From positions 1 through 64,000 of the forward strand of contig JACQZU010000028.1 of assembly GCA_016213735.1 (NCBI GenBank): DNA of 64,000 nucleotides, written 5' to 3'. This DNA comes from Acidobacteriota bacterium (GTDB lineage Bacteria; Acidobacteriota; Holophagae; Holophagales; Holophagaceae). Numbering within the stretch: position 1 is the stretch's first letter; the number at the start of each line of letters is the position of its first letter. The notes under the pieces are model-generated. The model saw only the letters and a list, made by a program, of their open reading frames with translations. It had not been told where the DNA came from and made no database searches. The translations under genes were made by a program, and so were the position numbers. Of this stretch, positions 1 through 64,000 are shown one piece after another.

Positions 1-3000
1 CACCATCCCACAGGTACTTCTTGTTCGAAGTCTCGGTGAGGACGGTGTTCACCGGATCCAGCTCGCGGATCATCACCCGCCTGCCCATCTCGTCGTACCC
101 GAACTCGCTGCGGTGGCCCGTTGCGATGATGTTCACCGCGACGAGGCGGTTCTCGGCGTCCCACTCGAAGGTTCGGGTTCCGTCGCTGGTCATGTTGCCG
201 TTCAGGTCGTAGGTGAAAGTGGTGTCCTGTCCAGCTTGCGCTCCCACCACCACCGTGGCAACCGCCCAGGCCGAAGGATCCTCCGCGCTGGTGGCCTTCA
301 CCGTGTATGTCCCGAAGGCCATCGGGGCGGTGTATACACCTGCCGCCGTGATACTCCCGCTGCTGGTCCCAAGCACACTCCACGTGACGGTCGGGTTGAC
401 GGCCCCCTGGACCGTGGCCGTGAAAGTGGCCGTACCCCCTTTCCCGATCTGAAGGGCGCAGGGGGTGACGGTGACTTCCACGGGCAGGGCCACCCCCACC
501 TGCAGCGTCGCCACCGCCTGCACCGTGGCGTCCGCCTGGCTGGTGCAGACCACGTGGTAGGTCCCGGCGGTGGCCGGGGCCGTGTACACCCCGCTGGCGC
601 TCACGGTGCCGCCGCCGGCCTCCTGCACCGCCCAGCTCACGCCCGTGTTCGCCGTCCCCGTCACGCTGGCCAGGATCTGAACGCTGCTCCCCGGCCGCAG
701 CTCGGCGAATTCCGGGGAGATCGCCAGCCCCGGCGGCACCGTGACGGTCGCCGTGGCGCTCCTCGAGGGATCGGCCAGGCTGGTGGCGGTCACCGTGTAG
801 GTCCCTGCCGTTCCCGGGGGCGTGAAGGCCCCCTCCCCCGTGACCGTGCCCCCGCTGCACGCCCAGGCGATCCCCTTGTCCGGGTGCCCGGCCACGCTCG
901 CCACCAGTTGCAGCGTCTGCCCCAGGGCCAGCCGCGTGCTGGCCGGCAGCACCTCCACCGAAACCGCCCCCGGGCGCAGGACCCCCTGGACCATCGCCCA
1001 GCTCCCCAGGTTGTCCGGCACCGAGAAACGCCCCCGGAAACGCTGGAAGCCCGGCGGAAAGCTCAGGGCGATGTTCATCTCCGAGGAGAGGGCGTCAATG
1101 TTGGAAAAGCCCGTCAGCACCCGGTTCTGGTAGCTCAGCCAGGTGAACAGCACCGGCAGCTGGAAGGGGTACCAGCCCGCGAGGGGTCCGCCGTAGACCC
1201 AGGCGGCCCGCAGGTCCCTGGGAAACCCGAAGAGCGTCATGGGGTTGGCGCTGTTGGCCGGCTCGGGGGCCGGCGGCTGGTTCCCCCAGGGCACGGCATA
1301 GATGTCGTAGGTCCCCGTCAGGTCCAGGTTTGCGGGAAGGGTCTCCACCTGGATGGTGGCGGAGACCGCAGGAGCCGCCACGGAGGTGGCGGTGACGGTC
1401 ACCAGGCCGGCCCTCACCCCGGACGGGGTGGTCAGGACCCCGTTGGGGTCCACGCTCCCCTGGTCCGTGGACCAGCTCAGGCCCTTGCCCACGGGCCCGG
1501 CCACTTCGGCGGTCAACTGGATCTGGCCTCCGGGGGCGACGGCCCGGTAGCCCGGCGTCGCTTGCACCAAAACGCTGTTCAGCCGGGTCCCGGTCCAGGG
1601 GTACCCATAGTAGCTCCCGTTGATCCCGGCCCCCCCGGTGAAGCCCGAAGCATCTGGCGCGAAAGTCAAGAGGAAACGGGAAGGGTTGCTGTCGCTCGGG
1701 GTGTAGCCCCAGATCCCGGTCAGGGTTCGTCCCGTCAGGCTCCCGAGGATGCGGTAGGTGGTCCCCCACTGGGCGTTCTGCCACCAGCCCCACACCTGGC
1801 CCCCGTTCTGGAACAGCGTGAGGTTGCCCTGGGGGCTCTGGTAGACCCCGCTGATGTCGGGCAGGCCCGCGGCGGAGAACACCTCGACGGTGGCGGTGGC
1901 GCTTTTTCCGGGATCGGCGACGCTGGTGGCCGTCACGGTGAGGATGCCCGGCGTGCCCGGGGCCGTGAGCAGTCCCCCTCCGGTGATGGCCCCGGCGCTG
2001 GTGCTCCAGGTGAGGGCCTTGTTCGAGGTCCCCCCGACCCAGGCGCTCAACTGGAGGCTCCCCCCGGCCTGGACCTGGCTGGGACCAGGCAGGGACACCG
2101 TCACGCCCGATTGCCGGGTGCCGGACCACGCGGTGTAGTTGTCGGCACCGCCGACCCCCCAGGTCCCGGAGAAGCTGCTTCCATCCGCCGCGAAGAGCAG
2201 CTTGAACCTCGACGGGGTGGCCGCGGTGCTGGTGGAGCCGAAGGTCCCCAGCAGGAGGTTCCCCTGGAAGCTGCCGTCAACCCGATAGGGTCCATTGGAG
2301 ACATAGATCCCCGTGCTGTCCGTCCACAGGCCCCACACGCTGGCCCCGGACTGGAAGAGCTTCAGGGTCCCGTTGGAGGTGGCGTAGGTCCCCACCACGT
2401 CGGGCGGGGGGACGACGGCAATGGGATCGGGGCTTCCCACCACCACGGAGGCCTGGGCCTTGGCGCTGGGCACGGCCTGGCTGGTGGCGGTGACGGTGGT
2501 GGCCAGGCCGGGGGTGGTGGGGGCGGTGAGCACCCCCGCGGGGGTGATCGTCCCGCTGGTTGTGCTCCAGGTGACGGCCGTGTTGGCGGCTCCCGTCACC
2601 GTGGCCTGGAAGCCCTGGGTTTGCCCCGGCTGCAGTTCCACCGAGGTGGGGGACACCTGCACCCCGGCCTGCCGGGTCCCGTTCCAGCCCCCGCTGGGAT
2701 TGGCCGTGCCCCAGCCCCAGAGCCCCTGGAAGGAGGCCCCGTCCTGGGCCCAGGTGAAGAGGATCCGGCCCGCAGGGGTGTTCGGGGTGGAGGTGTAGGC
2801 CCAGGTCCCGTCGAGGACATAGCCGTTGAGGGTTCCCTGGATGGCGTAGCTCCCGGTGGCGGAGGCGGAATTTCCGGCCTGGGTGAAGGTCAGCACTCCG
2901 TAGGTGGTGTTGTAGGTTCCCGTGACGTCCAGCCCTGATCCGGGCGGGGCTGGGACCTGCGCGGTGGCGGTCCCCGCGATGCTTCCATCCGCGAGGCTCC

Positions 3001-5017
3001 TGGCGGTGACCAGGTAGGACCCCGGGGTGGAGGGCGCGGTGAAGGCCCCATCCTGGGAAATGGTCCCCCCGGAGCAGGCCCAGGAAAGGCCCTGGTTGGG
3101 GCTGCCCCCGACGAAGGCCCGGAAAGTCTGGGTCCCGCCCGGGCTGAGCTGGACGGACCCCGGGAAGACCTGGACGGAGAGGGCCCCCGCCTTCCGGGTT
3201 CCGCTCCAGGTGGTCTTCCAGGCGGACATGCCCCCTGCGAAGGACTGGCTGTCCGGACTGAAGGTGAGGTTGATGGTGTAGTGCTCCGCCCCGTCGGAAG
3301 GGAACTCGTCCAGGGTTCCCACGAGGTTGTTGCCCGTCAGCACCCCGTTCAGGGCGTAGCGCCAAGTCATGTAGGTGGTGTAGGTGTACGTGCCCCAAAC
3401 GGTCCGGCCGTCCTGGTACAGGACCAGGGGGTTGTTCCCGTCCAGGTAGGTGCCCGAGACATTCTGCTGGCCGGAGGCCGGCACCAGCGCGCGGGCGCTC
3501 CCCAGGACCGATCCATCCGCGGCGTTCAGGAGGCGGATCGAGAATTCGCCCCCGGTGTTCGGGGCGGTGTAGAGTCCGGTGCTGGTGATGGACCCGCCGG
3601 CCGCCTGCCAGGTGGTGTTGGCCGCTGGGATCCCGGAGAGAAGGGCCTGGAAGGAGCAGCTACCTCCGGGGTTGAGGACGGCGCTGCCGGGGAGGATCTT
3701 GGCGGCCGGGGCGGGATTGGCCAGCCTGGACCCGCTCCAGGGCACGTTCGGGGCCGTAGGGTCGCCGCCCCAGGCCCCCTGGAAGGCGCCCCCGTCGGGA
3801 TTGAACCAGGCTGAGAGCGTACCGGCCCCCCCGCTGGATTCATCCACCCAGGTCCCCACCAGGGTCCGCCCGAACACCGTGGCATTGACCCGCCGCCGCC
3901 CCGTCCAGGCCCCGGTCCCGAGGCTCTGGGTGCCGTTGCCGTCCCAGTCACCGTAGATTTGGGAGCCCGACTGGTAGAACCGAAGGCTGCCGTCGGAACT
4001 CTGGAAATTCCCCCCGAGATCCACGTTGCCCTGGGTGGCCGGAAGGACTTCGATGGCGCAAGTGGCGCGAGCGGTGGAATCAGACAGGCTCGTGGCGGTG
4101 ACCGTGTACAGCCCCGGCTGGGAGGGGGCCGTGAAGACCCCCGCCGCCGTCACGCTTCCCCCCGTGGTGGTCCAGGCCACACCCTTATCGGCGGTGCCTC
4201 CCACCGCCGGGACGAGGGTGAGGGTTCCCCCGGGGGCCAGGGTCGCGGTTCCCGGGAACAGGCTCAGGGTGACCGACGCCTGACGGGTCGCGATGGGGAA
4301 AGGGTTGTAGGTCGAAAAATCGGAATTGCCGGTGTTCCCGCTGCACGAGGCGGCTTGGCCGTTCCCGGAAGGGTCCGGCACAAAGGTCAGGGAAAGCAGT
4401 CCCCGGTCGGCAACGGGATCCGCTTTCCTGGCGTTCTCCCAGGTGCCCCAGAGGGTATCCCCGATGAGGGTCCCCCGGACCTCGTGGACCGGATCAAGGG
4501 AACCGCCAAGGGTCTGGGTCCAGGTCCCGTGCACGTCGCCCCCAATCTGGGAGAGCACCAGGCGATTGGTCGAATTGGAATAGGTCCCGCTGATGTCCGT
4601 CGGGGCCGCGACGGCGGCGGGGAGGGCCAGGGATTCGGGTTGAAGCAGAATTTCCCCGCTTCCGAGCCCCCCCCCTGTGGGGCCGGGAAGGCCGGCGAGG
4701 GCGTCCATGGAGGAGGAAGGCGCCCAGGCGGTGGCAAGGGCCGTTCCGCCGGCCACGCCGGGATCCAGTGCCCCTGGCGGGCCAGACAGCAAGGTGCCTG
4801 CGAGGGGGGCTGGCGGGGCCAGCTTGGACTGGATCCTGGACCCTGCGGGCAGAAGCTGGGTCGGAAGGATGGCCAGCAGCACCCAGGCAGGCGCCCTCCG
4901 GAAGGTGCGGCGGAGACTGAAGGCCCAGGACCTCTGCCTCCCCCCAAGAATGGGGGAGGAAAGGAGGCACTTGCATGAGAGCCCGAAGACAGGGTTGGGG
5001 GGTCTCGTCGCGGTCAT
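1..5017 (-). CDS. Secreted Ig-like/RHS mosaic protein, C-terminus beyond the left edge
   Basis: The frame is open from an ATG at 5017 to the window edge (about 1,672 residues seen). A hydrophobic stretch near residues 42-58 (WVLLAILPTQLLPA) looks like a secretion signal. Then come seven modules starting G-T-Y or similar with L-x-L-x-Q-x-G-x-x-V-x-G-x-W (near 4590, 4020, 3460, 2930, 2400, 1855 and 1320). Each is followed by an Ig-like/BIG-type domain ending in a GVYTAP...GTYTVTATS-like motif, and two extra Ig domains follow the last module. At about 228 the sequence switches to an RHS YD repeat (TFTYDLNGNMTSDG, then TFEWDAENRLVAV) that runs off the window, so any toxin tip is not visible. GGTGAG just before the ATG, overlapping the stop of the upstream gene (5 bases apart), suggests translational coupling. 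The function is unknown; a surface or secreted adhesin/toxin-delivery role is inference. Confidence 0.85.
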   Translation of the reverse strand, partial: MTATRPPNPVFGLSCKCLLSSPILGGRQRSWAFSLRRTFRRAPAWVLLAILPTQLLPAGSRIQSKLAPPAPLAGTLLSGPPGALDPGVAGGTALATAWAPSSSMDALAGLPGPTGGGLGSGEILLQPESLALPAAVAAPTDISGTYSNSTNRLVLSQIGGDVHGTWTQTLGGSLDPVHEVRGTLIGDTLWGTWENARKADPVADRGLLSLTFVPDPSGNGQAASCSGNTGNSDFSTYNPFPIATRQASVTLSLFPGTATLAPGGTLTLVPAVGGTADKGVAWTTTGGSVTAAGVFTAPSQPGLYTVTATSLSDSTARATCAIEVLPATQGNVDLGGNFQSSDGSLRFYQSGSQIYGDWDGNGTQSLGTGAWTGRRRVNATVFGRTLVGTWVDESSGGAGTLSAWFNPDGGAFQGAWGGDPTAPNVPWSGSRLANPAPAAKILPGSAVLNPGGSCSFQALLSGIPAANTTWQAAGGSITSTGLYTAPNTGGEFSIRLLNAADGSVLGSARALVPASGQQNVSGTYLDGNNPLVLYQDGRTVWGTYTYTTYMTWRYALNGVLTGNNLVGTLDEFPSDGAEHYTINLTFSPDSQSFAGGMSAWKTTWSGTRKAGALSVQVFPGSVQLSPGGTQTFRAFVGGSPNQGLSWACSGGTISQDGAFTAPSTPGSYLVTARSLADGSIAGTATAQVPAPPGSGLDVTGTYNTTYGVLTFTQAGNSASATGSYAIQGTLNGYVLDGTWAYTSTPNTPAGRILFTWAQDGASFQGLWGWGTANPSGGWNGTRQAGVQVSPTSVELQPGQTQGFQATVTGAANTAVTWSTTSGTITPAGVLTAPTTPGLATTVTATSQAVPSAKAQASVVVGSPDPIAVVPPPDVVGTYATSNGTLKLFQSGASVWGLWTDSTGIYVSNGPYRVDGSFQGNLLLGTFGSTSTAATPSRFKLLFAADGSSFSGTWGVGGADNYTAWSGTRQSGVTVSLPGPSQVQAGGSLQLSAWVGGTSNKALTWSTSAGAITGGGLLTAPGTPGILTVTATSVADPGKSATATVEVFSAAGLPDISGVYQSPQGNLTLFQNGGQVWGWWQNAQWGTTYRILGSLTGRTLTGIWGYTPSDSNPSRFLLTFAPDASGFTGGAGINGSYYGYPWTGTRLNSVLVQATPGYRAVAPGGQIQLTAEVAGPVGKGLSWSTDQGSVDPNGVLTTPSGVRAGLVTVTATSVAAPAVSATIQVETLPANLDLTGTYDIYAVPWGNQPPAPEPANSANPMTLFGFPRDLRAAWVYGGPLAGWYPFQLPVLFTWLSYQNRVLTGFSNIDALSSEMNIALSFPPGFQRFRGRFSVPDNLGSWAMVQGVLRPGAVSVEVLPASTRLALGQTLQLVASVAGHPDKGIAWACSGGTVTGEGAFTPPGTAGTYTVTATSLADPSRSATATVTVPPGLAISPEFAELRPGSSVQILASVTGTANTGVSWAVQEAGGGTVSASGVYTAPATAGTYHVVCTSQADATVQAVATLQVGVALPVEVTVTPCALQIGKGGTATFTATVQGAVNPTVTWSVLGTSSGSITAAGVYTAPMAFGTYTVKATSAEDPSAWAVATVVVGAQAGQDTTFTYDLNGNMTSDGTRTFEWDAENRLVAVNIIATGHRSEFGYDEMGRRVMIRELDPVNTVLTETSNKKYLWDG

Positions 5018-5022
5018 GGGAC

Positions 5023-8000
5023 TCACCGGGGGAGGGAGGCGGTGGGTTTGGCAGGCTTCGAGGAGGCGTTCTTCGACCGGGCGAGGTCCAGGGATTTCCT
5101 GGACGCCAGGGCCGCGCTGTTGAGGGCGTGACGCTGGCCCGTGAGTTGGTTGGTGGCGTTTTGGGCGCTGGTGGTCGTGGCGCCATCCACATCCTCGGTG
5201 GTGCGGTTCCCCATGGGGTCATACCCGTAGGTGAATTGGCGGATGATCGCTCCGTTCGGCCCATTGAGCACAGCGCCAGTCAACTGGCTGACGGCATCGT
5301 AGGTGAAGGTCCAGACCTTGGGAGTCTGGGCATCCACCCCCTGGGTCCAGGTCTGGATCTGGTGGTCGGATGAATAGGTGTATCCATGGCTGGAAATCGT
5401 GGAGTTGTCCGACTTCTTGTGGGTGATCCCACTCAAACGGAATTCATTTTCCGGAGTACTGAAGTACGTAAAGGCGGTCTTCTGGCCATTGGGGAACTGG
5501 ACCTGCGTGAGTCGGGAGGTGGATCCCTCGTAGGTGTAGGTGAAGGTTCCCAGGGCATTGCTGGAGGTCCCCATCCGCCCCAGGGAATCGAAGGACCGGG
5601 TCTCGTGGACGCCGTTGATCCCCCGGGTTTGGACCCTTCCGAGGGAATCGTAGCTGTAGGTCACGGTGCTGTTGGCCCAGGGTCCAGCCACGGAGGCCAG
5701 GCGCCCGGCCCCAGGGGAGGGGGGTTGGGTGATGGCGTTGTAGGTGTAGGTCGTCGTCCCGAAGGCGCCCGTGCTGGTAGCCAGGCGGTTGTACTTCGCA
5801 TCGTAAGTGTAGGTGGCACTTGGGGCGGGTTTCAGGGCATTGGGGTAGCTCACTTGCAGGAGGTTGTTGTCAATTCCATAGAGGTATTGGGTCCGCTGGC
5901 CCATGGCATCGGTGCGGCGCACCAGCCGGCCCCCCACGTCGTAGGCATAGGTGGTCGCCGTGCCGTCCGCGAGGATCTTGGAGACGACCCGGCCTCCCAG
6001 GTCCCGCAGCCAGGTCGTTTTTCGGCCCATGGGATCGGTCAGTCCCTCCATCTGGCTCCCGCACCCGCACCAGTCGAACTTGGTCACCCGACCCGAGGGG
6101 TCCTGCACTTCCACCAGTTGGCGGAGCGGGTTGTAGGACATGTAGGTCCATTTGCCGGAGCGGTCCTTTGATTTCCATAGGTCAAGCCGGTCGTAGACCA
6201 TCTGGTCGGTGGTCCCATCCAAGTGAGTGACCAAGGTCGGGCGGTCAATGTCGTCGTAGTCCGTTGTCGTTGCCGCCCCATCCGGGCCCGTCACCGTCCG
6301 GACACGCCCTTTGGCATCGTAGGTGAACGTCGTGGTGGTCCCTGTCGCGGGGCCGCTGATGGTGAGGAGGTATCCCTGCGGGTCGTAGGTGAAGGTGGTG
6401 GATTCATTTTTCGGGTTGGTGATGGTCAGGACCTGCCCGAACCCGTTGTAGGTGTAGCTGGTGGTCTGGCCCGAAGCGTCGGTGGCCGTCAGGGGCCGAT
6501 GCTGGGGGTTGTAGGTGTACCTGGCCAGGAGTTCGCTCCCCCCCCCGGTGGTGTTTCGAACTTCCAACAGGTCCAAACCGTCGGCTGAGAAGACCCCCGA
6601 GGTCTGGCGGCCCGCCGGATCCGTGTATTTCGAGACCTTGGCCCACGGTGTGTATTCGAAATACTCATTCCGTTCCGACCCGTCCGCCAGGATGCGGACG
6701 ATCCGGTTCGGGAGGCTCTCGGTTCCGACCCAATGGGTGCCCCGATAGGCGGTTTGGCCCGCGTAGAAATACCAATCCCGGTTCTCCAGGGGGAGTTTCC
6801 GGGTCTGCATCACGGGTGAGACCACATTGCTGTAAGTAGGGGTCTGAATGTGGAGGAACTGGTAGATCTCCGCCTTGGTGTAGTCCCCGGGGTAGAGGGC
6901 CATGGCGCGTTTGTCCCAGAAAAAGGCATTCCGGTAGTACAGGTCCCAGTTCTGGCATCCCCGGGGGCCCGGGCAGCCGGAAGGGCCCTGCGGATCGGAG
7001 AAGGGGATCCCGGGAGCCAGGTGGCGGAATTCCCATCGCTCCCGCCCCCCGAGAGGGTCCAGGGATTCAAGCCATCGGTCGGTCCCAGACTCCCCCTTGA
7101 AGAAGCTGTGGGTCCCATAGGGGGTCGTGAGGGTGGTCATGAAATCCGGGGTTGTGCCATCCCCGTAGGTGAAGGAGGATCTCAGGCCGATGACGTCCAC
7201 GATCTGGGCCAGGGTGCCCGAGGCGTCGTAGACGAATTGGGCCGACCGCCCGAAGGGGTCCATCACCTGCGTGATCCGGTAGGGGAACCCGGGGAGCCCG
7301 TAGGACAGGGTGGTGAATTGTCCAAGGGCGTCGGTGATCGCCACCAGGCGGAAGCTGGCATCGTAGGTGAGGGCGACGGTGTTTCCCGCGGAATCCTGGA
7401 CCTGGGTCAGGAAGAGTCGGCGGGGGTTGCTGCTTCCGTCCCCCAGGGAATAGATTTCCTTGGCCCCATCCCCTTTCTGGAGCTCGTAGGTCCCGTCCGG
7501 TCGCTGGAGAAGGCGATCGTGCCGGAAGAACTGGGGATCAGAGGTCTTGGTCACCGGATCGAAATTGACGTAGTCGTAGGGGACGGGCTCCAGACCGTGG
7601 ATCAGTTGGACCACGCTGGGCAAAGTGCTCCCCGCGGGTACGGACTCCAGCAGGTAGCAGAGCCAGCCGAAGCTCCAGCGGGCGCCGAGATTTGAAAAAT
7701 TGGGCGATTGGGGGTAGCGGGCGTCCCGCTGGTAGTAGCCCACCGGGAAGCGCACGCTGGGCCCCCGCGGGGGCTGATAGCCCACCGGGGTGTCGGTCAC
7801 GGACAGACTTACCGATCCCAGGTATCCCGTGTACTGGGCCATAGGGGGGGCGGTCGGGGCCATGCCCAGGCCGCCCCCACCCACGGGGGCGCCACCCCCT
7901 TGGCCAACCCCACCCCCAATCCCAGTCGAGGGGCCGCATGAACCGCACCCACTTCCCGAACCACCGCTCCCGGGCGGCCTCGGTGTGCTTTCCCCAGGCA

Positions 8001-9123
8001 TCCCGGTTGGAGCGCTTGCCATCCCACTCGCAGTACCACCGCCTGCCCCGCCGCCTCCCCCTCCCCCGCTGCCGCCGCGGCCGCAACCCCCGTCATCGCC
8101 TGGAGGGGCATACCCGCGTCCCCATACCTCGCTTGCCTCACCACTGGGGACACCTTGCCAGCCCCCCGGAAGGAGATTCGCTGCCATGAGGACATATCCC
8201 GAGGCCTCCTCATCCAGGGTCTCAGGGCTCAACCAACGGGCCTCACCGAACACCGGGTCCACCACGCGGTAGGCGTGTTCCTTTCTCTCAAGAACTACGG
8301 AAAAATGCCCCTGTTTCCAGTGCAGGATGGCGGGTGCAATAAACGGGGCGCCCGGAGGTCTTTTCACTGCTTTCCACCCCAACCTTTGAACCTCGGACCA
8401 TTTCCAGAGCTGGAGAAGACTTGTCCCCTTTTCCCTAGGGCGCAGGACCGAAAGATCCAATTCACGAACTGTAGGATCCTGGACACGTGCCAGGATCTCC
8501 GCGGCCCGGGGGCCGCACAGGTAGGCTTGCTCGGGGTGGTCTTGCATGGCCCAGAGGGCCGCCCGGGCCGTGCTGATTTTTTCCGCTGCGGTGCCGGGGA
8601 TCGCCCTTTGCGCCGCCAATCCGATCAATGCCTCCAACTCCTCGCGGTGCCCAAGGTTGGCCTGAAGGGAAGCCCATTCTGCGAGTGCCCGATCTGGGAC
8701 CCAAAGGAGTTCTGGGCTCTTGGTATCCCTGGAAGCCGCCCAGGAGCCCTCAAACGCCGAGAGGGCGCGTGTCACATACCCTGAGGTCTTGTATATCAAG
8801 CCGAGATTGAGAAGGAGCGCCCCGCGCCACGGCGAGGCCGGATGAGCGGCCAGGAATTCCTCCAGTTTTCGAACTCGCATGAGGAGGTCGGAATTTTGGG
8901 CGGTGGCAAAGGCCTTGAGCCCCGCCTCCAGGGCTCGGCTTTCCTCGGCGGAAGGGAGCGGCCCCAGGCAGACGAGGGGCTCCTGAAACAACCTGGACTG
9001 AAACACCCCCTCCGCGGCCTGGGCGTGAAGGTCAAGCCTGCCCGAGTCCCCATGTTTAGGGCCATCAACCGGGCCCCCGAACAGGAGGGCGAGGGGCATG
9101 AGTGGAAGCAGCCAGATTCGCAT
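5023..9123 (-). CDS. RHS/YD-repeat protein with N-terminal C39-like peptidase domain
   Basis: The protein has 1,366 residues. A signal peptide (MRIWLLPLMPLALLFGG) is followed by a helical TPR-like stretch (about 60-190). A segment resembling a C39-type cysteine peptidase follows, with candidate triad Cys203 (YLCGPRAA), His273 (QGHFSVVLE) and Asp289 (YRVVDP). Next is a Gly/Ser/Cys-rich linker (about 335-430), then an RHS shell with many YD repeats (TYNGFGQVLTITNP, FTYDAKGRVRTVTGPDG) including a WCGCGS insert seen in other RHS proteins. It ends abruptly after NATNQLTGQ with a basic tail (SKNASSKPAKPTASLPR). That is the point where RHS proteins normally continue with the FTYDxNGNxTSDG core, which here sits in the next gene. 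In C39 enzymes the domain cleaves at double-glycine sites; whether this copy is active or self-processing is unknown. Confidence 0.85.
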   Translation of the reverse strand: MRIWLLPLMPLALLFGGPVDGPKHGDSGRLDLHAQAAEGVFQSRLFQEPLVCLGPLPSAEESRALEAGLKAFATAQNSDLLMRVRKLEEFLAAHPASPWRGALLLNLGLIYKTSGYVTRALSAFEGSWAASRDTKSPELLWVPDRALAEWASLQANLGHREELEALIGLAAQRAIPGTAAEKISTARAALWAMQDHPEQAYLCGPRAAEILARVQDPTVRELDLSVLRPREKGTSLLQLWKWSEVQRLGWKAVKRPPGAPFIAPAILHWKQGHFSVVLERKEHAYRVVDPVFGEARWLSPETLDEEASGYVLMAANLLPGGWQGVPSGEASEVWGRGYAPPGDDGGCGRGGSGGGGGGGAGGGTASGMASAPTGMPGESTPRPPGSGGSGSGCGSCGPSTGIGGGVGQGGGAPVGGGGLGMAPTAPPMAQYTGYLGSVSLSVTDTPVGYQPPRGPSVRFPVGYYQRDARYPQSPNFSNLGARWSFGWLCYLLESVPAGSTLPSVVQLIHGLEPVPYDYVNFDPVTKTSDPQFFRHDRLLQRPDGTYELQKGDGAKEIYSLGDGSSNPRRLFLTQVQDSAGNTVALTYDASFRLVAITDALGQFTTLSYGLPGFPYRITQVMDPFGRSAQFVYDASGTLAQIVDVIGLRSSFTYGDGTTPDFMTTLTTPYGTHSFFKGESGTDRWLESLDPLGGRERWEFRHLAPGIPFSDPQGPSGCPGPRGCQNWDLYYRNAFFWDKRAMALYPGDYTKAEIYQFLHIQTPTYSNVVSPVMQTRKLPLENRDWYFYAGQTAYRGTHWVGTESLPNRIVRILADGSERNEYFEYTPWAKVSKYTDPAGRQTSGVFSADGLDLLEVRNTTGGGSELLARYTYNPQHRPLTATDASGQTTSYTYNGFGQVLTITNPKNESTTFTYDPQGYLLTISGPATGTTTTFTYDAKGRVRTVTGPDGAATTTDYDDIDRPTLVTHLDGTTDQMVYDRLDLWKSKDRSGKWTYMSYNPLRQLVEVQDPSGRVTKFDWCGCGSQMEGLTDPMGRKTTWLRDLGGRVVSKILADGTATTYAYDVGGRLVRRTDAMGQRTQYLYGIDNNLLQVSYPNALKPAPSATYTYDAKYNRLATSTGAFGTTTYTYNAITQPPSPGAGRLASVAGPWANSTVTYSYDSLGRVQTRGINGVHETRSFDSLGRMGTSSNALGTFTYTYEGSTSRLTQVQFPNGQKTAFTYFSTPENEFRLSGITHKKSDNSTISSHGYTYSSDHQIQTWTQGVDAQTPKVWTFTYDAVSQLTGAVLNGPNGAIIRQFTYGYDPMGNRTTEDVDGATTTSAQNATNQLTGQRHALNSAALASRKSLDLARSKNASSKPAKPTASLPR

Positions 9124-9390
9124 GCCGGACTCCGTTCTTATTTCGTGGCCGAGGGGAGACAGGGCAATCGCCCTTCCCAGGGAAAAATGATGTTTCCCGC
9201 CCTCTTCATTGGCCCACCGGAAGGAACGGTGCTAGGCTTCGAAACTGAGCGGTATCGGGTCCTATTTGGAGTCAGGATCATGGGCAAGGGTCAACTGAAT
9301 GTCGTCGGGTTGGAAAGCTCAAGGGTTAGTCTTGCTTATAGAAATAACCTTTTCAATTAAATTTTTTCATAGACTATCATTATCATTTTT

Positions 9391-9798
9391 ATGTTGACAC
9401 TCGGAACCCGGATTGCCCACGCCAGGGATCGAAATCGACTGACTCAAAATGAGTTAGCCGAACGCCTGGGCATCCATCCCATGACCCTCTCCAAATGGGA
9501 ACGGGGGGAACAGATCCCTCGCCGGACGACTTTGTTGGCTTTAGGGGAAACCTTGGGTGTTTCCGTAGATTGGTTGGAATCAGGCCGTGGTTCCGAGCCC
9601 CAAGCCCAGGTATCAATCGAAACCCAGCTGCTTGCTTCAGCTATCCTTTTGGCTGATCGCCTCACCCAGGCTTTTCAGCAACCCGTCCCCATCGAGAAGC
9701 GTGCTCTTCTCATCGCACAGCTCGTGGAACTCTGCAAACAGCACGGGGTCCGCGATGCCTCTCGCCTCCCCCCCGATTGCCTCTGGCGGGTGGGTTAG
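9391..9798 (+). CDS. Xre-family transcriptional regulator
   Basis: The protein has 135 residues with an N-terminal HTH_3/Cro-C1 domain (residues 3-62; NRLTQNELAERLGIHPMTLS is the helix-turn-helix, then KWERGEQIPRRTTLLALG). The C-terminal half is helical and has no recognised domain. The start is the ATG in TTTTTATGTTGACACTC; no ribosome-binding site is visible, and the upstream DNA (9340-9390) is markedly AT-rich for this genome and contains the direct repeat ATCATTATCATT. This gene could be leaderless or autoregulated from that region. The preceding 9124-9390 stretch holds no gene I can support. It is probably a DNA-binding repressor; the target is unknown. Confidence 0.8.
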   Translation: MLTLGTRIAHARDRNRLTQNELAERLGIHPMTLSKWERGEQIPRRTTLLALGETLGVSVDWLESGRGSEPQAQVSIETQLLASAILLADRLTQAFQQPVPIEKRALLIAQLVELCKQHGVRDASRLPPDCLWRVG

Positions 9799-9842
9799 AA
9801 ACCCCTTTTTCACAACCTGCCCTTTCCCACCGGATCCTGCCC

Positions 9843-10385
9843 ATGGACGTCCAGGAAGTCAGGAAGATCCTCAAAGATTTCCAGGACGTCCCGGGGACTC
9901 TGCGAAAGAAGTACATCTGCCCAACCTGCTACGGGACGGACACTTGCAGGCTTTCGGTATTCGCCCCTGGCTCGGGCGCGGTCCCCTATGCCCGACGGGT
10001 GGGACCCTCCCCGCTGAGGGTGCTGTGCTTCCAGTTCCTCCTTTTTGGGGTCATCCTGGGCGTTTCCTTCGCCACCTATAGGTACCTCCCAGGCCTCTTC
10101 CTCGTGACCATCTTATGCGGCGCTGGATTGTTGTCCTTCTTGGGGATCAGCTACCGCCGCCTTCCCTTCGAGGCCCGGAACCAGGCCTACCAGATCGCCT
10201 TGGACTTCCGGGAGCACGCCTGGATCTGCAGGCGTGACGCCACGATCTGGGACCCCCGGATTGACCCCGATGGACCGGGTTCAGGGTCCAATCCCAAGTA
10301 CGCCCCAAGGGTGATCCCTCTCGACCCCCTGCTCGCCCGGGGGGTGGACCAACAGGATTACCGGGGGGCTTCATCCCGCCCCTGA
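9843..10385 (+). CDS. Small membrane protein with a zinc-ribbon-like motif
   Basis: The protein has 180 residues from the ATG of MDVQEVRKILKDF; an upstream in-frame ATG at 9777 overlaps the regulator gene and is less likely. The N-terminal part carries CPTCYGTDTC, a possible metal-binding knuckle. Two hydrophobic segments follow (VLCFQFLLFGVILGVSFAT and LFLVTILCGAGLLSFLGI), with a cytosolic-looking C-terminal tail. No family was recognised. It lies 44 bases after the Xre regulator on the same strand and could be co-transcribed with it. Confidence 0.6.
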   Translation: MDVQEVRKILKDFQDVPGTLRKKYICPTCYGTDTCRLSVFAPGSGAVPYARRVGPSPLRVLCFQFLLFGVILGVSFATYRYLPGLFLVTILCGAGLLSFLGISYRRLPFEARNQAYQIALDFREHAWICRRDATIWDPRIDPDGPGSGSNPKYAPRVIPLDPLLARGVDQQDYRGASSRP

Positions 10386-10483
10386 GTCTTTCCTTTCCGA
10401 GCACGCGAAGGATTGAGGGAGCGAGGGCGGTCCCCCTGCAAAGACTAAGGTCGTCGAGGAATCCAGCGGTTCGATTCCCCGCC

Positions 10484-10702
10484 TCACCCCTCCTCCTCTC
10501 CGAAGTAGCCCGGGTCCTCGATCTCGACCAGTTCCCCGGCCTCCAGGGCCTCCTTCAGGCCCGGGGGCAGCCGAATTTCGGCCCAGCGGGGGTCGGTACG
10601 GCCGTTGAAGAAGTGCTCGGAGGCCCGGCCCTCCTCGAAGTCCTCCCGGCGCAGCCAGAGGTGGACGAAGCCGACGCGGTTCCTGCGGGCCCAGACGCGC
10701 AC
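10484..10702 (-). CDS. Small hypothetical protein
   Basis: The protein has 72 residues with a GTG start, lying 7 bases after the stop of the amidase gene, so it is probably the last gene of the PP2C-rdgC-amidase cluster. The N-terminus is basic (VRVWARRNRVGFVHLWLRRE) and the C-terminus strongly acidic (VEIEDPGYFGEEEG). There is no signal peptide or membrane segment. Function unknown. Codon composition and tight spacing support it as a real gene. Confidence 0.6.
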   Translation of the reverse strand: MRVWARRNRVGFVHLWLRREDFEEGRASEHFFNGRTDPRWAEIRLPPGLKEALEAGELVEIEDPGYFGEEEG

Positions 10703-10709
10703 GGACCCC

Positions 10710-12371
10710 TCACTTCCGGTAGAAGGCCTGGAGGCCCTGCACCAGGGCCTCGGCGTAGCGTTCCCGGAAGGCGGGATCCTTGAGGTTCTCCACGTCCTCC
10801 TCGTTCTGGAGGTTGAGCACCTCCAGGAGCACCTTGGCCGAGGCGGCGCTGTGGCGGATCACCGCGGGCACGAAGGTCCGGCCCTCGCGGTGGATCACGT
10901 TCCGGATGGGCCGGTTGGCGTGGACGGCCACCCGCGCCTGCCGGAGGCTGCGCAGCAGGCTCTCGGCCAGCAGTCGGCTCCGGGCCTCGCCCTGAATGCG
11001 CTGGCGGGGGCTGAGGGCCACCTGGGCGCCGGTCCCCATCTCCTTCACCCCCGCGCCGCGACGGGCCCCCAGGCTGAACCTGGCGGGCACGAAGGGGGCG
11101 CCGGGCACGTAGACCATGGCCCCCCGGGCGCTGGGGTGGAGGCTGTCCGCGTGGAAGCTCAGGAAGACCGTCTTCTGGGGGTCGCCCTTCTTCCTCTCGA
11201 AGGCCCGGAAGAGGTCGTTGGCCAGCACCCAGCGCAGGTGCACGCTGACGGCGTTGGGGGATTCTCCGTCGTTGGGGAAGGGAGGCGTGGTGAGGATCTC
11301 CGCGGCGTCGCTGGGCCCCCGGATGGTGTCCCTGCTCTTGAACCCCACCGCCGGGTACCGGATCGTGCTGCTCACCTGGGCGTCGGTGGATTCCTGGAGC
11401 AGGCGGTAGACGCGCATGGCGATGTCGTAGACGAAGTCCGATTCCCAGGCCCCGGCGCCGGCCGCGCCCTTGTCCACGCCCCCGTGACCCGCGTCCAGGA
11501 CCACGCGGACTCCCTTGAGCCGGGGCCCGGCATCGATGCGGGCCGTGCGCCGGATCTCCTGGCGCATTTCCCGCTCCTCGGCCAGGGCCCGGGTGCCCTC
11601 GGGCTGGAAGGGCCCGGCCAGGTACTCCACGGGGATCTTCACCACCTGGCCCGGGGGAATGGCCCGCAGGTCCGGAATTCCCGAGCGCCGGGCGAGAAGG
11701 GCGGCCAGCTCGTTCACCTCCCGGGGGCTCACCCGTTCCGTGAAACGCATGACCACGGCGGAGTAGAGGGCCTCGCCCCTCCGGATCCGGTAGGCCGCGT
11801 AGGCCCCTTCGGCGTCCTTCTGGAAGCTCAGCATGGATCGGTACGCGGCCACCCGGGCCTCGTCGTCCAGCTCGTCCTCAGGCTGGCTGCGGTCGGGTTC
11901 GGCGGAGCCGGTGCCTCCAAGCTCCCGGGAAAGGAGCTTCGAGGGAACTCGCCAGAGGTCGCCCTTCCGCAGCTTCTCGGGATTGCCGGGATTGGCGGCC
12001 TGGAGGCGCTCGTAGTTCTGGCCGTGGCCCGTGAAGAGGGCCGCGAGAAGCCACACGCTCTCCAGCTCGGGCCAGCGCACCTGGTGGCGCAGTTCCTCGG
12101 GGGTCCAGCGGTCCTCAGGGAAGAGCGCCTTCAGGGCCCAGCGCTTGCCCTCGGGGCTGAGTTCCTCGAAGGCCGCCCAGGCCTCCCTCCGCTGGGGCAG
12201 GAAGGCCGCGGGAAGCCGCCGGGTCTCCACCTGGAGGCCCTTGCGGAAGGCCAGGCGGATGGCCGCGTTGCCCCCCCCGGGGAGGCGGGCCTGGAGTTCC
12301 ACGGGGGCCGGGTCGGCAGCCCCCAGGAGGGCGGGAAGCAGGAGCAGGGCCCGCGCGGGCCCGGGGATCAT
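10710..12371 (-). CDS. N-acetylmuramoyl-L-alanine amidase (Amidase_3)
   Basis: The protein has 553 residues from an ATG (MIPGPARALLLLPALLGAA, a signal peptide) that overlaps the upstream stop as ATGA. The middle region contains LysM-like stretches (about 130-160, and YRIRRGEALYSAVVMRF...IPPGQVVKIP at about 225-285). The C-terminal Amidase_3 domain has the zinc ligands in VVLDAGHGGVDKGA, a downstream Glu in AWESDF, His in FLSFHADS and the catalytic Glu in VLLEVLNLQNEED. It hydrolyses the amide bond between MurNAc and L-Ala in peptidoglycan, in the periplasm, during division or remodelling. The domain is larger than usual because of an insertion between the first Zn His and the FHAD motif (SSTIRYPAVGFKSRD onwards). 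Confidence 0.9.
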   Translation of the reverse strand: MIPGPARALLLLPALLGAADPAPVELQARLPGGGNAAIRLAFRKGLQVETRRLPAAFLPQRREAWAAFEELSPEGKRWALKALFPEDRWTPEELRHQVRWPELESVWLLAALFTGHGQNYERLQAANPGNPEKLRKGDLWRVPSKLLSRELGGTGSAEPDRSQPEDELDDEARVAAYRSMLSFQKDAEGAYAAYRIRRGEALYSAVVMRFTERVSPREVNELAALLARRSGIPDLRAIPPGQVVKIPVEYLAGPFQPEGTRALAEEREMRQEIRRTARIDAGPRLKGVRVVLDAGHGGVDKGAAGAGAWESDFVYDIAMRVYRLLQESTDAQVSSTIRYPAVGFKSRDTIRGPSDAAEILTTPPFPNDGESPNAVSVHLRWVLANDLFRAFERKKGDPQKTVFLSFHADSLHPSARGAMVYVPGAPFVPARFSLGARRGAGVKEMGTGAQVALSPRQRIQGEARSRLLAESLLRSLRQARVAVHANRPIRNVIHREGRTFVPAVIRHSAASAKVLLEVLNLQNEEDVENLKDPAFRERYAEALVQGLQAFYRK

Positions 12372-12907
12372 TCCTCCCACGGCGCCTCCCCGGCGCCATC
12401 CTCCAGGCCGGCCCGCACCCAGGCCCGCAGGGCCTCCTCCAGGGGCGCGGCCTGGGCCGTCCGGGTCTCGAGGAAGGCCTTGAAGCGCCGCTCCAGGTGC
12501 CCGAGGCCCTCCTCCAGGAGGAAGAGGCGGTCCGCGGCGCGGCCCGCGGGGTCCTTGCTGGCGGTGGGGGGCAACTTCATCCCGGCCACCAGGAGGCTCT
12601 CCGCGTGGAGGGTGAAGGACCACTCCATGTCCCCCGAGAGGATCCGAAGCTTGGCACGGCTGGGCCGCATGCCCCGGCTCAAGGCCTCGAAGGCCTCCCG
12701 GCTCTCGGCGGGATTGCCCTTCCGGAGGCTCAGCTCCTTCACGTCGCCCCGTTCGTTGACCAGCTGCACGGCGTCGTCCACGAAACAGCAGCTGCGGTCC
12801 TCCGGCAGTCCCGACTCGCCCCCCTCCGCCAGGCCCCGCTGCCAGAGCCAGAGGAGGAATTCCTCTCCGAGAAAGCGTCCCCGCTCCAGGACTTCCTGTG
12901 GGTTCAC
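12368..12907 (-). CDS. RdgC C-terminal-half-like protein
   Basis: The protein has 179 residues with a GTG start that overlaps the stop of the preceding RdgC gene as GTGA; its own stop overlaps the amidase ATG. It begins with NPQEVLERGRFLGEEFLLWLW. The centre (EAFEALSRGMRPSRAKLRILSG... followed by MEWSFTLHAESLLVAGMKLP) resembles the C-terminal half of E. coli RdgC, where a 'TSEEI...GK..TKLALDW...I.F...LKRLKF' region occupies the same position. A helical C-terminus follows. I infer that it works with the adjacent 203-residue RdgC half as a two-subunit version of this DNA-binding, RecA-modulating ring protein. The relationship is weak at sequence level, so the name is tentative. Confidence 0.55.
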   Translation of the reverse strand: MNPQEVLERGRFLGEEFLLWLWQRGLAEGGESGLPEDRSCCFVDDAVQLVNERGDVKELSLRKGNPAESREAFEALSRGMRPSRAKLRILSGDMEWSFTLHAESLLVAGMKLPPTASKDPAGRAADRLFLLEEGLGHLERRFKAFLETRTAQAAPLEEALRAWVRAGLEDGAGEAPWEE

Positions 12908-13515
12908 GGGGCCTCCAGGTCCAGGCGCAGGGGCTCGAGGGCCATCAGCAGCTCGGGCGGGAGTTCGGGGCACAGGCGACCCGCCAGGACCAGGGGGGCC
13001 ATGGGCTGGATCTCGATCCCGAAGGATTTGTGGAAGATCTGGGCCAGGGCCGACTGGGCCTTGCCCGAGGCGGCCGTGGTCCAGAGGACGCCCCCGCGGA
13101 GGTCCCAGGCCACCTCGACGACGCGTGGGGTGGGGAGCACCTTCCGGAGCAGGTCCGCCTTGACCTCATCCTGGAGGGCGATGCGGGCCTCCTTGCCGAC
13201 GAAGGCCAGGTCCTTTTCCTTGAGGAGGGCGGCCAGGCGGAGCTCCACATGGGCCCGGAGAAGCAGGGGAGGCACCCGCCGGGTGTCGATGCGCAGGGCG
13301 AAGAGGGCGAAACGGTCCTGCATCACCCAGTCCGGCTCGGGGGGGGTGATCAGCGGGTTCCGCCAGTCCGCCCATCCGTGCCGTTCCTCCTCCATCCCGT
13401 CCTGGAAGGGCCGGAAGGGTTCCCCCGCCAAGGCCGCCAGGAGTTCCCGCTCCTCGGGAACGGGGCCCAGGGCCAGGAAGCGCCGGAGGCTCAGGCCGCC
13501 TTGCAGGAGGCTCAT
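12904..13515 (-). CDS. rdgC: Recombination-associated protein RdgC (N-terminal half / short form)
   Basis: The protein has 203 residues; the ATG of MSLLQGGLSLRRFLALG overlaps the PP2C stop as ATGA. Features shared with RdgC are the opening beta-strand, a central ...WADWRNPL...VMQDRFALFALRID strand pair, and ALQDEVKADLLRKVLP followed by VVWDLRGG-type strands and an AQSALAQIFHKSFGIEI helix, which correspond to the region of E. coli RdgC around DEVLHSLLPRAFSRF. RdgC forms a dimeric ring on DNA and restrains RecA. Family members of about 200 residues occur in other phyla; here the missing C-terminal part is supplied by the overlapping downstream gene. Clustering with a phosphatase and an amidase is unexplained. 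Confidence 0.65.
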   Translation of the reverse strand: MSLLQGGLSLRRFLALGPVPEERELLAALAGEPFRPFQDGMEEERHGWADWRNPLITPPEPDWVMQDRFALFALRIDTRRVPPLLLRAHVELRLAALLKEKDLAFVGKEARIALQDEVKADLLRKVLPTPRVVEVAWDLRGGVLWTTAASGKAQSALAQIFHKSFGIEIQPMAPLVLAGRLCPELPPELLMALEPLRLDLEAP

Positions 13516-14438
13516 TTCGCTCCCGCCAGCATGCGGCCCAGCTTGCCCATGAGGCCGTCCCGGCTGCGCATGGTGAGGTTGGCCGTGGGATCCTGCACCT
13601 CCACGGTCTCCTGGGGGCCCGGCAGGGGCAGGGCCACATCGTCCAGGGCCAGGAGCAGGGCCGTGACGTTGTCCCGGGCGCCGTGTTCCATGGCCTTTTC
13701 CAGCAGAATCTCCAGGGTCCGCCGGGAGGAATAGCCTCCCTCCAGGGCCTCGCGGATCTGTTCGTCGGAAACCTCGCCGTGCAGGCCGTCGGAGCACAGG
13801 AGGAGGCGATCACCCCGGCGCAAGGCCACCTTGCCCAGGGCCACCACGATGGGCTGGGGGCAGCCCAGGGCCTGGGTGATCATGTTCCGCTGGGGATGGA
13901 CCCGGGCCTGTTCCGCGGTGAGGGTCCCGCTGGTGATCATCTCGTGGACCAGGGTCTGGTCCGTGGTGAGCTGGGCCAGCATCTTGTTTCGGTACAGGTA
14001 GGCCCGGCTGTCGCCGATCTGGGCCAGGTAGGCGTGGCCTCCCCAGAGGAGGGCCGCCGTCAGGGTGCTGCCCATCCCCCGGGCGCCCCGTTCGGAGTCC
14101 GAATAGCGGAGCACGGCCTGGCTGGCCTCCTCCACTGCGTGCTTGAGCACGTGGATGAGGGTGCTCTCGTTGAGGGCCTCCTTGGGCAGCAGGCTCCAGT
14201 GCCCGAAGAGGAAGACCGCCACGGCGGCCAGGCCTTCCCGGCTGGCGATCTCGCCAGCCGCGGCCCCGCCCATCCCGTCGGCCACCGCCGCCAGCATGCC
14301 GCTCTCCGTGGCGGAGCGGGTCCTGGGCGGGGCGTTGATCGGCGGCTCTTCCCCGTCCAGGGTGCTCACCATGTAGGCATCCTCGTTGTTCTTGCGAACC
14401 TTGCCTGGATGCGTGATGGCAGCGTAGTCGATGAGCAT
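13512..14438 (-). CDS. PP2C-family serine/threonine phosphatase (Stp1-like)
   Basis: The protein has 308 residues. All PP2C metal-binding motifs are present: NNEDAY (about 17-22), VADGMGG (about 53-59), GDSRAYLY, LLCSDGLHGEV and ARDNVT. A tail of about 60 residues (QETVEVQDPTANLTMRSRDG) follows the catalytic domain; its TxxxxDPTxNxT pattern could be a phospho-Thr/FHA-type docking segment, which is inference. The enzyme removes phosphate from Ser/Thr on proteins phosphorylated by PknB-type kinases such as the one at 50143-52029. It is the first gene of a tightly overlapping cluster with the RdgC pair and an amidase. Confidence 0.92.
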   Translation of the reverse strand: MLIDYAAITHPGKVRKNNEDAYMVSTLDGEEPPINAPPRTRSATESGMLAAVADGMGGAAAGEIASREGLAAVAVFLFGHWSLLPKEALNESTLIHVLKHAVEEASQAVLRYSDSERGARGMGSTLTAALLWGGHAYLAQIGDSRAYLYRNKMLAQLTTDQTLVHEMITSGTLTAEQARVHPQRNMITQALGCPQPIVVALGKVALRRGDRLLLCSDGLHGEVSDEQIREALEGGYSSRRTLEILLEKAMEHGARDNVTALLLALDDVALPLPGPQETVEVQDPTANLTMRSRDGLMGKLGRMLAGAK

Positions 14439-14545
14439 CGGCCTTGGGGGAGGGTCGGCTGGGTGCCGTCCCTCAATCTATCAGATGCCGCAGGCCCAGC
14501 CTCTTGGTTCCTCGGGATCGGGGCCCCATGATGGAGGGGATGACG

Positions 14546-15460
14546 ATGGAGAAGGAGGCTGCACCGGCGGCGGGAGACCCCGAGGTCCAGGAGCCACGTC
14601 GCCTGGCCATCCTGGGCCCGGGCGTGCTGGGCAGTGCCTTGGCGGCCTGGGCGGCCCGCTGTGGGCTGGAGGTGCGCCTCGCCGGGCGGGACGCGGCCCA
14701 GGCCGGGAAGGCCCTGGACCGGATCCGCCGCCGGCTGGAACGGGTCAGGGGACGGAAAGATTGGCCCGAGGACGCGGTCGAAGCCGCTTCCGGGAGGATC
14801 ACGGCACCCTCCGGGCTCGAGGAGGCCCTGTCCGGCGCCGACTGCTTCCTGGAGGCTCTGCCGGAGGACGAGGGTCTCAAGAAGGAGGCCTGGTCGCGGG
14901 TGTCCGGCCTCGCGGACCCCGGCACGCTCCTGCTGACGGGCACGAGCTCCCTGCCCCTCTCCACCCTGCAGTCCTGCCTGGCCGGGCACAGAGGGCTCAT
15001 CGGCTTCCACCTTTTCCTGCCCCTGGAGCGGATGCGGATCGTCGAACTGGTGACCACGCCTGGCTGCCCGGAGCTCTCGGCCGCACGCGCGGAGGCCCTG
15101 GCCCGACGGCTGGAACGCCGGGTGGCCCGGGTGGGGGACCGCCCTGGCTTCGCGGCCAGCCGGATGGCCCTGGCCCAGGGGCTTGAGGCCATGCGCATCT
15201 TTGAATCCGGCCTGGTGTCCCCGGAGGACCTGGACGCCCTGATGGTCCATGGCTACGGCCACCCCGTGGGGCCTCTCGAGCTTTCGGACCGGATCGGCCT
15301 GGACCTGCGCCTGCGCATCGCCGAAGGGATCTTCGAGGCCACCGGCGAGGAGGCCTTCCGTCCGCCCCCGTGCCTTCGCGAACTCGTGGCCCGGGGCCAC
15401 CTGGGCCGAAAATCCGGCCGGGGATTTCTGGACTGGACAAGAGAAGGGGATCCGAGATGA
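14546..15460 (+). CDS. 3-hydroxyacyl-CoA dehydrogenase family protein
   Basis: The protein has 304 residues from the ATG of MEKEAAPAAGD, chosen because GGAGGGG lies six bases upstream; in-frame ATGs at 14528, 14531 and 14540 fit the ribosome-binding site less well. The N-terminal Rossmann fold contains LAILGPGVLGSALAAWAARCG (NAD binding). The substrate region has GFHLFLPLERMRIVELV, corresponding to the HFFNP-like motif of the family but with HLFLPL, and the C-terminal HCDH domain contains HPVGPLELSDRIGLDLRL. It likely oxidises or reduces a 3-hydroxyacyl-CoA in fatty-acid or butanoate metabolism. The altered HFFNP-type motif leaves the substrate open. It overlaps the next gene by ATGA. Confidence 0.8.
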   Translation: MEKEAAPAAGDPEVQEPRRLAILGPGVLGSALAAWAARCGLEVRLAGRDAAQAGKALDRIRRRLERVRGRKDWPEDAVEAASGRITAPSGLEEALSGADCFLEALPEDEGLKKEAWSRVSGLADPGTLLLTGTSSLPLSTLQSCLAGHRGLIGFHLFLPLERMRIVELVTTPGCPELSAARAEALARRLERRVARVGDRPGFAASRMALAQGLEAMRIFESGLVSPEDLDALMVHGYGHPVGPLELSDRIGLDLRLRIAEGIFEATGEEAFRPPPCLRELVARGHLGRKSGRGFLDWTREGDPR

Positions 15461-15675
15461 CGCCGGTCCAGTGGGCCCTTTCCCTTCTCGCGGTGGTGAC
15501 GCTGCTCTGGCTCGCCTATAAAATCGGGAAGGTGGTGCTCCGCGTCCTGGCCGGTCTTCTCTTCCTGGGCGCGGCGGCCTTCGTGGTCTGGTATTTCTTC
15601 ATCCGGTCCGGCCCTGTCCGTCCCTTTCCAAGGAGCCATCATGGCAGCCATTTCCTGTCCCCAGTGCGGGGCTGA
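15457..15675 (+). CDS. Small membrane protein
   Basis: The protein has 72 residues starting at the ATG in the ATGA overlap with the dehydrogenase gene. Residues 4-50 form two closely spaced hydrophobic helices (WALSLLAVVTLLWLAYKIG and LAGLLFLGAAAFVVWYFFI). The rest is a short basic tail that overlaps the start of the next gene by 35 bases. No family was recognised. It is probably translated by coupling to the upstream gene. Confidence 0.5.
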   Translation: MTPVQWALSLLAVVTLLWLAYKIGKVVLRVLAGLLFLGAAAFVVWYFFIRSGPVRPFPRSHHGSHFLSPVRG

Positions 15676-15853
15676 CCTGACCCAGCCGCAGAGCGTGCGC
15701 GTGGCGGAGTACCATTTCGGGCGACTGGACCCTTCCGGTGAGACAGGAGGTCCGGGTTTCGCCTACCGCCTGGAACAGCCGGACACCTATACGATTCTCT
15801 GCAGTTCGTGCAAGCGCCTGGTGCGCACGCTTCCCCTGGAGAAGAAGGGCTGA
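15641..15853 (+). CDS. Small zinc-ribbon protein
   Basis: The protein has 70 residues preceded by AAGGAG at good spacing. Two Cys pairs (ISCPQCGAD near the N-terminus and LCSSCKRL near the C-terminus) define a zinc-ribbon fold; between them is a short beta-rich segment. There is no enzymatic motif. The terminator hairpin just downstream mainly serves the opposite strand but could also end this transcript. Confidence 0.6.
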   Translation: MAAISCPQCGADLTQPQSVRVAEYHFGRLDPSGETGGPGFAYRLEQPDTYTILCSSCKRLVRTLPLEKKG

Positions 15854-15868
15854 CCCCCCACCTGCCCG

Positions 15869-15899
15869 AAAAAGGAAGGGCCCCGAAAGGGGCCCTTCC
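15869..15899 (-). terminator. Rho-independent terminator of the pil operon
   Basis: A perfect 11-bp stem (GGAAGGGCCCC / GGGGCCCTTCC) with a four-base loop lies 21 bases past the pilQ stop. On the minus strand it is followed by five T residues. Its symmetry means it could also slow transcription arriving from the plus-strand genes. Confidence 0.9.
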
Positions 15900-15919
15900 T
15901 GCATGGAAAGAGGCGGGAA

Positions 15920-18013
15920 TCAGTTCTTGATGATCCTCGGAGTGATGAAGACCAGCAGTTCCTTGCTGTCCTCCTTGTCGTTCTTGGTCCGGAAGAGCCA
16001 GCCCAGGAGGGGCAGCTTGCTGAGGAACGGAACGCCCTTGGTTCCGGCCTGGGTGTTGGTGGTGTAGACCCCGCCGAGGACCGCGGTCCCCCCATCCTTC
16101 ACGAGGACCTGGGTCTGGATGGACTTCTGGACGATGGTGGGCGTGCCCTGCACCTGGCGGGTGAAGTCCGCCTCGGCCTTGTCGATCTGCAGGTCCATGA
16201 GGATGGTGCCGTCGTTGGTGATCTGGGGGGTGACGTCCAGTTCCAGGTTGGCCTGGGCGAACTGCACGGTGATGGCCCCGCCCGCGGCCCCGGACTGCAG
16301 GGCGGGATAGGGGATGCGTTCCCCGGCGAGGATCTTCCCCTTCTTGTTGTTCTGGGTGACCAGCTTGGGGGTGCTGACGATCTTGATGGTCCCTTCCGAT
16401 TCAAGGGCCTGGATGATCGTGTTGATGCTCACCCGGTTGCTGAGGAAGGACACCCAGAATTCCCCGGCGGGACTGGGGATGCTGGTGACCCCGTCCTTGC
16501 CGGGGCTGAAGCTGACGATGGAGTTGTTCTGGCCCGCCCCGGGACGGTTGTTGATGCTGTTCCAGGAGGGGGAATTCACGGCCCCCCAGGTGGCGTCCTG
16601 GCCTCCGATGGACAGCTTGGAATCACCGGAATTGGAGGTGGGCCACTTGACGCCGAAGGCCTTCTCGTAACCCTTGGTGGCTTCCACCACCCGGGCCTCG
16701 ATCATCACCTGCTGGATCGGGATGTCCAGCTGGGCGATGAGTTCGTCGATCATGCTGATGTTTTTCGGCAGGTCGGAAATGATGAGCGTGTTGGTCCGCT
16801 CGTCGATGATGATGGTGCCGCGCTTCGTCAGGACCTTCTCGACCACGGCCTTCACGTCCATGGCCTTGGCGTAGGACAGGGAGCGGGTGATGCCCTGAAG
16901 ATCCCCGGCCAGCGATTTGGCCTCTTCGAGCTTCTTCCGGTCCTCTTCTTCCTTCTGGAGCTTTTCGACCTTGGCCACGCGGATCACCCCGTGGGAGATC
17001 TCCTTCCCCAGTCCGTGCTGCTTGAGGACCATGTCCAGGATCAGGTCCCAGGGGGTGTCGGTGAACTTGAAGGACCCCGTGAGGGTCTCCACTTCCGTGT
17101 CCGCCACCAGGTTGAGCTTGGCGTGGTCCGCCAGGATCATGAGGAAGGTCATCACGCTGGCGCTGTGCACGTCGATGCTCAGTCGGCTGCCGGTGTAACG
17201 CGGCGCGTTGTCCCCCAGGGTGCGGGCCGCCAGGGCGTTCCCTTGGGACTTGCTCTCGGCCGGGGCCTGGGTCTCCTGGGGGCGTGCGTCTCCCAGGGCG
17301 AGGGGCAGCAGGGCATGGCCGGCCAGGCCCGGAAGGGGACGGTACACCGAGCCCACCGCAGGCAGGCTGGAGGCGACCAGGGGGGCCGGCGAAGCCACCG
17401 GGCTCCCGGGCAGGAGGGCCGCGGGCAGCTCGGGGCCGCCTTCGGGGGCGGGGAAGAGGGCGGAAGGCCTCACCGCCTCGGCGGTGACCCGCTCCACCTC
17501 GATGGGTCGCGCGGCGGGGACGATGGGCTTCTCGGGTCCAGGGGCCAAACGAGCATGCACCTGTCCGTTCCCGGCCATGAGGGTGAGGAGGACCCCCTCG
17601 GGGGACTGGGAGACATCCACCTGGGTTCCGGGGACGACTTCAAGCACCACCCTGGTCACCTGTTCCGGCGCGACGGAGAACTGGGCGATCCGGGCCGTCC
17701 GCACCAGGGGATGGGCCAGGGACTCGGCATCCTTCCGCCCGAATTTCATGGCCTTGTTCACTCCGGGGAGGTCCACCACCACGCGGAGGGGGCTTCCCAG
17801 AACCTGGAGGCGCGGCTTCAGCCCGTAGTTGGGGATCTGCAGGCGGATCGAGGCGCCGATGGCGTCCCGGGTGTCCAGGGAGGCGGCGACCAGGGCGGCG
17901 TTCCGCGCGGCGGATTCCGACCCGGTGGAGGCAGGATCCAGCGCTCCGAAGACCGGGATCCCCGCCAGGACCGCGCCCCCTGCCACCAGCAAGGAACTCA
18001 GGCGAGCGTTCAT
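15920..18013 (-). CDS. pilQ: Type IV pilus secretin PilQ
   Basis: The protein has 697 residues with a signal peptide (MNARLSSLLVAGGAVLAGIPVFG). Domains in order: an AMIN domain (about 55-140), a Pro/Ala-rich linker, an STN-type short domain (about 275-345; SIDVHSASVMTFLMILADHA), an N1-type secretin domain (about 385-450; DERTNTLIISDLPKNISMID), and the C-terminal secretin beta-barrel (about 455-690; VPFLSKLPLLGWLFR and ELLVFITPRII). It forms the outer-membrane pore through which the type IV pilus extends. It is the last gene of pilMNOPQ, overlaps pilP by 4 bases, and is followed by a strong terminator. Confidence 0.95.
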   Translation of the reverse strand: MNARLSSLLVAGGAVLAGIPVFGALDPASTGSESAARNAALVAASLDTRDAIGASIRLQIPNYGLKPRLQVLGSPLRVVVDLPGVNKAMKFGRKDAESLAHPLVRTARIAQFSVAPEQVTRVVLEVVPGTQVDVSQSPEGVLLTLMAGNGQVHARLAPGPEKPIVPAARPIEVERVTAEAVRPSALFPAPEGGPELPAALLPGSPVASPAPLVASSLPAVGSVYRPLPGLAGHALLPLALGDARPQETQAPAESKSQGNALAARTLGDNAPRYTGSRLSIDVHSASVMTFLMILADHAKLNLVADTEVETLTGSFKFTDTPWDLILDMVLKQHGLGKEISHGVIRVAKVEKLQKEEEDRKKLEEAKSLAGDLQGITRSLSYAKAMDVKAVVEKVLTKRGTIIIDERTNTLIISDLPKNISMIDELIAQLDIPIQQVMIEARVVEATKGYEKAFGVKWPTSNSGDSKLSIGGQDATWGAVNSPSWNSINNRPGAGQNNSIVSFSPGKDGVTSIPSPAGEFWVSFLSNRVSINTIIQALESEGTIKIVSTPKLVTQNNKKGKILAGERIPYPALQSGAAGGAITVQFAQANLELDVTPQITNDGTILMDLQIDKAEADFTRQVQGTPTIVQKSIQTQVLVKDGGTAVLGGVYTTNTQAGTKGVPFLSKLPLLGWLFRTKNDKEDSKELLVFITPRIIKN

Positions 18014-18477
18014 CGTTTACCCTCCTCGCGCTTGAAAGACTTCACGACGGTTCGGAATGCGGTTCTGACGGTGGAGTTGACGTCCCATTGGCGGAAGGTC
18101 ACCCCCTTATCATCGATGGAGGCGATTTCCCCGTCCCGGAACTTGTACCCGACCGGGAGCTCGCGGATGGAGCCCCGCTTGTCGGACACCACCGCGAAGT
18201 AGCGCCCGTTCTTCCGGGTGAACCCCTTGACGCCGATGTCGTCCACGAAGTCCCCCTGCTTGGAGGACTGGTCCTCGTTGGGCAGCAGGAAGGGGTCTCT
18301 CGTGATCCCGGGACGGTAGGGGGTGGCCTTCGTCACCAGGAGGTCGGGGGCCGCAGGCTGGGCCTGGGCCTCGGGAACTTCGGTCGCGGGGGCCTTTGCC
18401 GGGGCGGGCTTCGGAGCCTGGGCGGCCAGAACCCCGGCGACCAGGAGCATGGAATGGATCGGGATACGGTGCAGCAT
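18010..18477 (-). CDS. pilP: Type IV pilus assembly lipoprotein-like PilP
   Basis: The protein has 155 residues with a signal sequence (MLHRIPIHSMLLVAGVLAAQ) and a Pro/Ala linker, then a PilP-type beta domain (about 60-150; RDPFLLPNEDQ, VKGFTRKNGRYFAVVSDKRG, VGYKFRDGEI). PilP links the inner-membrane PilN/PilO complex to the PilQ secretin in the periplasm. A clear lipobox Cys is not visible at the signal end, so it may not be lipidated, unlike proteobacterial PilP. Confidence 0.88.
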   Translation of the reverse strand: MLHRIPIHSMLLVAGVLAAQAPKPAPAKAPATEVPEAQAQPAAPDLLVTKATPYRPGITRDPFLLPNEDQSSKQGDFVDDIGVKGFTRKNGRYFAVVSDKRGSIRELPVGYKFRDGEIASIDDKGVTFRQWDVNSTVRTAFRTVVKSFKREEGKR

Positions 18478-18480
18478 GGG

Positions 18481-19095
18481 TCAGTCCGTTTCTTTGGCCC
18501 TGGGGGCCGCCGGGGCAGCCGCCTTGGGCGCCTCGGTGGCTTCGCTCGGCGGCGGATCCGGCTTGTAGACGAAAGCGCTGATCTTGCAAGAGATCTTCAC
18601 GGGGAAGATGGAGCGCTTCTCGGCCGTCCGCAGGGTCAGGTCGCTGAGATTGATGATCTTGTCGTAGCCCGAAAGGAGCGACGCGAATTGGCCGAAGGTG
18701 TGGAAGCCCGCGCGGAACTCGAACTTCACCGGGTACTCGATGTAGTACTGGGCCGTGCTGATGGGGCTCTCGAAGTTGAAGGAGGTGATGTCGATCCCGG
18801 CGGCGTCAGCCAGCTTCTTGACCCGGTAGGGAATGTCGCCCCGGTCCGCATCGCTGGGCATCATCTTGATGAGTTCCTCGATGCGGGCCTTCTGCGCGTT
18901 GACCTCTTCTTCCAGCTTCTTGGCGACCGCCTTGAGCTGGTTCCCCTTGTCGACGTCCTTCTGGAGGGTGGCGATCTGGGCCGTGGCGGCCGTGAGTTCA
19001 TCCCGCTTCCCACCAAGGAAGGCGTAGATGACTCCAGCGACGAGGATCCCGGCGACTGCGCCAATCAGGATCTGGTTCCGGAGCTGGGGGTTCAT
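18481..19095 (-). CDS. pilO: Type IV pilus inner-membrane protein PilO
   Basis: The protein has 204 residues: a short cytoplasmic N-terminus, one membrane helix (ILIGAVAGILVAGVIYAFLG, about 9-28), a coiled coil (about 30-80; LTAATAQIATLQKDVDKGNQ), then the periplasmic PilO fold (ISTAQYYIEYPVKFEFRAGF and TFGQFASLLSGYDKIINLSD). A Pro/Ala tail ends the protein. It pairs with PilN in the alignment subcomplex. It lies 9 bases downstream of pilN and 3 bases upstream of pilP. Confidence 0.92.
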   Translation of the reverse strand: MNPQLRNQILIGAVAGILVAGVIYAFLGGKRDELTAATAQIATLQKDVDKGNQLKAVAKKLEEEVNAQKARIEELIKMMPSDADRGDIPYRVKKLADAAGIDITSFNFESPISTAQYYIEYPVKFEFRAGFHTFGQFASLLSGYDKIINLSDLTLRTAEKRSIFPVKISCKISAFVYKPDPPPSEATEAPKAAAPAAPRAKETD

Positions 19096-19104
19096 GTCGG
19101 CGCC

Positions 19105-19698
19105 TCAGGAAGGATTGTTCTGGAGGGTGAAGTAGGCCGTGAATTCGACCCGTCCTTCGCCCGTACCCTTGGGAACCACCACGTCCTTGAACCAACGGGT
19201 GCGTGCGCTCAGGTTCTGGCGGAAGAGCTGCACAACCTCCAGCGTCCTCCCCACTCCCTTGATCGAGACTTTCTTGTCCGGCCCCAGGGTGACCTCGTTG
19301 AAATAGACGTCATCGGGAATGCAGTTGGCCAGTTCCTCCAGGAAGTGGACGGGGAGCGCCTGGCCGGCCTTGAGGCCCTGCATGACCTCTTCCTTCTTCT
19401 TCAGGATTTCACGCTGTTTCCTGAATTCCGCTTCCTTCTTGATGAAGGGTTCGAGCTTGCGCTTTTCCTCTTCAAGACGGGCCACCTCTTCCCGCGCCTT
19501 GTTCACCTCGTTGTTCAGGTAGAGCCAATAGACGCCGCCGAACCCCGCCAGCAGGATGAAGACAATGGCTCCCGCGATGGGCAGGCTGGTGCGGCCTCCG
19601 GCCTCCGCTTCCGCAAAGACCTGAACGGGTTCGGCGCCCTCGGGTTTTTTCTGGGGTCCCTGGGCGAGGGCGTCGCCCAGGAGGTTGATCTTGATCAT
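19105..19698 (-). CDS. pilN: Type IV pilus assembly protein PilN
   Basis: The protein has 197 residues from the ATG of MIKINLLGDALAQ, which overlaps the pilM stop as ATGA; the IKINLL motif is the conserved PilN segment that docks on PilM. A membrane helix follows (IAGAIVFILLAGFGGVYWL, about 40-60), then a coiled coil (about 62-110) and a periplasmic ferredoxin-like domain (LPVHFLEELANCIPDDVYFN). An upstream in-frame ATG at 19749 lies inside pilM and is rejected. Confidence 0.93.
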   Translation of the reverse strand: MIKINLLGDALAQGPQKKPEGAEPVQVFAEAEAGGRTSLPIAGAIVFILLAGFGGVYWLYLNNEVNKAREEVARLEEEKRKLEPFIKKEAEFRKQREILKKKEEVMQGLKAGQALPVHFLEELANCIPDDVYFNEVTLGPDKKVSIKGVGRTLEVVQLFRQNLSARTRWFKDVVVPKGTGEGRVEFTAYFTLQNNPS

Positions 19699-20777
19699 CG
19701 GTCCCCCACCTGGCGCAAGGCCAGCCCGACCGCCACGGATGCCGCGCACCCGATCTCGCGGGCGGCGGAGGGATCCACGCTGCGGTCATCCAGTTCCACA
19801 AGCAGGAATGGGTTCAGCCGGTCCACCGAAACCCGGAGGCGGTCGGCCAGCACGTCGGTGAGGCCCGGCACCTTGGAGCTTCCACCCGCGAGAAGGATGC
19901 GATCGAGCCGGTCGACCTTGAAACTCGAGCGGAAGAAATCGATGGTTCTCGAAAGTTCGTCGGCGAAGGAATCCGAAATGGCGGCCAAGGAGGGGGCGAC
20001 CTCGTCGGGGGTCCGTCCCTCCGCGTTGTTCCCCATCTTCAGCTGCTCCGCGGCTTCCCGGCTGACGCCCCAGTCCTCCATCAACTTGTCGGTGAAGCGG
20101 TGCCCACCCCAGGGGACGTCCCGCCAGAAGACGGACTTGCGCCCCACGATCATGGAAAGGTTGGTGAAATGGGCTCCCAGGTTCACCAGGGCGACCACCT
20201 CGTCGCTCCCCCCGGGGGCTGTGTTGACCTCGTAGGCGTTCTGCAGGGCGAACACGTCCACGTCCACGAGGACCGCGGAGGCCCCCGCCTGGGCCACGCA
20301 ACTGGTGTAGGCCTCCAGCTTGTCCTTCCGGCAGGCCACCAGGACGACGTCCATGCTGCCTTCGGTGGGACGTTCATCCAGGACCGCATAGTCGAGGGCG
20401 TAGGAATCCAACCCCTGGCCGGCCGGGAAGAAGCTTTCCGCCTCCCATCGCACCGATTCGGCCAGTTCGGCAGGGCTCATCAAGGGGAAGGTCACTTTTT
20501 TGACCATCACTTGCTGACCCGACACGGAGATGGCAACGTCCCTGGCCTTGATTTTCTGTTCGGTCATCACTTGCCGGATTGCCGACGCTACGGCATTCCC
20601 GTCCATGATGTCGCCATCCACGATCGCATCGGGCGGAACCGCTGCAATCCCGAGCTTTTGGAGGCGATAGCGCCTGCCGCTGCCCTTCCCGACAGCCTGC
20701 AGTTCGCAGAGTTTCACCGCGCTTGACCCGATGTCCAAGCCCACAAGCGTCTTGCTCTTGCTACCGAAAAGACCCAC
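19695..20777 (-). CDS. pilM: Type IV pilus assembly ATPase-like protein PilM
   Basis: The protein has 360 residues with an actin/FtsA-like fold: LVGLDIGSSAVKLCEL (phosphate 1), ALVNLGAHFTNLSMI (phosphate 2) and RILLAGGSSKVPGLTDVLAD (adenosine loop). It is cytoplasmic and binds the PilN N-terminus. It is the first gene of pilMNOPQ, with a candidate sigma70 promoter directly upstream. The length is normal for the family. Confidence 0.94.
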   Translation of the reverse strand: MGLFGSKSKTLVGLDIGSSAVKLCELQAVGKGSGRRYRLQKLGIAAVPPDAIVDGDIMDGNAVASAIRQVMTEQKIKARDVAISVSGQQVMVKKVTFPLMSPAELAESVRWEAESFFPAGQGLDSYALDYAVLDERPTEGSMDVVLVACRKDKLEAYTSCVAQAGASAVLVDVDVFALQNAYEVNTAPGGSDEVVALVNLGAHFTNLSMIVGRKSVFWRDVPWGGHRFTDKLMEDWGVSREAAEQLKMGNNAEGRTPDEVAPSLAAISDSFADELSRTIDFFRSSFKVDRLDRILLAGGSSKVPGLTDVLADRLRVSVDRLNPFLLVELDDRSVDPSAAREIGCAASVAVGLALRQVGDR

Positions 20778-20810
20778 TGGGAGCCTCGCTGTAAAGATAA
20801 ATGGTGCTTA

Positions 20811-20838
20811 ATTCTAACTTCACTCCGAACTACGTCAA
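20811..20838 (-). promoter_or_regulatory. Candidate sigma70 promoter of pilMNOPQ
   Basis: On the minus strand TTGACG is separated by 16 bases from TAGAAT, 34 bases before the pilM start. The -35 box overlaps the stop codon of the upstream PP2C gene. The match is by eye; no start-site data are available. Confidence 0.55.
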
Positions 20839-21623
20839 GCATTATCGCCAGATGGAACAACTTCTCCCGGTTCCGGACGAACGAGAATAACCGTGATGTT
20901 GTCCTCCCCTCCGTTCTCCTTTGCGGCTTCTATCAATTGATCCACAGCCTCATCGAGGGAAGCCGATTGATGAACAATCTCAAAGATCTCGGAATCGTTG
21001 ATCATTCCCGACAGACCATCCGAACAAAGCAAAAGACGGTCCATTTCCCCTAATTCGAACTCCTGGATGGCCACATCCAGTTCCCCACCGTTCCCCAGGG
21101 CCTGGGTGATGACGTTCCGGAAGGGGTGGATCCGGGCCTCGGAGGGCGTGAGGATCCCGTTGGCCACCTGCTCCGCCACCCAGGAATGGTCCCGGGTCAG
21201 TTGGACGATGCCTTCGGGGTCGATCCGGTAGGCCCGGCTGTCCCCCACGTGGGCCAGGGTCACCTTGCTTCCGTGGAACAGGCCCGCCACCACCGTGGAA
21301 CCCATGGTCTCCCGTTCCGGATTGTTCCGGATGTCCTCCGCGATCGCCTGGTCGGAAAGCAGGAGCGCGACCTTGAGGCGGTTCCCGTCGTAGGAGAGGT
21401 TGACGTCGTACTCGAGCGGCCAGGTGCGGTCCTTCTCGATGGTCTGGGAAACAAAGCTGGCGACACGGTCCACCACGATCCGGCTGGCCACCTCCCCAGC
21501 CGCGTGGCCTCCGAGTCCGTCGGCGACGACGAAGAGGCCCAGGCCCGGGTCCAGGTGAAGGCTGTCTTCGTTGTGCTTCCGCACACAACCGACGTCACTC
21601 CTCCCGGCCGCAACCCATCGCAT
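20835..21623 (-). CDS. PP2C-family protein phosphatase
   Basis: The protein has 262 residues from the ATG of MRWVAAGRSDVGCV; a GTG two codons upstream overlaps the previous stop and is an alternative start. PP2C motifs: HNEDSLH, VVADGLGGHAAGEVA, GDSRAYRID, LLCSDGLSGMI and GGEDNITVILV. It consists of the catalytic domain only, shorter at the C-terminus than the phosphatase at 13512-14438. It sits between a DnaJ-TPR gene and pilM. It may oppose a PknB-type kinase; a link to pilus regulation is only suggested by position. Confidence 0.92.
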   Translation of the reverse strand: MRWVAAGRSDVGCVRKHNEDSLHLDPGLGLFVVADGLGGHAAGEVASRIVVDRVASFVSQTIEKDRTWPLEYDVNLSYDGNRLKVALLLSDQAIAEDIRNNPERETMGSTVVAGLFHGSKVTLAHVGDSRAYRIDPEGIVQLTRDHSWVAEQVANGILTPSEARIHPFRNVITQALGNGGELDVAIQEFELGEMDRLLLCSDGLSGMINDSEIFEIVHQSASLDEAVDQLIEAAKENGGEDNITVILVRPEPGEVVPSGDNA

Positions 21624-21625
21624 CG

Positions 21626-22291
21626 TCACCCCCGGTTCAAAATCTTCTGGAAGAGGTTCTTGACCTGGCTCCCCAGGCCCTGGGGCGCGGACTGGGCGGC
21701 CTGGAGCTTCCTGGCCTGCACCCGGAAATACCGGTGGTTGGGCGCGATCTCCTTCGCGCCCTGGAGCAGTTTGGCCGCGCGGGTGGGGAGGCCCTGCTCC
21801 TGGTAGAGCCCCGCCAGGGCGATCATGGCATTCGCATCGTCCGGTTTGATCCGGAGGGCGGTCTCGAGGCTCTTCACCGCCATGCGCTGGTCCCGGCCGG
21901 TGCTCGCAAGAAGTTCTCCATAAAGGGCATGATACTCGGCCTTGCGGGGGTCGCCGCGGAGTGCCACCTGGACCATTCCCAGGGCACGCTCCAGGTTTCC
22001 GGCTTCCTGGGCCTCCTTGGCGAGGCCGAACCACTGGGCGGGGTCCTGATCCCCGGCGGGGGCCGCCGGGGCGGGGGTTGGCGCCTGGTTCACCACCAGG
22101 GAGGCCCGTTTCTCAGGGTCTTTCAGGGTGCTGAAGGCCTCGGCCAGGGCCCTGAACCGGATTTCGGCATCCTGCTTCTCAGCGCCGGTGTAGCGGTCCG
22201 GGTGCCATTTCATGGCGAGCCGGTGGTAGGCGGCCTTGATCTCCTCCGCGCTCGCACCAGGCTGGATTTCCAGGGTCTCGAATGGGTTCAT
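21626..22291 (-). CDS. DnaJ-domain TPR protein
   Basis: The protein has 221 residues. An N-terminal J domain (about 1-65) carries the diagnostic HPD in LAMKWHPDRYTGAEK. After a Pro/Ala linker come TPR-like repeats (about 85-195; ALGMVQVALRGDPRKAEYHALYGELL and the next two). There is no Gly/Phe or zinc-finger region, so it is a type III J protein that would recruit DnaK to a specific client. It overlaps or abuts the PP2C gene and is probably co-transcribed with it. Confidence 0.85.
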   Translation of the reverse strand: MNPFETLEIQPGASAEEIKAAYHRLAMKWHPDRYTGAEKQDAEIRFRALAEAFSTLKDPEKRASLVVNQAPTPAPAAPAGDQDPAQWFGLAKEAQEAGNLERALGMVQVALRGDPRKAEYHALYGELLASTGRDQRMAVKSLETALRIKPDDANAMIALAGLYQEQGLPTRAAKLLQGAKEIAPNHRYFRVQARKLQAAQSAPQGLGSQVKNLFQKILNRG

Positions 22292-22483
22292 GGTTCGGGT
22301 TGAAGTGAGGGGAACGGAATCTTACAAGGCTGGGAACGCGAGGATACCCCTTCCGGCAGCAAAAGGAGAAGGTGAATCATCATATCGGAGATGGGGCCTT
22401 GGGGAGCTTTCGCCTCGGCAGGGGGCCTCACCCGGCGGGGTCGGGGGGATTGCTGGCACACTCGGGACTCGGGAGGGCAGCCC

Positions 22484-23938
22484 TTGCAGCCATTGCCCTG
22501 GGAGGCCGCGAGGCCAGGATTGGACGCAGGAGACCTCGCCCCGGAGGCACTCCTCCGCATGGCCAGGGAGCACCTGGAGCGGGAGGAGCCCACGCTCGGA
22601 GCCCTCCAGCAGCTCCTGCCCGAGGGCGGAGGGGCCTGGGCCCGCGCCGCCCACCGCCGCCTTCGCGCCGGGGAGCGTGGAGGGCTCCTGGGCCTTCCCT
22701 TCGTGGTGAAGGACAATTTCGCCCTTGCGGGCCACCCGATGGGCTGCGGGAGCAGGATCCTGGAGGGCTACCGGCCGCCTTTCACCGCCACCGTGGTGGG
22801 CCGCCTCCTGGAGGCGGGCGCCGTTCCCATCGCCAGCGCCCGGATGGACGAGTTCGCCATGGGCTCCAGCGGGGAGTACTGCGCAGGCGGGGCCACCCGC
22901 AACCCCTGGGACCCCTCGAGGGTGCCGGGAGGGAGCAGTTCCGGGCCCGCGGTGGCCGTGGCCGCCGACTATGTCCCCTTCGCCCTGGGATCGGACACCG
23001 GGGGTTCGGTTCGCCTTCCCGCCGGGTTCTGCGGCGTCTCGGGGCTGCGCCCCACCTTCGGGGTCCTGAGCCGCTGGGGGATCGCCGCCATGGCTTCCAG
23101 CCTGGACCAGGCCGGGCCCATCGCCCGCAGCGCCGTCCTGCTGGCGGAGGCGCTGCATGCCATGGCCGGCCGGGACTCCCTGGACATCCTGAGCGTGGAC
23201 CTGCCCCGCAGGGATGCCCTCAAGGACCTCGGGCCCGCCCGGCTTCGAGGGCTCCGGGTGGGCCTCCCGAAGGAATACCTGGGACCAGGCGTCCACCCGG
23301 GAATCCGGGAGAGGGTTCAGGAGGCCATGTCCTCCCTGGCGGGGGAAGGGGCGGACATCGTGGAGCTGTCCCTCCCGAGCACCGAATTCTCCATCGAGAC
23401 CTACTACCTCCTTTGCACCTCCGAGGTGAGCAGCAACATGAGCCGTTACGACGGCATGCGTTTCGGCAGGAGGGTGGGCGGAGAGGGTCCGCGGTCGGTC
23501 GCGGCCCACACGCGGGACGCTGGATTCGGGGCAGAAGTGAAGCGCCGCATCCTCCTGGGGAGCTTCTGCCTGTCCCGGGGCTACTACGATGCCTTCTACC
23601 TGAGGGCGCAGAAGGCCCGCACCCTCATCCGCCAGGACTTCGACCGCGCCCTCCGGATCGTGGACGTCCTGGCGGGACCGATCAGTCCCACCCCGCCCTT
23701 CCGCCTCGGCGAGAAGACACGGGACCCCTTGGAAATGTACCTCGCGGACATCTTCACCGTGGGTCCGGCCCTGGCGGGGCTTCCGTGTGTCTCATTGCCT
23801 GCGGGCCTCGCCGACGGGCTTCCCGTGGGCCTCCAGTTCATCGCAAGATCCCTGGAGGACGTGTTCCTCCTGGAACTCGCCCACGCCTTCCAGCAGATCA
23901 CTTCGCACCACAAGCTTCGGCCCGGAGGGGCCTCCTAG
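22484..23938 (+). CDS. gatA: Amidase-signature protein, GatA-like
   Basis: The protein has 484 residues if translation starts at the TTG preceded by GGGAGGG at six-base spacing; an ATG at 22391 in the same frame has no ribosome-binding site and adds an atypical Arg/Gly-rich leader. The Ser-cis-Ser-Lys triad of the amidase family is present: Lys in GLPFVVKDNFAL, Ser in FALGSDTGGSVRLPAGFCG, and the Ser of PGGSSSGPAVAVAA. The C-terminal ...GLPVGLQFIARSLED is typical of GatA, subunit A of the Asp/Glu-tRNA amidotransferase that makes Gln-tRNA or Asn-tRNA. No gatB or gatC lies in the window, so a stand-alone amidase cannot be excluded. Confidence 0.85.
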   Translation: MQPLPWEAARPGLDAGDLAPEALLRMAREHLEREEPTLGALQQLLPEGGGAWARAAHRRLRAGERGGLLGLPFVVKDNFALAGHPMGCGSRILEGYRPPFTATVVGRLLEAGAVPIASARMDEFAMGSSGEYCAGGATRNPWDPSRVPGGSSSGPAVAVAADYVPFALGSDTGGSVRLPAGFCGVSGLRPTFGVLSRWGIAAMASSLDQAGPIARSAVLLAEALHAMAGRDSLDILSVDLPRRDALKDLGPARLRGLRVGLPKEYLGPGVHPGIRERVQEAMSSLAGEGADIVELSLPSTEFSIETYYLLCTSEVSSNMSRYDGMRFGRRVGGEGPRSVAAHTRDAGFGAEVKRRILLGSFCLSRGYYDAFYLRAQKARTLIRQDFDRALRIVDVLAGPISPTPPFRLGEKTRDPLEMYLADIFTVGPALAGLPCVSLPAGLADGLPVGLQFIARSLEDVFLLELAHAFQQITSHHKLRPGGAS

Positions 23939-23949
23939 GAGCAAGACCG

Positions 23950-25308
23950 ATGGCCTTCGATGTCGTCATGCCGCAGATGGGGGAGAGCATCGCGGAAGCC
24001 ACCATCCTGAAATGGCACCGTGCCGTGGGAGAGAACATCGGCAAGGACGAGACCCTCTTCGAGATCAGCACCGACAAGGTGGATGCGGAGATCCCCTCCC
24101 CCGTCTCCGGCACCTTGCTGGAGATCCTCGTCGAAGCCAACCGAACCGTTCCTGTGGGTTCCTTGGTGGCGAGGCTCGGCGACGCCTCGGAGGGTGGAGG
24201 AACCGCGGCGGCCGCCCAGGCTGCGCCCCCTGTTCCAGCTGCGGCGGCACCCCTGGTGGCTCCGGTGACCGCTCCGGTGGCGCCCCTGGAGGACCACGAC
24301 GAGGAGGACCTGGAACACCGCCTTCGCACCAGGTCCAGCCCCCTGGTCCGCGAGATGGCCCGGCAGCATGGCATCGAGCTGCTCCAGGTGAAGGGCAGCG
24401 GGCAGGGCGGGAGGGTCACCCGGCAGGACTTGGAGGCCTTCATTGCGGCGAGGGCGCTCTCTCCCCGGGAGCCCTCCGCCCCCGCCGACACGGCGCCCAT
24501 CACCGCCCCGGTTCACGACCCGGCCGCGCCGACCCTCGGAGCCGTCCCCTCCCTCGCCGTGCCCCCCCTTCCCCAGGTCCCGGCCTTCCTCCCGGGGGAG
24601 CGGGTCAAGGTGGAGCCCATGAGCCGGATGCGGAAGATCATCGCGGACAACATGGTTCACTCCAAGCTGCGCACCAGCCCCCACGTCTACACCGTCTTCG
24701 AGATCGACATGACCCACGTGGCCCGGCTGCGGGCCCGGCACCGGGGGGCCTTCGAGGAAACCTACGGCGCCAAGCTCAGCTTCATGCCCTTCATCATGAA
24801 GGCCGTGATCAAGGGCCTGCAGGCCTTCCCCGTCATCAACAGCAGCGTGGACGGCGACAACATCCTCTTCAAGCAGGACATCCACCTGGGCGTCGCCGTG
24901 GCCCTGGACTGGGGCCTCATCGTGCCCGTGGTGAAGAACGCCGACGGGCTCAATCTGGGCGGCCTGGCCCGGAGCCTCAACGATCTCGCGGACCGGGCGC
25001 GGGCCAAGAAGCTAAGGCCCGACGAGATCCAGGGGGGTACCTTCACCATCACCAACCCCGGCGTCTTCGGGGACATCTTCGCCCTGCCCATCATCAACCA
25101 GCCCCAGGTGGCGATCCAGGCCATCGGCGCCATCGTCAAGCGGCCGGTGGTGGTGACCGACGAGCACGGCCAGGACAGCATCGCCATCCGGCAGATGATG
25201 TTCAGCGGAATCAGCTTCGATCACCGGGTGGTGGACGGCGCCGTCGGCGACCAGTTCATGAGCGTGGTGAAGGGGGAACTGGAAACGGGCACCTTCGGCC
25301 TGGAGTGA
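23950..25308 (+). CDS. 2-oxoacid dehydrogenase E2 (dihydrolipoamide acyltransferase)
   Basis: The protein has 452 residues. A lipoyl domain (about 1-78) carries the lipoyl lysine Lys43 in EISTDKVDAEI. Ala/Pro linkers flank a peripheral-subunit-binding domain (about 125-160; SPLVREMARQHGIELLQVKG). The catalytic domain ends with SFDHRVVDGAVG, carrying the HxxxDG active site. It transfers acyl groups from E1 to CoA. There is a single lipoyl domain, and E1/E3 genes are not in the window, so pyruvate, branched-chain or 2-oxoglutarate specificity is undecided. The gene lies 11 bases after gatA. Confidence 0.9.
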   Translation: MAFDVVMPQMGESIAEATILKWHRAVGENIGKDETLFEISTDKVDAEIPSPVSGTLLEILVEANRTVPVGSLVARLGDASEGGGTAAAAQAAPPVPAAAAPLVAPVTAPVAPLEDHDEEDLEHRLRTRSSPLVREMARQHGIELLQVKGSGQGGRVTRQDLEAFIAARALSPREPSAPADTAPITAPVHDPAAPTLGAVPSLAVPPLPQVPAFLPGERVKVEPMSRMRKIIADNMVHSKLRTSPHVYTVFEIDMTHVARLRARHRGAFEETYGAKLSFMPFIMKAVIKGLQAFPVINSSVDGDNILFKQDIHLGVAVALDWGLIVPVVKNADGLNLGGLARSLNDLADRARAKKLRPDEIQGGTFTITNPGVFGDIFALPIINQPQVAIQAIGAIVKRPVVVTDEHGQDSIAIRQMMFSGISFDHRVVDGAVGDQFMSVVKGELETGTFGLE

Positions 25309-25339
25309 AGTCCCGGAGGACGAAGGGGATCCGGGGGAT

Positions 25340-25469
25340 AACGCAAAGGCGCAAAGACGCAAAGGGGGTTTGGGTTCTGGATGCGGAATCGCCGTGGACT
25401 CTCCGCGCTTCCGCGTTCGTCCGAAGGGCTTCCTCCCTCAGCGCCTCTGCGCCTCTGTGCCTTTGCGTT
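25340..25469. repeat. Palindromic element with arms built of 8-base units
   Basis: The left arm reads ACGCAAAG GCGCAAAG ACGCAAAG (25341-25364). The right arm (25445-25468) reads CTCTGCGC CTCTGTGC CTTTGCGT, an inverted and slightly diverged copy. Between the arms is about 80 bases without a gene. An 18-base direct repeat of the type GCGTTCGNCCGAAGGGCT occurs at 25413 and 25465. It lies between the convergent E2 and dnaB genes. The same three-unit architecture recurs at 58727-58810 with CGCCAAG units, which suggests a MITE- or REP-like family. Confidence 0.7.
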
Positions 25470-25499
25470 CGCCCGAAGGGCTCGGCCCCCTTCCCGCCT

Positions 25500-26861
25500 T
25501 CACCCGGTGTCCCGTTCCAGCTCCCGGTAGGTGGCGTACTCGCCCTCGAAATAGAGCGGGATGATCCCCGTGGGCCCGTTGCGGTGCTTGGCCACGATCA
25601 GCTCGGCGGTACGGTCGGGCTCCTGCCCTTCCTGGACGGGGACCATGCGCCGGTGGATGAACATCACGATGTCCGCGTCCTGCTCGATGGCACCGGAGTC
25701 CCGGAGGTCCGAGAGCTGGGGGCGTCCTCCCTGTCGGTGCTCCACTTCACGGTTGAGCTGGGAGAGCACGACGATGGGAACCTGCCGGTCCTTGGCCAGG
25801 AGCTTGAGCCCGCGGCTGATCTCGCCGATGCGCACCGCCTCGCTCTGCTTGGCCCCCCGGCTTCCCTCGGGGCTGCTCATCAACTGGAGGTAGTCCACGA
25901 TGACCAGGTCCAGGCGCTGGTTGGCGTGGCTCAGGTGCCGGTCCACCATGGCCTGGATGTCCCGCACCGTCAGCGAGGCCTGGTCGTTGACGAAGATGGG
26001 CAGCTGGACCAGTTCGTTCCGGGCCTCCTTCAGGCGATCTTCGACCTTGGCGTCGAAGTAGCCCGCCTGGACGGCCTTCATGTTCACCCTCGCCTGGGCC
26101 GAGAGCAGGCGGTTGAAGACTTCCTCGCTGCTCATCTCCAGCGAGAAGAGGCCGCCGAAGGCCCGGTGGTGGACCGCGGAACGGAGCAGCCAGTTGAGGG
26201 CCAGGGCGGTCTTCCCGATGCCGGGGCGCGCCGCGAGCACCACCAGGTTCCCGGGCTGGAAGCCCTGGGTCAGGGCGTCGAGCCGGGAGAAGCCCACCCT
26301 CAGCCCCGGAGCCCCCTGCCCGTCCAGGCGGGCCAGGAGGCGTTCCATGGATTCCTGGGCCACGTGGGCCACGTGCTCCAATCCCCGTTTGCGCCGGTCC
26401 CCCTGGGCACGGCGGAAGAGGTCCTGGGCCGCATTCTCGATCAGGGTGTCCGGGCCTTCGGCCTCCTCCGCGGCCTGCCGGGCGAGCCGGCTGCCGAGGC
26501 GGATGAGGGCGCGATGGTGGCTCTTGCGTTTGAGCAGGTCCGCGAGCACCTGGGGGCGTCCCACCTCCTCCGCGCTCAGCATCTCCGTCAGCCCCGCGAA
26601 GCCCCCCACCCTCTGGAGTTCGCCCTCCTGGTCCAGGGCGTCCTTCAAGGTGAGGGCGTTGACCTCCAGGCGGTGTTCCAGAAGGCCCCGGAGGGCCCGG
26701 AAGAGGGCCCGGTGGCCCGGGTGGGCGAAGTCGTCATCCTCCAGCAGGAGCACGATCTCCGCGGCGGTGCCCTCCATCCCCGGCGAGCAGCAGGTGGCCA
26801 GGAGCGAGCGCTCGGCGTCCACATCTTCCGGAAGGCGTTCCGGAAGCCATTCGGCTGTCAT
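25500..26861 (-). CDS. dnaB: Replicative DNA helicase DnaB
   Basis: The protein has 453 residues. The N-terminal helical domain (about 5-105; PEDVDAERSLLATCC) is the DnaG-interacting region. The RecA-like domain (about 165-450) has Walker A ARPGIGKTALALN, Walker B DLVIVDYLQLM, and the DnaB motif 4 region LSQLNREVEHR...PQLSDLRDSGAIEQDAD. It unwinds DNA 5' to 3' ahead of the replisome. No intein is visible. It starts five bases from the stop of the large upstream gene. Confidence 0.95.
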   Translation of the reverse strand: MTAEWLPERLPEDVDAERSLLATCCSPGMEGTAAEIVLLLEDDDFAHPGHRALFRALRGLLEHRLEVNALTLKDALDQEGELQRVGGFAGLTEMLSAEEVGRPQVLADLLKRKSHHRALIRLGSRLARQAAEEAEGPDTLIENAAQDLFRRAQGDRRKRGLEHVAHVAQESMERLLARLDGQGAPGLRVGFSRLDALTQGFQPGNLVVLAARPGIGKTALALNWLLRSAVHHRAFGGLFSLEMSSEEVFNRLLSAQARVNMKAVQAGYFDAKVEDRLKEARNELVQLPIFVNDQASLTVRDIQAMVDRHLSHANQRLDLVIVDYLQLMSSPEGSRGAKQSEAVRIGEISRGLKLLAKDRQVPIVVLSQLNREVEHRQGGRPQLSDLRDSGAIEQDADIVMFIHRRMVPVQEGQEPDRTAELIVAKHRNGPTGIIPLYFEGEYATYRELERDTG

Positions 26862-26865
26862 GGGG

Positions 26866-29800
26866 CTAGAGTCCTGGGGGAGTGTACCCGCCTCCGTTGA
26901 CGTCCACGAAGATGGGATTGGTGACGGCGATGGGATAGATGCCCCTTTGGATCTTGTTCCATGGGCTGCCAGGCAGGTAGGGGCCTGTGGCGGTGAGGGG
27001 GACCCCCGCTTCCACCACGATCCAGCAGTCCTTGGCCGGAAGGGTCACAGAAAGGGTCCCGCTCCGTTGGCGCCAATCGGGGCCGGGTGTCAGGGAAGCG
27101 GGGTCCACGGTGAGGACCACCGACCCGTTGACCACCACCCGGAGTTCGTCCACCGGGACCCAGTCCGGGGCGTACAGGCTCACGCTGAGGCTGACGGTCC
27201 CGGCGGCCGTGGCGAGCCCGCCGGGTCCGACGGCTCCGAGCTTCACGTCCAGGAGAGGCCCCGTGGAGGCCACCGCAGCCCCCTTCTGGAGGGCTCCCAG
27301 AACGCTGGAGAGATCCGACTGGGACAGGGCCGGGCTGCCGGAGGGAAGGTTCAGGTAGGTGCGGGCCAGGCCCACGGGCGTGTCCTGGCTGTAGCGCGCG
27401 GCCGACAAGCCCAGGCCCTTGGTGAAGGACTCCGGCCTCTGCTGGCTGAGCAGGGCGAACCAGTCCCGGCGGACGGCCTTGAACTCCGTGAACCAGGGTC
27501 CAGGGTTGGCCGGGTCGAGCCCCTCGGCCCTGAGGAGTTCGAGGGCGTCGAAGCCGCCATGGGTCCTGCCCTGGGAAAGAGGCCCCGTCTGGTTCCACCA
27601 GGCGTTGACCCCGCTGCCGAGGGGGACGGCCGGGTCGAATCCCCGGAGGGTGAAGAGGCCCGAGGGTCCCCGGGGGCGGTGCACCACCACGAACTTCCCC
27701 TGGGCCTGGGTCAGGAAGTCCGCCAGGGACCACCCCTTCGAGGGAAGCGCGCCCCCGCTGCGGGCGTTGGTCCTGTTCGGGGGCCAGAGGGCCGTGACGG
27801 GGCCCCAGGCCTTCCCACTTCCATCGGCGAGGTCGCTGCTTCGCCCACCCACCACGAAGGGGTCGTTCTGGACCGTGGTGCGCTGGGCATCGGTGGTGCC
27901 CTCGAAGGTGAACTCGAAACGGAAGGCGTCATGGAGAGCCATGGGGTCGATGTGGAGGTCGGTCTCTGTGCAGCCGACCACCGGGACGGTTTCCGCCAGC
28001 GCCGAGGAAAGCATCTCCGCCGGGTTCAGGCCCCCCGTGGTGGCCTGGGAGGGCCCGGGCAAATCGAAAGAGGTCCAGCCTGCCGGGTGGGGGGTCGGGA
28101 ATACCACGAGGTTGTGCGCGGTATCCGCGTAGGCGGCCCCATCGAAGGAGCGAAGGGAAAAGGCGTCCAGCCGGGAAAGGGGGCCCCGCGTGGCCAAGGC
28201 CTCGAAAGTCCCGAGGGGCAGGATGAAGTTCCCCGCCGCGAAGGATGGGAAGGTGGATCCGAAAAGGATGTTACCGCCCGCAAACTGGTAGGCTGCGTAG
28301 TTCGCCCCGGCGACGACCTTCCCCTTGCTTACGGGATCGAAGGCCCCGCCGAGGGAGCGTCTTCGCCGCATGTCGGGATCGGGGGTCGCGCCGGTGCCCC
28401 TGAAGGTCCACCGGAGGGGTTGGAACTGGCCGTCGATCCCGTCCCGCTCACGGGCGGTGAAGCTCTGGGAGGTGAACCCCAGGGTGTTGAACCCGCCCGT
28501 GGCATTCTGCGTGCGCTGGCGCTCGGGGAAGATGGTTTCGTTGACCTGGAAGGTCTTCTCCTTTTCCACCAGGAGGGGGGTGGCCAGATCCGGCCGGTCC
28601 GAATTGTAGACGTTGGTGAACTGCGTCATCACCGTCGCCTCGAAGCGGTTCCGGGCGGTCACCCGGTAGGTTCCGACTGGAAGAATGATCGTGAGGCTGG
28701 AACTGTCCGTGCTGTAAACGGGGGCATTCTCCCGAGGTTCCAGCCATTCCACGCGCTCGAGGCGCCAGACGTCGCCCCCAAGGAATCGATCGAAGCGGAT
28801 CTCGGCTTGCAGGGGGCCGTTTTTCGCGGCAGACCCGCCAGCCTGGAAACCCACCGCGCCGTAGTCCCAGCCCCTCAGGGTGGCCCGGTCGAACTCCATC
28901 GCGTTGAGGACGCCCGTGGCCTGGTTGGGGATGGTGCCCGAAGTGCTGGTTCCGCCCGTGGCGTAAAGGCGGCGCTTGTAGGTCAGGGAGGCGTTGGGGG
29001 CCAGGGAGGAGCCGGGCAGGGAGCCCGCCACGAGGCGGCCGGGGGGTGTGGGCCGGGTCTCGGTGAGGGCGTGCTGCGGGTCGCTTGCCACGGCCAGCCT
29101 GTCCCCGTCGAGGGGCAGGAGGCCGAGGGAAACATGGGAGTCCATGGTGTCCGCCCCGGGCTCGTTGGCCATCAGGACCACCAGGTGCGACTTCACGGAG
29201 GAGCCCATGGGGGAGGACCAGTCGCAGCCGGGGAGTTCCACGCCCCAGCCCGAGATGGCCTGGCCGTTCAGGTCCTCGGTGGCCGGGATCAGGAAGCGGA
29301 AGCCCCCTCCCTGCTGGAAGACGTGGTCGCCCAGGTTCCGGACGGGCAGGCTGGCCCCGCTGGCGTTGGTGACCGTGGTCTCCAGGGTGAAGTAGCGGTC
29401 GCGGGTGCCCAGGCGGATGCTGTGGCTGACCTTCAGGCCGGCCACCAGGTTCTGGCCGTCCCAGGAAGCCCCCGTCAGCTTGTGTTTGGGATCGTGGACC
29501 CGCCCGCTCATCTCGATCCGGGATTCGTCGGCGGTGTTGACAGGGACGAAGCGGTCCATCACCAGGCTGATGTCGGGGTCCTGGTTGAGCACAGGGGTCA
29601 TGCGGTCCAGGGAATCCGAGGGGACGGAGACCCTCTGGTAGCTGGTGTTCAGGCCGACGTAGCCCACATCCACCACGCTGCCCCCCCCGGGGGCCCCGGC
29701 AAGGGCTTCCCGCTCGCCGAAGGGACTCCCATCCACCGTCAATTCGACAAAGTCGTTCCCGAGGAAGTAGTCCCCGGGACCAGCCTGGGCCTTGAGTCCC

Positions 29801-29994
29801 AGCACCTTGTCCCCCCCGACGGCGGGGATCTCGGAGGCCAGGGCCGCCGGCCGTTGGATCCCCGTCGCCCGGTAGCACCCCAGCCAGGGGGAGAGACCGA
29901 TCACGGCCATGGCCGTGATCCGGAGGGCGTCGGCACGGGGTCGGAACGGGGCACGAGTGGAAAGGGTGGAGCGGAGGTCGGTTCCAGGATTCAT
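26866..29994 (-). CDS. Large secreted lipoprotein-like protein with a degenerate CehA/McbA (PHP-type) region
   Basis: The protein has 1,042 residues from MNPGTDLRSTLSTR; an ATG at 30087 would overlap the divergent gene and is less likely. A hydrophobic segment ending in SPWLGCYRAT (Cys about 39) resembles a lipobox. A long beta-rich region follows, with no assigned family. The C-terminal third resembles CehA/McbA metallohydrolases of the PHP superfamily: CTETDLHIDPMALHDAF, VVVHRPRGPSGLFTLRGFDP, GGFDALELLRAEG, then DWFALLSQ, ARTYLNLPSGS and LQKGAAVASTGPLLDVK. The SDSH-type metal motif usually found after DWFALL is replaced by GLGLSAARYSQDT, so catalytic activity is doubtful. The role is unknown; it may act at the cell surface. 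Confidence 0.6.
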   Translation of the reverse strand: MNPGTDLRSTLSTRAPFRPRADALRITAMAVIGLSPWLGCYRATGIQRPAALASEIPAVGGDKVLGLKAQAGPGDYFLGNDFVELTVDGSPFGEREALAGAPGGGSVVDVGYVGLNTSYQRVSVPSDSLDRMTPVLNQDPDISLVMDRFVPVNTADESRIEMSGRVHDPKHKLTGASWDGQNLVAGLKVSHSIRLGTRDRYFTLETTVTNASGASLPVRNLGDHVFQQGGGFRFLIPATEDLNGQAISGWGVELPGCDWSSPMGSSVKSHLVVLMANEPGADTMDSHVSLGLLPLDGDRLAVASDPQHALTETRPTPPGRLVAGSLPGSSLAPNASLTYKRRLYATGGTSTSGTIPNQATGVLNAMEFDRATLRGWDYGAVGFQAGGSAAKNGPLQAEIRFDRFLGGDVWRLERVEWLEPRENAPVYSTDSSSLTIILPVGTYRVTARNRFEATVMTQFTNVYNSDRPDLATPLLVEKEKTFQVNETIFPERQRTQNATGGFNTLGFTSQSFTARERDGIDGQFQPLRWTFRGTGATPDPDMRRRRSLGGAFDPVSKGKVVAGANYAAYQFAGGNILFGSTFPSFAAGNFILPLGTFEALATRGPLSRLDAFSLRSFDGAAYADTAHNLVVFPTPHPAGWTSFDLPGPSQATTGGLNPAEMLSSALAETVPVVGCTETDLHIDPMALHDAFRFEFTFEGTTDAQRTTVQNDPFVVGGRSSDLADGSGKAWGPVTALWPPNRTNARSGGALPSKGWSLADFLTQAQGKFVVVHRPRGPSGLFTLRGFDPAVPLGSGVNAWWNQTGPLSQGRTHGGFDALELLRAEGLDPANPGPWFTEFKAVRRDWFALLSQQRPESFTKGLGLSAARYSQDTPVGLARTYLNLPSGSPALSQSDLSSVLGALQKGAAVASTGPLLDVKLGAVGPGGLATAAGTVSLSVSLYAPDWVPVDELRVVVNGSVVLTVDPASLTPGPDWRQRSGTLSVTLPAKDCWIVVEAGVPLTATGPYLPGSPWNKIQRGIYPIAVTNPIFVDVNGGGYTPPGL

Positions 29995-30047
29995 CAAGTG
30001 CCACTCGTCAAAGTCCCGCCGGGCGGGAAGGTCTATGCTAACCCACG

Positions 30048-30740
30048 ATGAGCCAAGCCGCCCCCAGAGGAATCCGGCGCCGCGCATGGCGGCGGGCAGG
30101 GGTCGCCCTGGCCCTGGCCCTCCTCCTCGATCTGCTCTGGGTGTTCCTAAGGTTCCCGGCCTACGCCGTGGGCCGCGTCCATCCCGTGGAGGGTGCGCCG
30201 GATTTCGACGCCCCTGTCCTCATCCTGGGGGCGGGGGTCTTCGCCGACGGCGAGCCGACCATGGTCCTGGAGGGAAGGCTGAAGGCGGGGCTCGCCTTGT
30301 GGCGGGCGGGAAAGGTGAAGTGGTTCCTGGTCTCGGGGGACAACCGAACCCAGGCCTACAACGAACCCCAGGCCATGCGCCGGTGGCTGCTGCGCCAGGG
30401 GGTTCCTCCCGAACTCGTGGTCGCCGATTTCGCCGGGCGCCGCACCTACGCCAGCCTCAAGCGGGCCCGCGCCGTATTCGGCCTCCGCAGGCTGGTGATC
30501 GTCACCTCGGATTTCCACCTGCCGAGGGCCCTCTTCCTCGCGGACCGGGCCGGGCTGTCCGCCTGGGGGGTTCCGGCCAGCACCGAGCAGCGCCCCATCA
30601 CCGCCCGCCTGTCCTTCTGGTTCCGGGAGAGCCTGGCCAGGCACCGGGCGGTGGTGGATGGATGGTTCCCTCCCGACGTGATGCTCGGGCCGCGGGAACC
30701 CACCCCTGAGGACTGGCTGAGCGGCCGGACGAGCCCATGA
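30048..30740 (+). CDS. sanA: SanA/YdcF-like DUF218 membrane protein
   Basis: The protein has 230 residues. One N-terminal membrane helix (GVALALALLLDLLWVFL, about 18-34) precedes a DUF218 domain with APVLILGAGVFADGEPT, LVSGDNRTQAYNEPQAM, and FAGRRTYASLKRAR followed by VIVTSDFHLPRAL. Those motifs match SanA (vancomycin high-temperature exclusion protein), which affects envelope permeability. It is an inner-membrane protein facing the periplasm. Its stop overlaps the thiolase ATG. Confidence 0.85.
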   Translation: MSQAAPRGIRRRAWRRAGVALALALLLDLLWVFLRFPAYAVGRVHPVEGAPDFDAPVLILGAGVFADGEPTMVLEGRLKAGLALWRAGKVKWFLVSGDNRTQAYNEPQAMRRWLLRQGVPPELVVADFAGRRTYASLKRARAVFGLRRLVIVTSDFHLPRALFLADRAGLSAWGVPASTEQRPITARLSFWFRESLARHRAVVDGWFPPDVMLGPREPTPEDWLSGRTSP

Positions 30741-31876
30741 AGGATCCCCGCATCTGCATCCTCGCCGCACGGCGGCTCCCCCAGGGGCGCTTCGGCGGGA
30801 GCCTCAGGGGCCTGGGGGCGGCGGAGTTGGGGCGCCTGGCTGTGGAGGGCCTCCTTCAGGACCCGGCCCTGCCCCGCCCCGGGCGGGTGCTGTGGGGCAT
30901 GGCCCGGAGCCATGGAAACGGCATGAACCCCGCCCGCACCATCGCCCTCCGGGCCGGACTCCCCTTTTCTGGGAGCGCAACCACCCTGAACATGGCCTGC
31001 GGTTCAAGCCTGGCGGGCCTGCACTTTGCCATGGCCCTCCTCGAGGGGTCCCGGGAGGAGGCCGTGCTGGTGGGGGGCTCCGAGGCCATGAGCGACACGC
31101 CTTTCCTGCTCCCGGGGTTGCGCTGGGGGTACCGGACGGGCCACCGGCGGGTGCCGGACGTGATGCACGACGATGGCCTGCGCTGCCCCCTCACAGGGCT
31201 GCTGATGGGCGAGACCATCGAGCGCCTGGCGGCCAAGCGGGGCGTGACCCGCCAGGATGCCGACGCCTATGCCGCCGAGAGCCACCGGCGGGCCGCCTCC
31301 ACGGACCTCTCGGCGGAATTCGTCCCCCTCGAGGCCCTGGATCACGACGAATGCATCCGGGCCTCCTGCCCCGCGGCCGAACTGGCCCTCCTGCCCCCCG
31401 TCTTCACACCCGACGGGCAGGTCACGGCCGGCAACGCCTCGGCCCTCTCCGACGGGGCCGCGGCCATCCTCCTCTCCCGGGAAGGGGTCCACCCCGAGAT
31501 CCGACCCCTGGCGTGGGTCCGGGGCTGGGCTGAGGCCGGTGTGGACCCCATGGACATGGGCGAGGCCCCGGTCCCCGCCGTCCGCCGCCTGCTGGAGGAG
31601 CAGGGGCTGGGGGTGGGGGATGTGGATCTCTGGGAGCTCAACGAGGCCTTCGCCGCCCAGGTCCTGGTCTGCCAACGCCAGGTCGGAATTCCATTGGAGC
31701 GCCTGAATGTGGGGGGAGGCGGCATCAGCCGGGGGCATCCCATCGGCGCCTCGGGGGTCCGGATCCTGGTGACCCTGCTCACCCTCCTCCGCGCCCGGGG
31801 GGGTGGCCTGGGGGTGGCCACCCTGGGCATCGGCGGAGGCCTTGGACAGGCGGTGCTGGTCGAAGTCCCCGCCTAA
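30737..31876 (+). CDS. Thiolase (acetyl-CoA acetyltransferase family) lacking the second Cys
   Basis: The protein has 379 residues. The N-terminal thiolase domain has the nucleophilic Cys in [11 protein letters not shown] (about 88). The C-terminal domain has [12 protein letters not shown] and [20 protein letters not shown] with the catalytic His. The usual C-terminal CxGGG motif with the acid/base Cys reads [10 protein letters not shown], so Cys is replaced by Gly. Classical thiolases interconvert acetoacetyl-CoA and two acetyl-CoA, and loss of this Cys should impair that. It may be a specialised or non-thiolytic member. It is coupled to the DUF218 gene by an ATGA overlap. Confidence 0.85.
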
Positions 31877-31961
31877 ACGGGGGAGTGCCCTCCTCCGAAG
31901 ATTCAGCGTCAACCTCGCCCGGGGTTGGAGCATCATTAGACGAGGGAACTGCGAGGACGCG

Positions 31962-32693
31962 ATGCCTGAATCCCCCCTGATCCGTCTGAAGGACGTCACC
32001 AAGGTCTACGCCATGGGCGACATGGAGGTCCGGGCCCTGGACGGCGTGGACATGGACATCCACCGGGGGGAGTACGTGGCGATCATGGGGCCCTCGGGCT
32101 CGGGCAAGTCGACGATGATGAACGTCATCGGCTGCCTGGACACCCCCAGCACGGGGACCTACGAGCTGAACGGCAAGATGGTGTCCAGCATGACCGACGA
32201 CGAACTGGCCCAGATCCGAAACACGGAAATCGGGTTCGTCTTCCAGACCTTCAACCTCCTGGCCCGGACCACGGCCCTCCAGAACGTGGAGCTGCCCTTG
32301 ATCTACGCCGGCAAGACCCCCCACGACCGTCACGGGATGGCCCTCCAGGCCCTGGACAACGTGGGCCTGGCGCCCCGGGCGGACCACATGCCCAACCAGC
32401 TCTCCGGGGGCCAGCGGCAGCGGGTGGCCATCGCCCGGGCCCTGGTGAACCATCCCTCCATCCTGCTCGCCGACGAGCCCACCGGGGCCCTGGACACCAA
32501 GACCAGCGTGGAGATCATGGCCCTCTTCGAGGAGCTCTACCAGAAGGGCAACACCATCATCCTCGTGACCCACGAAGAGGACATTGCCCGGCATGCCCAC
32601 CGCATCGTGAAGCTGCGGGACGGAAAGATCATCCACGACGAGCCGAACACGCCCATCACCACCGAGCAGCACCTGGCCAATCTCCGGCTCTGA
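31962..32693 (+). CDS. ABC transporter ATP-binding protein (MacB/LolD type)
   Basis: The protein has 243 residues from [19 protein letters not shown], with GAGGA upstream. Walker [14 protein letters not shown]-loop [20 protein letters not shown] (a MacB/LolD/FtsE signature), ABC signature [15 protein letters not shown], Walker [13 protein letters not shown] and switch His VTHEED are all intact. This ATPase class powers mechanotransmission or lipoprotein-release permeases with FtsX-like subunits. No permease gene is adjacent (the next gene is convergent), so it is an orphan whose partner must lie elsewhere. Confidence 0.9.
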
Positions 32694-32706
32694 CGCGGTC
32701 CGACCT

Positions 32707-33120
32707 TCAGGCGCTCTTGGCTTCCCGGGCCTTCAGGAATTCCGCATAGGCCCGGTCACCTTCGTTAATGTGATGCCGCAGCCATCCCCCGAGGAAGGTG
32801 GTCACCAGCATCGCCATGGACGCGTCCCCCTCCTGGAAGCGGACCTCCAGGCCGTGCAGGCCGTGCATGAGCTTCTTGTGCTGCTCCTGGTGACCCTCCA
32901 GGGCCGGGAAACCCATCTGGACCATCAAGGTTTCCTCGGTGTGGAAATGCTCCCGGGTCTGGCGCATCACGTTGGCGAGCACCTGTGAGACCTGGGCCCG
33001 GTCCCGCTTTCCCGCGACGCACTCCATCAGTTCAGAGAGGAGAAAGAAAATCCGCTTGTGCTGTTCGTCGATCAGTGGGATCCCCAATTCGTAGCGAGGC
33101 CGCCACTGTAGATCCGCCAC
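32707..33120 (-). CDS. Bacteriohemerythrin
   Basis: The protein has 137 residues with a GTG start behind GGAGGGGG. The di-iron ligands are present in order: His in DEQHKRIFF, HFHTEETLM (His, Glu), GHQEQHKKLMHGL (His residues) and WLRHHINEGDRAY (His, Asp). It is a four-helix O2-binding protein, probably for oxygen sensing, delivery or detoxification in an organism facing variable oxygen. It is a single-domain form without a fused signalling domain. Confidence 0.92.
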   Translation of the reverse strand: MADLQWRPRYELGIPLIDEQHKRIFFLLSELMECVAGKRDRAQVSQVLANVMRQTREHFHTEETLMVQMGFPALEGHQEQHKKLMHGLHGLEVRFQEGDASMAMLVTTFLGGWLRHHINEGDRAYAEFLKAREAKSA

Positions 33121-33223
33121 GATGATCCCCCTCCATCCAGTTCGATCCTAGGCCCAGCGCCGTCGCACCTTCAAGCGGAGCTCCCGCAGCCGCCAGGACA
33201 CTGGCAGGAGGAAGAAAATCCCG

Positions 33224-33400
33224 TCAGCCCCTGGATTTCCGGATGACGGTGAGGGCCTCGTGGATCGCCAGGGCCATCACCTCCCGATCCACGCCCCGTT
33301 CCCGGGCGGGAGTCGCGAGGCACTGGTTTGCGAAGCCTTCCGCGTCCCTCAGCAGGGACTCGAGGTGCTTCACCAGAGCTTCCGGATTTTCCTGGGCCAT
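33224..33400 (-). CDS. Small hypothetical protein (58 residues)
   Basis: The ATG at 33400 opens MAQENPEALVKHLESLLRDA and the frame ends in VIRKSRG with TGA. The predicted protein is an all-helical, soluble, amphipathic peptide. Codon third positions are GC-biased like those of real genes here. It lies 103 bases downstream of the hemerythrin gene. Function unknown. Confidence 0.55.
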   Translation of the reverse strand: MAQENPEALVKHLESLLRDAEGFANQCLATPARERGVDREVMALAIHEALTVIRKSRG

Positions 33401-33564
33401 GGTTCAAGCATAGCCAATTGGGGTAATTCAGGAAGGGGCGGCGAGGGTCCCGGGGGTCGGGGCGGCCCGGCGTCTCAGGAGCCCCTGGGGGGCGTGACCC
33501 GCCTCCCGGGGCCGCCCGAGACGAGAGGGGAAGAGCTGGCTCGAGCCATGGTGTGCGTGGGCGC

Positions 33565-34162
33565 GGTTTCGAGTCCCTTCGCCGGTTCCTGGGCCCCTGG
33601 CGGGCCACCCATGGCTGCCGGCTGCGCTCCCGCACGCTGGCTGCGCACGGCCCTTCGCCTCCGGCGAACCGGCTCGGACGCGGTGCGTCCTTCGCCTGGC
33701 CCACCATTCGCCAGGATTGGCGAATAGGACCGGCGCTGGAAGCGACGGCCCGAAGGGCGAGGGCCCAGGACGGGTCCGAGTCAGCCTGCGCGCCATCGTG
33801 ATTTCGAGTCCCTTCGCCGGAACCTGGGCCCCTGGCGGGCCACCCATGGCTGCCGGCTCCGCTCCCGCACGCTGGCTGCGCACGGGCCTTCGCCTCCGGC
33901 GAATCGGCTCGGACGCGGTGCGTCCTTCGCCTGGCCCTATCTGCGCGCCATCGTGATTTCGAGTCCCTTCGCCGGAACCTGGGCCCCTGGCGGGGCCACC
34001 CATTGCTGCCGGCTCCGCTCCCGCACGCTGGCTGCGCACGGGCCTTCGCCTCCGGCGAACCGGCTCGGACGCGGCGCGTCCTTCGCCTGGCCCTATCTGC
34101 GCGCCATCGTGATTTCGAGTCCCTTCGCCGGAACCTGGGCCCCTGGCGGGGCCACCCATTGC
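33565..34162 (-). repeat. tRNA-anchored tandem repeats downstream of tRNA-Leu(CAA)
   Basis: About four copies occur on the tRNA strand; the shared GATTTCGAGTCCC landmark on the plus strand lies at 34111, 33955 and 33800, and as GGTTTCGAGTCCC at 33565. The spacings are 156, 155 and 235 bases; the last unit carries about 80 extra bases. Read on the minus strand, each unit begins with GCCGGCAGCA, the last seven bases of the tRNA acceptor strand plus the following bases. It then contains a GGCCCC/GGGGCC hairpin and CCGGCGAAGGGACTCGAA, an exact 18-base reverse complement of the tRNA T-loop through acceptor. Open frames run through the array, but the period is not a consistent multiple of three and I reject them as genes. 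The 33401-33564 stretch before the array holds no gene I can support. Confidence 0.85.
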
Positions 34163-34245
34163 TGCCGGCGAAGGGACTCGAACCCCCACTACGTTGCCGT
34201 AAGCAGATTTTGAGTCTGCCGCGTCTGCCATTTCGCCACGCCGGC
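34163..34245 (-). tRNA. tRNA-Leu (anticodon CAA)
   Basis: This is an 83-base class II tRNA on the minus strand. The acceptor stem is GCCGGCG/CGCCGGC with discriminator A. The anticodon stem-loop is GCAGA-CTCAAAA-TCTGC with anticodon CAA. A long variable arm (TACG-GCAA-CGTA) fits tRNA-Leu, and the T arm has GGTTCGAGTCC. The CCA end is not encoded (GCA follows). It reads UUG codons. It is directly followed on the same strand by the tRNA-derived repeat array. Confidence 0.95.
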
Positions 34246-34412
34246 GGCAGATCCAGGATAGCGTGCCCCACGCTCCGGGATCACAGGCTTCCCACCGGCG
34301 CCCCTGGCGCACTCGCGAGAAGGGGGGTGCGGACCGCTTCGTGTCCGCGAGCCAGGCGCGCCGGACGAAGCACTGCGGCCGATCCGGGAAGCCCGCCGTT
34401 TGCCCCCACGGA

Positions 34413-36125
34413 TCATCGCGCCGTGAGGGGGATCCGGCGGCCGTGGCCGAAGGCTTTGGGGCTCACCTTGAGGTTGAAGGGCAGCTGCCGGCGCTTGAAC
34501 TCCGTGGCCCGGAGAAGGCGCAGGAGGCGCGGCAGGTGGCCCCGGGCCTCGGAGAGGTCCTGGCCCTCCAGGACGTCCCCCAGGCAGGCCTCCACCTCCT
34601 CCTCGGGCACCTGGGCTTCCAGGATGGCCCCCAGGATGGCGTCCAACTGGCGGTAGGGCGCCAGGCTGGCCTCGTCGCTCTGGCCCGGAGCCAACTCCGC
34701 CGTGGGCTTGCGCTCGAGCACGCCCCTGGGGATCGCCTCCCCCAGCTCCCGGGCCAGGGCGAAGACGCGGGCCTTGAGGCAATCCCCGAGGATCCCGAAG
34801 GCGCCGATGCCGTCCCCGTAGAGGGTGAAATAGCCCGTGGCCGCCTCGCTCTTGTTGCCCGTGTTGAGGACCGCCACGCGGTCCGTGCCGAGCCGCGCCT
34901 GGACCTGGGGCTCGGTGCTCAGGGCCATCAGGAGCATGCCCCGGCCCCTGCTCTGGAGGTTCTCGTCGGTGAGGGAGAAGGCGCGCCCTGGGAAGACCCC
35001 CTCCAGGGCGCGCACGGCGCCGGTGAAGGGCGCCTCCGCGTCCAGGCTGAGGAAGGGGATGCCGAGGCGCAGCGCCTGTTCCTTCGCCAGGGCCTGGCTT
35101 TCCCCGCTCGTGTAGCGGGTGGGGAGGGCCGCCCCCAGCACCTGCCCGGGTCCCAGGGTCTCGGCCGCCATGGCGGCCACCACCGCGCTGTCAATGCCCC
35201 CGGAGAGGCCCACCACGACGGCCTCCAGGCCCTGCTTGCGGAGGTTGTCCCGGAGCCCCATGCCCAGGGCGCGCCGGAGGTAGGCCCCTTCGGGCTCCGC
35301 CGGATCCCAGGCCTGGCCGGGCGAATCCGTGTCCACCCAGACGAGGCCTTCGTGGAAGGGAGACGCCCCCTGCCAGCCGCCGCCGGGCTGCATGAGGCCC
35401 GAGCCCCCGTCGAAGAGGAGCCAGCTCTCGGCGCCGATGCGGCTGGCGTAGACCACCGGCCGCCCGTGCTTGGCCGCGAGGCCCTGGAGGAGGCGCTTCC
35501 GCTGGGCCGCCTTGGAGGGCGTGGCCCAGGGCGGCCGTCGCCCCGGGGGCGCGTAGCTGCCCAGGAAGCCCGGGCTGGCGCTGGCATTGAGGATCAGGTC
35601 GGCCCCGGCGCCGGCCAGGTCCTGGATGGGATCCACCCCGTAGCGCTGCAGGCCCGTGGTGAGGCCCGGGTCCGCCCAGAGGTCCTCGCAGATCGAGAGC
35701 CCGATGCGCAGGCCCCGGTGCTCCACCAGGGGCTGGGGCCCGGGGTCCGGCTCGAAGTAGCGCCCCTCGTCGAAGACGTCGTAGGCCGGCAGCACCCGCT
35801 TCCGGACCACCTGCCGCAGCCGTCCCTCCTGGCACCACCAGAGTTCATTGAACAGGCGCCGCGAGGGCGCCGGACTGTGGGTGCCGAAGACGAGGGGGAC
35901 CTGGCCGGCGAGGGAGGCCAGGCGGCGCCCCTCGGCTTCCACCCGGCGCCAGAGCCCCGGCTCCCACATCCGGTCCTCCGCCAGGTATCCGGGAAGGGCC
36001 AGTTCGGCGCTGAGCACGAGGTCCGCGCCCTCCGCCACGGCGTGGGCGTAGGCCGTCTCCAGCGCCCGGCCGTTGGCCTCCGGGTCCCCCAGGCGGGAAT
36101 TGAGCTGCAGCAGGGCGATCCGCAT
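34413..36125 (-). CDS. nadE: Glutamine-dependent NAD+ synthetase
   Basis: The protein has 570 residues. The N-terminal nitrilase-type glutaminase domain (about 1-270) has the Glu in SAELALPGY, the Lys in VRKRVLPAYDVFDEG and the catalytic Cys in LSICEDLW. The C-terminal synthetase domain has the PP-loop VVGLSGGIDSAVVAAMAAET and the GTGNKSE-type motif as LNTGNKSEAATGYFTLYGD. It converts deamido-NAD to NAD with Gln-derived ammonia. It lies upstream of the tRNA-Leu on the same strand. Confidence 0.95.
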   Translation of the reverse strand: MRIALLQLNSRLGDPEANGRALETAYAHAVAEGADLVLSAELALPGYLAEDRMWEPGLWRRVEAEGRRLASLAGQVPLVFGTHSPAPSRRLFNELWWCQEGRLRQVVRKRVLPAYDVFDEGRYFEPDPGPQPLVEHRGLRIGLSICEDLWADPGLTTGLQRYGVDPIQDLAGAGADLILNASASPGFLGSYAPPGRRPPWATPSKAAQRKRLLQGLAAKHGRPVVYASRIGAESWLLFDGGSGLMQPGGGWQGASPFHEGLVWVDTDSPGQAWDPAEPEGAYLRRALGMGLRDNLRKQGLEAVVVGLSGGIDSAVVAAMAAETLGPGQVLGAALPTRYTSGESQALAKEQALRLGIPFLSLDAEAPFTGAVRALEGVFPGRAFSLTDENLQSRGRGMLLMALSTEPQVQARLGTDRVAVLNTGNKSEAATGYFTLYGDGIGAFGILGDCLKARVFALARELGEAIPRGVLERKPTAELAPGQSDEASLAPYRQLDAILGAILEAQVPEEEVEACLGDVLEGQDLSEARGHLPRLLRLLRATEFKRRQLPFNLKVSPKAFGHGRRIPLTAR

Positions 36126-36162
36126 GGCGGAAGTGTCTCACCGAGTCAGGGGCCCGGCGCCC

Positions 36163-37296
36163 TCAATCCATCTCGATCAGTCCCTGGACCGTGAGGCGGA
36201 AGCGGAATTCCCGGAGGCGCTCCGCCTGGTGGAGGCTCTCGGGAATGCCCGAGTTGGGAATCCTGCGGGTGAGCTTGCCGGTGCCCGGGTCCATGTCCCA
36301 CCAGAGGATGTCGGGATAGACCACCGCCCCCGCCTGGGCATGGCTTTCCAGTTGTTCCTTGCGCCGGGGGTTCTGGAGGGCGGACTTGAGCGTTTCCCGG
36401 TCGCGGTCGGGATCCCCGCTACGCGAGACCGGGATCCGGTCCTGCCCGGCCGCTCTCTCCCCCGCCCGGGCTTTCAACATCGCCTCCTCCGTGCGGCTGG
36501 CCAGGATGAATCCCCCGTCCCCGGAGGGCTGACAGCCCAGCAGGGGCCATTCGAGCTCGAATGCCTTTCGCGTCCAGGCATCGGGATCCGGATGGCCCGG
36601 GAAAACCTTCACGAACCGGGTCGTGAGTTTTTCCACGTCCACGAGGAGGATCCGGGCCACCGCACCGTTCGCGAAGGCCAGGTGGTCCCGCCCCCGCACC
36701 CATTGGCTGGCGAAGCCCCCCAGGTAGAGGGACTTCAGGAAGTCCTTGTCGGGGGCCGCGGGATCCAGTCCCTCGAAGAACTTATCCCCCAGGTCAACTT
36801 CGACGAGGTCCTTGAATTCCAGGCGGCCTTCACGGTCCGGCCGGGCCACGGCCAGGAAGGAGAACTTCTTGTCGTGGCCGAAGAAGCGCCTCGCCACCAG
36901 CAGGAACCGGTCGCCGGGCAGAGGATGGATCCGGGCCACCCGGCCCTGGGGGAGGGATTCCGGGCACCAGGCCTCCTGGCGGCGGCCCTTCCCTTCCTCG
37001 ATGCGGTGGACCAGCAGGGCCGGTTTGCCGTCCCGGGCCTCCGCGTGGGAGGTCCAGAGGGCTCCCTGGAAGAAATCCATCCGCCGTGGCCGGTAGCTCC
37101 CGGGGGGGATGGGCCACTCCCTCGGCTTCCTCCCCGGCCCCGCTTCGATCCGCACGCGATCCGAGCCCAGGATCCGGACCAGCTTGTCCCCGTCCCAGGT
37201 CATGAATTCCTGTTCCAGCGGAAGGGTCTGGGCCTGAAGGCCCGAGGCCTCCAGGACCACCAGGCAGGCCGCAACCCAGAACGCGCGGGAAAACAT
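36163..37296 (-). CDS. Secreted hypothetical protein
   Basis: The protein has 377 residues with a signal peptide (MFSRAFWVAACLVVLEASGLQAQ). The rest is beta-rich and has short recurring motifs such as GDRFLLVARRFFG and GGFILASRTEE, which suggest a propeller-like fold. No catalytic motif or family was recognised. It begins 8 bases after the trpA stop, so it is probably the last gene read from the trp transcript, or is driven from within trpA. A role in Trp metabolism is not indicated by the sequence. Confidence 0.7.
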   Translation of the reverse strand: MFSRAFWVAACLVVLEASGLQAQTLPLEQEFMTWDGDKLVRILGSDRVRIEAGPGRKPREWPIPPGSYRPRRMDFFQGALWTSHAEARDGKPALLVHRIEEGKGRRQEAWCPESLPQGRVARIHPLPGDRFLLVARRFFGHDKKFSFLAVARPDREGRLEFKDLVEVDLGDKFFEGLDPAAPDKDFLKSLYLGGFASQWVRGRDHLAFANGAVARILLVDVEKLTTRFVKVFPGHPDPDAWTRKAFELEWPLLGCQPSGDGGFILASRTEEAMLKARAGERAAGQDRIPVSRSGDPDRDRETLKSALQNPRRKEQLESHAQAGAVVYPDILWWDMDPGTGKLTRRIPNSGIPESLHQAERLREFRFRLTVQGLIEMD

Positions 37297-37304
37297 GTCC
37301 CGGA

Positions 37305-38066
37305 TTATTGGCCTATTCGTGGCCGGAGGAAAGTCCCGAGCCCCTGCCCCTCGTGCAGGGCCTGGACCAGGGCGCTCCCGACGACGGGGGTGGCCCCCAT
37401 GGCCCGGACGGCCTCGAGGGCCCCGGGGTCCGAAAGGCCGAAGCCCACCGCGAGGGGGCGCCCGGTGATCCCCTGCAGGGCCGCCACCCGCCGGGCCACC
37501 GGGGCCAGGGGCGTCTCCCCCCCGGTGCCCGTCACCCCCAGGCGGGCCACCACGTAGGCGAAGCGCCGGGCGAAGCAGGCCCCCGGCCCAGGGTCCGGGC
37601 GGGCCTCCAGGAGCCTCCGGACCCGGGATCCGGTGGTGGTGGGGGCCAGGAGGGGCACCAGGGGGTAGCCCCCCTCCCGAAGCGCCGCCTCGAAATCCGG
37701 TTCCTCCGAGTCCGGAAGGTCCACCACCAGGAGGGCCTTCACGGGACTTTCCCGGAGGTGCTGGAGGAGCCCCTCGGCTCCCATCCGAAGCAGGGGATTG
37801 AAATAGGAAAACAACACAACATCAGGAATATTTTTAATTGTATTTATTTTATCAAATATCTTTACCAGGGTGGTTCCCCGCCCGATCGCTCGGTGCGCCG
37901 CAGCCTGGAGCACCGGCCCGTCCGCGATGGGGTCGCTGTGGGGCACCCCCAGTTCCACGGTCCCGATCCCCAGGGACGCAACCTCGGCCAGATGATCCGG
38001 AAGGGCCTCCAGGGAGGGGTCCCCGGACATCAGGAAGGGGAGGATTGGAACAATGGTTGTATTCAT
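37305..38066 (-). CDS. trpA: Tryptophan synthase alpha subunit
   Basis: The protein has 253 residues. TrpA motifs: PFLMSGDPS, TVELGVPHSDPIADGPV (catalytic Asp; the usual catalytic Glu corresponds to the Glu of VELGVP), SYFNPLLRMG, LLVVDLPDSEEPDFE, and VGFGLSDPGALEA near the C-terminus. It cleaves indole-3-glycerol phosphate to indole for TrpB. Two AT-rich patches stand out in this GC-rich operon: the trpB/trpA junction with the first codons (38043-38115), and codons for FDKINTIKNIPDVVLF (about 37797-37872), which use ATA, AAT and TTT codons. Confidence 0.92.
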   Translation of the reverse strand: MNTTIVPILPFLMSGDPSLEALPDHLAEVASLGIGTVELGVPHSDPIADGPVLQAAAHRAIGRGTTLVKIFDKINTIKNIPDVVLFSYFNPLLRMGAEGLLQHLRESPVKALLVVDLPDSEEPDFEAALREGGYPLVPLLAPTTTGSRVRRLLEARPDPGPGACFARRFAYVVARLGVTGTGGETPLAPVARRVAALQGITGRPLAVGFGLSDPGALEAVRAMGATPVVGSALVQALHEGQGLGTFLRPRIGQ

Positions 38067-38099
38067 AATGGCTCTATTTTCTATATTAAAATGATATTT

Positions 38100-39284
38100 T
38101 TAAAATGATTGATCCAGGCGCGACTGAAAGGTGGCCAAGTCCTTGTCCCCCCGTCCGCTCAGGCCCAGGAGGACGCTGCCCACCCCTTCTCGGGCCAGGC
38201 CCCGCAGGCCCGCCAGGGCGTGGCTGCTCTCCAGGGCGGGAAGGATCCCCTCGGCGCGGCAGAGTTCCAGGGCCCCTTCCAGGGCCTCCTGGTCCGAGGC
38301 CCGGCGCACCTCCACCCGGCCCTCCAGCGCCAGGGCGGCCAGTTCCGGCCCCAGGGCCGGGTAGTCCAGGCCGGCGCTGATGCTGGCGGTTTCGGCGGTC
38401 CAGCCCTGGGCGTCCTGGAGCACCAGGGTCTTGCAACCGTGGAGCACCCCCACCTCCCCCCCGAAGAGGCGAGCGGCGTGCTCCCCCAGGGCCTCGCCAT
38501 GGCCCCCGGCCTCCACGGCCAGGAGGCGGCAGGGATCCTCCAGGAAGGGCAGGAGCAGGCCCAGCCCGTTGCTGCCCCCCCCCGCGCAAGCGATCACAAG
38601 ATCGGGCAGGACGCCGGACTGTTCCAGCACCTGGGCGCGGGCCTCCTCCCCGATCACCCTCTGGAAACCACGGACGATCGTGGGAAAGGGGTGGGGCCCC
38701 AGGGCCGAGCCCAGGATGTAGTGGGCGCTGTCGCAGCGGGCCGCCCAGGCGCGCAGGGCCTCGTTCACGGCCTCCTTCAGGGTCCCCTGGCCGCTTTCGA
38801 CCGGTACAACTTCTGCACCGAAGAATCTCATCCGGGACACGTTGGGCGCCTGTCGGGCCATGTCCGTGATCCCCATGTACACGGTGCAGCGGAGGCCCAG
38901 GCGGGCGCAGGCGCTGGCGGTGGCGACGCCGTGCTGGCCGGCGCCCGTCTCGGCGATGACCTCCCCCTTCCCCATGCGCCGGGCCAGGAGGGCCTGGCCC
39001 AGGGCGTTGTTGATCTTGTGGGCCCCGGTGTGGGCCAAGTCCTCTCGTTTGAGCCACAAGGAATCGAGGCCCAGGGCCTGGGCCAGGCGGGGGGCCGGCG
39101 TGAGGGGGGTGGGGCGGCCCACGAAATCCTTCAGCTCCCTCCGCAGTTCCGCCTGGAAGACCGCGTCCCCGAGGGCGGAGAGGTAGGCGGCCTCCAGGTC
39201 CAGGAGGGGCTGCAGGAGGGTCTCCGGGGCGTAGCAGCCGCCCAGACCCGGGGTCCCGAAGCGGGTGGGGAGTTCAAAGGGCAT
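38100..39284 (-). CDS. trpB: Tryptophan synthase beta subunit
   Basis: The protein has 394 residues from MPFELPTRFGTPGLGG; the start lies inside the end of trpF (11-base overlap). The PLP lysine is in LAHTGAHKINNALGQ, and the phosphate-binding motif is in CAGGGSNGLGLLLPF. Other TrpB motifs are AETGAGQHGVATA and SISAGLDYPALGP. It condenses indole with serine to make Trp. It is of normal TrpB1 length. The last codons (DQSF, TAA) already fall in the AT-rich patch before trpA. Confidence 0.95.
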   Translation of the reverse strand: MPFELPTRFGTPGLGGCYAPETLLQPLLDLEAAYLSALGDAVFQAELRRELKDFVGRPTPLTPAPRLAQALGLDSLWLKREDLAHTGAHKINNALGQALLARRMGKGEVIAETGAGQHGVATASACARLGLRCTVYMGITDMARQAPNVSRMRFFGAEVVPVESGQGTLKEAVNEALRAWAARCDSAHYILGSALGPHPFPTIVRGFQRVIGEEARAQVLEQSGVLPDLVIACAGGGSNGLGLLLPFLEDPCRLLAVEAGGHGEALGEHAARLFGGEVGVLHGCKTLVLQDAQGWTAETASISAGLDYPALGPELAALALEGRVEVRRASDQEALEGALELCRAEGILPALESSHALAGLRGLAREGVGSVLLGLSGRGDKDLATFQSRLDQSF

Positions 39285-39906
39285 GGGGGGCTTCCTTCTC
39301 CATGGAACGGATGGTTTCGATGAAACGGAGGACGAGATCCGGGTTTTTGAGGCCAGGCCGGCTTTCCAGGCGGCTGGCGGCGTCGAATCCATGCAGGCGG
39401 GGCCGAAGCAGGGGGGCGAGGGCGCCGAGGCGCTCCCGCAGGTTGTCGGGGTGCAGCCCGCCGGCCAGGAGAAAGGGGCCAGGCGGAGGGTGTTGGAGGG
39501 GGTTCGTCCGCCCGGAGCCTCCTGGCAGGCCCGTGAGGGCCGGGCCTGGCTCCCAGAGGTGGCAATCCGGAGCCCCATCCTCCTGGCCCGGGGTGTCCGC
39601 CCAGGGCAGCAGCACCCAGAAACCCCGTTCCCGGAGGTACCGGGTGACCCGGCCCCGGGCCTCCGGGCCGGCGTGGGGCTGGATCCGTCGGAAGCCCGAC
39701 GCGTCCGCCGCCCGGGCCAGGCCCTCCGGATTGTCGGAGACCATCACCAGGACCGAGCGATCCGCCCAGGAGCCCGCGGCCTCCCTGGGGGCCGGGCAGT
39801 GGCGGGGACTGGGGGGATGGGACACGAAGCCCAGAAGGTCCGCCCCGGCCTCCGCGGCGAACTCGGCGTCGGCGCGGTTGGTGAGCCCGCAGACCTTGGC
39901 CAGCAT
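39274..39906 (-). CDS. trpF: Phosphoribosylanthranilate isomerase
   Basis: The protein has 210 residues. Motifs: MLAKVCGLTNRADAEFAAEA (catalytic Cys in KVCGLT), GADLLGFV, RIQPHAGPEARG (the family usually has VQLHG, here IQPHAG), LLAGGLHPDNL and FDAASRLESRPGLKNPD (catalytic Asp). It opens the ribose ring of PRA to CdRP. It overlaps trpC by one base and trpB by 11 bases. The LH-to-PH change is unusual but the core is intact. Confidence 0.92.
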   Translation of the reverse strand: MLAKVCGLTNRADAEFAAEAGADLLGFVSHPPSPRHCPAPREAAGSWADRSVLVMVSDNPEGLARAADASGFRRIQPHAGPEARGRVTRYLRERGFWVLLPWADTPGQEDGAPDCHLWEPGPALTGLPGGSGRTNPLQHPPPGPFLLAGGLHPDNLRERLGALAPLLRPRLHGFDAASRLESRPGLKNPDLVLRFIETIRSMEKEAPHAL

Positions 39907-40730
39907 CAGGTGCGGACCGGGCGGCCGGCGCGGATCCGGCCCAGGAAGCCCGCGGGGTCGGCACTGCGCATGAGGGCCTCGCCGATGAGCACGGCGTCGA
40001 AGCCGGCCTCGAAGGAGGCCAGGGCGTCCTCGGGGGTGGCCAGGCCCGATTCCCGGATGAGGACCGCCTCCGGGAAGGCCTCCCGGAGGGCCTCCGCCCC
40101 GGGGCTGCCCAGGGTGAAGGTGGCCAGGTCCCGGGCATTGATCCCCACCAGGCGGGCCCCCGCAGCCTGGGCCAGGGGCAGTTCCGTCAGGTCGTGCAGT
40201 TCCACCAGGGCCTCCAGGCCCAGCGCCGCAGCCTCCCGGGCGAAGGGGGCGGTGTGCTCCCGGAGCACCCGGGCGATGAGGAGCACCGCGCTGGCGCCGC
40301 AGGCCTTCGCCTCGAGGAGCTGGGCCTCGCTGATGACGAAACCCTTGTACAGGCAGGGAATCCCCAGGGAGGCGGCTGCCCGGAGGTCGGCGGTGGAGCC
40401 GAGGAAAAAGCTTGGCTCCACCAGGATCGAGAAGGCGCTGGCCCCGCCCTGACGGTAGTGCTCCAGCTGCCGCAGGAGGGGCGTTCCCTGGGCGAAGGGT
40501 CCCAGCGATGGGGATCCCTGCTTGAACTCGGCGATGACCGCGCCCCCCAGGGAAGCCTCCCGCCGGAGGGCCTCTTCGAAACCCGGAGCGGGCGGAGGCG
40601 GGGGCTCAACCACAGGCGGAACCCAGTGGAGCAGACGCTCCCTTTCACTCCGGAGCACGCGCTGGAGGTGGGAACTCTCCGGAAGCCCTGTGGACTCCAC
40701 GATTTGGAGCGGATCCGGGAAGGAGCTCAT
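39906..40730 (-). CDS. trpC: Indole-3-glycerol-phosphate synthase
   Basis: The protein has 274 residues with TrpC motifs: VIAEFKQGSPSLGPF (catalytic Lys; the usual sequence is EVKKASPSKG), FSILVEPSFFLGS, PCLYKGFVISEAQLLEA, LLIARVL, VELHDLTEL, GINARDLATF and LIRESGLATPEDA. It closes the pyrrole ring to indole-3-glycerol phosphate. Its ATG overlaps the trpD stop (ATGA). Confidence 0.93.
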   Translation of the reverse strand: MSSFPDPLQIVESTGLPESSHLQRVLRSERERLLHWVPPVVEPPPPPAPGFEEALRREASLGGAVIAEFKQGSPSLGPFAQGTPLLRQLEHYRQGGASAFSILVEPSFFLGSTADLRAAASLGIPCLYKGFVISEAQLLEAKACGASAVLLIARVLREHTAPFAREAAALGLEALVELHDLTELPLAQAAGARLVGINARDLATFTLGSPGAEALREAFPEAVLIRESGLATPEDALASFEAGFDAVLIGEALMRSADPAGFLGRIRAGRPVRT

Positions 40731-41764
40731 GCCTGCCCCCGGGGCGGCAGGGGCAGGCGAAATCCCTTCTGGAGGGCCGCGCGGGCCTCCAGAAGGGGGT
40801 CCCGGAGATCCTCCAGGGGGAGAGCGCGGTGGAGGAGGAGTCCCAATCCCACCTGCAGGGCCACCGCATCGGAAAGGGCGCTCCGGAATTCAGGATGCCG
40901 GTCTCCGCCGTGGAATCCCTGCGCCAGACGCAGGGCCTGGGCACGGTCCTCCACCACCAGGGCGTCCTTGGCCGGCCGGGGAATGCCCAGGTCCCTGGGC
41001 ACCAGGACCCGGGTGGGGAGCACCTGGGTCTCCAGAACTTCGGCCACCAGGGTGGGCCCCTCGATCGAGGCCTCGTCCATCCCGAAGCCTTCGGCGTCCT
41101 TGCCGTGCACGACGAAGGCCCGGCGCACACCCCGGGCGGCCAGGGCCCCGGCCATGGGGAGCAGCAGGTCTTCCCGGGCCACGCCCAGGAGCATGAAGGG
41201 AGGCCTGCCGGGATTCAGCAGGGGGCCCAGGAGGTTGAAGATCGTCGGGACGCCCAGGCGCCGGCGGATCTCCCGGAGACGTCCCAGGAGCGGATGGTAG
41301 GCCGGCGCGAACAGGAAGGCGAAGGCGTCCCTGCGGAGGTCCTGGAGGAGGAGTTCGGCGGACCGGTTGAGGTCGTAACCCAGGGCCTCCAGCAGGTCCG
41401 CCGCCCCGCATACCCCCGTGGCGGCACGGTTGCCGTGCTTGAGGATCGGAACGCCGAAGCCCGGGAGGGCCAGGGCCGCAAGGGTGCTGAGGTTCGCGGT
41501 GGCCCGGCCGCCCCGGCTGTCCCCGCCGGTGCCCACCACGTCCAGAACCGGAAGCCCCGTGTCCGGAAAGGGCACGGCCACGGCCGACAGCGCCTCGGCG
41601 AAGGCCGCGAGCTCGTGGGCTTCGGGGCTTCGCTGGGCCAGCAGGGCCAGGCAGGCCCCCACCAGGAGGGCATCCGTGTCCTGGTCGATGAAGATCTCCA
41701 TCAGTTCCCGGGCGGTGGCGGCCGGAAGCGGACGAATGGGGTTGTGGGTGGTCAGGAGGGTCAT
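40727..41764 (-). CDS. trpD: Anthranilate phosphoribosyltransferase
   Basis: The protein has 345 residues from MTLLTTHNPIRPLP, whose ATG overlaps the trpG stop. Motifs: VLDVVGTGGDSRGGRATANL (PRPP-binding loop), VPILKHGNRAATGVCGAADLLEALG, FAPAYHPLLGRLREIRRRLG and TIFNLLGPLLNPGRP. It transfers phosphoribose to anthranilate. The longer in-frame extension to 42376 reads through trpG in another frame and is rejected. Confidence 0.94.
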   Translation of the reverse strand: MTLLTTHNPIRPLPAATARELMEIFIDQDTDALLVGACLALLAQRSPEAHELAAFAEALSAVAVPFPDTGLPVLDVVGTGGDSRGGRATANLSTLAALALPGFGVPILKHGNRAATGVCGAADLLEALGYDLNRSAELLLQDLRRDAFAFLFAPAYHPLLGRLREIRRRLGVPTIFNLLGPLLNPGRPPFMLLGVAREDLLLPMAGALAARGVRRAFVVHGKDAEGFGMDEASIEGPTLVAEVLETQVLPTRVLVPRDLGIPRPAKDALVVEDRAQALRLAQGFHGGDRHPEFRSALSDAVALQVGLGLLLHRALPLEDLRDPLLEARAALQKGFRLPLPPRGQA

Positions 41765-42369
41765 GGTCGGGCTCCGGTTGCCGGGTCGGGCATGCGGTTT
41801 TGAATTCGGGCCAGTCTCAGGAAATGGGCCACCATCGCCGGCCCATCGGGGGTGAGGATGCTCTCGGGATGGAACTGGACGCCCCAACGGGGCAGGCTTC
41901 GGTGGGCGATGGCCATGATCTCCCCCAGGGGGCTGCGCCCCGCCACGCGCCAGCAGGCGGGAAGGCTCTCCGGCTCCGCGATGAGGCTGTGGTAGCGCCC
42001 CACGGGCAGGCCCGGAGGCAGCCCCTCGAAGAGGCCTTTCCCGTCGTGCTCCAGGGGAGTGGCCTCGCCGTGCAGGGGTTCCCGGGCGTGGACGACCCGG
42101 CCCCCCGTGGCCGCCACCATGGCCTGTTGGCCCAGGCAGACCCCCAGCATGGGGACGCCCCAGTCCGAGCCCGCCAGGGCCATGTGGGCCCCGCATTCGG
42201 TGGGATGCCCGGGCCCGGGGCTGAGCACCACGGCCTCCGGAGCCAGGGCCCGGGCCCGGTCCAGGTCCAGGGCATCGAAGCGTTCCACCCGCACCTGGGC
42301 CCCCAGGGTCTCGAAAGCCTGCACCAGGTTGTAGGTGAAGCTGTCCAGCGCGTCCACCAGAAGGATCAA
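41761..42369 (-). CDS. trpG: Anthranilate synthase glutaminase component
   Basis: The protein has 202 residues with a TTG start, supported by GGGAGGT five bases upstream; no ATG fits the conserved N-terminus ILLVDALDSFTYNLVQAFE. Class I glutaminase motifs: VLSPGPGHPTECG, MLGVCLGQQAMVAA (catalytic Cys) and GVQFHPESILTPDG (His, Glu). It supplies ammonia to TrpE. It may also serve PabB, as in many bacteria with one such subunit. Confidence 0.93.
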   Translation of the reverse strand: MILLVDALDSFTYNLVQAFETLGAQVRVERFDALDLDRARALAPEAVVLSPGPGHPTECGAHMALAGSDWGVPMLGVCLGQQAMVAATGGRVVHAREPLHGEATPLEHDGKGLFEGLPPGLPVGRYHSLIAEPESLPACWRVAGRSPLGEIMAIAHRSLPRWGVQFHPESILTPDGPAMVAHFLRLARIQNRMPDPATGARP

Positions 42370-42406
42370 AGGGCACCTCCCGCGACCAGGTCGGACCAGG
42401 TCGGAT

Positions 42407-43798
42407 TCATCCGCACACCTCCCCCAGGTCCACCCCCAGGGCCTCCGCCACGGCCCCCATCTTGTGCAAAGTCTCCCGGTATTCCTTCTCCGGGACCGAG
42501 GCCCGCACGATCCCCGCCCCAGCCTGGAGGAAAGCAGACCCCGCCGAGTAGATGGCCGTGCGCAGGATGAGGGCGGTGTCCAGAATGCCATCGGCACCGT
42601 AGCGCAGGAGCGCGCCCCCGTAGGGGCCCCGGGCCTCTCCCTCCATTTCCGCGATCCGCTGGGCGGCCCGGATCTTGGGGGCGCCGCTCACCGTGCCGGC
42701 CGGAAAGGCCGAGGCGAGGACGTCCAGGGCGTCCAGGCCCGGCTTCAGCCGCGCCTTCACCGTGGTGGTGAGGTGGAGCACGTGGCTGGTGCGCTGGAGG
42801 GCCAGGGGTTTTTCCACCCTCACCCCGCCGGGCACCGCGATGCGCCCCAGGTCATTCCGGGCCAGGTCCACCAGCATCTGGTGCTCGGCGAGTTCCTTGG
42901 GGTCCCGCTTGAGGGCTTCGAAGCGGGCGAGGTCCTCCTCCTCGTCGTGGCCCCGGGGGACCGTCCCCGCGATGGGAAGGGTCTCCGCCTCGTCCCCGTT
43001 CACCCGCACGAGCATCTCGGGGGAGGCTCCCACCAGGGCCAGCCCCTCCCATTCCAGGAGGTAGGCGTAGGGACTGGGGTTGAGGCGCCTGAGACGACGG
43101 TAGGCCTCCAGAGGGGCCGGGGCACCTTGGACTTGGATCCGCTGGCTCGGCACCAGCTGGTACACGTCCCCTTCCAGAATGAAGGCCTGGATCCTTTTCA
43201 CCGTGGCCTCGAAGGCCTCCCGGGATTGGAGGGCCCTGGGTTCCGGGACTGCACCGTTTCCGTCCCTGGGGGTAGGGCAGCGCCCCAGGCCTCCGGCCCA
43301 GGATGCAAGCCGTTCATACCCCTCCCGGGAACCGTCTTCACCCACGAGAAGCTGCAGTTCCGCCACCTGGTGCAGGTGGTCCAGGACCAGGGCCCCCCCG
43401 AAGGTCTTGGCCCACACACAGGGAAGCCCCAGGGCGTTGCCCGCGGGCAGGGGCAGGCTGGGCTCCAGGCCTGCCAAGGCCTCGAAGCCCACATACCCCG
43501 CAAGCCCGACTCCCACAGGCATGGCTTCCCGCCCGAGGGGGAGTTCGCTCGCGGGGTCCAGGGATTCTCCCGAGAAGCGGGGGCCCGCCAAGCGGCGCAG
43601 CTGGCCCGGCCAGCCCTCCGCCCGCCCCTCGAGGCGAAGTTCCTCCCGGGGATCCAGCAGGACGAAGCTGTAACGGCCCACCCGCTCCCCCAGGTCGCAG
43701 GATTCCAGGAGGAGGCTGGCGCCCTCCCCCCGCAGGCTCAGGTAGGCCGAAAGGGGGGTGATCAGGTCGGCCGGGATCCGTCGTCGGAGTAGCTTCAT
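42407..43798 (-). CDS. trpE: Anthranilate synthase component I
   Basis: The protein has 463 residues from MKLLRRRIPADLITPL, just downstream of the attenuator. The N-terminal Trp-binding region contains LLLESCDLGERVGRYSFVLLDP (the LLES feedback motif). The chorismate domain has GDVYQLVPSQR, GASPEMLVRV, PIAGTVPRGHDEEED, DLARNDLGRIAVPG, FPAGTVSGAPKIRA and QAGAGIVRASVPEKEY. The conserved LLES suggests feedback inhibition by Trp. It is the first structural gene of the operon. Confidence 0.95.
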   Translation of the reverse strand: MKLLRRRIPADLITPLSAYLSLRGEGASLLLESCDLGERVGRYSFVLLDPREELRLEGRAEGWPGQLRRLAGPRFSGESLDPASELPLGREAMPVGVGLAGYVGFEALAGLEPSLPLPAGNALGLPCVWAKTFGGALVLDHLHQVAELQLLVGEDGSREGYERLASWAGGLGRCPTPRDGNGAVPEPRALQSREAFEATVKRIQAFILEGDVYQLVPSQRIQVQGAPAPLEAYRRLRRLNPSPYAYLLEWEGLALVGASPEMLVRVNGDEAETLPIAGTVPRGHDEEEDLARFEALKRDPKELAEHQMLVDLARNDLGRIAVPGGVRVEKPLALQRTSHVLHLTTTVKARLKPGLDALDVLASAFPAGTVSGAPKIRAAQRIAEMEGEARGPYGGALLRYGADGILDTALILRTAIYSAGSAFLQAGAGIVRASVPEKEYRETLHKMGAVAEALGVDLGEVCG

Positions 43799-43810
43799 GG
43801 GAGACCTTGC

Positions 43811-43843
43811 GGAAATGAAAGAGCCCGGCGCGGGGCCGGGCTC
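43811..43843 (-). terminator. trp attenuator terminator
   Basis: A 9-bp GAGCCCGGC/GCCGGGCTC stem with a 5-base loop is followed on the minus strand by TTTCATTT, 13 bases before the trpE ATG. An upstream GCCGGCTCG (43890-43898), directly after the Trp codons, matches the distal arm except for one base. It could pair with the proximal arm as an antiterminator, although its closeness to the Trp codons means the geometry needs modelling. Confidence 0.85.
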
Positions 43844-43865
43844 GAAAGGTGGATTCGGAATCGAG

Positions 43866-43955
43866 TTAAAGGGCTTCCGATGCACCATCCGAGCCGGCGC
43901 ACCACCACCAGGCCTTGGAGGCCGCGGCGGAAGGGCTGCAGGGACGACGCACCAT
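43866..43955 (-). CDS. trpL: trp operon leader peptide
   Basis: The 29-residue peptide MVRRPCSPSAAASKAWWWCA (continuing GSDGASEAL) ends with TAA. Three consecutive Trp codons (43902-43910) are the classic sensor of charged tRNA-Trp. The ATG lies seven bases after a candidate -10 box, so the transcript probably starts at or next to this ATG: a leaderless leader peptide, as known for Sinorhizobium meliloti trpL. The attenuator follows 22 bases after the stop. Confidence 0.88.
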   Translation of the reverse strand: MVRRPCSPSAAASKAWWWCAGSDGASEAL

Positions 43956-43961
43956 TCAAGA

Positions 43962-43990
43962 ATGAGAACCGCTCGCCGGGGCCCTGTCAA
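43962..43990 (-). promoter_or_regulatory. trp operon promoter
   Basis: On the minus strand a perfect TTGACA is separated by 17 bases from TCTCAT, seven bases before the trpL ATG. The strong -35 and weak -10 are by eye. A Trp repressor operator was not recognised. Confidence 0.7.
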
Positions 43991-44060
43991 CCGTCGGCCC
44001 CACGGGGTGGGGCCTTGCGGCCCGCGCCCTGCCGCGTTCCCATGGAGTCCGGAAACCTTG

Positions 44061-45068
44061 ATGGAAACCACCTCCGAAGTCCCCGACGAACTCCCTGAAC
44101 GGCCTGAAGGCATCGGAGGCGACGACCCCCTCGCGCCCCGGAGCCCGTGGTCCTTCGTTCGCGACGCCCTTCCCTCCGGGTTCGGTCCCTGGGGCCTTCA
44201 CCTGATGGGAGCGTGGGTCCTCTTCACCGGTCTCGGCGCCACCGCCTGGGCCTACCACCTCCGCGGGCTGGCCCAGTTCGGCAAGCTCCCCGGGGGCGGC
44301 AGCGGGCTGCCGGACCACTGGGGGGAACTCCTCACGGCCCGGGACCTCTGGGAATTGGTTGAGAACGGCGGCTGGAAACATGCCCCCCTGGGCCCCGCCG
44401 CCCCGATCCTGGCGGGCACAGCCCTGATCTGGGCCCTCTGGGCAGGCTGGCGCATGCAGGCCCAAAGCGCGGGCGTCCCGGGGCGCCTGGGTCCCTGGCT
44501 CCTGGGCCTGCTGGATGCCCTTCTCATCGGGGTGCTTCCCCTGGGCGCCCTGGGAGGAATCCTGCTCTGGCTCCTGGCCAAGGCCGGGGCGAGCGGATTC
44601 TCCCTGCTGGGGTGGCTGAACCTGGTGGGTGGTGGGGCGCTTCGCCTCGCCCTTCCTTCGCTCTTCATGCTCCAGTGGTGGTTCTGCCGCCTGGGCCGGG
44701 CCGCCGGGCCCGGGGGTCTGGTCATGGGTTCGTGGAAGGCCATGGGGGCCCACCTCGGGCACTCCTTCCTGCGCCTCTGGAGCCACCCGATCCACTGGGG
44801 ATCCTTGGCCCTGGCAGGAAGCATCCTCCGGGCGGGACTTTCCTTCCTGGCCCTCCTCGCCGGCTGGCGTCTGGGGGGGGTTGGCGGCGGGCGGGTGGCC
44901 TGGATGATGTTTCTGCTCCTCCTCGCCTCAGCCGGCGGGGCCTGGCTCCTGGGCTGGTTCCTCAGGCTGGCGGCCCTCTTCTGGGCCCAGGACCGGCGGG
45001 TCCGGGCCGCCCGGGAAGCCCTCCGGCTGGACATCGTATCGAGGGAACATGCGACTGCGGAACCTTAG
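44061..45068 (+). CDS. Integral membrane protein
   Basis: The protein has 335 residues from METTSEVPDELPER; the longer in-frame extension to 43758 crosses the trp leader and is rejected. An acidic N-terminus is followed by about six hydrophobic segments (HLMGAWVLFTGLGATAWAYH, APILAGTALIWALWAGW, GVLPLGALGGILLWLLA, LRLALPSLFMLQWWFC, AGLSFLALLAGW, MMFLLLLASAGGAWLLGWFL). No family was recognised. It is divergent from trp and overlaps the 5'-nucleotidase-like gene by 20 bases, so it heads that small operon. Confidence 0.75.
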   Translation: METTSEVPDELPERPEGIGGDDPLAPRSPWSFVRDALPSGFGPWGLHLMGAWVLFTGLGATAWAYHLRGLAQFGKLPGGGSGLPDHWGELLTARDLWELVENGGWKHAPLGPAAPILAGTALIWALWAGWRMQAQSAGVPGRLGPWLLGLLDALLIGVLPLGALGGILLWLLAKAGASGFSLLGWLNLVGGGALRLALPSLFMLQWWFCRLGRAAGPGGLVMGSWKAMGAHLGHSFLRLWSHPIHWGSLALAGSILRAGLSFLALLAGWRLGGVGGGRVAWMMFLLLLASAGGAWLLGWFLRLAALFWAQDRRVRAAREALRLDIVSREHATAEP

Positions 45069-45852
45069 CGCTCTTTTCATGGCGGCCGCCCTCGCCGGGC
45101 AGGCCCCGCAGCTTCGGAAGGCCGAGGCGCGCCCGGTCAACGACAGCCTTCCCGGGGACCCCGCCCTCCTGCGGGTCATCGAGCCGGCCCAGAAAGAGAT
45201 CGAGTCGGGATTCGGGAAGGTGATCGGCCAGGCCCCCGACGGCCTGTTCAAGGGGCGCTTCGGGGAGGAGAACCTCCTGGGCTACTGGATCGCGGACGCG
45301 ATGCGGGAGCGGGCCTCCGCCCTCGGCGGCGGGCCGGTGAAATTCGCCTTCACCAACGGCGGCGGGGTGAGGACCAGCCTCAAGCCCGGGCCCGTGCGGG
45401 TGGGGGACATTTTCGAAGTCATGCCCTTCGAGAACGAGATGATCGTGGTGGAACTCACGGGGGCCGAGGTGATCGGGGTCATCCGGGAGAGCCTCCAGCG
45501 ACGAGGGGGAGAACCCTGCTCGGGTGTCCGGGTGGAGCTTTCGGGCCCCGTCCAGAAACCCATCCTGAAGGTCACCTGGGCGGACGGCAGCCTGATCCTG
45601 CCTGGAGAAACCGTCCGGGTGGTCACCTCGGACTACCTGTATGGAGGCGGAGACGGCATTCCCTCCCTCCGGAAGGGCCGCAAGCCGAACACCACGGGGC
45701 TCACCATCCGCCAGGCCCTGCTGGACGCCGTGCAGGAGTTGACCCGGGCGGGCAGGACCCTGGGGGCCCCCCCCGCGGGCCGCTACAAGATCACCCCCGA
45801 GCTCTTCCAGGCCATGAGGGATCGGAAACTCGGGCCCATCGAGGGGGAATGA
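45049..45852 (+). CDS. 5'-nucleotidase C-terminal domain protein
   Basis: The protein has 267 residues with a signal-like N-terminus (LSALFMAAALAGQAP). It matches only the substrate-binding C-terminal domain of the UshA/5'-nucleotidase family: ENLLGYWIADAMRERA, FAFTNGGGVRTSLKPGPV, DIFEVMPFENEMIVVELTG, and VVTSDYLYGGGDGIP. The metal-binding phosphoesterase domain is encoded by the next gene, whose ATG overlaps this stop. Together they could form a two-subunit periplasmic nucleotidase. Confidence 0.88.
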   Translation: MRLRNLSALFMAAALAGQAPQLRKAEARPVNDSLPGDPALLRVIEPAQKEIESGFGKVIGQAPDGLFKGRFGEENLLGYWIADAMRERASALGGGPVKFAFTNGGGVRTSLKPGPVRVGDIFEVMPFENEMIVVELTGAEVIGVIRESLQRRGGEPCSGVRVELSGPVQKPILKVTWADGSLILPGETVRVVTSDYLYGGGDGIPSLRKGRKPNTTGLTIRQALLDAVQELTRAGRTLGAPPAGRYKITPELFQAMRDRKLGPIEGE

Positions 45853-46763
45853 ACATGGACCGCCGCGCCTTCCTCGCCTCCTCCGCCCTGGTGCTCGCCC
45901 CCCGGCTCCGCGCCGAGGCGGCCCAGACCTCCAGGATCACCCTCCTTCACACCAACGACACCCATTCCCGCATCGAACCCTTCCCCCCGGGAATGGGCAA
46001 CCTGACGGGCCGGGGGGGGATCGCCCGCCGCTCCACCCTGGTCCATCAGCTGCGGAAGGAACTGGGCAGCGTCCTCCTCCTGGATGCCGGCGACACCTTC
46101 CAGGGAACCCCCTACTACAACCAGTACAAAGGCAAGCTCGACTACCAGTTGATGAGCCTGGTGGGCTACGACGCGGCCACCCTGGGCAACCACGACTTCG
46201 ACAGCGGGGTGGAGGCCCTGCTTGAGGCCATGACCGAGGCGCGGTTTCCCTTCGTGAACTGCAACTTCGACTGCGCCGGGGCCCCGGCCCTGGCCAAGCG
46301 CCTCCACCCCTGGCTGGTGAGGGAATTCCAGGGCCTGAAGGTGGGCCTGACCGGCGTCGGCGTTGCCTTCAAGAACCTCGTGAGTCCCCGCAACCATCAG
46401 GGAATCACCTGGAGGGACCCCTACGAGAGCCTCAAGCCCGTGGTCCGCCACCTCCGGGAGAAGGAGAAGGTGGACATGGTGGTCGTCCTCTCCCACCTCG
46501 GCCACGACCTCAGGGGCGACACCCACGACGATCTTCGGATGCCCGGACAGGTGCCCGGGATCGACGCGATCATCGGAGGCCACAGCCACACCTTCCTGGA
46601 GGAGCCCGTCCGGGTTTCCACCGGACTCGGAACGACAGTCATTTTTCAGGTGGGCTTCGGAGGGGTGAACCTGGGGCGGATGGACTTCACCCTCTCCCGG
46701 GGAGAACTGAAGGCCGTGACCGGCCAGGCCCTGGGTGTTGCCCCCTCCCCGATCTCCAGTTGA
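45849..46763 (+). CDS. 5'-nucleotidase metallophosphoesterase domain protein
   Basis: The protein has 304 residues with a twin-arginine-like N-terminus (MDRRAFLASSALVLAPRLRA). Calcineurin-type metal motifs: LLHTNDTHSRIEP, LLLDAGDTFQGTPYYN, LGNHDFDSG, VVLSHLGHD and IIGGHSHTFLEEP. It is the catalytic half of a UshA-like enzyme, cleaving 5'-nucleotides or related phosphoesters outside the cytoplasm. It lacks the C-terminal nucleotide-binding domain, which the preceding gene provides. Confidence 0.9.
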   Translation: MNMDRRAFLASSALVLAPRLRAEAAQTSRITLLHTNDTHSRIEPFPPGMGNLTGRGGIARRSTLVHQLRKELGSVLLLDAGDTFQGTPYYNQYKGKLDYQLMSLVGYDAATLGNHDFDSGVEALLEAMTEARFPFVNCNFDCAGAPALAKRLHPWLVREFQGLKVGLTGVGVAFKNLVSPRNHQGITWRDPYESLKPVVRHLREKEKVDMVVVLSHLGHDLRGDTHDDLRMPGQVPGIDAIIGGHSHTFLEEPVRVSTGLGTTVIFQVGFGGVNLGRMDFTLSRGELKAVTGQALGVAPSPISS

Positions 46764-46809
46764 TCGGGCCTCGGGGCCCGTGGGAACCTGAGGATTCCTG
46801 GATCCATAA

Positions 46810-49104
<2,295 letters not shown>

Positions 49105-49127
49105 GCCTCCATTTTCGGGAAGGTTGA

Positions 49128-49159
49128 GGGCAGGCCCAGTGCCTGCCCTTCTTCTTTTT
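49128..49159 (+). terminator. Rho-independent terminator of icd
   Basis: An 8-bp GGGCAGGC/GCCTGCCC stem with a 5-base loop is followed by TTCTTCTTTTT, 23 bases after the icd stop. Confidence 0.88.
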
Positions 49160-49197
49160 CCCCTCCGCCCTGGGAGCGCAGGGGTTGCCCCTGTGGG

Positions 49198-50112
49198 TCA
49201 GTAGCCCCAGCGGGCCAGCCGCTGGCGGGCCCAATGTCCCCACCCGCCTGGAAGCTGGTTGCTCGCCTGGCAGTGCCCAGCCCCGGGGACCACGGTGAGG
49301 TCGGCGTGATCCCCGGCGACGCGTTGGACGCCTGGGAGCGGCGTTTCCTGATCTGCGCTTCCAGACACATAGGCAATAGGACCCTTGAGGGAGGGGACGG
49401 CGAGGGCGGGAGAAACGGATCCGGGTTGGAAGTTGGCGAGCCGGCCGCCCCGAAAGAGCGCCAATTCCTCTGCAGGCCTCGCCAGGAGTTCGAAGGGCCC
49501 GAGGGTGCCTTTGACATGGTCCTGGGCTGCTGACCGGAGATCCTCGAAGGGGCACTCCAGCAGCGCCCCACCAAGGCGTGTGCCCTCTTTTTCCAGGTCT
49601 TCCAGGGCCAGCAGCGCCACGCCGGCGCCCATGCTCCAGGCTGCGACGACCAAGCGCTGGGCTGGGACCCCTTCGTTCAGGAGGTGGTGGACCACGGCCA
49701 CCACATCCTTCCGCTCCCAGGCGCCCATGGTGCAGGGAATGGAAGGATCCCGATCCCGGCCGCGGAAGGTGAAAGAAGCCGCCCCCCACTCCGGCAGTTC
49801 CGCTGCACGACCCACCGTCCCCCAGGCGTCGTCCCCAAATCCGTGCAGGTAGATCACCACCCCCTTCTCCTGGACCCGGTGAAGTCGCCACAGCTCCAGG
49901 CGGCGGCCTTCACCCCCCTGCAAGGAGGTCATGGTCCATCGCTCTCCCGGGCGCTGCAGGCTCGCCCGGATGCTCTCTCGGTCCTTCTCGCTTCGCACAG
50001 GCAGGGGAACCTGGAGCAGCAAAGGTGGCAGGACCCAGTAGCCTGCGGCGAGCGTGGCGAGTCCCCAAAGCAGGAACAGCGCTGAAAAACCTCGTGCCAA
50101 CGGCTTCGCCAT
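49198..50112 (-). CDS. Alpha/beta hydrolase
   Basis: The protein has 304 residues with a membrane-anchor or signal helix (ALFLLWGLATLAAGYWVLP). Hydrolase features: oxyanion loop VIYLHGFGDDAWGT, nucleophile elbow VVAAWSMGAGVAL (Ser), acid in YVSGSADQETPLPG (Asp), and His in VVPGAGHCQAS. It is probably an extracytoplasmic esterase or peptidase of the BEM46/FrsA-like type. Substrate unknown. It lies convergent to icd. Confidence 0.83.
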   Translation of the reverse strand: MAKPLARGFSALFLLWGLATLAAGYWVLPPLLLQVPLPVRSEKDRESIRASLQRPGERWTMTSLQGGEGRRLELWRLHRVQEKGVVIYLHGFGDDAWGTVGRAAELPEWGAASFTFRGRDRDPSIPCTMGAWERKDVVAVVHHLLNEGVPAQRLVVAAWSMGAGVALLALEDLEKEGTRLGGALLECPFEDLRSAAQDHVKGTLGPFELLARPAEELALFRGGRLANFQPGSVSPALAVPSLKGPIAYVSGSADQETPLPGVQRVAGDHADLTVVPGAGHCQASNQLPGGWGHWARQRLARWGY

Positions 50113-50142
50113 GCGCGGGGTACGGCAGGCCGGGGAGGCCGC

Positions 50143-52029
50143 TTAGAGCTTGATCCGCACCTTCTGGTCCCCCCGGACCTCCACGCTCTGCTTGGTGCCC
50201 TTGCCGGCGAAGCCGACGACGTGGGTTCCCGCGGCCAGGGTGATGGCCTTGTCCCCGGTGCTTTCGACGTCCGTGGCCTGGCCGTCGATGGTCACCATGC
50301 CGGTGCCGGGGAAGGTCTCCACGGTGAGCCGGGCGGTGGGAGGAAGGTTCAGGGTGGCGGTCTGCCCCGCCTGGACGGTGATGGTGCGAGTCTCCCGGAA
50401 GAAGTACTTCGGGGCGCTGAGTTCCACTTTGTGCTTACCGGGAGCCAGGGGATGCTGCGCGGAGGCACCCAACTCGCCGAGGTCCTGGCCGTCCACCCGG
50501 ACCCGGACCGGGAAGGATCCGTTGAGCTTGAGGATGCCCTCGGTGCCGGCGTCGAGGCTCCTGGGGCTGGCGCCCCTGGGGACGAGCTGGAGGATCTGGC
50601 CCTGGGGGGATTCCCCCGTCTCGTAATCCAGGGTGAAACTGAGATCCCCCTTGGTCAGGGTGAGAGGGGTGCGCTTCCCGAGGTCCCAGCTGACGGTCAC
50701 AGGCGTCCGGTCAGGAAGTTCCTTCCCGTCCAGCACCACCGACGCGCCGTCCGGGATGGATTCGATCCGGACCTCGGCCACCTGGTGTTCCAGGGTGACG
50801 AGGCCGGGGGCCCGGGCGGGATCGTAGGGCATTTCGAAGGGCTTGAATCCTTTCCGCTCCACACGCAGGCGGGCCCCCGCCTTGAGGGTCACGCTGGCGG
50901 GGCTCAGGCCCACCTCCTTGCCGTCCACCAGGATCCTGGCCTTGTCGGGCTCCGTCTTGAGGGTGATCGTGTCGCCCCCCCGGCCCCGGAGGAACATCCA
51001 TGCCCCGCCACCCGCCAGGGCCAGAACCGCCGCGGCGGCGATCATCCAGCCCCCCTTCCCCTTCCTGCGGATGGCGGTCTGGACCAGGACGGTCTCTTCG
51101 TGGGCCTTGGACAGGATGGGCGGAAGGACCGGATCCCCCCCGGGGACGTTGAGGAGCCCCAGGAGTTCCCGGCGTTCCTCCTTCGCCATGTCCGTGGTGA
51201 CCTCCATGAGGTCCCGCACGAAGGCCGCGCAGCTGGGGTGGCGGTCCCCAGGCAGCTTGGCGAGCACCTTGTGGAAGACCCGGCGCCACCCTTCGGGAAG
51301 CACGCCCAGCACCGGGGGCTGCACCTCCACCGGGGGCTCGTTGACGATCTTGTAGAGGATGGTGTTGATGGAGTTTCCCGGGAAGGGCGAGACGCCGGAG
51401 AGCAGTTCGAAGGTCATCACCCCGAAGCTGAAGATGTCCGAGCGGTTGTCCACAGCGCCTTCCCGGATCTGCTCCGGGCTTGCGTAGCTGGGGGTGCCCA
51501 GGAAGGTGCCGGTCTGGGTGAGGCTGGCGTCCTCCCGTTTGGCGATGCCGAAGTCCATCAGCTTGGGTCGTCCATCCTCCGTGACCATGACGTTCCCGGG
51601 TTTGACATCCCGGTGGACGATGCCGTGGGAATGGGCGTGGTCCAGGGCCTCTGCCACGGCCGCAAGGAGCCGAAGTTTTTCGCGCAAAGGCATTTCCCGG
51701 CCGGACTTGATGAGTGCATCCAGGGGCCTTCCCGGCACGAATTCCATGGCGAGGAAGGGGCCCAGCTCGCTCTCACCCACATCGTAGATCGTGACGATTC
51801 CGGGGTGATTGAGCAGCCCCGAGACCTCGGCCTCCCGCTGGAAGCGGGCAAGGCACTCGTGGCGATCGGCGTCGTTGCGGATGATGTCCAGCCGCATGGT
51901 CTTGACCGCCACTTTCCGTTTGATTCGCGGGTCCTCGGCCAGCCAGACGAAGCCCATGGCTCCGCCGCCGAGGAGGCGCTTGACCTCGTAACGGCCGATG
52001 CTGGAGGGCATGTTCTCGGGTTCGGGCAC
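50143..52029 (-). CDS. Membrane Ser/Thr kinase (PknB type) with PEGA domains
   Basis: The protein has 628 residues. Kinase domain (about 10-275): LLGGGAMGFVWLAED (P-loop), VAVKTM (Lys), HSHGIVHRDVKPGNVMV and LMDFGIAKRED, then GTPSYASPEQ. A single membrane helix follows (about 330-350; WMIAAAAVLALAGGGAWMFL). The extracytoplasmic part carries at least three PEGA-like beta domains (ARILVDGKEVGLSPASVTL, ASVVLDGKELPDRTPVTV, GMVTIDGQATDVES). PEGA domains are thought to bind cell-surface glycans or proteins. It may be countered by the PP2C enzymes in this window. It is divergent from the glycosyltransferase at 52163. Confidence 0.93.
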   Translation of the reverse strand: MPEPENMPSSIGRYEVKRLLGGGAMGFVWLAEDPRIKRKVAVKTMRLDIIRNDADRHECLARFQREAEVSGLLNHPGIVTIYDVGESELGPFLAMEFVPGRPLDALIKSGREMPLREKLRLLAAVAEALDHAHSHGIVHRDVKPGNVMVTEDGRPKLMDFGIAKREDASLTQTGTFLGTPSYASPEQIREGAVDNRSDIFSFGVMTFELLSGVSPFPGNSINTILYKIVNEPPVEVQPPVLGVLPEGWRRVFHKVLAKLPGDRHPSCAAFVRDLMEVTTDMAKEERRELLGLLNVPGGDPVLPPILSKAHEETVLVQTAIRRKGKGGWMIAAAAVLALAGGGAWMFLRGRGGDTITLKTEPDKARILVDGKEVGLSPASVTLKAGARLRVERKGFKPFEMPYDPARAPGLVTLEHQVAEVRIESIPDGASVVLDGKELPDRTPVTVSWDLGKRTPLTLTKGDLSFTLDYETGESPQGQILQLVPRGASPRSLDAGTEGILKLNGSFPVRVRVDGQDLGELGASAQHPLAPGKHKVELSAPKYFFRETRTITVQAGQTATLNLPPTARLTVETFPGTGMVTIDGQATDVESTGDKAITLAAGTHVVGFAGKGTKQSVEVRGDQKVRIKL

Positions 52030-52162
52030 GGGTCAACCAGGGAAGGTTCGGGAGCCCCTTTGTGCTATGGAAATCCCCCAAATTCAATGGATTTTCCGAG
52101 GGCCTGGGATAAAATTAACCGTTGCTTGCCGTGGCGGCAAGCCTGCCGAGGAAAAATCCCCG

Positions 52163-53683
52163 ATGGAATTCATGAAGACTACCATCCTGGTCGCCTATTT
52201 CAGCATCTTGACGATTCTCAGCGTGTACGGGGCCCACCGGCTCTACATGCTGATCCTGTACTACCGGCACAAGAACGATGTGCCGGTGCCCAAAGGAGGA
52301 CCCGAGTACAGGCCCCGGGTCACCGTCCAGCTGGCGGTCTTCAATGAGATGAACGTCATCGAGCGTCTCATGGACCATGTGGTGCGAATGCGCTGGCCCA
52401 AGGAGCGCCTCGAGATCCAGGTGCTGGACGACTCCACGGACGAGACCGTCAAGGTGGCCCAGGCCGTCTGCGAGAAGTACGCGGCCCTGGGCTTCGACAT
52501 CTCCTACCTTCACCGTTCCGACCGCACCGGCTACAAGGCCGGCGCCCTGGACAACGGGCTCAAGGTGGCCAAGGGAGAACTCGTGGCCATGTTCGACGCG
52601 GACTTCCTGCCCACCGAGGACTTCCTCGAGATGGCGGTTCCGCATTTCGCCGATGAGAAGGTGGCCTTCGTGCAGGGCTGCTGGGACCACCTCAACCGGG
52701 AATTCTCCCTGCTCACCCAGGTCCAGGCCATCCTGCTGGACGGCCACTTCATTTTCGAACACACCGCCCGCCACCGTTCCAAGGCCTTCTTCAACTTCAG
52801 CGGAACGGCCGGCATGTGGCGGGTCTCGGCCATCGCCGACGCCGGCGGCTGGGAGCACGACACCATCACCGAGGACGCCGACCTTTCCTACCGCGCCCAG
52901 CTCAAGGGCTGGAGGGGCGTCTACCTCAAGGACCTGGTCGTCCCCGCCGAACTCCCCGTGGAGGTCAACGCCTTCAAGAGCCAGCAGCACCGCTGGGCCA
53001 AGGGCAACGCCCAGGTCATCCGCAAGCTCATGGCGACGATCTGGAAGAGCAAGGAAAGCCTGCACACCAAGCTGGAGTGCTGGTTCCACCTCACCGCCAA
53101 TTGCAACTACATGCTGATGGTGGTCCTGGCCGTGATCATGGTTCCCAGCATGATCATCCGGGCGGGCACTCCCTGGTACATCCTGCTGGCCACCGACGGC
53201 CCCTTCTTCGTGTTGAACGCGGTGAGCGTCGGCCTGTACTTCGGGATGTCTCAGCGGGAGGTGAAGAACAACGCCAATTGGACCAAGCGGATCAAGTACA
53301 TCCCCGGCCTCATGGGCCTGGGCATCGGGCTGGCCCTCAACCAGGCCAAGGCGGTCCTCGAAGGCTTCTTCACCGACGACAAGGAGTTCAAGCGGACGCC
53401 CAAGCTGGGTGTGGACGAGAACGGGCGCACCCTGAGCAAGCGGGCCTACAAGGTGCCCAAGAGCCTCATCACCTTCCTGGAGTTGGGCTTCGCGGTGTAC
53501 TACTTCGCGGCCGTCATCGTGGCCATCTGGATCCGCAAGTGGGCCTCCGTGCCCTTCCTCTGGCTCTTCTTCAGCGGCTTTGCCTACATCAGCCTCTTCA
53601 GCCTCATGGACATGAAGATCTTCCGCCGCCTCGCCATGGAGGAGCTGGAGGACAGCCCGGAGGCCACCCACCTGGTGCAGTGA
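52163..53683 (+). CDS. Membrane glycosyltransferase, family 2 (cellulose-synthase-like)
   Basis: The protein has 506 residues from MEFMKTTILVAYFSILTILS, with GAGGAAA upstream. A membrane helix at each end region flanks a GT2 domain with RVTVQLAVFNEMNVI, IQVLDDSTDETV (first Asp pair), AMFDADFLPTEDF (DxD), TITEDADLSYRAQLKGW (TED) and QQHRWAKGNAQ (QxxRW). These are the processive GT2 motifs, so the product is probably a beta-linked polysaccharide or glycolipid made at the inner membrane. C-terminal helices include LMVVLAVIMVPSMII and YYFAAVIVAIWIRKW. No cellulose-type PilZ domain is visible. Confidence 0.92.
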   Translation: MEFMKTTILVAYFSILTILSVYGAHRLYMLILYYRHKNDVPVPKGGPEYRPRVTVQLAVFNEMNVIERLMDHVVRMRWPKERLEIQVLDDSTDETVKVAQAVCEKYAALGFDISYLHRSDRTGYKAGALDNGLKVAKGELVAMFDADFLPTEDFLEMAVPHFADEKVAFVQGCWDHLNREFSLLTQVQAILLDGHFIFEHTARHRSKAFFNFSGTAGMWRVSAIADAGGWEHDTITEDADLSYRAQLKGWRGVYLKDLVVPAELPVEVNAFKSQQHRWAKGNAQVIRKLMATIWKSKESLHTKLECWFHLTANCNYMLMVVLAVIMVPSMIIRAGTPWYILLATDGPFFVLNAVSVGLYFGMSQREVKNNANWTKRIKYIPGLMGLGIGLALNQAKAVLEGFFTDDKEFKRTPKLGVDENGRTLSKRAYKVPKSLITFLELGFAVYYFAAVIVAIWIRKWASVPFLWLFFSGFAYISLFSLMDMKIFRRLAMEELEDSPEATHLVQ

Positions 53684-53718
53684 TTCCGGTTCCGGGTTGT
53701 TGAGGCAGGGAATGCTTT

Positions 53719-53745
53719 GCAGCGGCGGCCCCAGGCCGCCGCTGC
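53719..53745 (+). terminator. Long perfect hairpin after the glycosyltransferase gene
   Basis: A 12-bp perfect GC stem (GCAGCGGCGGCC / GGCCGCCGCTGC) with a 3-base loop lies 36 bases past the stop. There is no T run, so termination is possible but not assured. Confidence 0.45.
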
Positions 53746-53771
53746 CCGTTCGGGCGGGGTAGGCTTTCTTC

Positions 53772-54113
53772 ATGCCCCGCCGGCCCCCGCCCCGCATCCA
53801 GCGCCCCCGGGCGGCCGTCCTGCGCTACCGGGAGGAGCCCCCCTTCAAGGATTTCGCGCCACGCCTGGTGGCCAAGGGCGAAGGCCTGCTGGCGGAGCGG
53901 ATCCTGGAGGAGGCGCGGAAGCACGGCATCCCCATCGAGCACGACCCGGATCTCGTCGCCGCCCTGGCCCCCCTGGAGGTCAACCAGCTCATCCCCCAGG
54001 AACTCTTCCAGGCGGTTTCCATCATCCTGGCCACCCTGTACCGGGCCAACGGGGCCCAAGGCCGATTGGAAGCACCCCGGGGGGCCGCAGCCTCCTCCAA
54101 GAAAGGGCGCTGA
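53772..54113 (+). CDS. FlhB C-terminal-like (YlqH/EscU-type) small protein
   Basis: The protein has 113 residues. The core APRLVAKGEGLLAERILEEA, followed by HGIPIEHDPDLVAALAPLEV and IPQELFQAVSIILATLYRAN, matches the cytoplasmic domain of FlhB-family type III export switch proteins. The NPTH autocleavage motif of FlhB is absent; the domain starts after it (AAVLRYREE). Stand-alone FlhB-C proteins exist in several phyla. No flagellar genes are present here. Function unknown. Confidence 0.75.
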   Translation: MPRRPPPRIQRPRAAVLRYREEPPFKDFAPRLVAKGEGLLAERILEEARKHGIPIEHDPDLVAALAPLEVNQLIPQELFQAVSIILATLYRANGAQGRLEAPRGAAASSKKGR

Positions 54114-54122
54114 GGGGTCCCC

Positions 54123-55265
54123 TCAGCGGGGAAAGGAGACGACCCGGAAACCGGTGTTCGGGGAGCGCCACCTGGGATCCAGGGCCTCCCGGCTCGCAGA
54201 GCCGGCATCCCCCGCGGCGGAGAGGTAGGACCCTCCCCGGCACACCTTCTGAAAACCCGAAGCCGGGCCTTCCGGATCGGTTTGGGGGCCAGCGGGATAG
54301 CGGGGTTCCAGCCAGTCCTGGCACCACTCCCCGAGGTTTCCGTGCATGTCGAAGATCCCCCATGCGTTGGGTTTCTTGGAGGCTGCGACCTTGGGGCGTG
54401 CCTCCTCGGGGTGCCCCTCCCGCCCCGCGTACCAACCGAATTCGGCCAGGACCCCCTCTTCGTCCCCCGTGGGGTACCGCGTGCGCGCTCCGGCCCGGCA
54501 GGCGTATTCCCACTCGGCCTCCGTGGGCAATCGATAACGGAATGAGGGGTCCAACGCCTCCAGCCTGGACATGAACTCCTGGGCATCCTCCCAGCTCACG
54601 AATTGAACGGGAAAGGACTCCCCTTCCAGCGCCCCCGGCAAGAGGCGGGAGCTAGGATCCGTCGGGGCCTCGCGCCAAGGCCTCGTCCCCATCACCCGCA
54701 GCCATTGTCCCTGCGTCACCTCCGTGGTCTGGAACCATGGGGTCCTGGAAATCGTCACGGGGTGCGCCGGGATCCCCTGGTTCCAGGCAGGAATCTGGGC
54801 CATCCGCCCCTGCCCCTGACAGGTCTGGCAGACTTCCATGCGCCCGACCACCTGCGGGACCACCCTTCCATGGCCTTCACATGCTGCGCAGGTCATGCGT
54901 CCGGAGCCGCTGCAGAATGCGCAGATGTAGCAGATATCCTCGTGCGGGCGGCCGTGGGTGTAGAGGCAGGGCACATGCCCCGATCCGTTGCAATTCTCGC
55001 AGCGGCGGGCCTCCTTCTTTTCCTGGATGAAAGCCGCCCGCTTGCCCAACCCACGGCAAGCCTCGCAGGGAACGATCCGGGCGGGCGTACCCATCAGAAA
55101 GGTCCCCGGTGGAATCTGGACAAGGGTCATTCCCACGGGGTTGGTCCGAAGGGGCAGTCCCTGGGGGGCGTTCTGGGAGAATGCGACCCCACCTCCGAAC
55201 AGGAGGGCCAGGAAAAGGGCTTGGACCCTTCCACGGATTGTCGGGGTTGATCGGAATGCAAGCAT
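54123..55265 (-). CDS. SUMF1-family protein with inserted DnaJ-type zinc-finger repeats
   Basis: The protein has 380 residues from MLAFRSTPTIRG, chosen over ATG 55283 because AGGAG lies at good distance; a signal peptide (VQALFLALLFGGGVAFSQ) follows. The SUMF1/FGE fold starts at VGMTLVQIPPGTFLMGTP. It is then interrupted at about residues 65-155 by five CxxCxGxG-type motifs (CEACRGLG, CENCNGSG, CAFCSGSG, CAACEGHG, CQTCQGQG), and resumes with TTEVTQGQWLRVMG, YRLPTEAEWEYACRAGA, GIFDMHGNLGEWCQDWL and KVCRGGSYLSAAG. The active-site Cys pair of true FGE is absent. Role unknown; it may be a redox- or metal-linked envelope protein. Confidence 0.85.
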   Translation of the reverse strand: MLAFRSTPTIRGRVQALFLALLFGGGVAFSQNAPQGLPLRTNPVGMTLVQIPPGTFLMGTPARIVPCEACRGLGKRAAFIQEKKEARRCENCNGSGHVPCLYTHGRPHEDICYICAFCSGSGRMTCAACEGHGRVVPQVVGRMEVCQTCQGQGRMAQIPAWNQGIPAHPVTISRTPWFQTTEVTQGQWLRVMGTRPWREAPTDPSSRLLPGALEGESFPVQFVSWEDAQEFMSRLEALDPSFRYRLPTEAEWEYACRAGARTRYPTGDEEGVLAEFGWYAGREGHPEEARPKVAASKKPNAWGIFDMHGNLGEWCQDWLEPRYPAGPQTDPEGPASGFQKVCRGGSYLSAAGDAGSASREALDPRWRSPNTGFRVVSFPR

Positions 55266-55386
55266 GGAGGACTCCTGGTCCATGGATGAATTTACGCCAC
55301 CCCGGGGCAGAAGGAAGACTCCAGGACCACATGCCGCAGAATGATGGGTGGCTCTTCCTCCGGCCCAGCCCGAACATGCGTCTCCC

Positions 55387-56226
55387 ATGATCGACCTCCA
55401 CTGCCACAGCGCCTTCTCCGACGGCTCCGATCCCCCGGAGGCTCTGGCGGCCATGGCCGACCAGCTCGGGCTGACGGCCCTCGCGCTCACCGACCACGAC
55501 ACGGTGGACGGATTGCCCTCCTTCCTGGCCTGTCAGCCCTCCACCCCGACGCGGCTGCTGGCTGGGGTGGAACTGAGCGCGGGGTTCCTGGGCCGTTCCC
55601 TGCACGTGGTGGGCCTCTTCGTGGACCCGGGGGACGGTCGGTTCCGCCGCCGCCTCGAGGAGCTGCGCCTGCGCCGGGACGCCCGCAATGAGGCCATGGT
55701 GAAACGCCTGGGGGAACTCGGGGCACCTGTCTCCCTGGATGCCGTCCAGTCCCGCGCCACCTCCCGGGTGGTTTCCCGGGTCCATTTCGCCCTCGCCCTG
55801 GTGGAAGCAGGCCACGCCTCCTCCCAGGAAGATGCGTTCCGCCGCTGGATCGGAGACCGGGCACCCGCCTTCGTTCCCCGCCGGGAGCTGAGCCCCGGGG
55901 AGGCGGCCGACTGGATACGGCAGGCGGGGGGGCTTCCCTTCGTGGCCCACCCTGGCCGCTTCGCGGGGCGAGGATTCCGATGGGAGGAGGCGATCCTGGA
56001 TCTCAAGAAGGAAGGAATGGCGGGACTCGAGGCCTACTACGGAGACCAGGCTCCGACTGAAGAGGCCGCATTCCTTCGCCTGGCCCGGGAGGCGGGCGTC
56101 CTGGTGGCCGGTGGCAGCGACTACCACGGTGCCCACAAGGAGGGCATCTCCCTGGGCACGGGGCGGGGGCGCCTTCTCGTTCCTGACGGGATCCTGGCCC
56201 CCATGGAGATCGAACTCGGGCACTGA
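55387..56226 (+). CDS. PHP-domain phosphoesterase (RNase AM / TrpH-like)
   Basis: The protein has 279 residues from MIDLHCHSAFSDGSDPPEAL (HxH metal motif). Further metal motifs: LALTDHDTVDGLPS, LAGVELSAG, GGLPFVAHPGRF and LVAGGSDYHGAHK. This is the pattern of TrpH/RNase AM, which degrades 5'-phosphorylated oligonucleotides or nucleoside 3',5'-bisphosphates. The earlier in-frame ATG (55348) has no support. It is cytoplasmic. Confidence 0.88.
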   Translation: MIDLHCHSAFSDGSDPPEALAAMADQLGLTALALTDHDTVDGLPSFLACQPSTPTRLLAGVELSAGFLGRSLHVVGLFVDPGDGRFRRRLEELRLRRDARNEAMVKRLGELGAPVSLDAVQSRATSRVVSRVHFALALVEAGHASSQEDAFRRWIGDRAPAFVPRRELSPGEAADWIRQAGGLPFVAHPGRFAGRGFRWEEAILDLKKEGMAGLEAYYGDQAPTEEAAFLRLAREAGVLVAGGSDYHGAHKEGISLGTGRGRLLVPDGILAPMEIELGH

Positions 56227-56284
56227 ACGGGGTTCCGGGACGCCTCCCGGGCCTTTGAGCTAGACTGCCCAAGGGAGCTCCTGG

Positions 56285-56689
56285 ATGGCCGATAAGATCC
56301 TGCTGGTCGAGGACGACGCCGTGAACGTGAAGTTCATCCAGGTGGTCCTGACGCGCCGGGGCGGCTACGAGGTCATCGTCAGCGAGGAAGTGGCCGAGAT
56401 CCTCCGCTTCGTGAAGGAGGAAAAGCCGGTCCTGGTGATCATGGACGTGAGCCTGACCCGGTCCATCTGGGACGGGCGAAAGGTGGATGGCCTCTACATC
56501 ACCAAGCTCCTCAAGCAGGACCCGGACTGCGCGGGGGTTCCGGTGATGCTCGCCACCGCCCACGCCATGTTCGGGGACCGGGAGCGCTTCCTCCGGGACA
56601 CGGGCGCCGAGGGATACCTCGCCAAACCCCTCCACGACCCCGACGCCTTCCTCAAGGCCGTGCGGGACGTCATCGCGAAAGCGGGCTGA
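56285..56689 (+). CDS. Single-domain response regulator
   Basis: The protein has 134 residues: receiver domain only, of the DivK/CheY type. Acidic pocket in LLVEDDAVNV, phosphoacceptor Asp in VLVIMDVSLTRS, Thr/Ala in VMLATAHAM and Lys in GYLAKPLHDPDAF. The kinase partner is unknown. The stop overlaps the truA ATG by one base. Confidence 0.9.
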   Translation: MADKILLVEDDAVNVKFIQVVLTRRGGYEVIVSEEVAEILRFVKEEKPVLVIMDVSLTRSIWDGRKVDGLYITKLLKQDPDCAGVPVMLATAHAMFGDRERFLRDTGAEGYLAKPLHDPDAFLKAVRDVIAKAG

Positions 56690-57504
56690 TGGGGGGCCCC
56701 GCGGCCTTCCGGCTCCGGGTGGAGTACGACGGGAGCCGCTTCCAGGGGTGGCAGCGGCAGGGTACGGGCCAGGAGGCCCGAGGGGTCCGGACCGTCGCGG
56801 GAACCCTCGAACGGGTGCTCTCGGAGGGGGGTCTGCGGGTCCGGAGCCTGGTGGGAGCGGGACGCACCGACGCCGGGGTCCACGCGCTGGGCCAGGTGGC
56901 CCACCTTCACCTGGACGGAAAGGTCCCCAGGCCAGGACAGCTTCAGATTCTCCTGGACCAGGGGCTGCCCTCAGACGTGGCGGTGCACGACATCAGCCCA
57001 TGCCCCGCCAGCTTTCATGCCCGCCATGATGCTCTGGAACGCAGCTACCTCTATCAGCTCTGCCTCCGAAGGACCGGTCTGGCCAAACCCTTCGTGTGGT
57101 GGGTGAAAGGTAAAATAAACAAGGTTCATTTAAAATTAGCTTGGAAAAATTTTCATGGATTTCATAACATCAAATCTTTTAGCGATTTATTAGAATCCGA
57201 CGACCCCCGTTGCGATATCAATACCTGTGATTTGGAAGAATCCGGTTCAATCCTTTTATTAAGAGTGACTGCGAGTCATTTCAAATACCGGCAGGTTCGC
57301 CGCATGGTAGGGGCGGCGGTCGCCTGCGCCCAGGGGAAATCCGACCCGGGAGCGATCCAGAGAGATCTCCTGGAGCCGACGCCAGAGGCCTGCCTCCGCT
57401 GGGCGGCCCTGGCAGCCCCCGCCGCCGGATTGTTCTTGGAGGGGGTCCGCTACGAGGGAGATCCCCCCTTCCCTCCCCTGCGTCCGGTCACGCTGGTGCC
57501 CTGA
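56689..57504 (+). CDS. truA: tRNA pseudouridine(38-40) synthase TruA
   Basis: The protein has 271 residues. RVEYDGSRFQGWQRQ, the catalytic LVGAGRTDAGVHALGQVAHL (Asp), SFHARHDALERSYLYQL and FKYRQVRRMVGAAVACAQGK are conserved. It makes pseudouridine at positions 38-40 of the tRNA anticodon arm. Codons about 140-200 (57107-57300; GKINKVHLKLAWKNF onward) form an AT-rich island with ATA, TTA and AAT codons, unlike the rest of the gene, though the protein remains homologous. Confidence 0.92.
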   Translation: MGGPAAFRLRVEYDGSRFQGWQRQGTGQEARGVRTVAGTLERVLSEGGLRVRSLVGAGRTDAGVHALGQVAHLHLDGKVPRPGQLQILLDQGLPSDVAVHDISPCPASFHARHDALERSYLYQLCLRRTGLAKPFVWWVKGKINKVHLKLAWKNFHGFHNIKSFSDLLESDDPRCDINTCDLEESGSILLLRVTASHFKYRQVRRMVGAAVACAQGKSDPGAIQRDLLEPTPEACLRWAALAAPAAGLFLEGVRYEGDPPFPPLRPVTLVP

Positions 57505-57512
57505 AGGCCCCC

Positions 57513-58022
57513 TCAAGGAACCCGTTCGATCGCCAAGGCGTAGGGTTGGCCGACGAATCCGCTGATCCGGACCACAAGCCCGTAGGGTTCCCCGGTGGTG
57601 TTCCGGATTTCCACCCCCTTGGCCCTCAGCCCGGCGGGCGCCCGGTTCACGCGGGCGATCTCTTCGCTCAGGGCGTCGGGCCGGGCAGGGGTGGCCAGGC
57701 TGATCTGCATCTTCTTGGGGTCCAGCACGTTCAGGCGAAACAGGACCTTCTCGCCGGGCTGGAGCACGAAGCCCAGAAGACGCATTCCCCGCTGACCCTG
57801 AAGCTCCAGGTCCCCGATGGGGCCATCCCGCCTGCCTTTGGGAGGCACGTCCCTGTCGCTCCGGAGCGTGTCCTTCGGCAGGGACTTTTCGCTGATCTGC
57901 TTCTGCCCCGGGGGAACCTCCAGGATCTCCCTCGCTTCCGCCGCCTCCAGGCGCTTCTCGAACGGGACTTCGGGGGGCGGAGCCTGAACCTGCATCAGGG
58001 GGGCGGCGACCAGCAGGAGCAT
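57513..58022 (-). CDS. Secreted hypothetical protein
   Basis: The protein has 169 residues with a signal-like start (MLLLVAAPLMQVQAPPPEV). The mature part is beta-rich (GMRLLGFVLQPGEKVLFRLN, YGLVVRISGFVGQPYALAIE), suggesting a small periplasmic beta-sandwich. No family or catalytic motif was recognised. It lies convergent to truA with an 8-base gap. Confidence 0.6.
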   Translation of the reverse strand: MLLLVAAPLMQVQAPPPEVPFEKRLEAAEAREILEVPPGQKQISEKSLPKDTLRSDRDVPPKGRRDGPIGDLELQGQRGMRLLGFVLQPGEKVLFRLNVLDPKKMQISLATPARPDALSEEIARVNRAPAGLRAKGVEIRNTTGEPYGLVVRISGFVGQPYALAIERVP

Positions 58023-58105
58023 GGGTCCTCCATGGAGAAAATTACCATGTCCTCCGCTATGTAGGCGACGCCCGCCGCTCGCCTAGACTGGACCGGGAGG
58101 ATGGC

Positions 58106-58672
58106 ATGCTCAGCCGCGAAGAAGCCTGGACGCTGCTCTGTGATTGGACCCCCACCGAAAAGCTGCGGATCCACGCCCGGACCGTTGAAATCGTCATGCG
58201 GGACCTGGCGGGCCGCTGCCAGGGCGACATCGAGCAGTGGGGTCTGGCCGGACTCCTCCACGATGCCGACTATGACCGCTGGCCGGAAGAACACCCGAGG
58301 CGCATCGTGGCCTGGCTCCGGGATCGGGGAGAGGAGGCCGTGGCCCACGCCATCAGCGCTCACTTCACCCAGTGGGGGGTGAGCTACGACAGCCTGCTGG
58401 ACAAGGCCCTCCTGGCCTCGGACGAGATCACGGGCTTCGTCTACGCCTGCGCCCTCATCCGCCCGGACCGCCTCGAGACCCTGGAGCCCAAGAGCGTCAA
58501 GAAGCGCCTGAAAAGCCCCGCCTTCGCCTCAGGGGTGAACCGCGCCGAAGTGGCCGAGGGACTTCGCATGCTCATGGAGGAGATCGGAGGCACCGAGGAC
58601 GAGCACCTGGCGCGGATCATCGCCGCCCTGAAGCCCCACGCGGCGGAGCTGGGACTCTCTCCCGTGGCCTGA
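58106..58672 (+). CDS. HD-domain hydrolase
   Basis: The protein has 188 residues. HD features: KLRIHARTVEIVMRD (His), WGLAGLLHDADYDRWPEEHP (HD), and a downstream HAISAHFTQWG, with DKALLASDEITGFVYACAL for the last Asp. The family hydrolyses phosphoesters; this arrangement resembles predicted HDIG/nucleotidyl-phosphatase proteins of about 190 residues. Substrate unknown. It is flanked by a palindromic repeat element downstream. Confidence 0.8.
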   Translation: MLSREEAWTLLCDWTPTEKLRIHARTVEIVMRDLAGRCQGDIEQWGLAGLLHDADYDRWPEEHPRRIVAWLRDRGEEAVAHAISAHFTQWGVSYDSLLDKALLASDEITGFVYACALIRPDRLETLEPKSVKKRLKSPAFASGVNRAEVAEGLRMLMEEIGGTEDEHLARIIAALKPHAAELGLSPVA

Positions 58673-58726
58673 GCCCCCGGGCGACCTCGGCCCCTTCGCA
58701 AGGAACGGGCCCTCAACAACAGAAAA

Positions 58727-58810
58727 CCCACCGCCAAGAACCCAAGGCGCCAAGAAATGGAAATCCAGGACTCATGCAGTTCTTGGCGTGCTTGGCGTCT
58801 TGGCGGTGGG
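58727..58810. repeat. Palindromic element with CGCCAAG-type units
   Basis: The left arm (58727-58756) reads CCCACCGCCAAGAACCCAAG followed by GCGCCAAGAA. The right arm (58780-58810) is its inverted, slightly diverged copy built of CTTGGCG units. A short spacer of about 23 bases lies between. It shares with the element at 25340 the three 8-base-unit arm architecture but not the exact unit. No gene lies between the HD gene and the deacetylase here. Confidence 0.75.
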
Positions 58811-58845
58811 TAGTGACTTTTCGCAGTGTTGAACGCCCCTCGGCA

Positions 58846-59760
58846 TCAGCGCGCGCCGGCCTTCAGCGCGGCGATCTCGAAATCCCCGTCGTCCACGAGC
58901 CGGTCGTGGTCCGGAACCTTGACGCCCCGGGTCCGGGCCAGGCTGAGCAGGAGGCTCTGGCCCGGGGCGGGCCGCTCGGGCTGAAGCAGGTAGGCAGGGT
59001 CGGCGTAGGCCTCCTCGGGAGAAATGATCCGCCAGCCCAGGGCCTCGAACTGGCGGAGCACGTCCTCCAGGAAGAGCGCGTTCAGAAGGTTGTGATGGAG
59101 CAGGAGGACCTGGGGGAGTTCGCGCCCCAGGAGTTGGATCGCCAAGGCCCGGTAGGACTCGGCCCGCTGCCGCAGGTGGGCCAGGTAGATGCGGCGGAGG
59201 GGGGCCAAATCCGCCTGCGGATCCCTCCCCAGAACCTCCCTCAGGTAGGCGTCCATGCGCCAATCGGAGGTGTCGAGACTGACGGCCGCGTTCCGCCATC
59301 CGTCCTGCTTCAGGAAGGCCCGCATCCCGTCCCGCTTTTCCGGAGTGTTCCCTTCCCGGAGGAACGTGAATCTGAACCATTTCCGGTAGCCGGGGAGGCC
59401 GGAGAGGGCGGCGTCGCAGTCGCGGATCTCCTGCTGGTAGGCCCTAAGGGTCGTGCCCGATGCATTGAGGTCCGGATGGGTCACGGTATGGTTTCCGAGC
59501 ACATGACCCCCTTCCCCCCAGGCCCTCGCCAGGGCCAGTCCTTCAGGACGGTCCGCGCCGTTGGCGAGGGTGACGAAGAGGGCCGCCTTCGTCTTGTGGG
59601 CCCCCAGAGCCTTCAGAAGGGCCTGGTTCCGCTGCACGGGGCTGAGGCGTGGTGAGGCCGCCAGGCTCGGACCGTCGTCGAAGGTGAAGGCCACGGACTG
59701 GGCAGCCAAGACCCCGGAAGCCAGGAGGCAGACGGCCAAGGTGCGGGCCCGTTCAGCCAC
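58846..59760 (-). CDS. Polysaccharide deacetylase
   Basis: The protein has 304 residues from a GTG (VAERARTLAVCLLASGVLAAQ, a signal peptide) preceded by GGGAG; ATGs at 59802 and 59814 lie inside the upstream gene. NodB motifs: VAFTFDDGPS (catalytic Asp, metal Asp) and LGNHTVTHPDLN (His residues). FRFTFLREGNTPEKRDG corresponds to the RxPxG-like motif, and VLLLHHNLLNALFLEDVL is the LxxH region. It deacetylates an N-acetylated glycan, peptidoglycan or chitin-like, outside the cytoplasm. Confidence 0.88.
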   Translation of the reverse strand: MAERARTLAVCLLASGVLAAQSVAFTFDDGPSLAASPRLSPVQRNQALLKALGAHKTKAALFVTLANGADRPEGLALARAWGEGGHVLGNHTVTHPDLNASGTTLRAYQQEIRDCDAALSGLPGYRKWFRFTFLREGNTPEKRDGMRAFLKQDGWRNAAVSLDTSDWRMDAYLREVLGRDPQADLAPLRRIYLAHLRQRAESYRALAIQLLGRELPQVLLLHHNLLNALFLEDVLRQFEALGWRIISPEEAYADPAYLLQPERPAPGQSLLLSLARTRGVKVPDHDRLVDDGDFEIAALKAGAR

Positions 59761-60064
59761 GGGGGCTCCCGCAGGCCCAGCAGGAGGCGAACTGGGGTTC
59801 ATGACGCTCCCCACAGGAACAGATCCAGGGATCCCCCGGCGGGACCTCCCCCCGGAGGTAGACCCCCAGAAGTTGCCTCGCCCGGGCGGCCTGGGCCTCC
59901 CCGGGCACCCAGAGGGAGGGGAGCATGCCGGAGGCGGCGGAAGCCCCGTCCACCGTTGTGAAGAGGGATTCCCCCCGGAGCTGGGGGTCCAGCCCCTCGG
60001 CCTGGAGCAGCCCGAGGAGGTAGTGGGCCTCCGCTGGATTCCGGGCCTCGTGGACCCGGATCAT
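59753..60064 (-). CDS. DUF2007-like protein with C-terminal zinc ribbon
   Basis: The protein has 103 residues from MIRVHEARNPAEAHYLLGLL, whose ATG overlaps the lspA stop. A DUF2007-type fold (about 1-70) is followed by WICSCGERHEPQFASCWACG, a two-knuckle zinc ribbon. In the family, DUF2007 is thought to bind signalling or metabolic partners; no function is assigned. It is coupled to lspA. Confidence 0.8.
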   Translation of the reverse strand: MIRVHEARNPAEAHYLLGLLQAEGLDPQLRGESLFTTVDGASAASGMLPSLWVPGEAQAARARQLLGVYLRGEVPPGDPWICSCGERHEPQFASCWACGSPRG

Positions 60065-60567
60065 TTTCCGGCCCCCCCGTGCGCCTCCGAAGCGCTTCGG
60101 GCGGCCTTCACGAGGCCCAGGCCCATGAGGATGGCTCCGCACACAATGGCGCTGTCCGCCAGGTTGAAGGTCCAGTAGTGCCAGCCCCAGAAGATGAAAT
60201 CCAGGAAATCCACCACGGCGCCGTGCGCCAGGCGGTCGGCCCCGTTCCCCAGGATCCCCCCCAGAATCAGCCCCAAGGCCCAACGCTGGAGCGAGGGGGT
60301 CTGGGGGCGGGTGAACTCCCAGCCGAAATAGCCCAGGGCCACGAGGCCGGCGACCGTGAAGATCAGCCCCCGCAGCCCTGGGTGCGCGCCCTGGAGGCTT
60401 CCGAAGATGGCGCCGGGATTGAATCCGAGGGTGATGTTGAAGAACCCGGGGATCACCGGCAGCACCTCGCGCTCGGTGAAGTGCCGCAGCACCCAGGCCT
60501 TGGAGCCCGCGTCCGCGAGGAAGACCCCCAGGGGGAGCAGGAGCCAGGCCGGACGGAAGCCCCTCAT
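60061..60567 (-). CDS. lspA: Lipoprotein signal peptidase
   Basis: The protein has 168 residues with four hydrophobic helices. The two catalytic Asp lie in GNGADRLAHGAVVDFLDF and FNLADSAIVCG. NPGAIFGSL matches the conserved NTGAAFS-type motif. It cleaves prolipoprotein signals in the inner membrane. It overlaps the ileS stop by 4 bases: the common ileS-lspA pair. Confidence 0.95.
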   Translation of the reverse strand: MRGFRPAWLLLPLGVFLADAGSKAWVLRHFTEREVLPVIPGFFNITLGFNPGAIFGSLQGAHPGLRGLIFTVAGLVALGYFGWEFTRPQTPSLQRWALGLILGGILGNGADRLAHGAVVDFLDFIFWGWHYWTFNLADSAIVCGAILMGLGLVKAARSASEAHGGAGK

Positions 60568-63356
60568 CCCCGGGCTCCCGCCCGCACCACCTCCCAGCAG
60601 CGGGGACAGAGATCTGCGTCCTCACCGTCCCCGGCCCCCCCCCGGCGGTTCCAGCAGCGGGGGCACTTCGTGCCCTCGTGGGCTTCCGCGGAAGCCTGAA
60701 GCTCGGTCCCCAGGGAGCGCTCCAGGCCGGAGACCACGAGCAGGTCCTCCGGGTTCTCTCCCAGGTCCTCCAGGAGGGCCAAGTCCGAGGCCGGAAGCTG
60801 GAGGATGGCCCGGGCGTCCAGGCCCGTGCCGATGGTCTTCGAAGCCCGGAGGGGCTCCATGGCGGCCTGGAGGGCCTCCCGGATTTCCCAGAAGCGATCC
60901 CAGGGCCCCAGGTCCACCAAGGGGGCGCGCCCCTCGGGAAAGCGCTGCTGGAAGACGCTGCCCTCGGCCCGGGGGAGGTGTTCCCAGACCTCGTCCGCCG
61001 TGAAGCTGAGGATCGGAGAGAGCAGCACGGCCAGGCCCTGACCCAGTTTCCAGAGCACGGTCTGGGCGCTGCGGCGGCGGGGGCTCTCCGCCGCGTCGCA
61101 GTAGAGGCGGTCCTTCAGGATCTCGAAGTAGCGCGCGGAGAGCTCCAGCTGGCAGAAGCCCAGGAGGGCCTGGGCGGCTTCCAGGAATTCGAAGCGGAGG
61201 TAGGCCTCCCGCACACCGGCGGCCATCCGGAGGAAGGCGCTCCAGGCCCAGCGGTCCACCGGGGACCAGTCGGCCTCGGGGGCGGCCGCGGCGGGATCGA
61301 AATCCGCCAGGGCCCCCAGGATGAAGCGCAGGGTGTTGCGGATCTTCCTGTAGGCGTCGGCGTTGCGCTCCATGATGTCCTTGGAGATTCGCACGTCCTC
61401 CCGGTAGTCCACGTTGGCCACCCAGAGGCGCAGGATGTCCGCGCCGTAGGTCTTCATCATGTCGTCGGGGCTGACGACGTTGCCCTGGCTCTTGCTCATG
61501 GCCTGGCCCTTGCCGTCCAGGACGAAGCCGTGGGTGACCACGCGGGAATAGGGCTTGGAGCCCGTGGCGGCCAGGTTGAAGAGGAGCGAACTGTGGAACC
61601 ACCCCCGGTGCTGGTCCGAGCCCTCCAGGTAGATGAAGTGCCCGTAGTCCTCCGGGCGCAGCTCGGGATGGGTCTGGGCCACCACGGCGGCGCTCACCCC
61701 GGAATCGATCCAGACGTCGAGGATGTCGGTCTCCTTCTGGAACCTGCCCCCGCCGCACTTGGCACACGCGGCGCCCGCGGGCTTCAGCTGCTCCACGGGC
61801 AGCTCCCCCCACACCTCGATGCCGCCTTCCTGGATGGCCGCGGCGGCCTTCTCGAAGACCTCCCCGCTCACCAGGGGCTCTCCGCACTCCGAACAGCGGA
61901 GAACGGTGATGGGGATCCCCCAGGCCCGCTGGCGGCTGATGCACCAGTCCGGGCGGCCGCTGATCATGGCGTGGATGCGGTTCCGGCCCTGGGCGGGGAT
62001 CCAGGTGGTTCCATCCACCCCCTCCAGCCCAAGCTCCCGGAGGCTCTTCCCCCCGGACAGGGCATCGTCCATGGTGATGAACCACTGCTCCGTGGCCCGG
62101 AAGAGGATGGGGGTCTTGGTGCGCCAGCAGTGGGGATAGCTGTGCTGCAGCCGGTCCTCGTGGAGAAGGGCCCCGAGTGAGCGCAGACGTTCCACCACGA
62201 GAGGATTGGCGTCGAAGATGTTCTTCCCCTCGAACTCCGGGTCGTCCACGGCGGGCACGAACCGGCCGTCCGGTCCCACGAGCTGGAGGAGACCCAGGTG
62301 GTGGGCCAGTCCGAAGTCCTCGACCCCGTGGTCGGGGGCCGTGTGGACCAGGCCGGTGCCGGTGTCCGACGTGACGTAGTCCGCCAGAAGGACCGGGGAC
62401 AGGCGGTCGATCCAGGCATGGCGGTAGTGGAGGGACTGGAACTCGATTCCCTTCCGGATCTCCCGGGTGTGCAGCTCGAGCCCGATCTTTTTCTGAAAAT
62501 CCTCCAGGAGGGAGACCGCCACCGCGTAGTGGCGGTCTCCCGCCTTGACCACGGCGTACTCCATGTCCGGGTGCATGGCGATGGCGAGGTTGCTTGGCAA
62601 GGTCCAGGGCGTGGTGGTCCAGATGGGCAGGTAGAGGGGCGTGGGCAGTTCCAGCCGCCGGGCCTCATCGTCCGGAACCGGGAAGGCCACGGTCACCGCC
62701 GGGCTCACGCGGTCGGCGTACTCCACCTCCGCCTCGGCCAGGGCCGTGCGGGCGCCGTAGCTCCAGTGGACCACCTTCAGTTTTCGGGTGACGGCGCCCC
62801 GCTCGAAGAGCTTGCCCAGGAGGCGCACCACGGAGGCCTCATAGGCAGGGTCCATGGTGACGTAGGGGTGTTCCCAGGCCCCCAGCACCCCCAGGCGCTG
62901 AAAGCCCGCCCGCTGCGTGTCGATCCACTTCTGGGCGTAGGCCCGGCACCGGGAAAGGAACTCCGCGCGGGGCATCTCCCGGCGCTTGGGCCCCAGGTCC
63001 TTCTCCACGGCGTGCTCCACCGGGAGACCGTGGCAGTCCCAGCCGGGCACATAGGGGCTCTCGCACCCTTCCAGCCACTGGGTCTTCACCACGAAGTCCT
63101 TGAGAATCTTGTTGAGGGCGTGGCCCATGTGGATGGCGCCGTTGGCGTAGGGGGGCCCGTCGTGGAGGATGCTGCGGCCCCGGCCCCGGCCGGCGGCGTT
63201 GTCCGCCCGGCGGGCCGCCTCCACCAGGGCGTAGAGGCCCTCGGACTTCCAGCGCTCGACACGCTTCGGCTCCCGCTGGGGCAGATCCGCCTTCATGGGG
63301 AAATCGGTGCGGGGAAGGAAAACCGGGTACTTCTTCTTGGCGGGAGAATCGCTCAT
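60564..63356 (-). CDS. ileS: Isoleucyl-tRNA synthetase
   Basis: The protein has 930 residues from MSDSPAKKKYPVFLP; an ATG 27 bases upstream lacks conserved sequence. HIGH-type motif in DGPPYANGAIHMGHALNKIL, editing-domain segments (WTTTPWTLPSNLAIA and VHTAPDHGVEDF), KMSKS as GKGQAMSKSQGN, anticodon-binding domain, and a C-terminal zinc knuckle (KCPRCWNRRGG, LCPRCWEVV). It charges tRNA-Ile and is essential. It heads the ileS-lspA-DUF2007-deacetylase operon. Confidence 0.97.
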   Translation of the reverse strand: MSDSPAKKKYPVFLPRTDFPMKADLPQREPKRVERWKSEGLYALVEAARRADNAAGRGRGRSILHDGPPYANGAIHMGHALNKILKDFVVKTQWLEGCESPYVPGWDCHGLPVEHAVEKDLGPKRREMPRAEFLSRCRAYAQKWIDTQRAGFQRLGVLGAWEHPYVTMDPAYEASVVRLLGKLFERGAVTRKLKVVHWSYGARTALAEAEVEYADRVSPAVTVAFPVPDDEARRLELPTPLYLPIWTTTPWTLPSNLAIAMHPDMEYAVVKAGDRHYAVAVSLLEDFQKKIGLELHTREIRKGIEFQSLHYRHAWIDRLSPVLLADYVTSDTGTGLVHTAPDHGVEDFGLAHHLGLLQLVGPDGRFVPAVDDPEFEGKNIFDANPLVVERLRSLGALLHEDRLQHSYPHCWRTKTPILFRATEQWFITMDDALSGGKSLRELGLEGVDGTTWIPAQGRNRIHAMISGRPDWCISRQRAWGIPITVLRCSECGEPLVSGEVFEKAAAAIQEGGIEVWGELPVEQLKPAGAACAKCGGGRFQKETDILDVWIDSGVSAAVVAQTHPELRPEDYGHFIYLEGSDQHRGWFHSSLLFNLAATGSKPYSRVVTHGFVLDGKGQAMSKSQGNVVSPDDMMKTYGADILRLWVANVDYREDVRISKDIMERNADAYRKIRNTLRFILGALADFDPAAAAPEADWSPVDRWAWSAFLRMAAGVREAYLRFEFLEAAQALLGFCQLELSARYFEILKDRLYCDAAESPRRRSAQTVLWKLGQGLAVLLSPILSFTADEVWEHLPRAEGSVFQQRFPEGRAPLVDLGPWDRFWEIREALQAAMEPLRASKTIGTGLDARAILQLPASDLALLEDLGENPEDLLVVSGLERSLGTELQASAEAHEGTKCPRCWNRRGGAGDGEDADLCPRCWEVVRAGARG

Positions 63357-63470
63357 GGCGCCCTCGTGCGCGAGGAGGCGCACCCAAGCGCCCCCGAGTT
63401 GTGGCTCCAGTTGACCACAAAGCCCCGGCCTTGCACAAACGGCAGGGTGGGCCTGGACCGGGACCTCCTC

Positions 63471-63587
63471 CTACTCCTCCACCGCCTCCACCGTCACCAG
63501 CGACGCGCCCGTCTCCACCGCCGCGCCCTCCACGACGTGCAGGGCCTTGATCCTTCCGCTCGCGGTGGACTTGTAGTCGTTCTGCAT
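63471..63587 (-). pseudogene. Duplicated 3' fragment of the biotinyl-domain gene
   Basis: A 38-codon frame, MQNDYKSTASGRIKALHV(V)EG..., repeats the last 38 codons of the biotinyl gene at 63640 (about 122 bases at 63470-63591 against 63639-63760), with few differences, including A to V after ALHV. The intervening 47 bases include a GTATCCC-TTC-GGGATAC hairpin. It starts at the Met of the biotinylation motif and lacks the preceding part of the domain, so it is unlikely to be functional. Confidence 0.75.
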
Positions 63588-63639
63588 CTTCTCGGTATCC
63601 CTTCGGGATACGCGAGACCTCCCGCTGGGGCGGCCTGTC

Positions 63640-64000
63640 CTACTCCTCCACCGCCTCCACCGTCACCAGCGACGCGCCCGTCTCCACCGCCGCACCCTCC
63701 GCGACGTGCAGGGCCTTGATCCTTCCGCTCGCGGTGGACTTGTAGTCGTTCTGCATCTTCATCGCCTCGAGAATGAGGAGGGTCTGGCCCTCCTCGACCC
63801 GGTCTCCTTGGGCCACGAGGATCTTCACGACCTTGCCGGGCATGGGCGCGGTCAGGATCCCCCCGGAGCCCGCGGCCCCGCCGGCTCCTGCCAGGAGGCC
63901 CTTCATGGGGTCCTGGAGCTGGAAATCGTAGGTCCCGTCGAAGAGGGTGGCCCGGAAGGCGTGCACGTCGGGATCCGGGTTCTTCACGGTGTCCAGGCTC
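63640..64000 (-). CDS. Biotin carboxyl carrier domain, C-terminus of a larger carboxylase (partial)
   Basis: The frame continues past the right edge (SLDT before KNPDPDVHAFRATLFDG), so the gene is truncated by the window. The last 115 or more residues contain an all-beta linker (HAFRATLFDGTYDFQLQDPM) and a biotinyl domain with the biotin site in LILEAMKMQND. This is the usual end of a biotin carboxylase/BCCP alpha subunit of acetyl- or propionyl-CoA carboxylase. The stop is TAG. A partial duplicate of its 3' end follows downstream. Confidence 0.85.
   Translation of the reverse strand, partial: SLDTVKNPDPDVHAFRATLFDGTYDFQLQDPMKGLLAGAGGAAGSGGILTAPMPGKVVKILVAQGDRVEEGQTLLILEAMKMQNDYKSTASGRIKALHVAEGAAVETGASLVTVEAVEE

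Follow-up and report, generated by a model that had tools for sequence, protein, structure and literature searches.

Behind the gene for tRNA-Leu(CAA) in a genome of the family Holophagaceae, from an organism related to Geothrix, lies a tandem array whose units carry copies of the 3′ end of that same tRNA in both orientations. The array was found in a window of 64,000 nucleotides (positions 1 to 64,000 of contig JACQZU010000028.1, assembly GCA_016213735.1; positions below are window coordinates unless a locus or another contig is named). Such a layout recalls the rtT repeats of E. coli, which have been known for decades; to our knowledge, there is no clear answer as to their origin and function. 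The question raised by this locus is whether the repeats serve the tRNA, give rise to an RNA of their own, or are small pieces of DNA that settle behind tRNA genes.

The array behind tRNA-Leu(CAA)

The resident gene, tRNA-Leu(CAA), whose 3′ end supplies the arms of the repeats, occupies 34163..34245 on the minus strand (ARAGORN; Rfam tRNA, 55.8 bits). Its T-stem contains two G-T pairs, and it lacks an encoded CCA (AGCA, 34160-34166), unlike most tRNAs of the Holophagaceae genomes examined. A GGCCCC/GGGGCC hairpin (t; 34138..34153, repeat analysis and fold) follows the tRNA as a terminator-like stem, at this locus without a T-run. Downstream on the same strand are three complete units and a partial fourth, with three cores. 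Read along the tRNA strand, each unit opens with an antisense arm (A′) and continues with a folded core, a segment that repeats the tRNA 3′ end in sense orientation (A″), and another copy of t. A′ is CCGGCGAAGGGACTCGAA, the exact 18-nt reverse complement of the tRNA from T-loop to acceptor, and occurs four times on the tRNA strand (inverted repeats I2-I5). Its antisense score of 18.0 was reached by 0 of 2000 dinucleotide shuffles of the first unit, the shuffle maximum being 13.0. Each repeat, and A″ as the sense copy of the tRNA end, begins with GCCGGCAGC.

All features of the array are on the minus strand. Unit 1 consists of A′ (34114..34131, I5), a three-way-junction core in its short form (34020..34115; covariance model R1, 101.5 bits), A″ with the sequence GCCGGCAGCA (34004..34013) and a copy of t (33982..33997, repeat family D3). 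Unit 2 has A′ at 33958..33975 (I4) and a short-form core at 33864..33959, which at 103.1 bits (R1) is the top match of the whole family; A″ and a copy of t (33826..33857, D3) separate it from unit 3. In the latter, A′ (33803..33820, I3) is followed by a long form of the core (33629..33802; R1 57.8 bits over 33629-33718) with an insert of ~79 nt at the GGTA internal loop (about 33700-33783). Another A″ and t copy (33591..33622, D3) leads to a terminal A′ without a core (33565..33585, I2), the truncated end of the array. Start-to-start spacings are 156, 155 and 235 nt along the tRNA strand, the repeats being exact; the 235-nt unit owes its extra length to the insert, i.e., it is a 156-nt unit plus ~79 nt within the core. 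A 54-nt block is present in four copies. The spacings, the common start, the GGCCCC/GGGGCC hairpin, the antisense copies and the derivation from the tRNA's own 3′ end had all been proposed in a preliminary description, and each was recovered here. The same ~79-nt insert was detected at two other places in this genome (locus L004, copy 3, ~1863-1945; L006, copy 2, ~366-455); it appears as an extra domain with several hairpins, so the long form is present at three tRNA/tmRNA loci of one genome. An Rfam scan of the array returned the tRNA and two spurious microRNA-type matches, and nothing else.

A structured core behind tRNA genes of the Holophagaceae

The array is one locus of a Holophagaceae-wide family and not a single-locus curiosity. 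A covariance model of the core, built from 16 copies, detected it in 33 of 61 Holophagaceae genomes, with about 120 copies in total; such copy numbers are minimum values, as contigs often terminate within arrays. The model identified no core in other families in a 347-genome sample of the phylum, and a pattern scan of named genomes matched Geothrix species and Holophagaceae MAGs. Assembly breaks inside arrays are frequent (G000:C3:1-400, C7:1-500 and many MAG contig ends), and draft genomes may miss array-adjacent tRNAs where assemblies break. The source genome (G000; 3.59 Mb in 28 contigs, with 41 tRNA matches) contains 14 core copies, located behind tRNA-Leu, tRNA-Asn, tRNA-Gln, tRNA-Gly and tmRNA, and also at contig ends with tRNA-Ser-like arms. 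The preliminary description had called for a search of relatives at the same tRNA-Leu(CAA), and repeats were indeed present there at four loci (L013, L136, L146, L147). Among the phages, plasmids and viral contigs searched, none carried the element. A 20-mer matched one Chloroflexi MAG (L086) and one Bacillota MAG (L091), and a 16-mer matched 80 viral contigs; these matches were dismissed as chance because the covariance model matched 0 of the 82 loci searched.

Position relative to the tRNA is strict. Of the 124 copies examined, 92 had a tRNA or tmRNA gene within 700 nt, and all 92 were downstream of it on the same strand; the remaining copies had no detectable gene of this kind within that reach. 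The first unit typically begins about 45-70 nt behind the tRNA. Host genes include 13 isotypes (Leu, Asn, Pro, Gln, Ser, Glu, SeC, Gly, Asp, Cys, Val, Met and Arg) and tmRNA. Eight copies without an intact gene were inspected: five followed a tRNA 3′ half that starts around the anticodon loop, two were cut by Ns or a contig end with the tRNA tail still visible, and one (L105) had no tRNA. Halves of this type were seen just upstream of the core at L054, L073, L119, L131 and L149, as would be expected had islands entered at the anticodon loop and pushed the 3′ half away along with the array.

In the core consensus, a stem with a bulged A leads through a GGTA/G internal loop to an inner stem, beyond which a junction carries two hairpins; RNAalifold produced the same structure unprompted. 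Under this structure, 93.2% of cells were paired, double-change cells numbered 77 compared with 22.7 in shuffles, and the covariation score was 0.419 (0.114 in shuffled and 0.029-0.076 in slid versions). GGTA, the junction G and the bulged A are conserved although unpaired, and GGTAG at the foot of the inner stem is 87-99% conserved. The core is a new structured family and is well supported as such. Our literature searches on tRNA-adjacent repeats, REP with T-arm, attC with tRNA, and Geothrix repeats yielded no description of it; a short palindrome reported behind tRNAs in Methanopyrus is unrelated (PMC5217627). In the tRNA-Glu unit of one genome (L080, G055), the ATGGC/GCCA step of the outer stem, otherwise invariant, is swapped for a CCAGC/GCTGG pairing, a large compensatory change.

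The arms differ from the core in that they fit the local tRNA. Antisense scores of A′ averaged 16.0 to its own tRNA vs 7.4 to other tRNAs, and in 67 of 70 cases the score to its own tRNA equalled or exceeded the 95th percentile reached with other tRNAs. A comparison with tRNAs lacking arrays is less clean, since element loci fetched a second time account for almost all high scorers in that set. A′ ended at T54 in 41 of 70 copies and 7 nt further upstream in 17; the start of A″ was position 57 in 37 of 58 copies, and another 8 began at -4 relative to T54. An origin of the 3-nt offset in the invariant TTC/GAA is possible, in which case A′ and A″ could share one boundary. A″ reached CCA in 52 of the 56 copies in which it was detected. 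At the Geothrix tRNA-Cys locus of G054, a T-loop change is matched in the tRNA, A′ and A″. A strict tRNA mimic with an intact acceptor stem was rejected, as the acceptor end of A′ is decayed in the tRNA-Cys set.

Across genomes, the Geothrix tRNA-Cys locus carries a full unit, A′ and the left arm only, or nothing after the terminator, and its orthologous cores are 92% identical with compensatory changes. The closest relative of a core was at the same tRNA in another genome in 33 of 91 cases, at a different tRNA of the same genome in 16, and at neither in 42. That the nearest core is often at the same tRNA elsewhere suggests that much of the inheritance is vertical; taken together with the full, half and empty sites, these counts point to vertical inheritance with decay and occasional movement between tRNAs, gain and movement being read from the comparison of loci and not from direct observation of a new insertion. 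Arrays grow and shrink as direct repeats. Their right ends break at varied places with no one fixed base, and a fixed attachment base at that end was rejected on these grounds.

Additional features bear on whether the folded form is DNA or RNA. G-U pairs made up 2.2% of pairs in the core (116 distinct copies) vs 7.3% in the tRNAs of the same loci, with a p-value that is indicative only because the copies are related and the alignment is fitted to the model. Hairpin 2 of the core has a GNA triloop in 72 copies (GAA in 33, GCA in 25, GGA in 11 and GTA in 3), whereas GNRA tetraloops are the preferred loops in the terminators of these loci. GNA loops are known to form extraordinarily stable DNA mini-hairpins (PMC4686876). 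The low G-U content and the DNA-type triloops hint that it is the DNA strand that folds. A DNA-only interpretation is softened by nine orthologous tRNA-Cys units, in which G-U pairs are present in the inner hairpin and in A′.

Comparison with rtT and other tRNA-associated DNA

The preliminary description had likened the array to the E. coli tyrT operon, and the likeness proved stronger than it had claimed. In E. coli K-12, three units stand behind tRNA-Tyr (annotated tyrV, rttR). They contain GGGGAAGGATGAGAAGCTTCGA, which is antisense to the T-arm (score 14.5; 0 of 2000 shuffles), followed by the hairpins CGTTGCC-GCA-GGCAACG and CCC-GAA-GGG and then by a sense copy, AATCCTTCCCCCACCACCA, that starts in the T-loop. 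When folded with DNA parameters, the unit forms an A′/A″ stem topped by a branched core that includes both GNA loops. Thus, rtT (Rfam RF00391, tyrT/tyrTV operon) has the same layout as the Holophagaceae repeats. In both, tandem units immediately follow a tRNA and repeat its 3′ end; a unit holds an antisense T-arm segment, then a core with GNA triloops (GCA and GAA in rtT), and finally a sense copy from the T-loop to CCA. The antisense segment, which had been regarded as an addition to the rtT layout, is therefore not one, because rtT itself contains it.

Several differences were also evident. Core sequences and covariance models do not cross-match; the RtT model (RF00391) found no match in the window or in the whole source genome, whereas it matched E. 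coli. The K-12 units are behind tRNA-Tyr, while those of Holophagaceae are behind the 13 isotypes and tmRNA, and a GC-rich terminator-like hairpin between tRNA-Tyr and the first unit is not obvious. RtT is a documented RNA, whereas the Holophagaceae repeats are known here from DNA alone. The RtT core occurred at 1-10 places per E. coli genome (median 3), and 18 places were on plasmids. E. coli RtT is described as an RNA that is set free from the transcripts of tRNA operons, and a role in amino-acid limitation has been proposed for it (PMC4986893); some BIME-like elements have been reported to resemble RtT (PMC2965389).

REP/GTAG palindromes, which are associated with RAYT transposases (PMC3733652), share with the new family a short intergenic hairpin DNA, GTAG at the stem foot, occurrence in clusters and a location downstream of genes. 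However, the Holophagaceae repeats are strictly linked to tRNA/tmRNA in one orientation and are not dispersed among kinds of intergenic region, their arms copy the local tRNA, their core is a three-way junction, and the source genome and several others rich in them lack Y1/RAYT. Y1 transposase (PF01797) is absent from G000, G004, G009, G012 and G037, all of which are element-rich. A REP/RAYT identity was rejected, since the GTAG tag is present yet the transposase is missing from the source genome and other rich genomes.

Integrative elements that target tRNAs offer another parallel, in that the insert lies between direct repeats of the tRNA 3′ end, the tRNA is restored and boundaries are in the T-loop. 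Here, the insert is only about 100-190 nt, an extra inverted copy of the tRNA end is present, and the arms match many tRNAs. Units of about 155-235 nt are too short to encode an integrase, and the insert contains no integrase gene.

Mobile DNA, RNA or by-product

The reading that we favour, and to which we give about an even chance, is that these are rtT-type tRNA-tail repeats spreading as small hairpin DNA, with arms rewritten from the resident tRNA. The core would spread as a small non-coding element acting as folded single-stranded DNA and would insert at tRNA 3′ ends. The arms would not travel with the core but would be copied afresh from whichever tRNA is resident at the new site, perhaps by template switching or by conversion across the palindromes. 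Because the tRNA stays intact and a terminator is re-created after each unit, insertion is harmless to the tRNA. A role as RNA, e.g., in the form of an RtT-like hairpin RNA released when transcription reads through the tRNA, would be secondary to this. Against this reading count the mobilising genes and carriers sought and not found (Y1 transposases and reverse transcriptases in the source genome and several element-rich genomes; phages and plasmids), the varied right ends, the G-U pairs of the tRNA-Cys units, the conserved cores with compensatory changes at that locus, and the large share of vertical inheritance.

A broader and clearly more tentative proposal is that rtT and the Holophagaceae repeats both belong to a class of tRNA-tropic mobile hairpin DNA that is widespread but has gone unrecognised, and that may insert at a fixed T-loop or T-stem boundary, rebuild the tail and terminator, and re-template both arms for each host tRNA. 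If this were true, RtT 'sRNAs' would be element transcripts and not dedicated regulators. The occurrence of the rtT layout in a distant phylum, with arms that follow the local tRNA, offers a new view of rtT, and the Holophagaceae arrays make it possible to ask how the arms of an element get rewritten for a new host gene. With about 120 copies and empty, half and full orthologous sites, the family also provides comparative power for distinguishing regulators from tRNA-tropic selfish DNA. The covariation model also allows annotators to mask or name this new family.

The main rival, which we consider somewhat improbable, is a structured non-coding RNA: units would be transcribed behind the tRNA, folded and freed as hairpin RNAs of the RtT kind, their base formed by an NCCA-ended acceptor/T-stem minihelix, and these would act in trans or titrate tRNA-processing enzymes. 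The strong covariation persists at one vertical locus, that of tRNA-Cys, whose closely similar orthologous cores with compensatory changes fit selection on RNA; the A′/A″ duplex resembles an acceptor/T-stem, with A″ mostly extending to CCA, and E. coli RtT sets the precedent of a released RNA linked to amino-acid limitation. However, at 68 of 70 loci the tRNA is separated from the unit by a terminator-like hairpin, with a T-run of at least 3 after it in 44 of the 70. The acceptor end of the A′/A″ duplex is mismatched or decayed in many copies, as in the tRNA-Cys set, while the core is kept. The element is missing or truncated in many close relatives, and its loops and G-U content are DNA-like.

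A lower probability is assigned to a neutral origin, in which the arrays arose by tRNA-end duplication and template switching at palindromes, leaving the core as a passive relic. Variable right ends, common half-units and relics, and near-identical tandem copies are in line with it, and inverted plus direct copies of one segment are typical of replication slippage. What argues against such an origin is that one covarying core with conserved unpaired bases is present behind 13 isotypes and tmRNA, which excludes independent origins.

Self-regulation of the tRNA, which the preliminary description had suggested together with a processing role, is less probable still. In this model, A′ would pair with the tRNA 3′ half in a read-through precursor and block the cloverleaf. 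The fold that it requires is indeed predicted at equilibrium: when RNA parameters are used, the alternative hairpin is favoured for the tRNA plus the first A′ (-75.2 kcal/mol, z = -5.55), the cloverleaf T-stem has a probability of 0 in this fold, which presupposes transcription past t, and A′ does fit its resident tRNA. The role itself is not borne out. Terminators usually stand before A′, the A′ of later units can pair with A″ instead of the tRNA, and the element is dispensable, being gained, halved and lost at orthologous loci. Moreover, the family is dispersed behind very different tRNAs and tmRNA, which have no common regulatory need.

Systems that might mobilise the repeats were also sought among the genomes. 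Reverse transcriptase (PF00078) is absent from the source genome and from several element-rich genomes, and it showed no association with the element (p = 0.78). Two candidates were rejected for this reason, namely a product of a retro-element, group II intron or retron, and self-primed reverse transcription from the terminator hairpin, which would make A′. The integron integrase IntI was weakly associated with the element, scoring above its curated cut-off in 27 of 33 element-bearing vs 13 of 28 element-free genomes (Fisher p = 0.006, kinship ignored) and, within the largest genus, in 15 of 16 vs 8 of 15 (p = 0.015, kinship ignored). Y1 transposases showed a similar association (p = 0.03, kinship ignored). 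Element-bearing G004, G006, G010, G035, G042 and G059 had IntI below the cut-off, and G004, G010 and G042 of these are element-rich.

Like attC, the units form imperfect single-strand hairpins with extrahelical bases and variable terminal structure, and are arranged in tandem arrays. They differ from attC in lacking R boxes, cassettes and ORFs, and in having no match to attC of the same family of organisms: RYYYAAC/GTTRRRY boxes are absent from the core consensus, and the core model left the true attC arrays of L201 (G003:C1:576500-587500) unmatched (best 15.7 bits, E = 0.24). An identity as integron attC was thus rejected, even though the integrase is common in the family, and the related idea that the integrase acts on the repeats as folded attC-like single strands is the least plausible of all, since the hairpin form, the conserved unpaired bases, the variable tip and the IntI association in its favour are set against the missing boxes, the unmatched attC arrays, the element-rich genomes without IntI above the cut-off and the similar association of Y1 transposases. 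Over the 61 family genomes, IntI exceeded the curated cut-off in 40, and the source genome encodes an integron integrase at C3:31205-32146, near locus L200. Chromosomal integrons with canonical attC arrays (GCCTAAC...GTTAGGC) were detected in Holophagaceae/Geothrix at L200, at L201 (733-4143) and at L203 (1090-4096).
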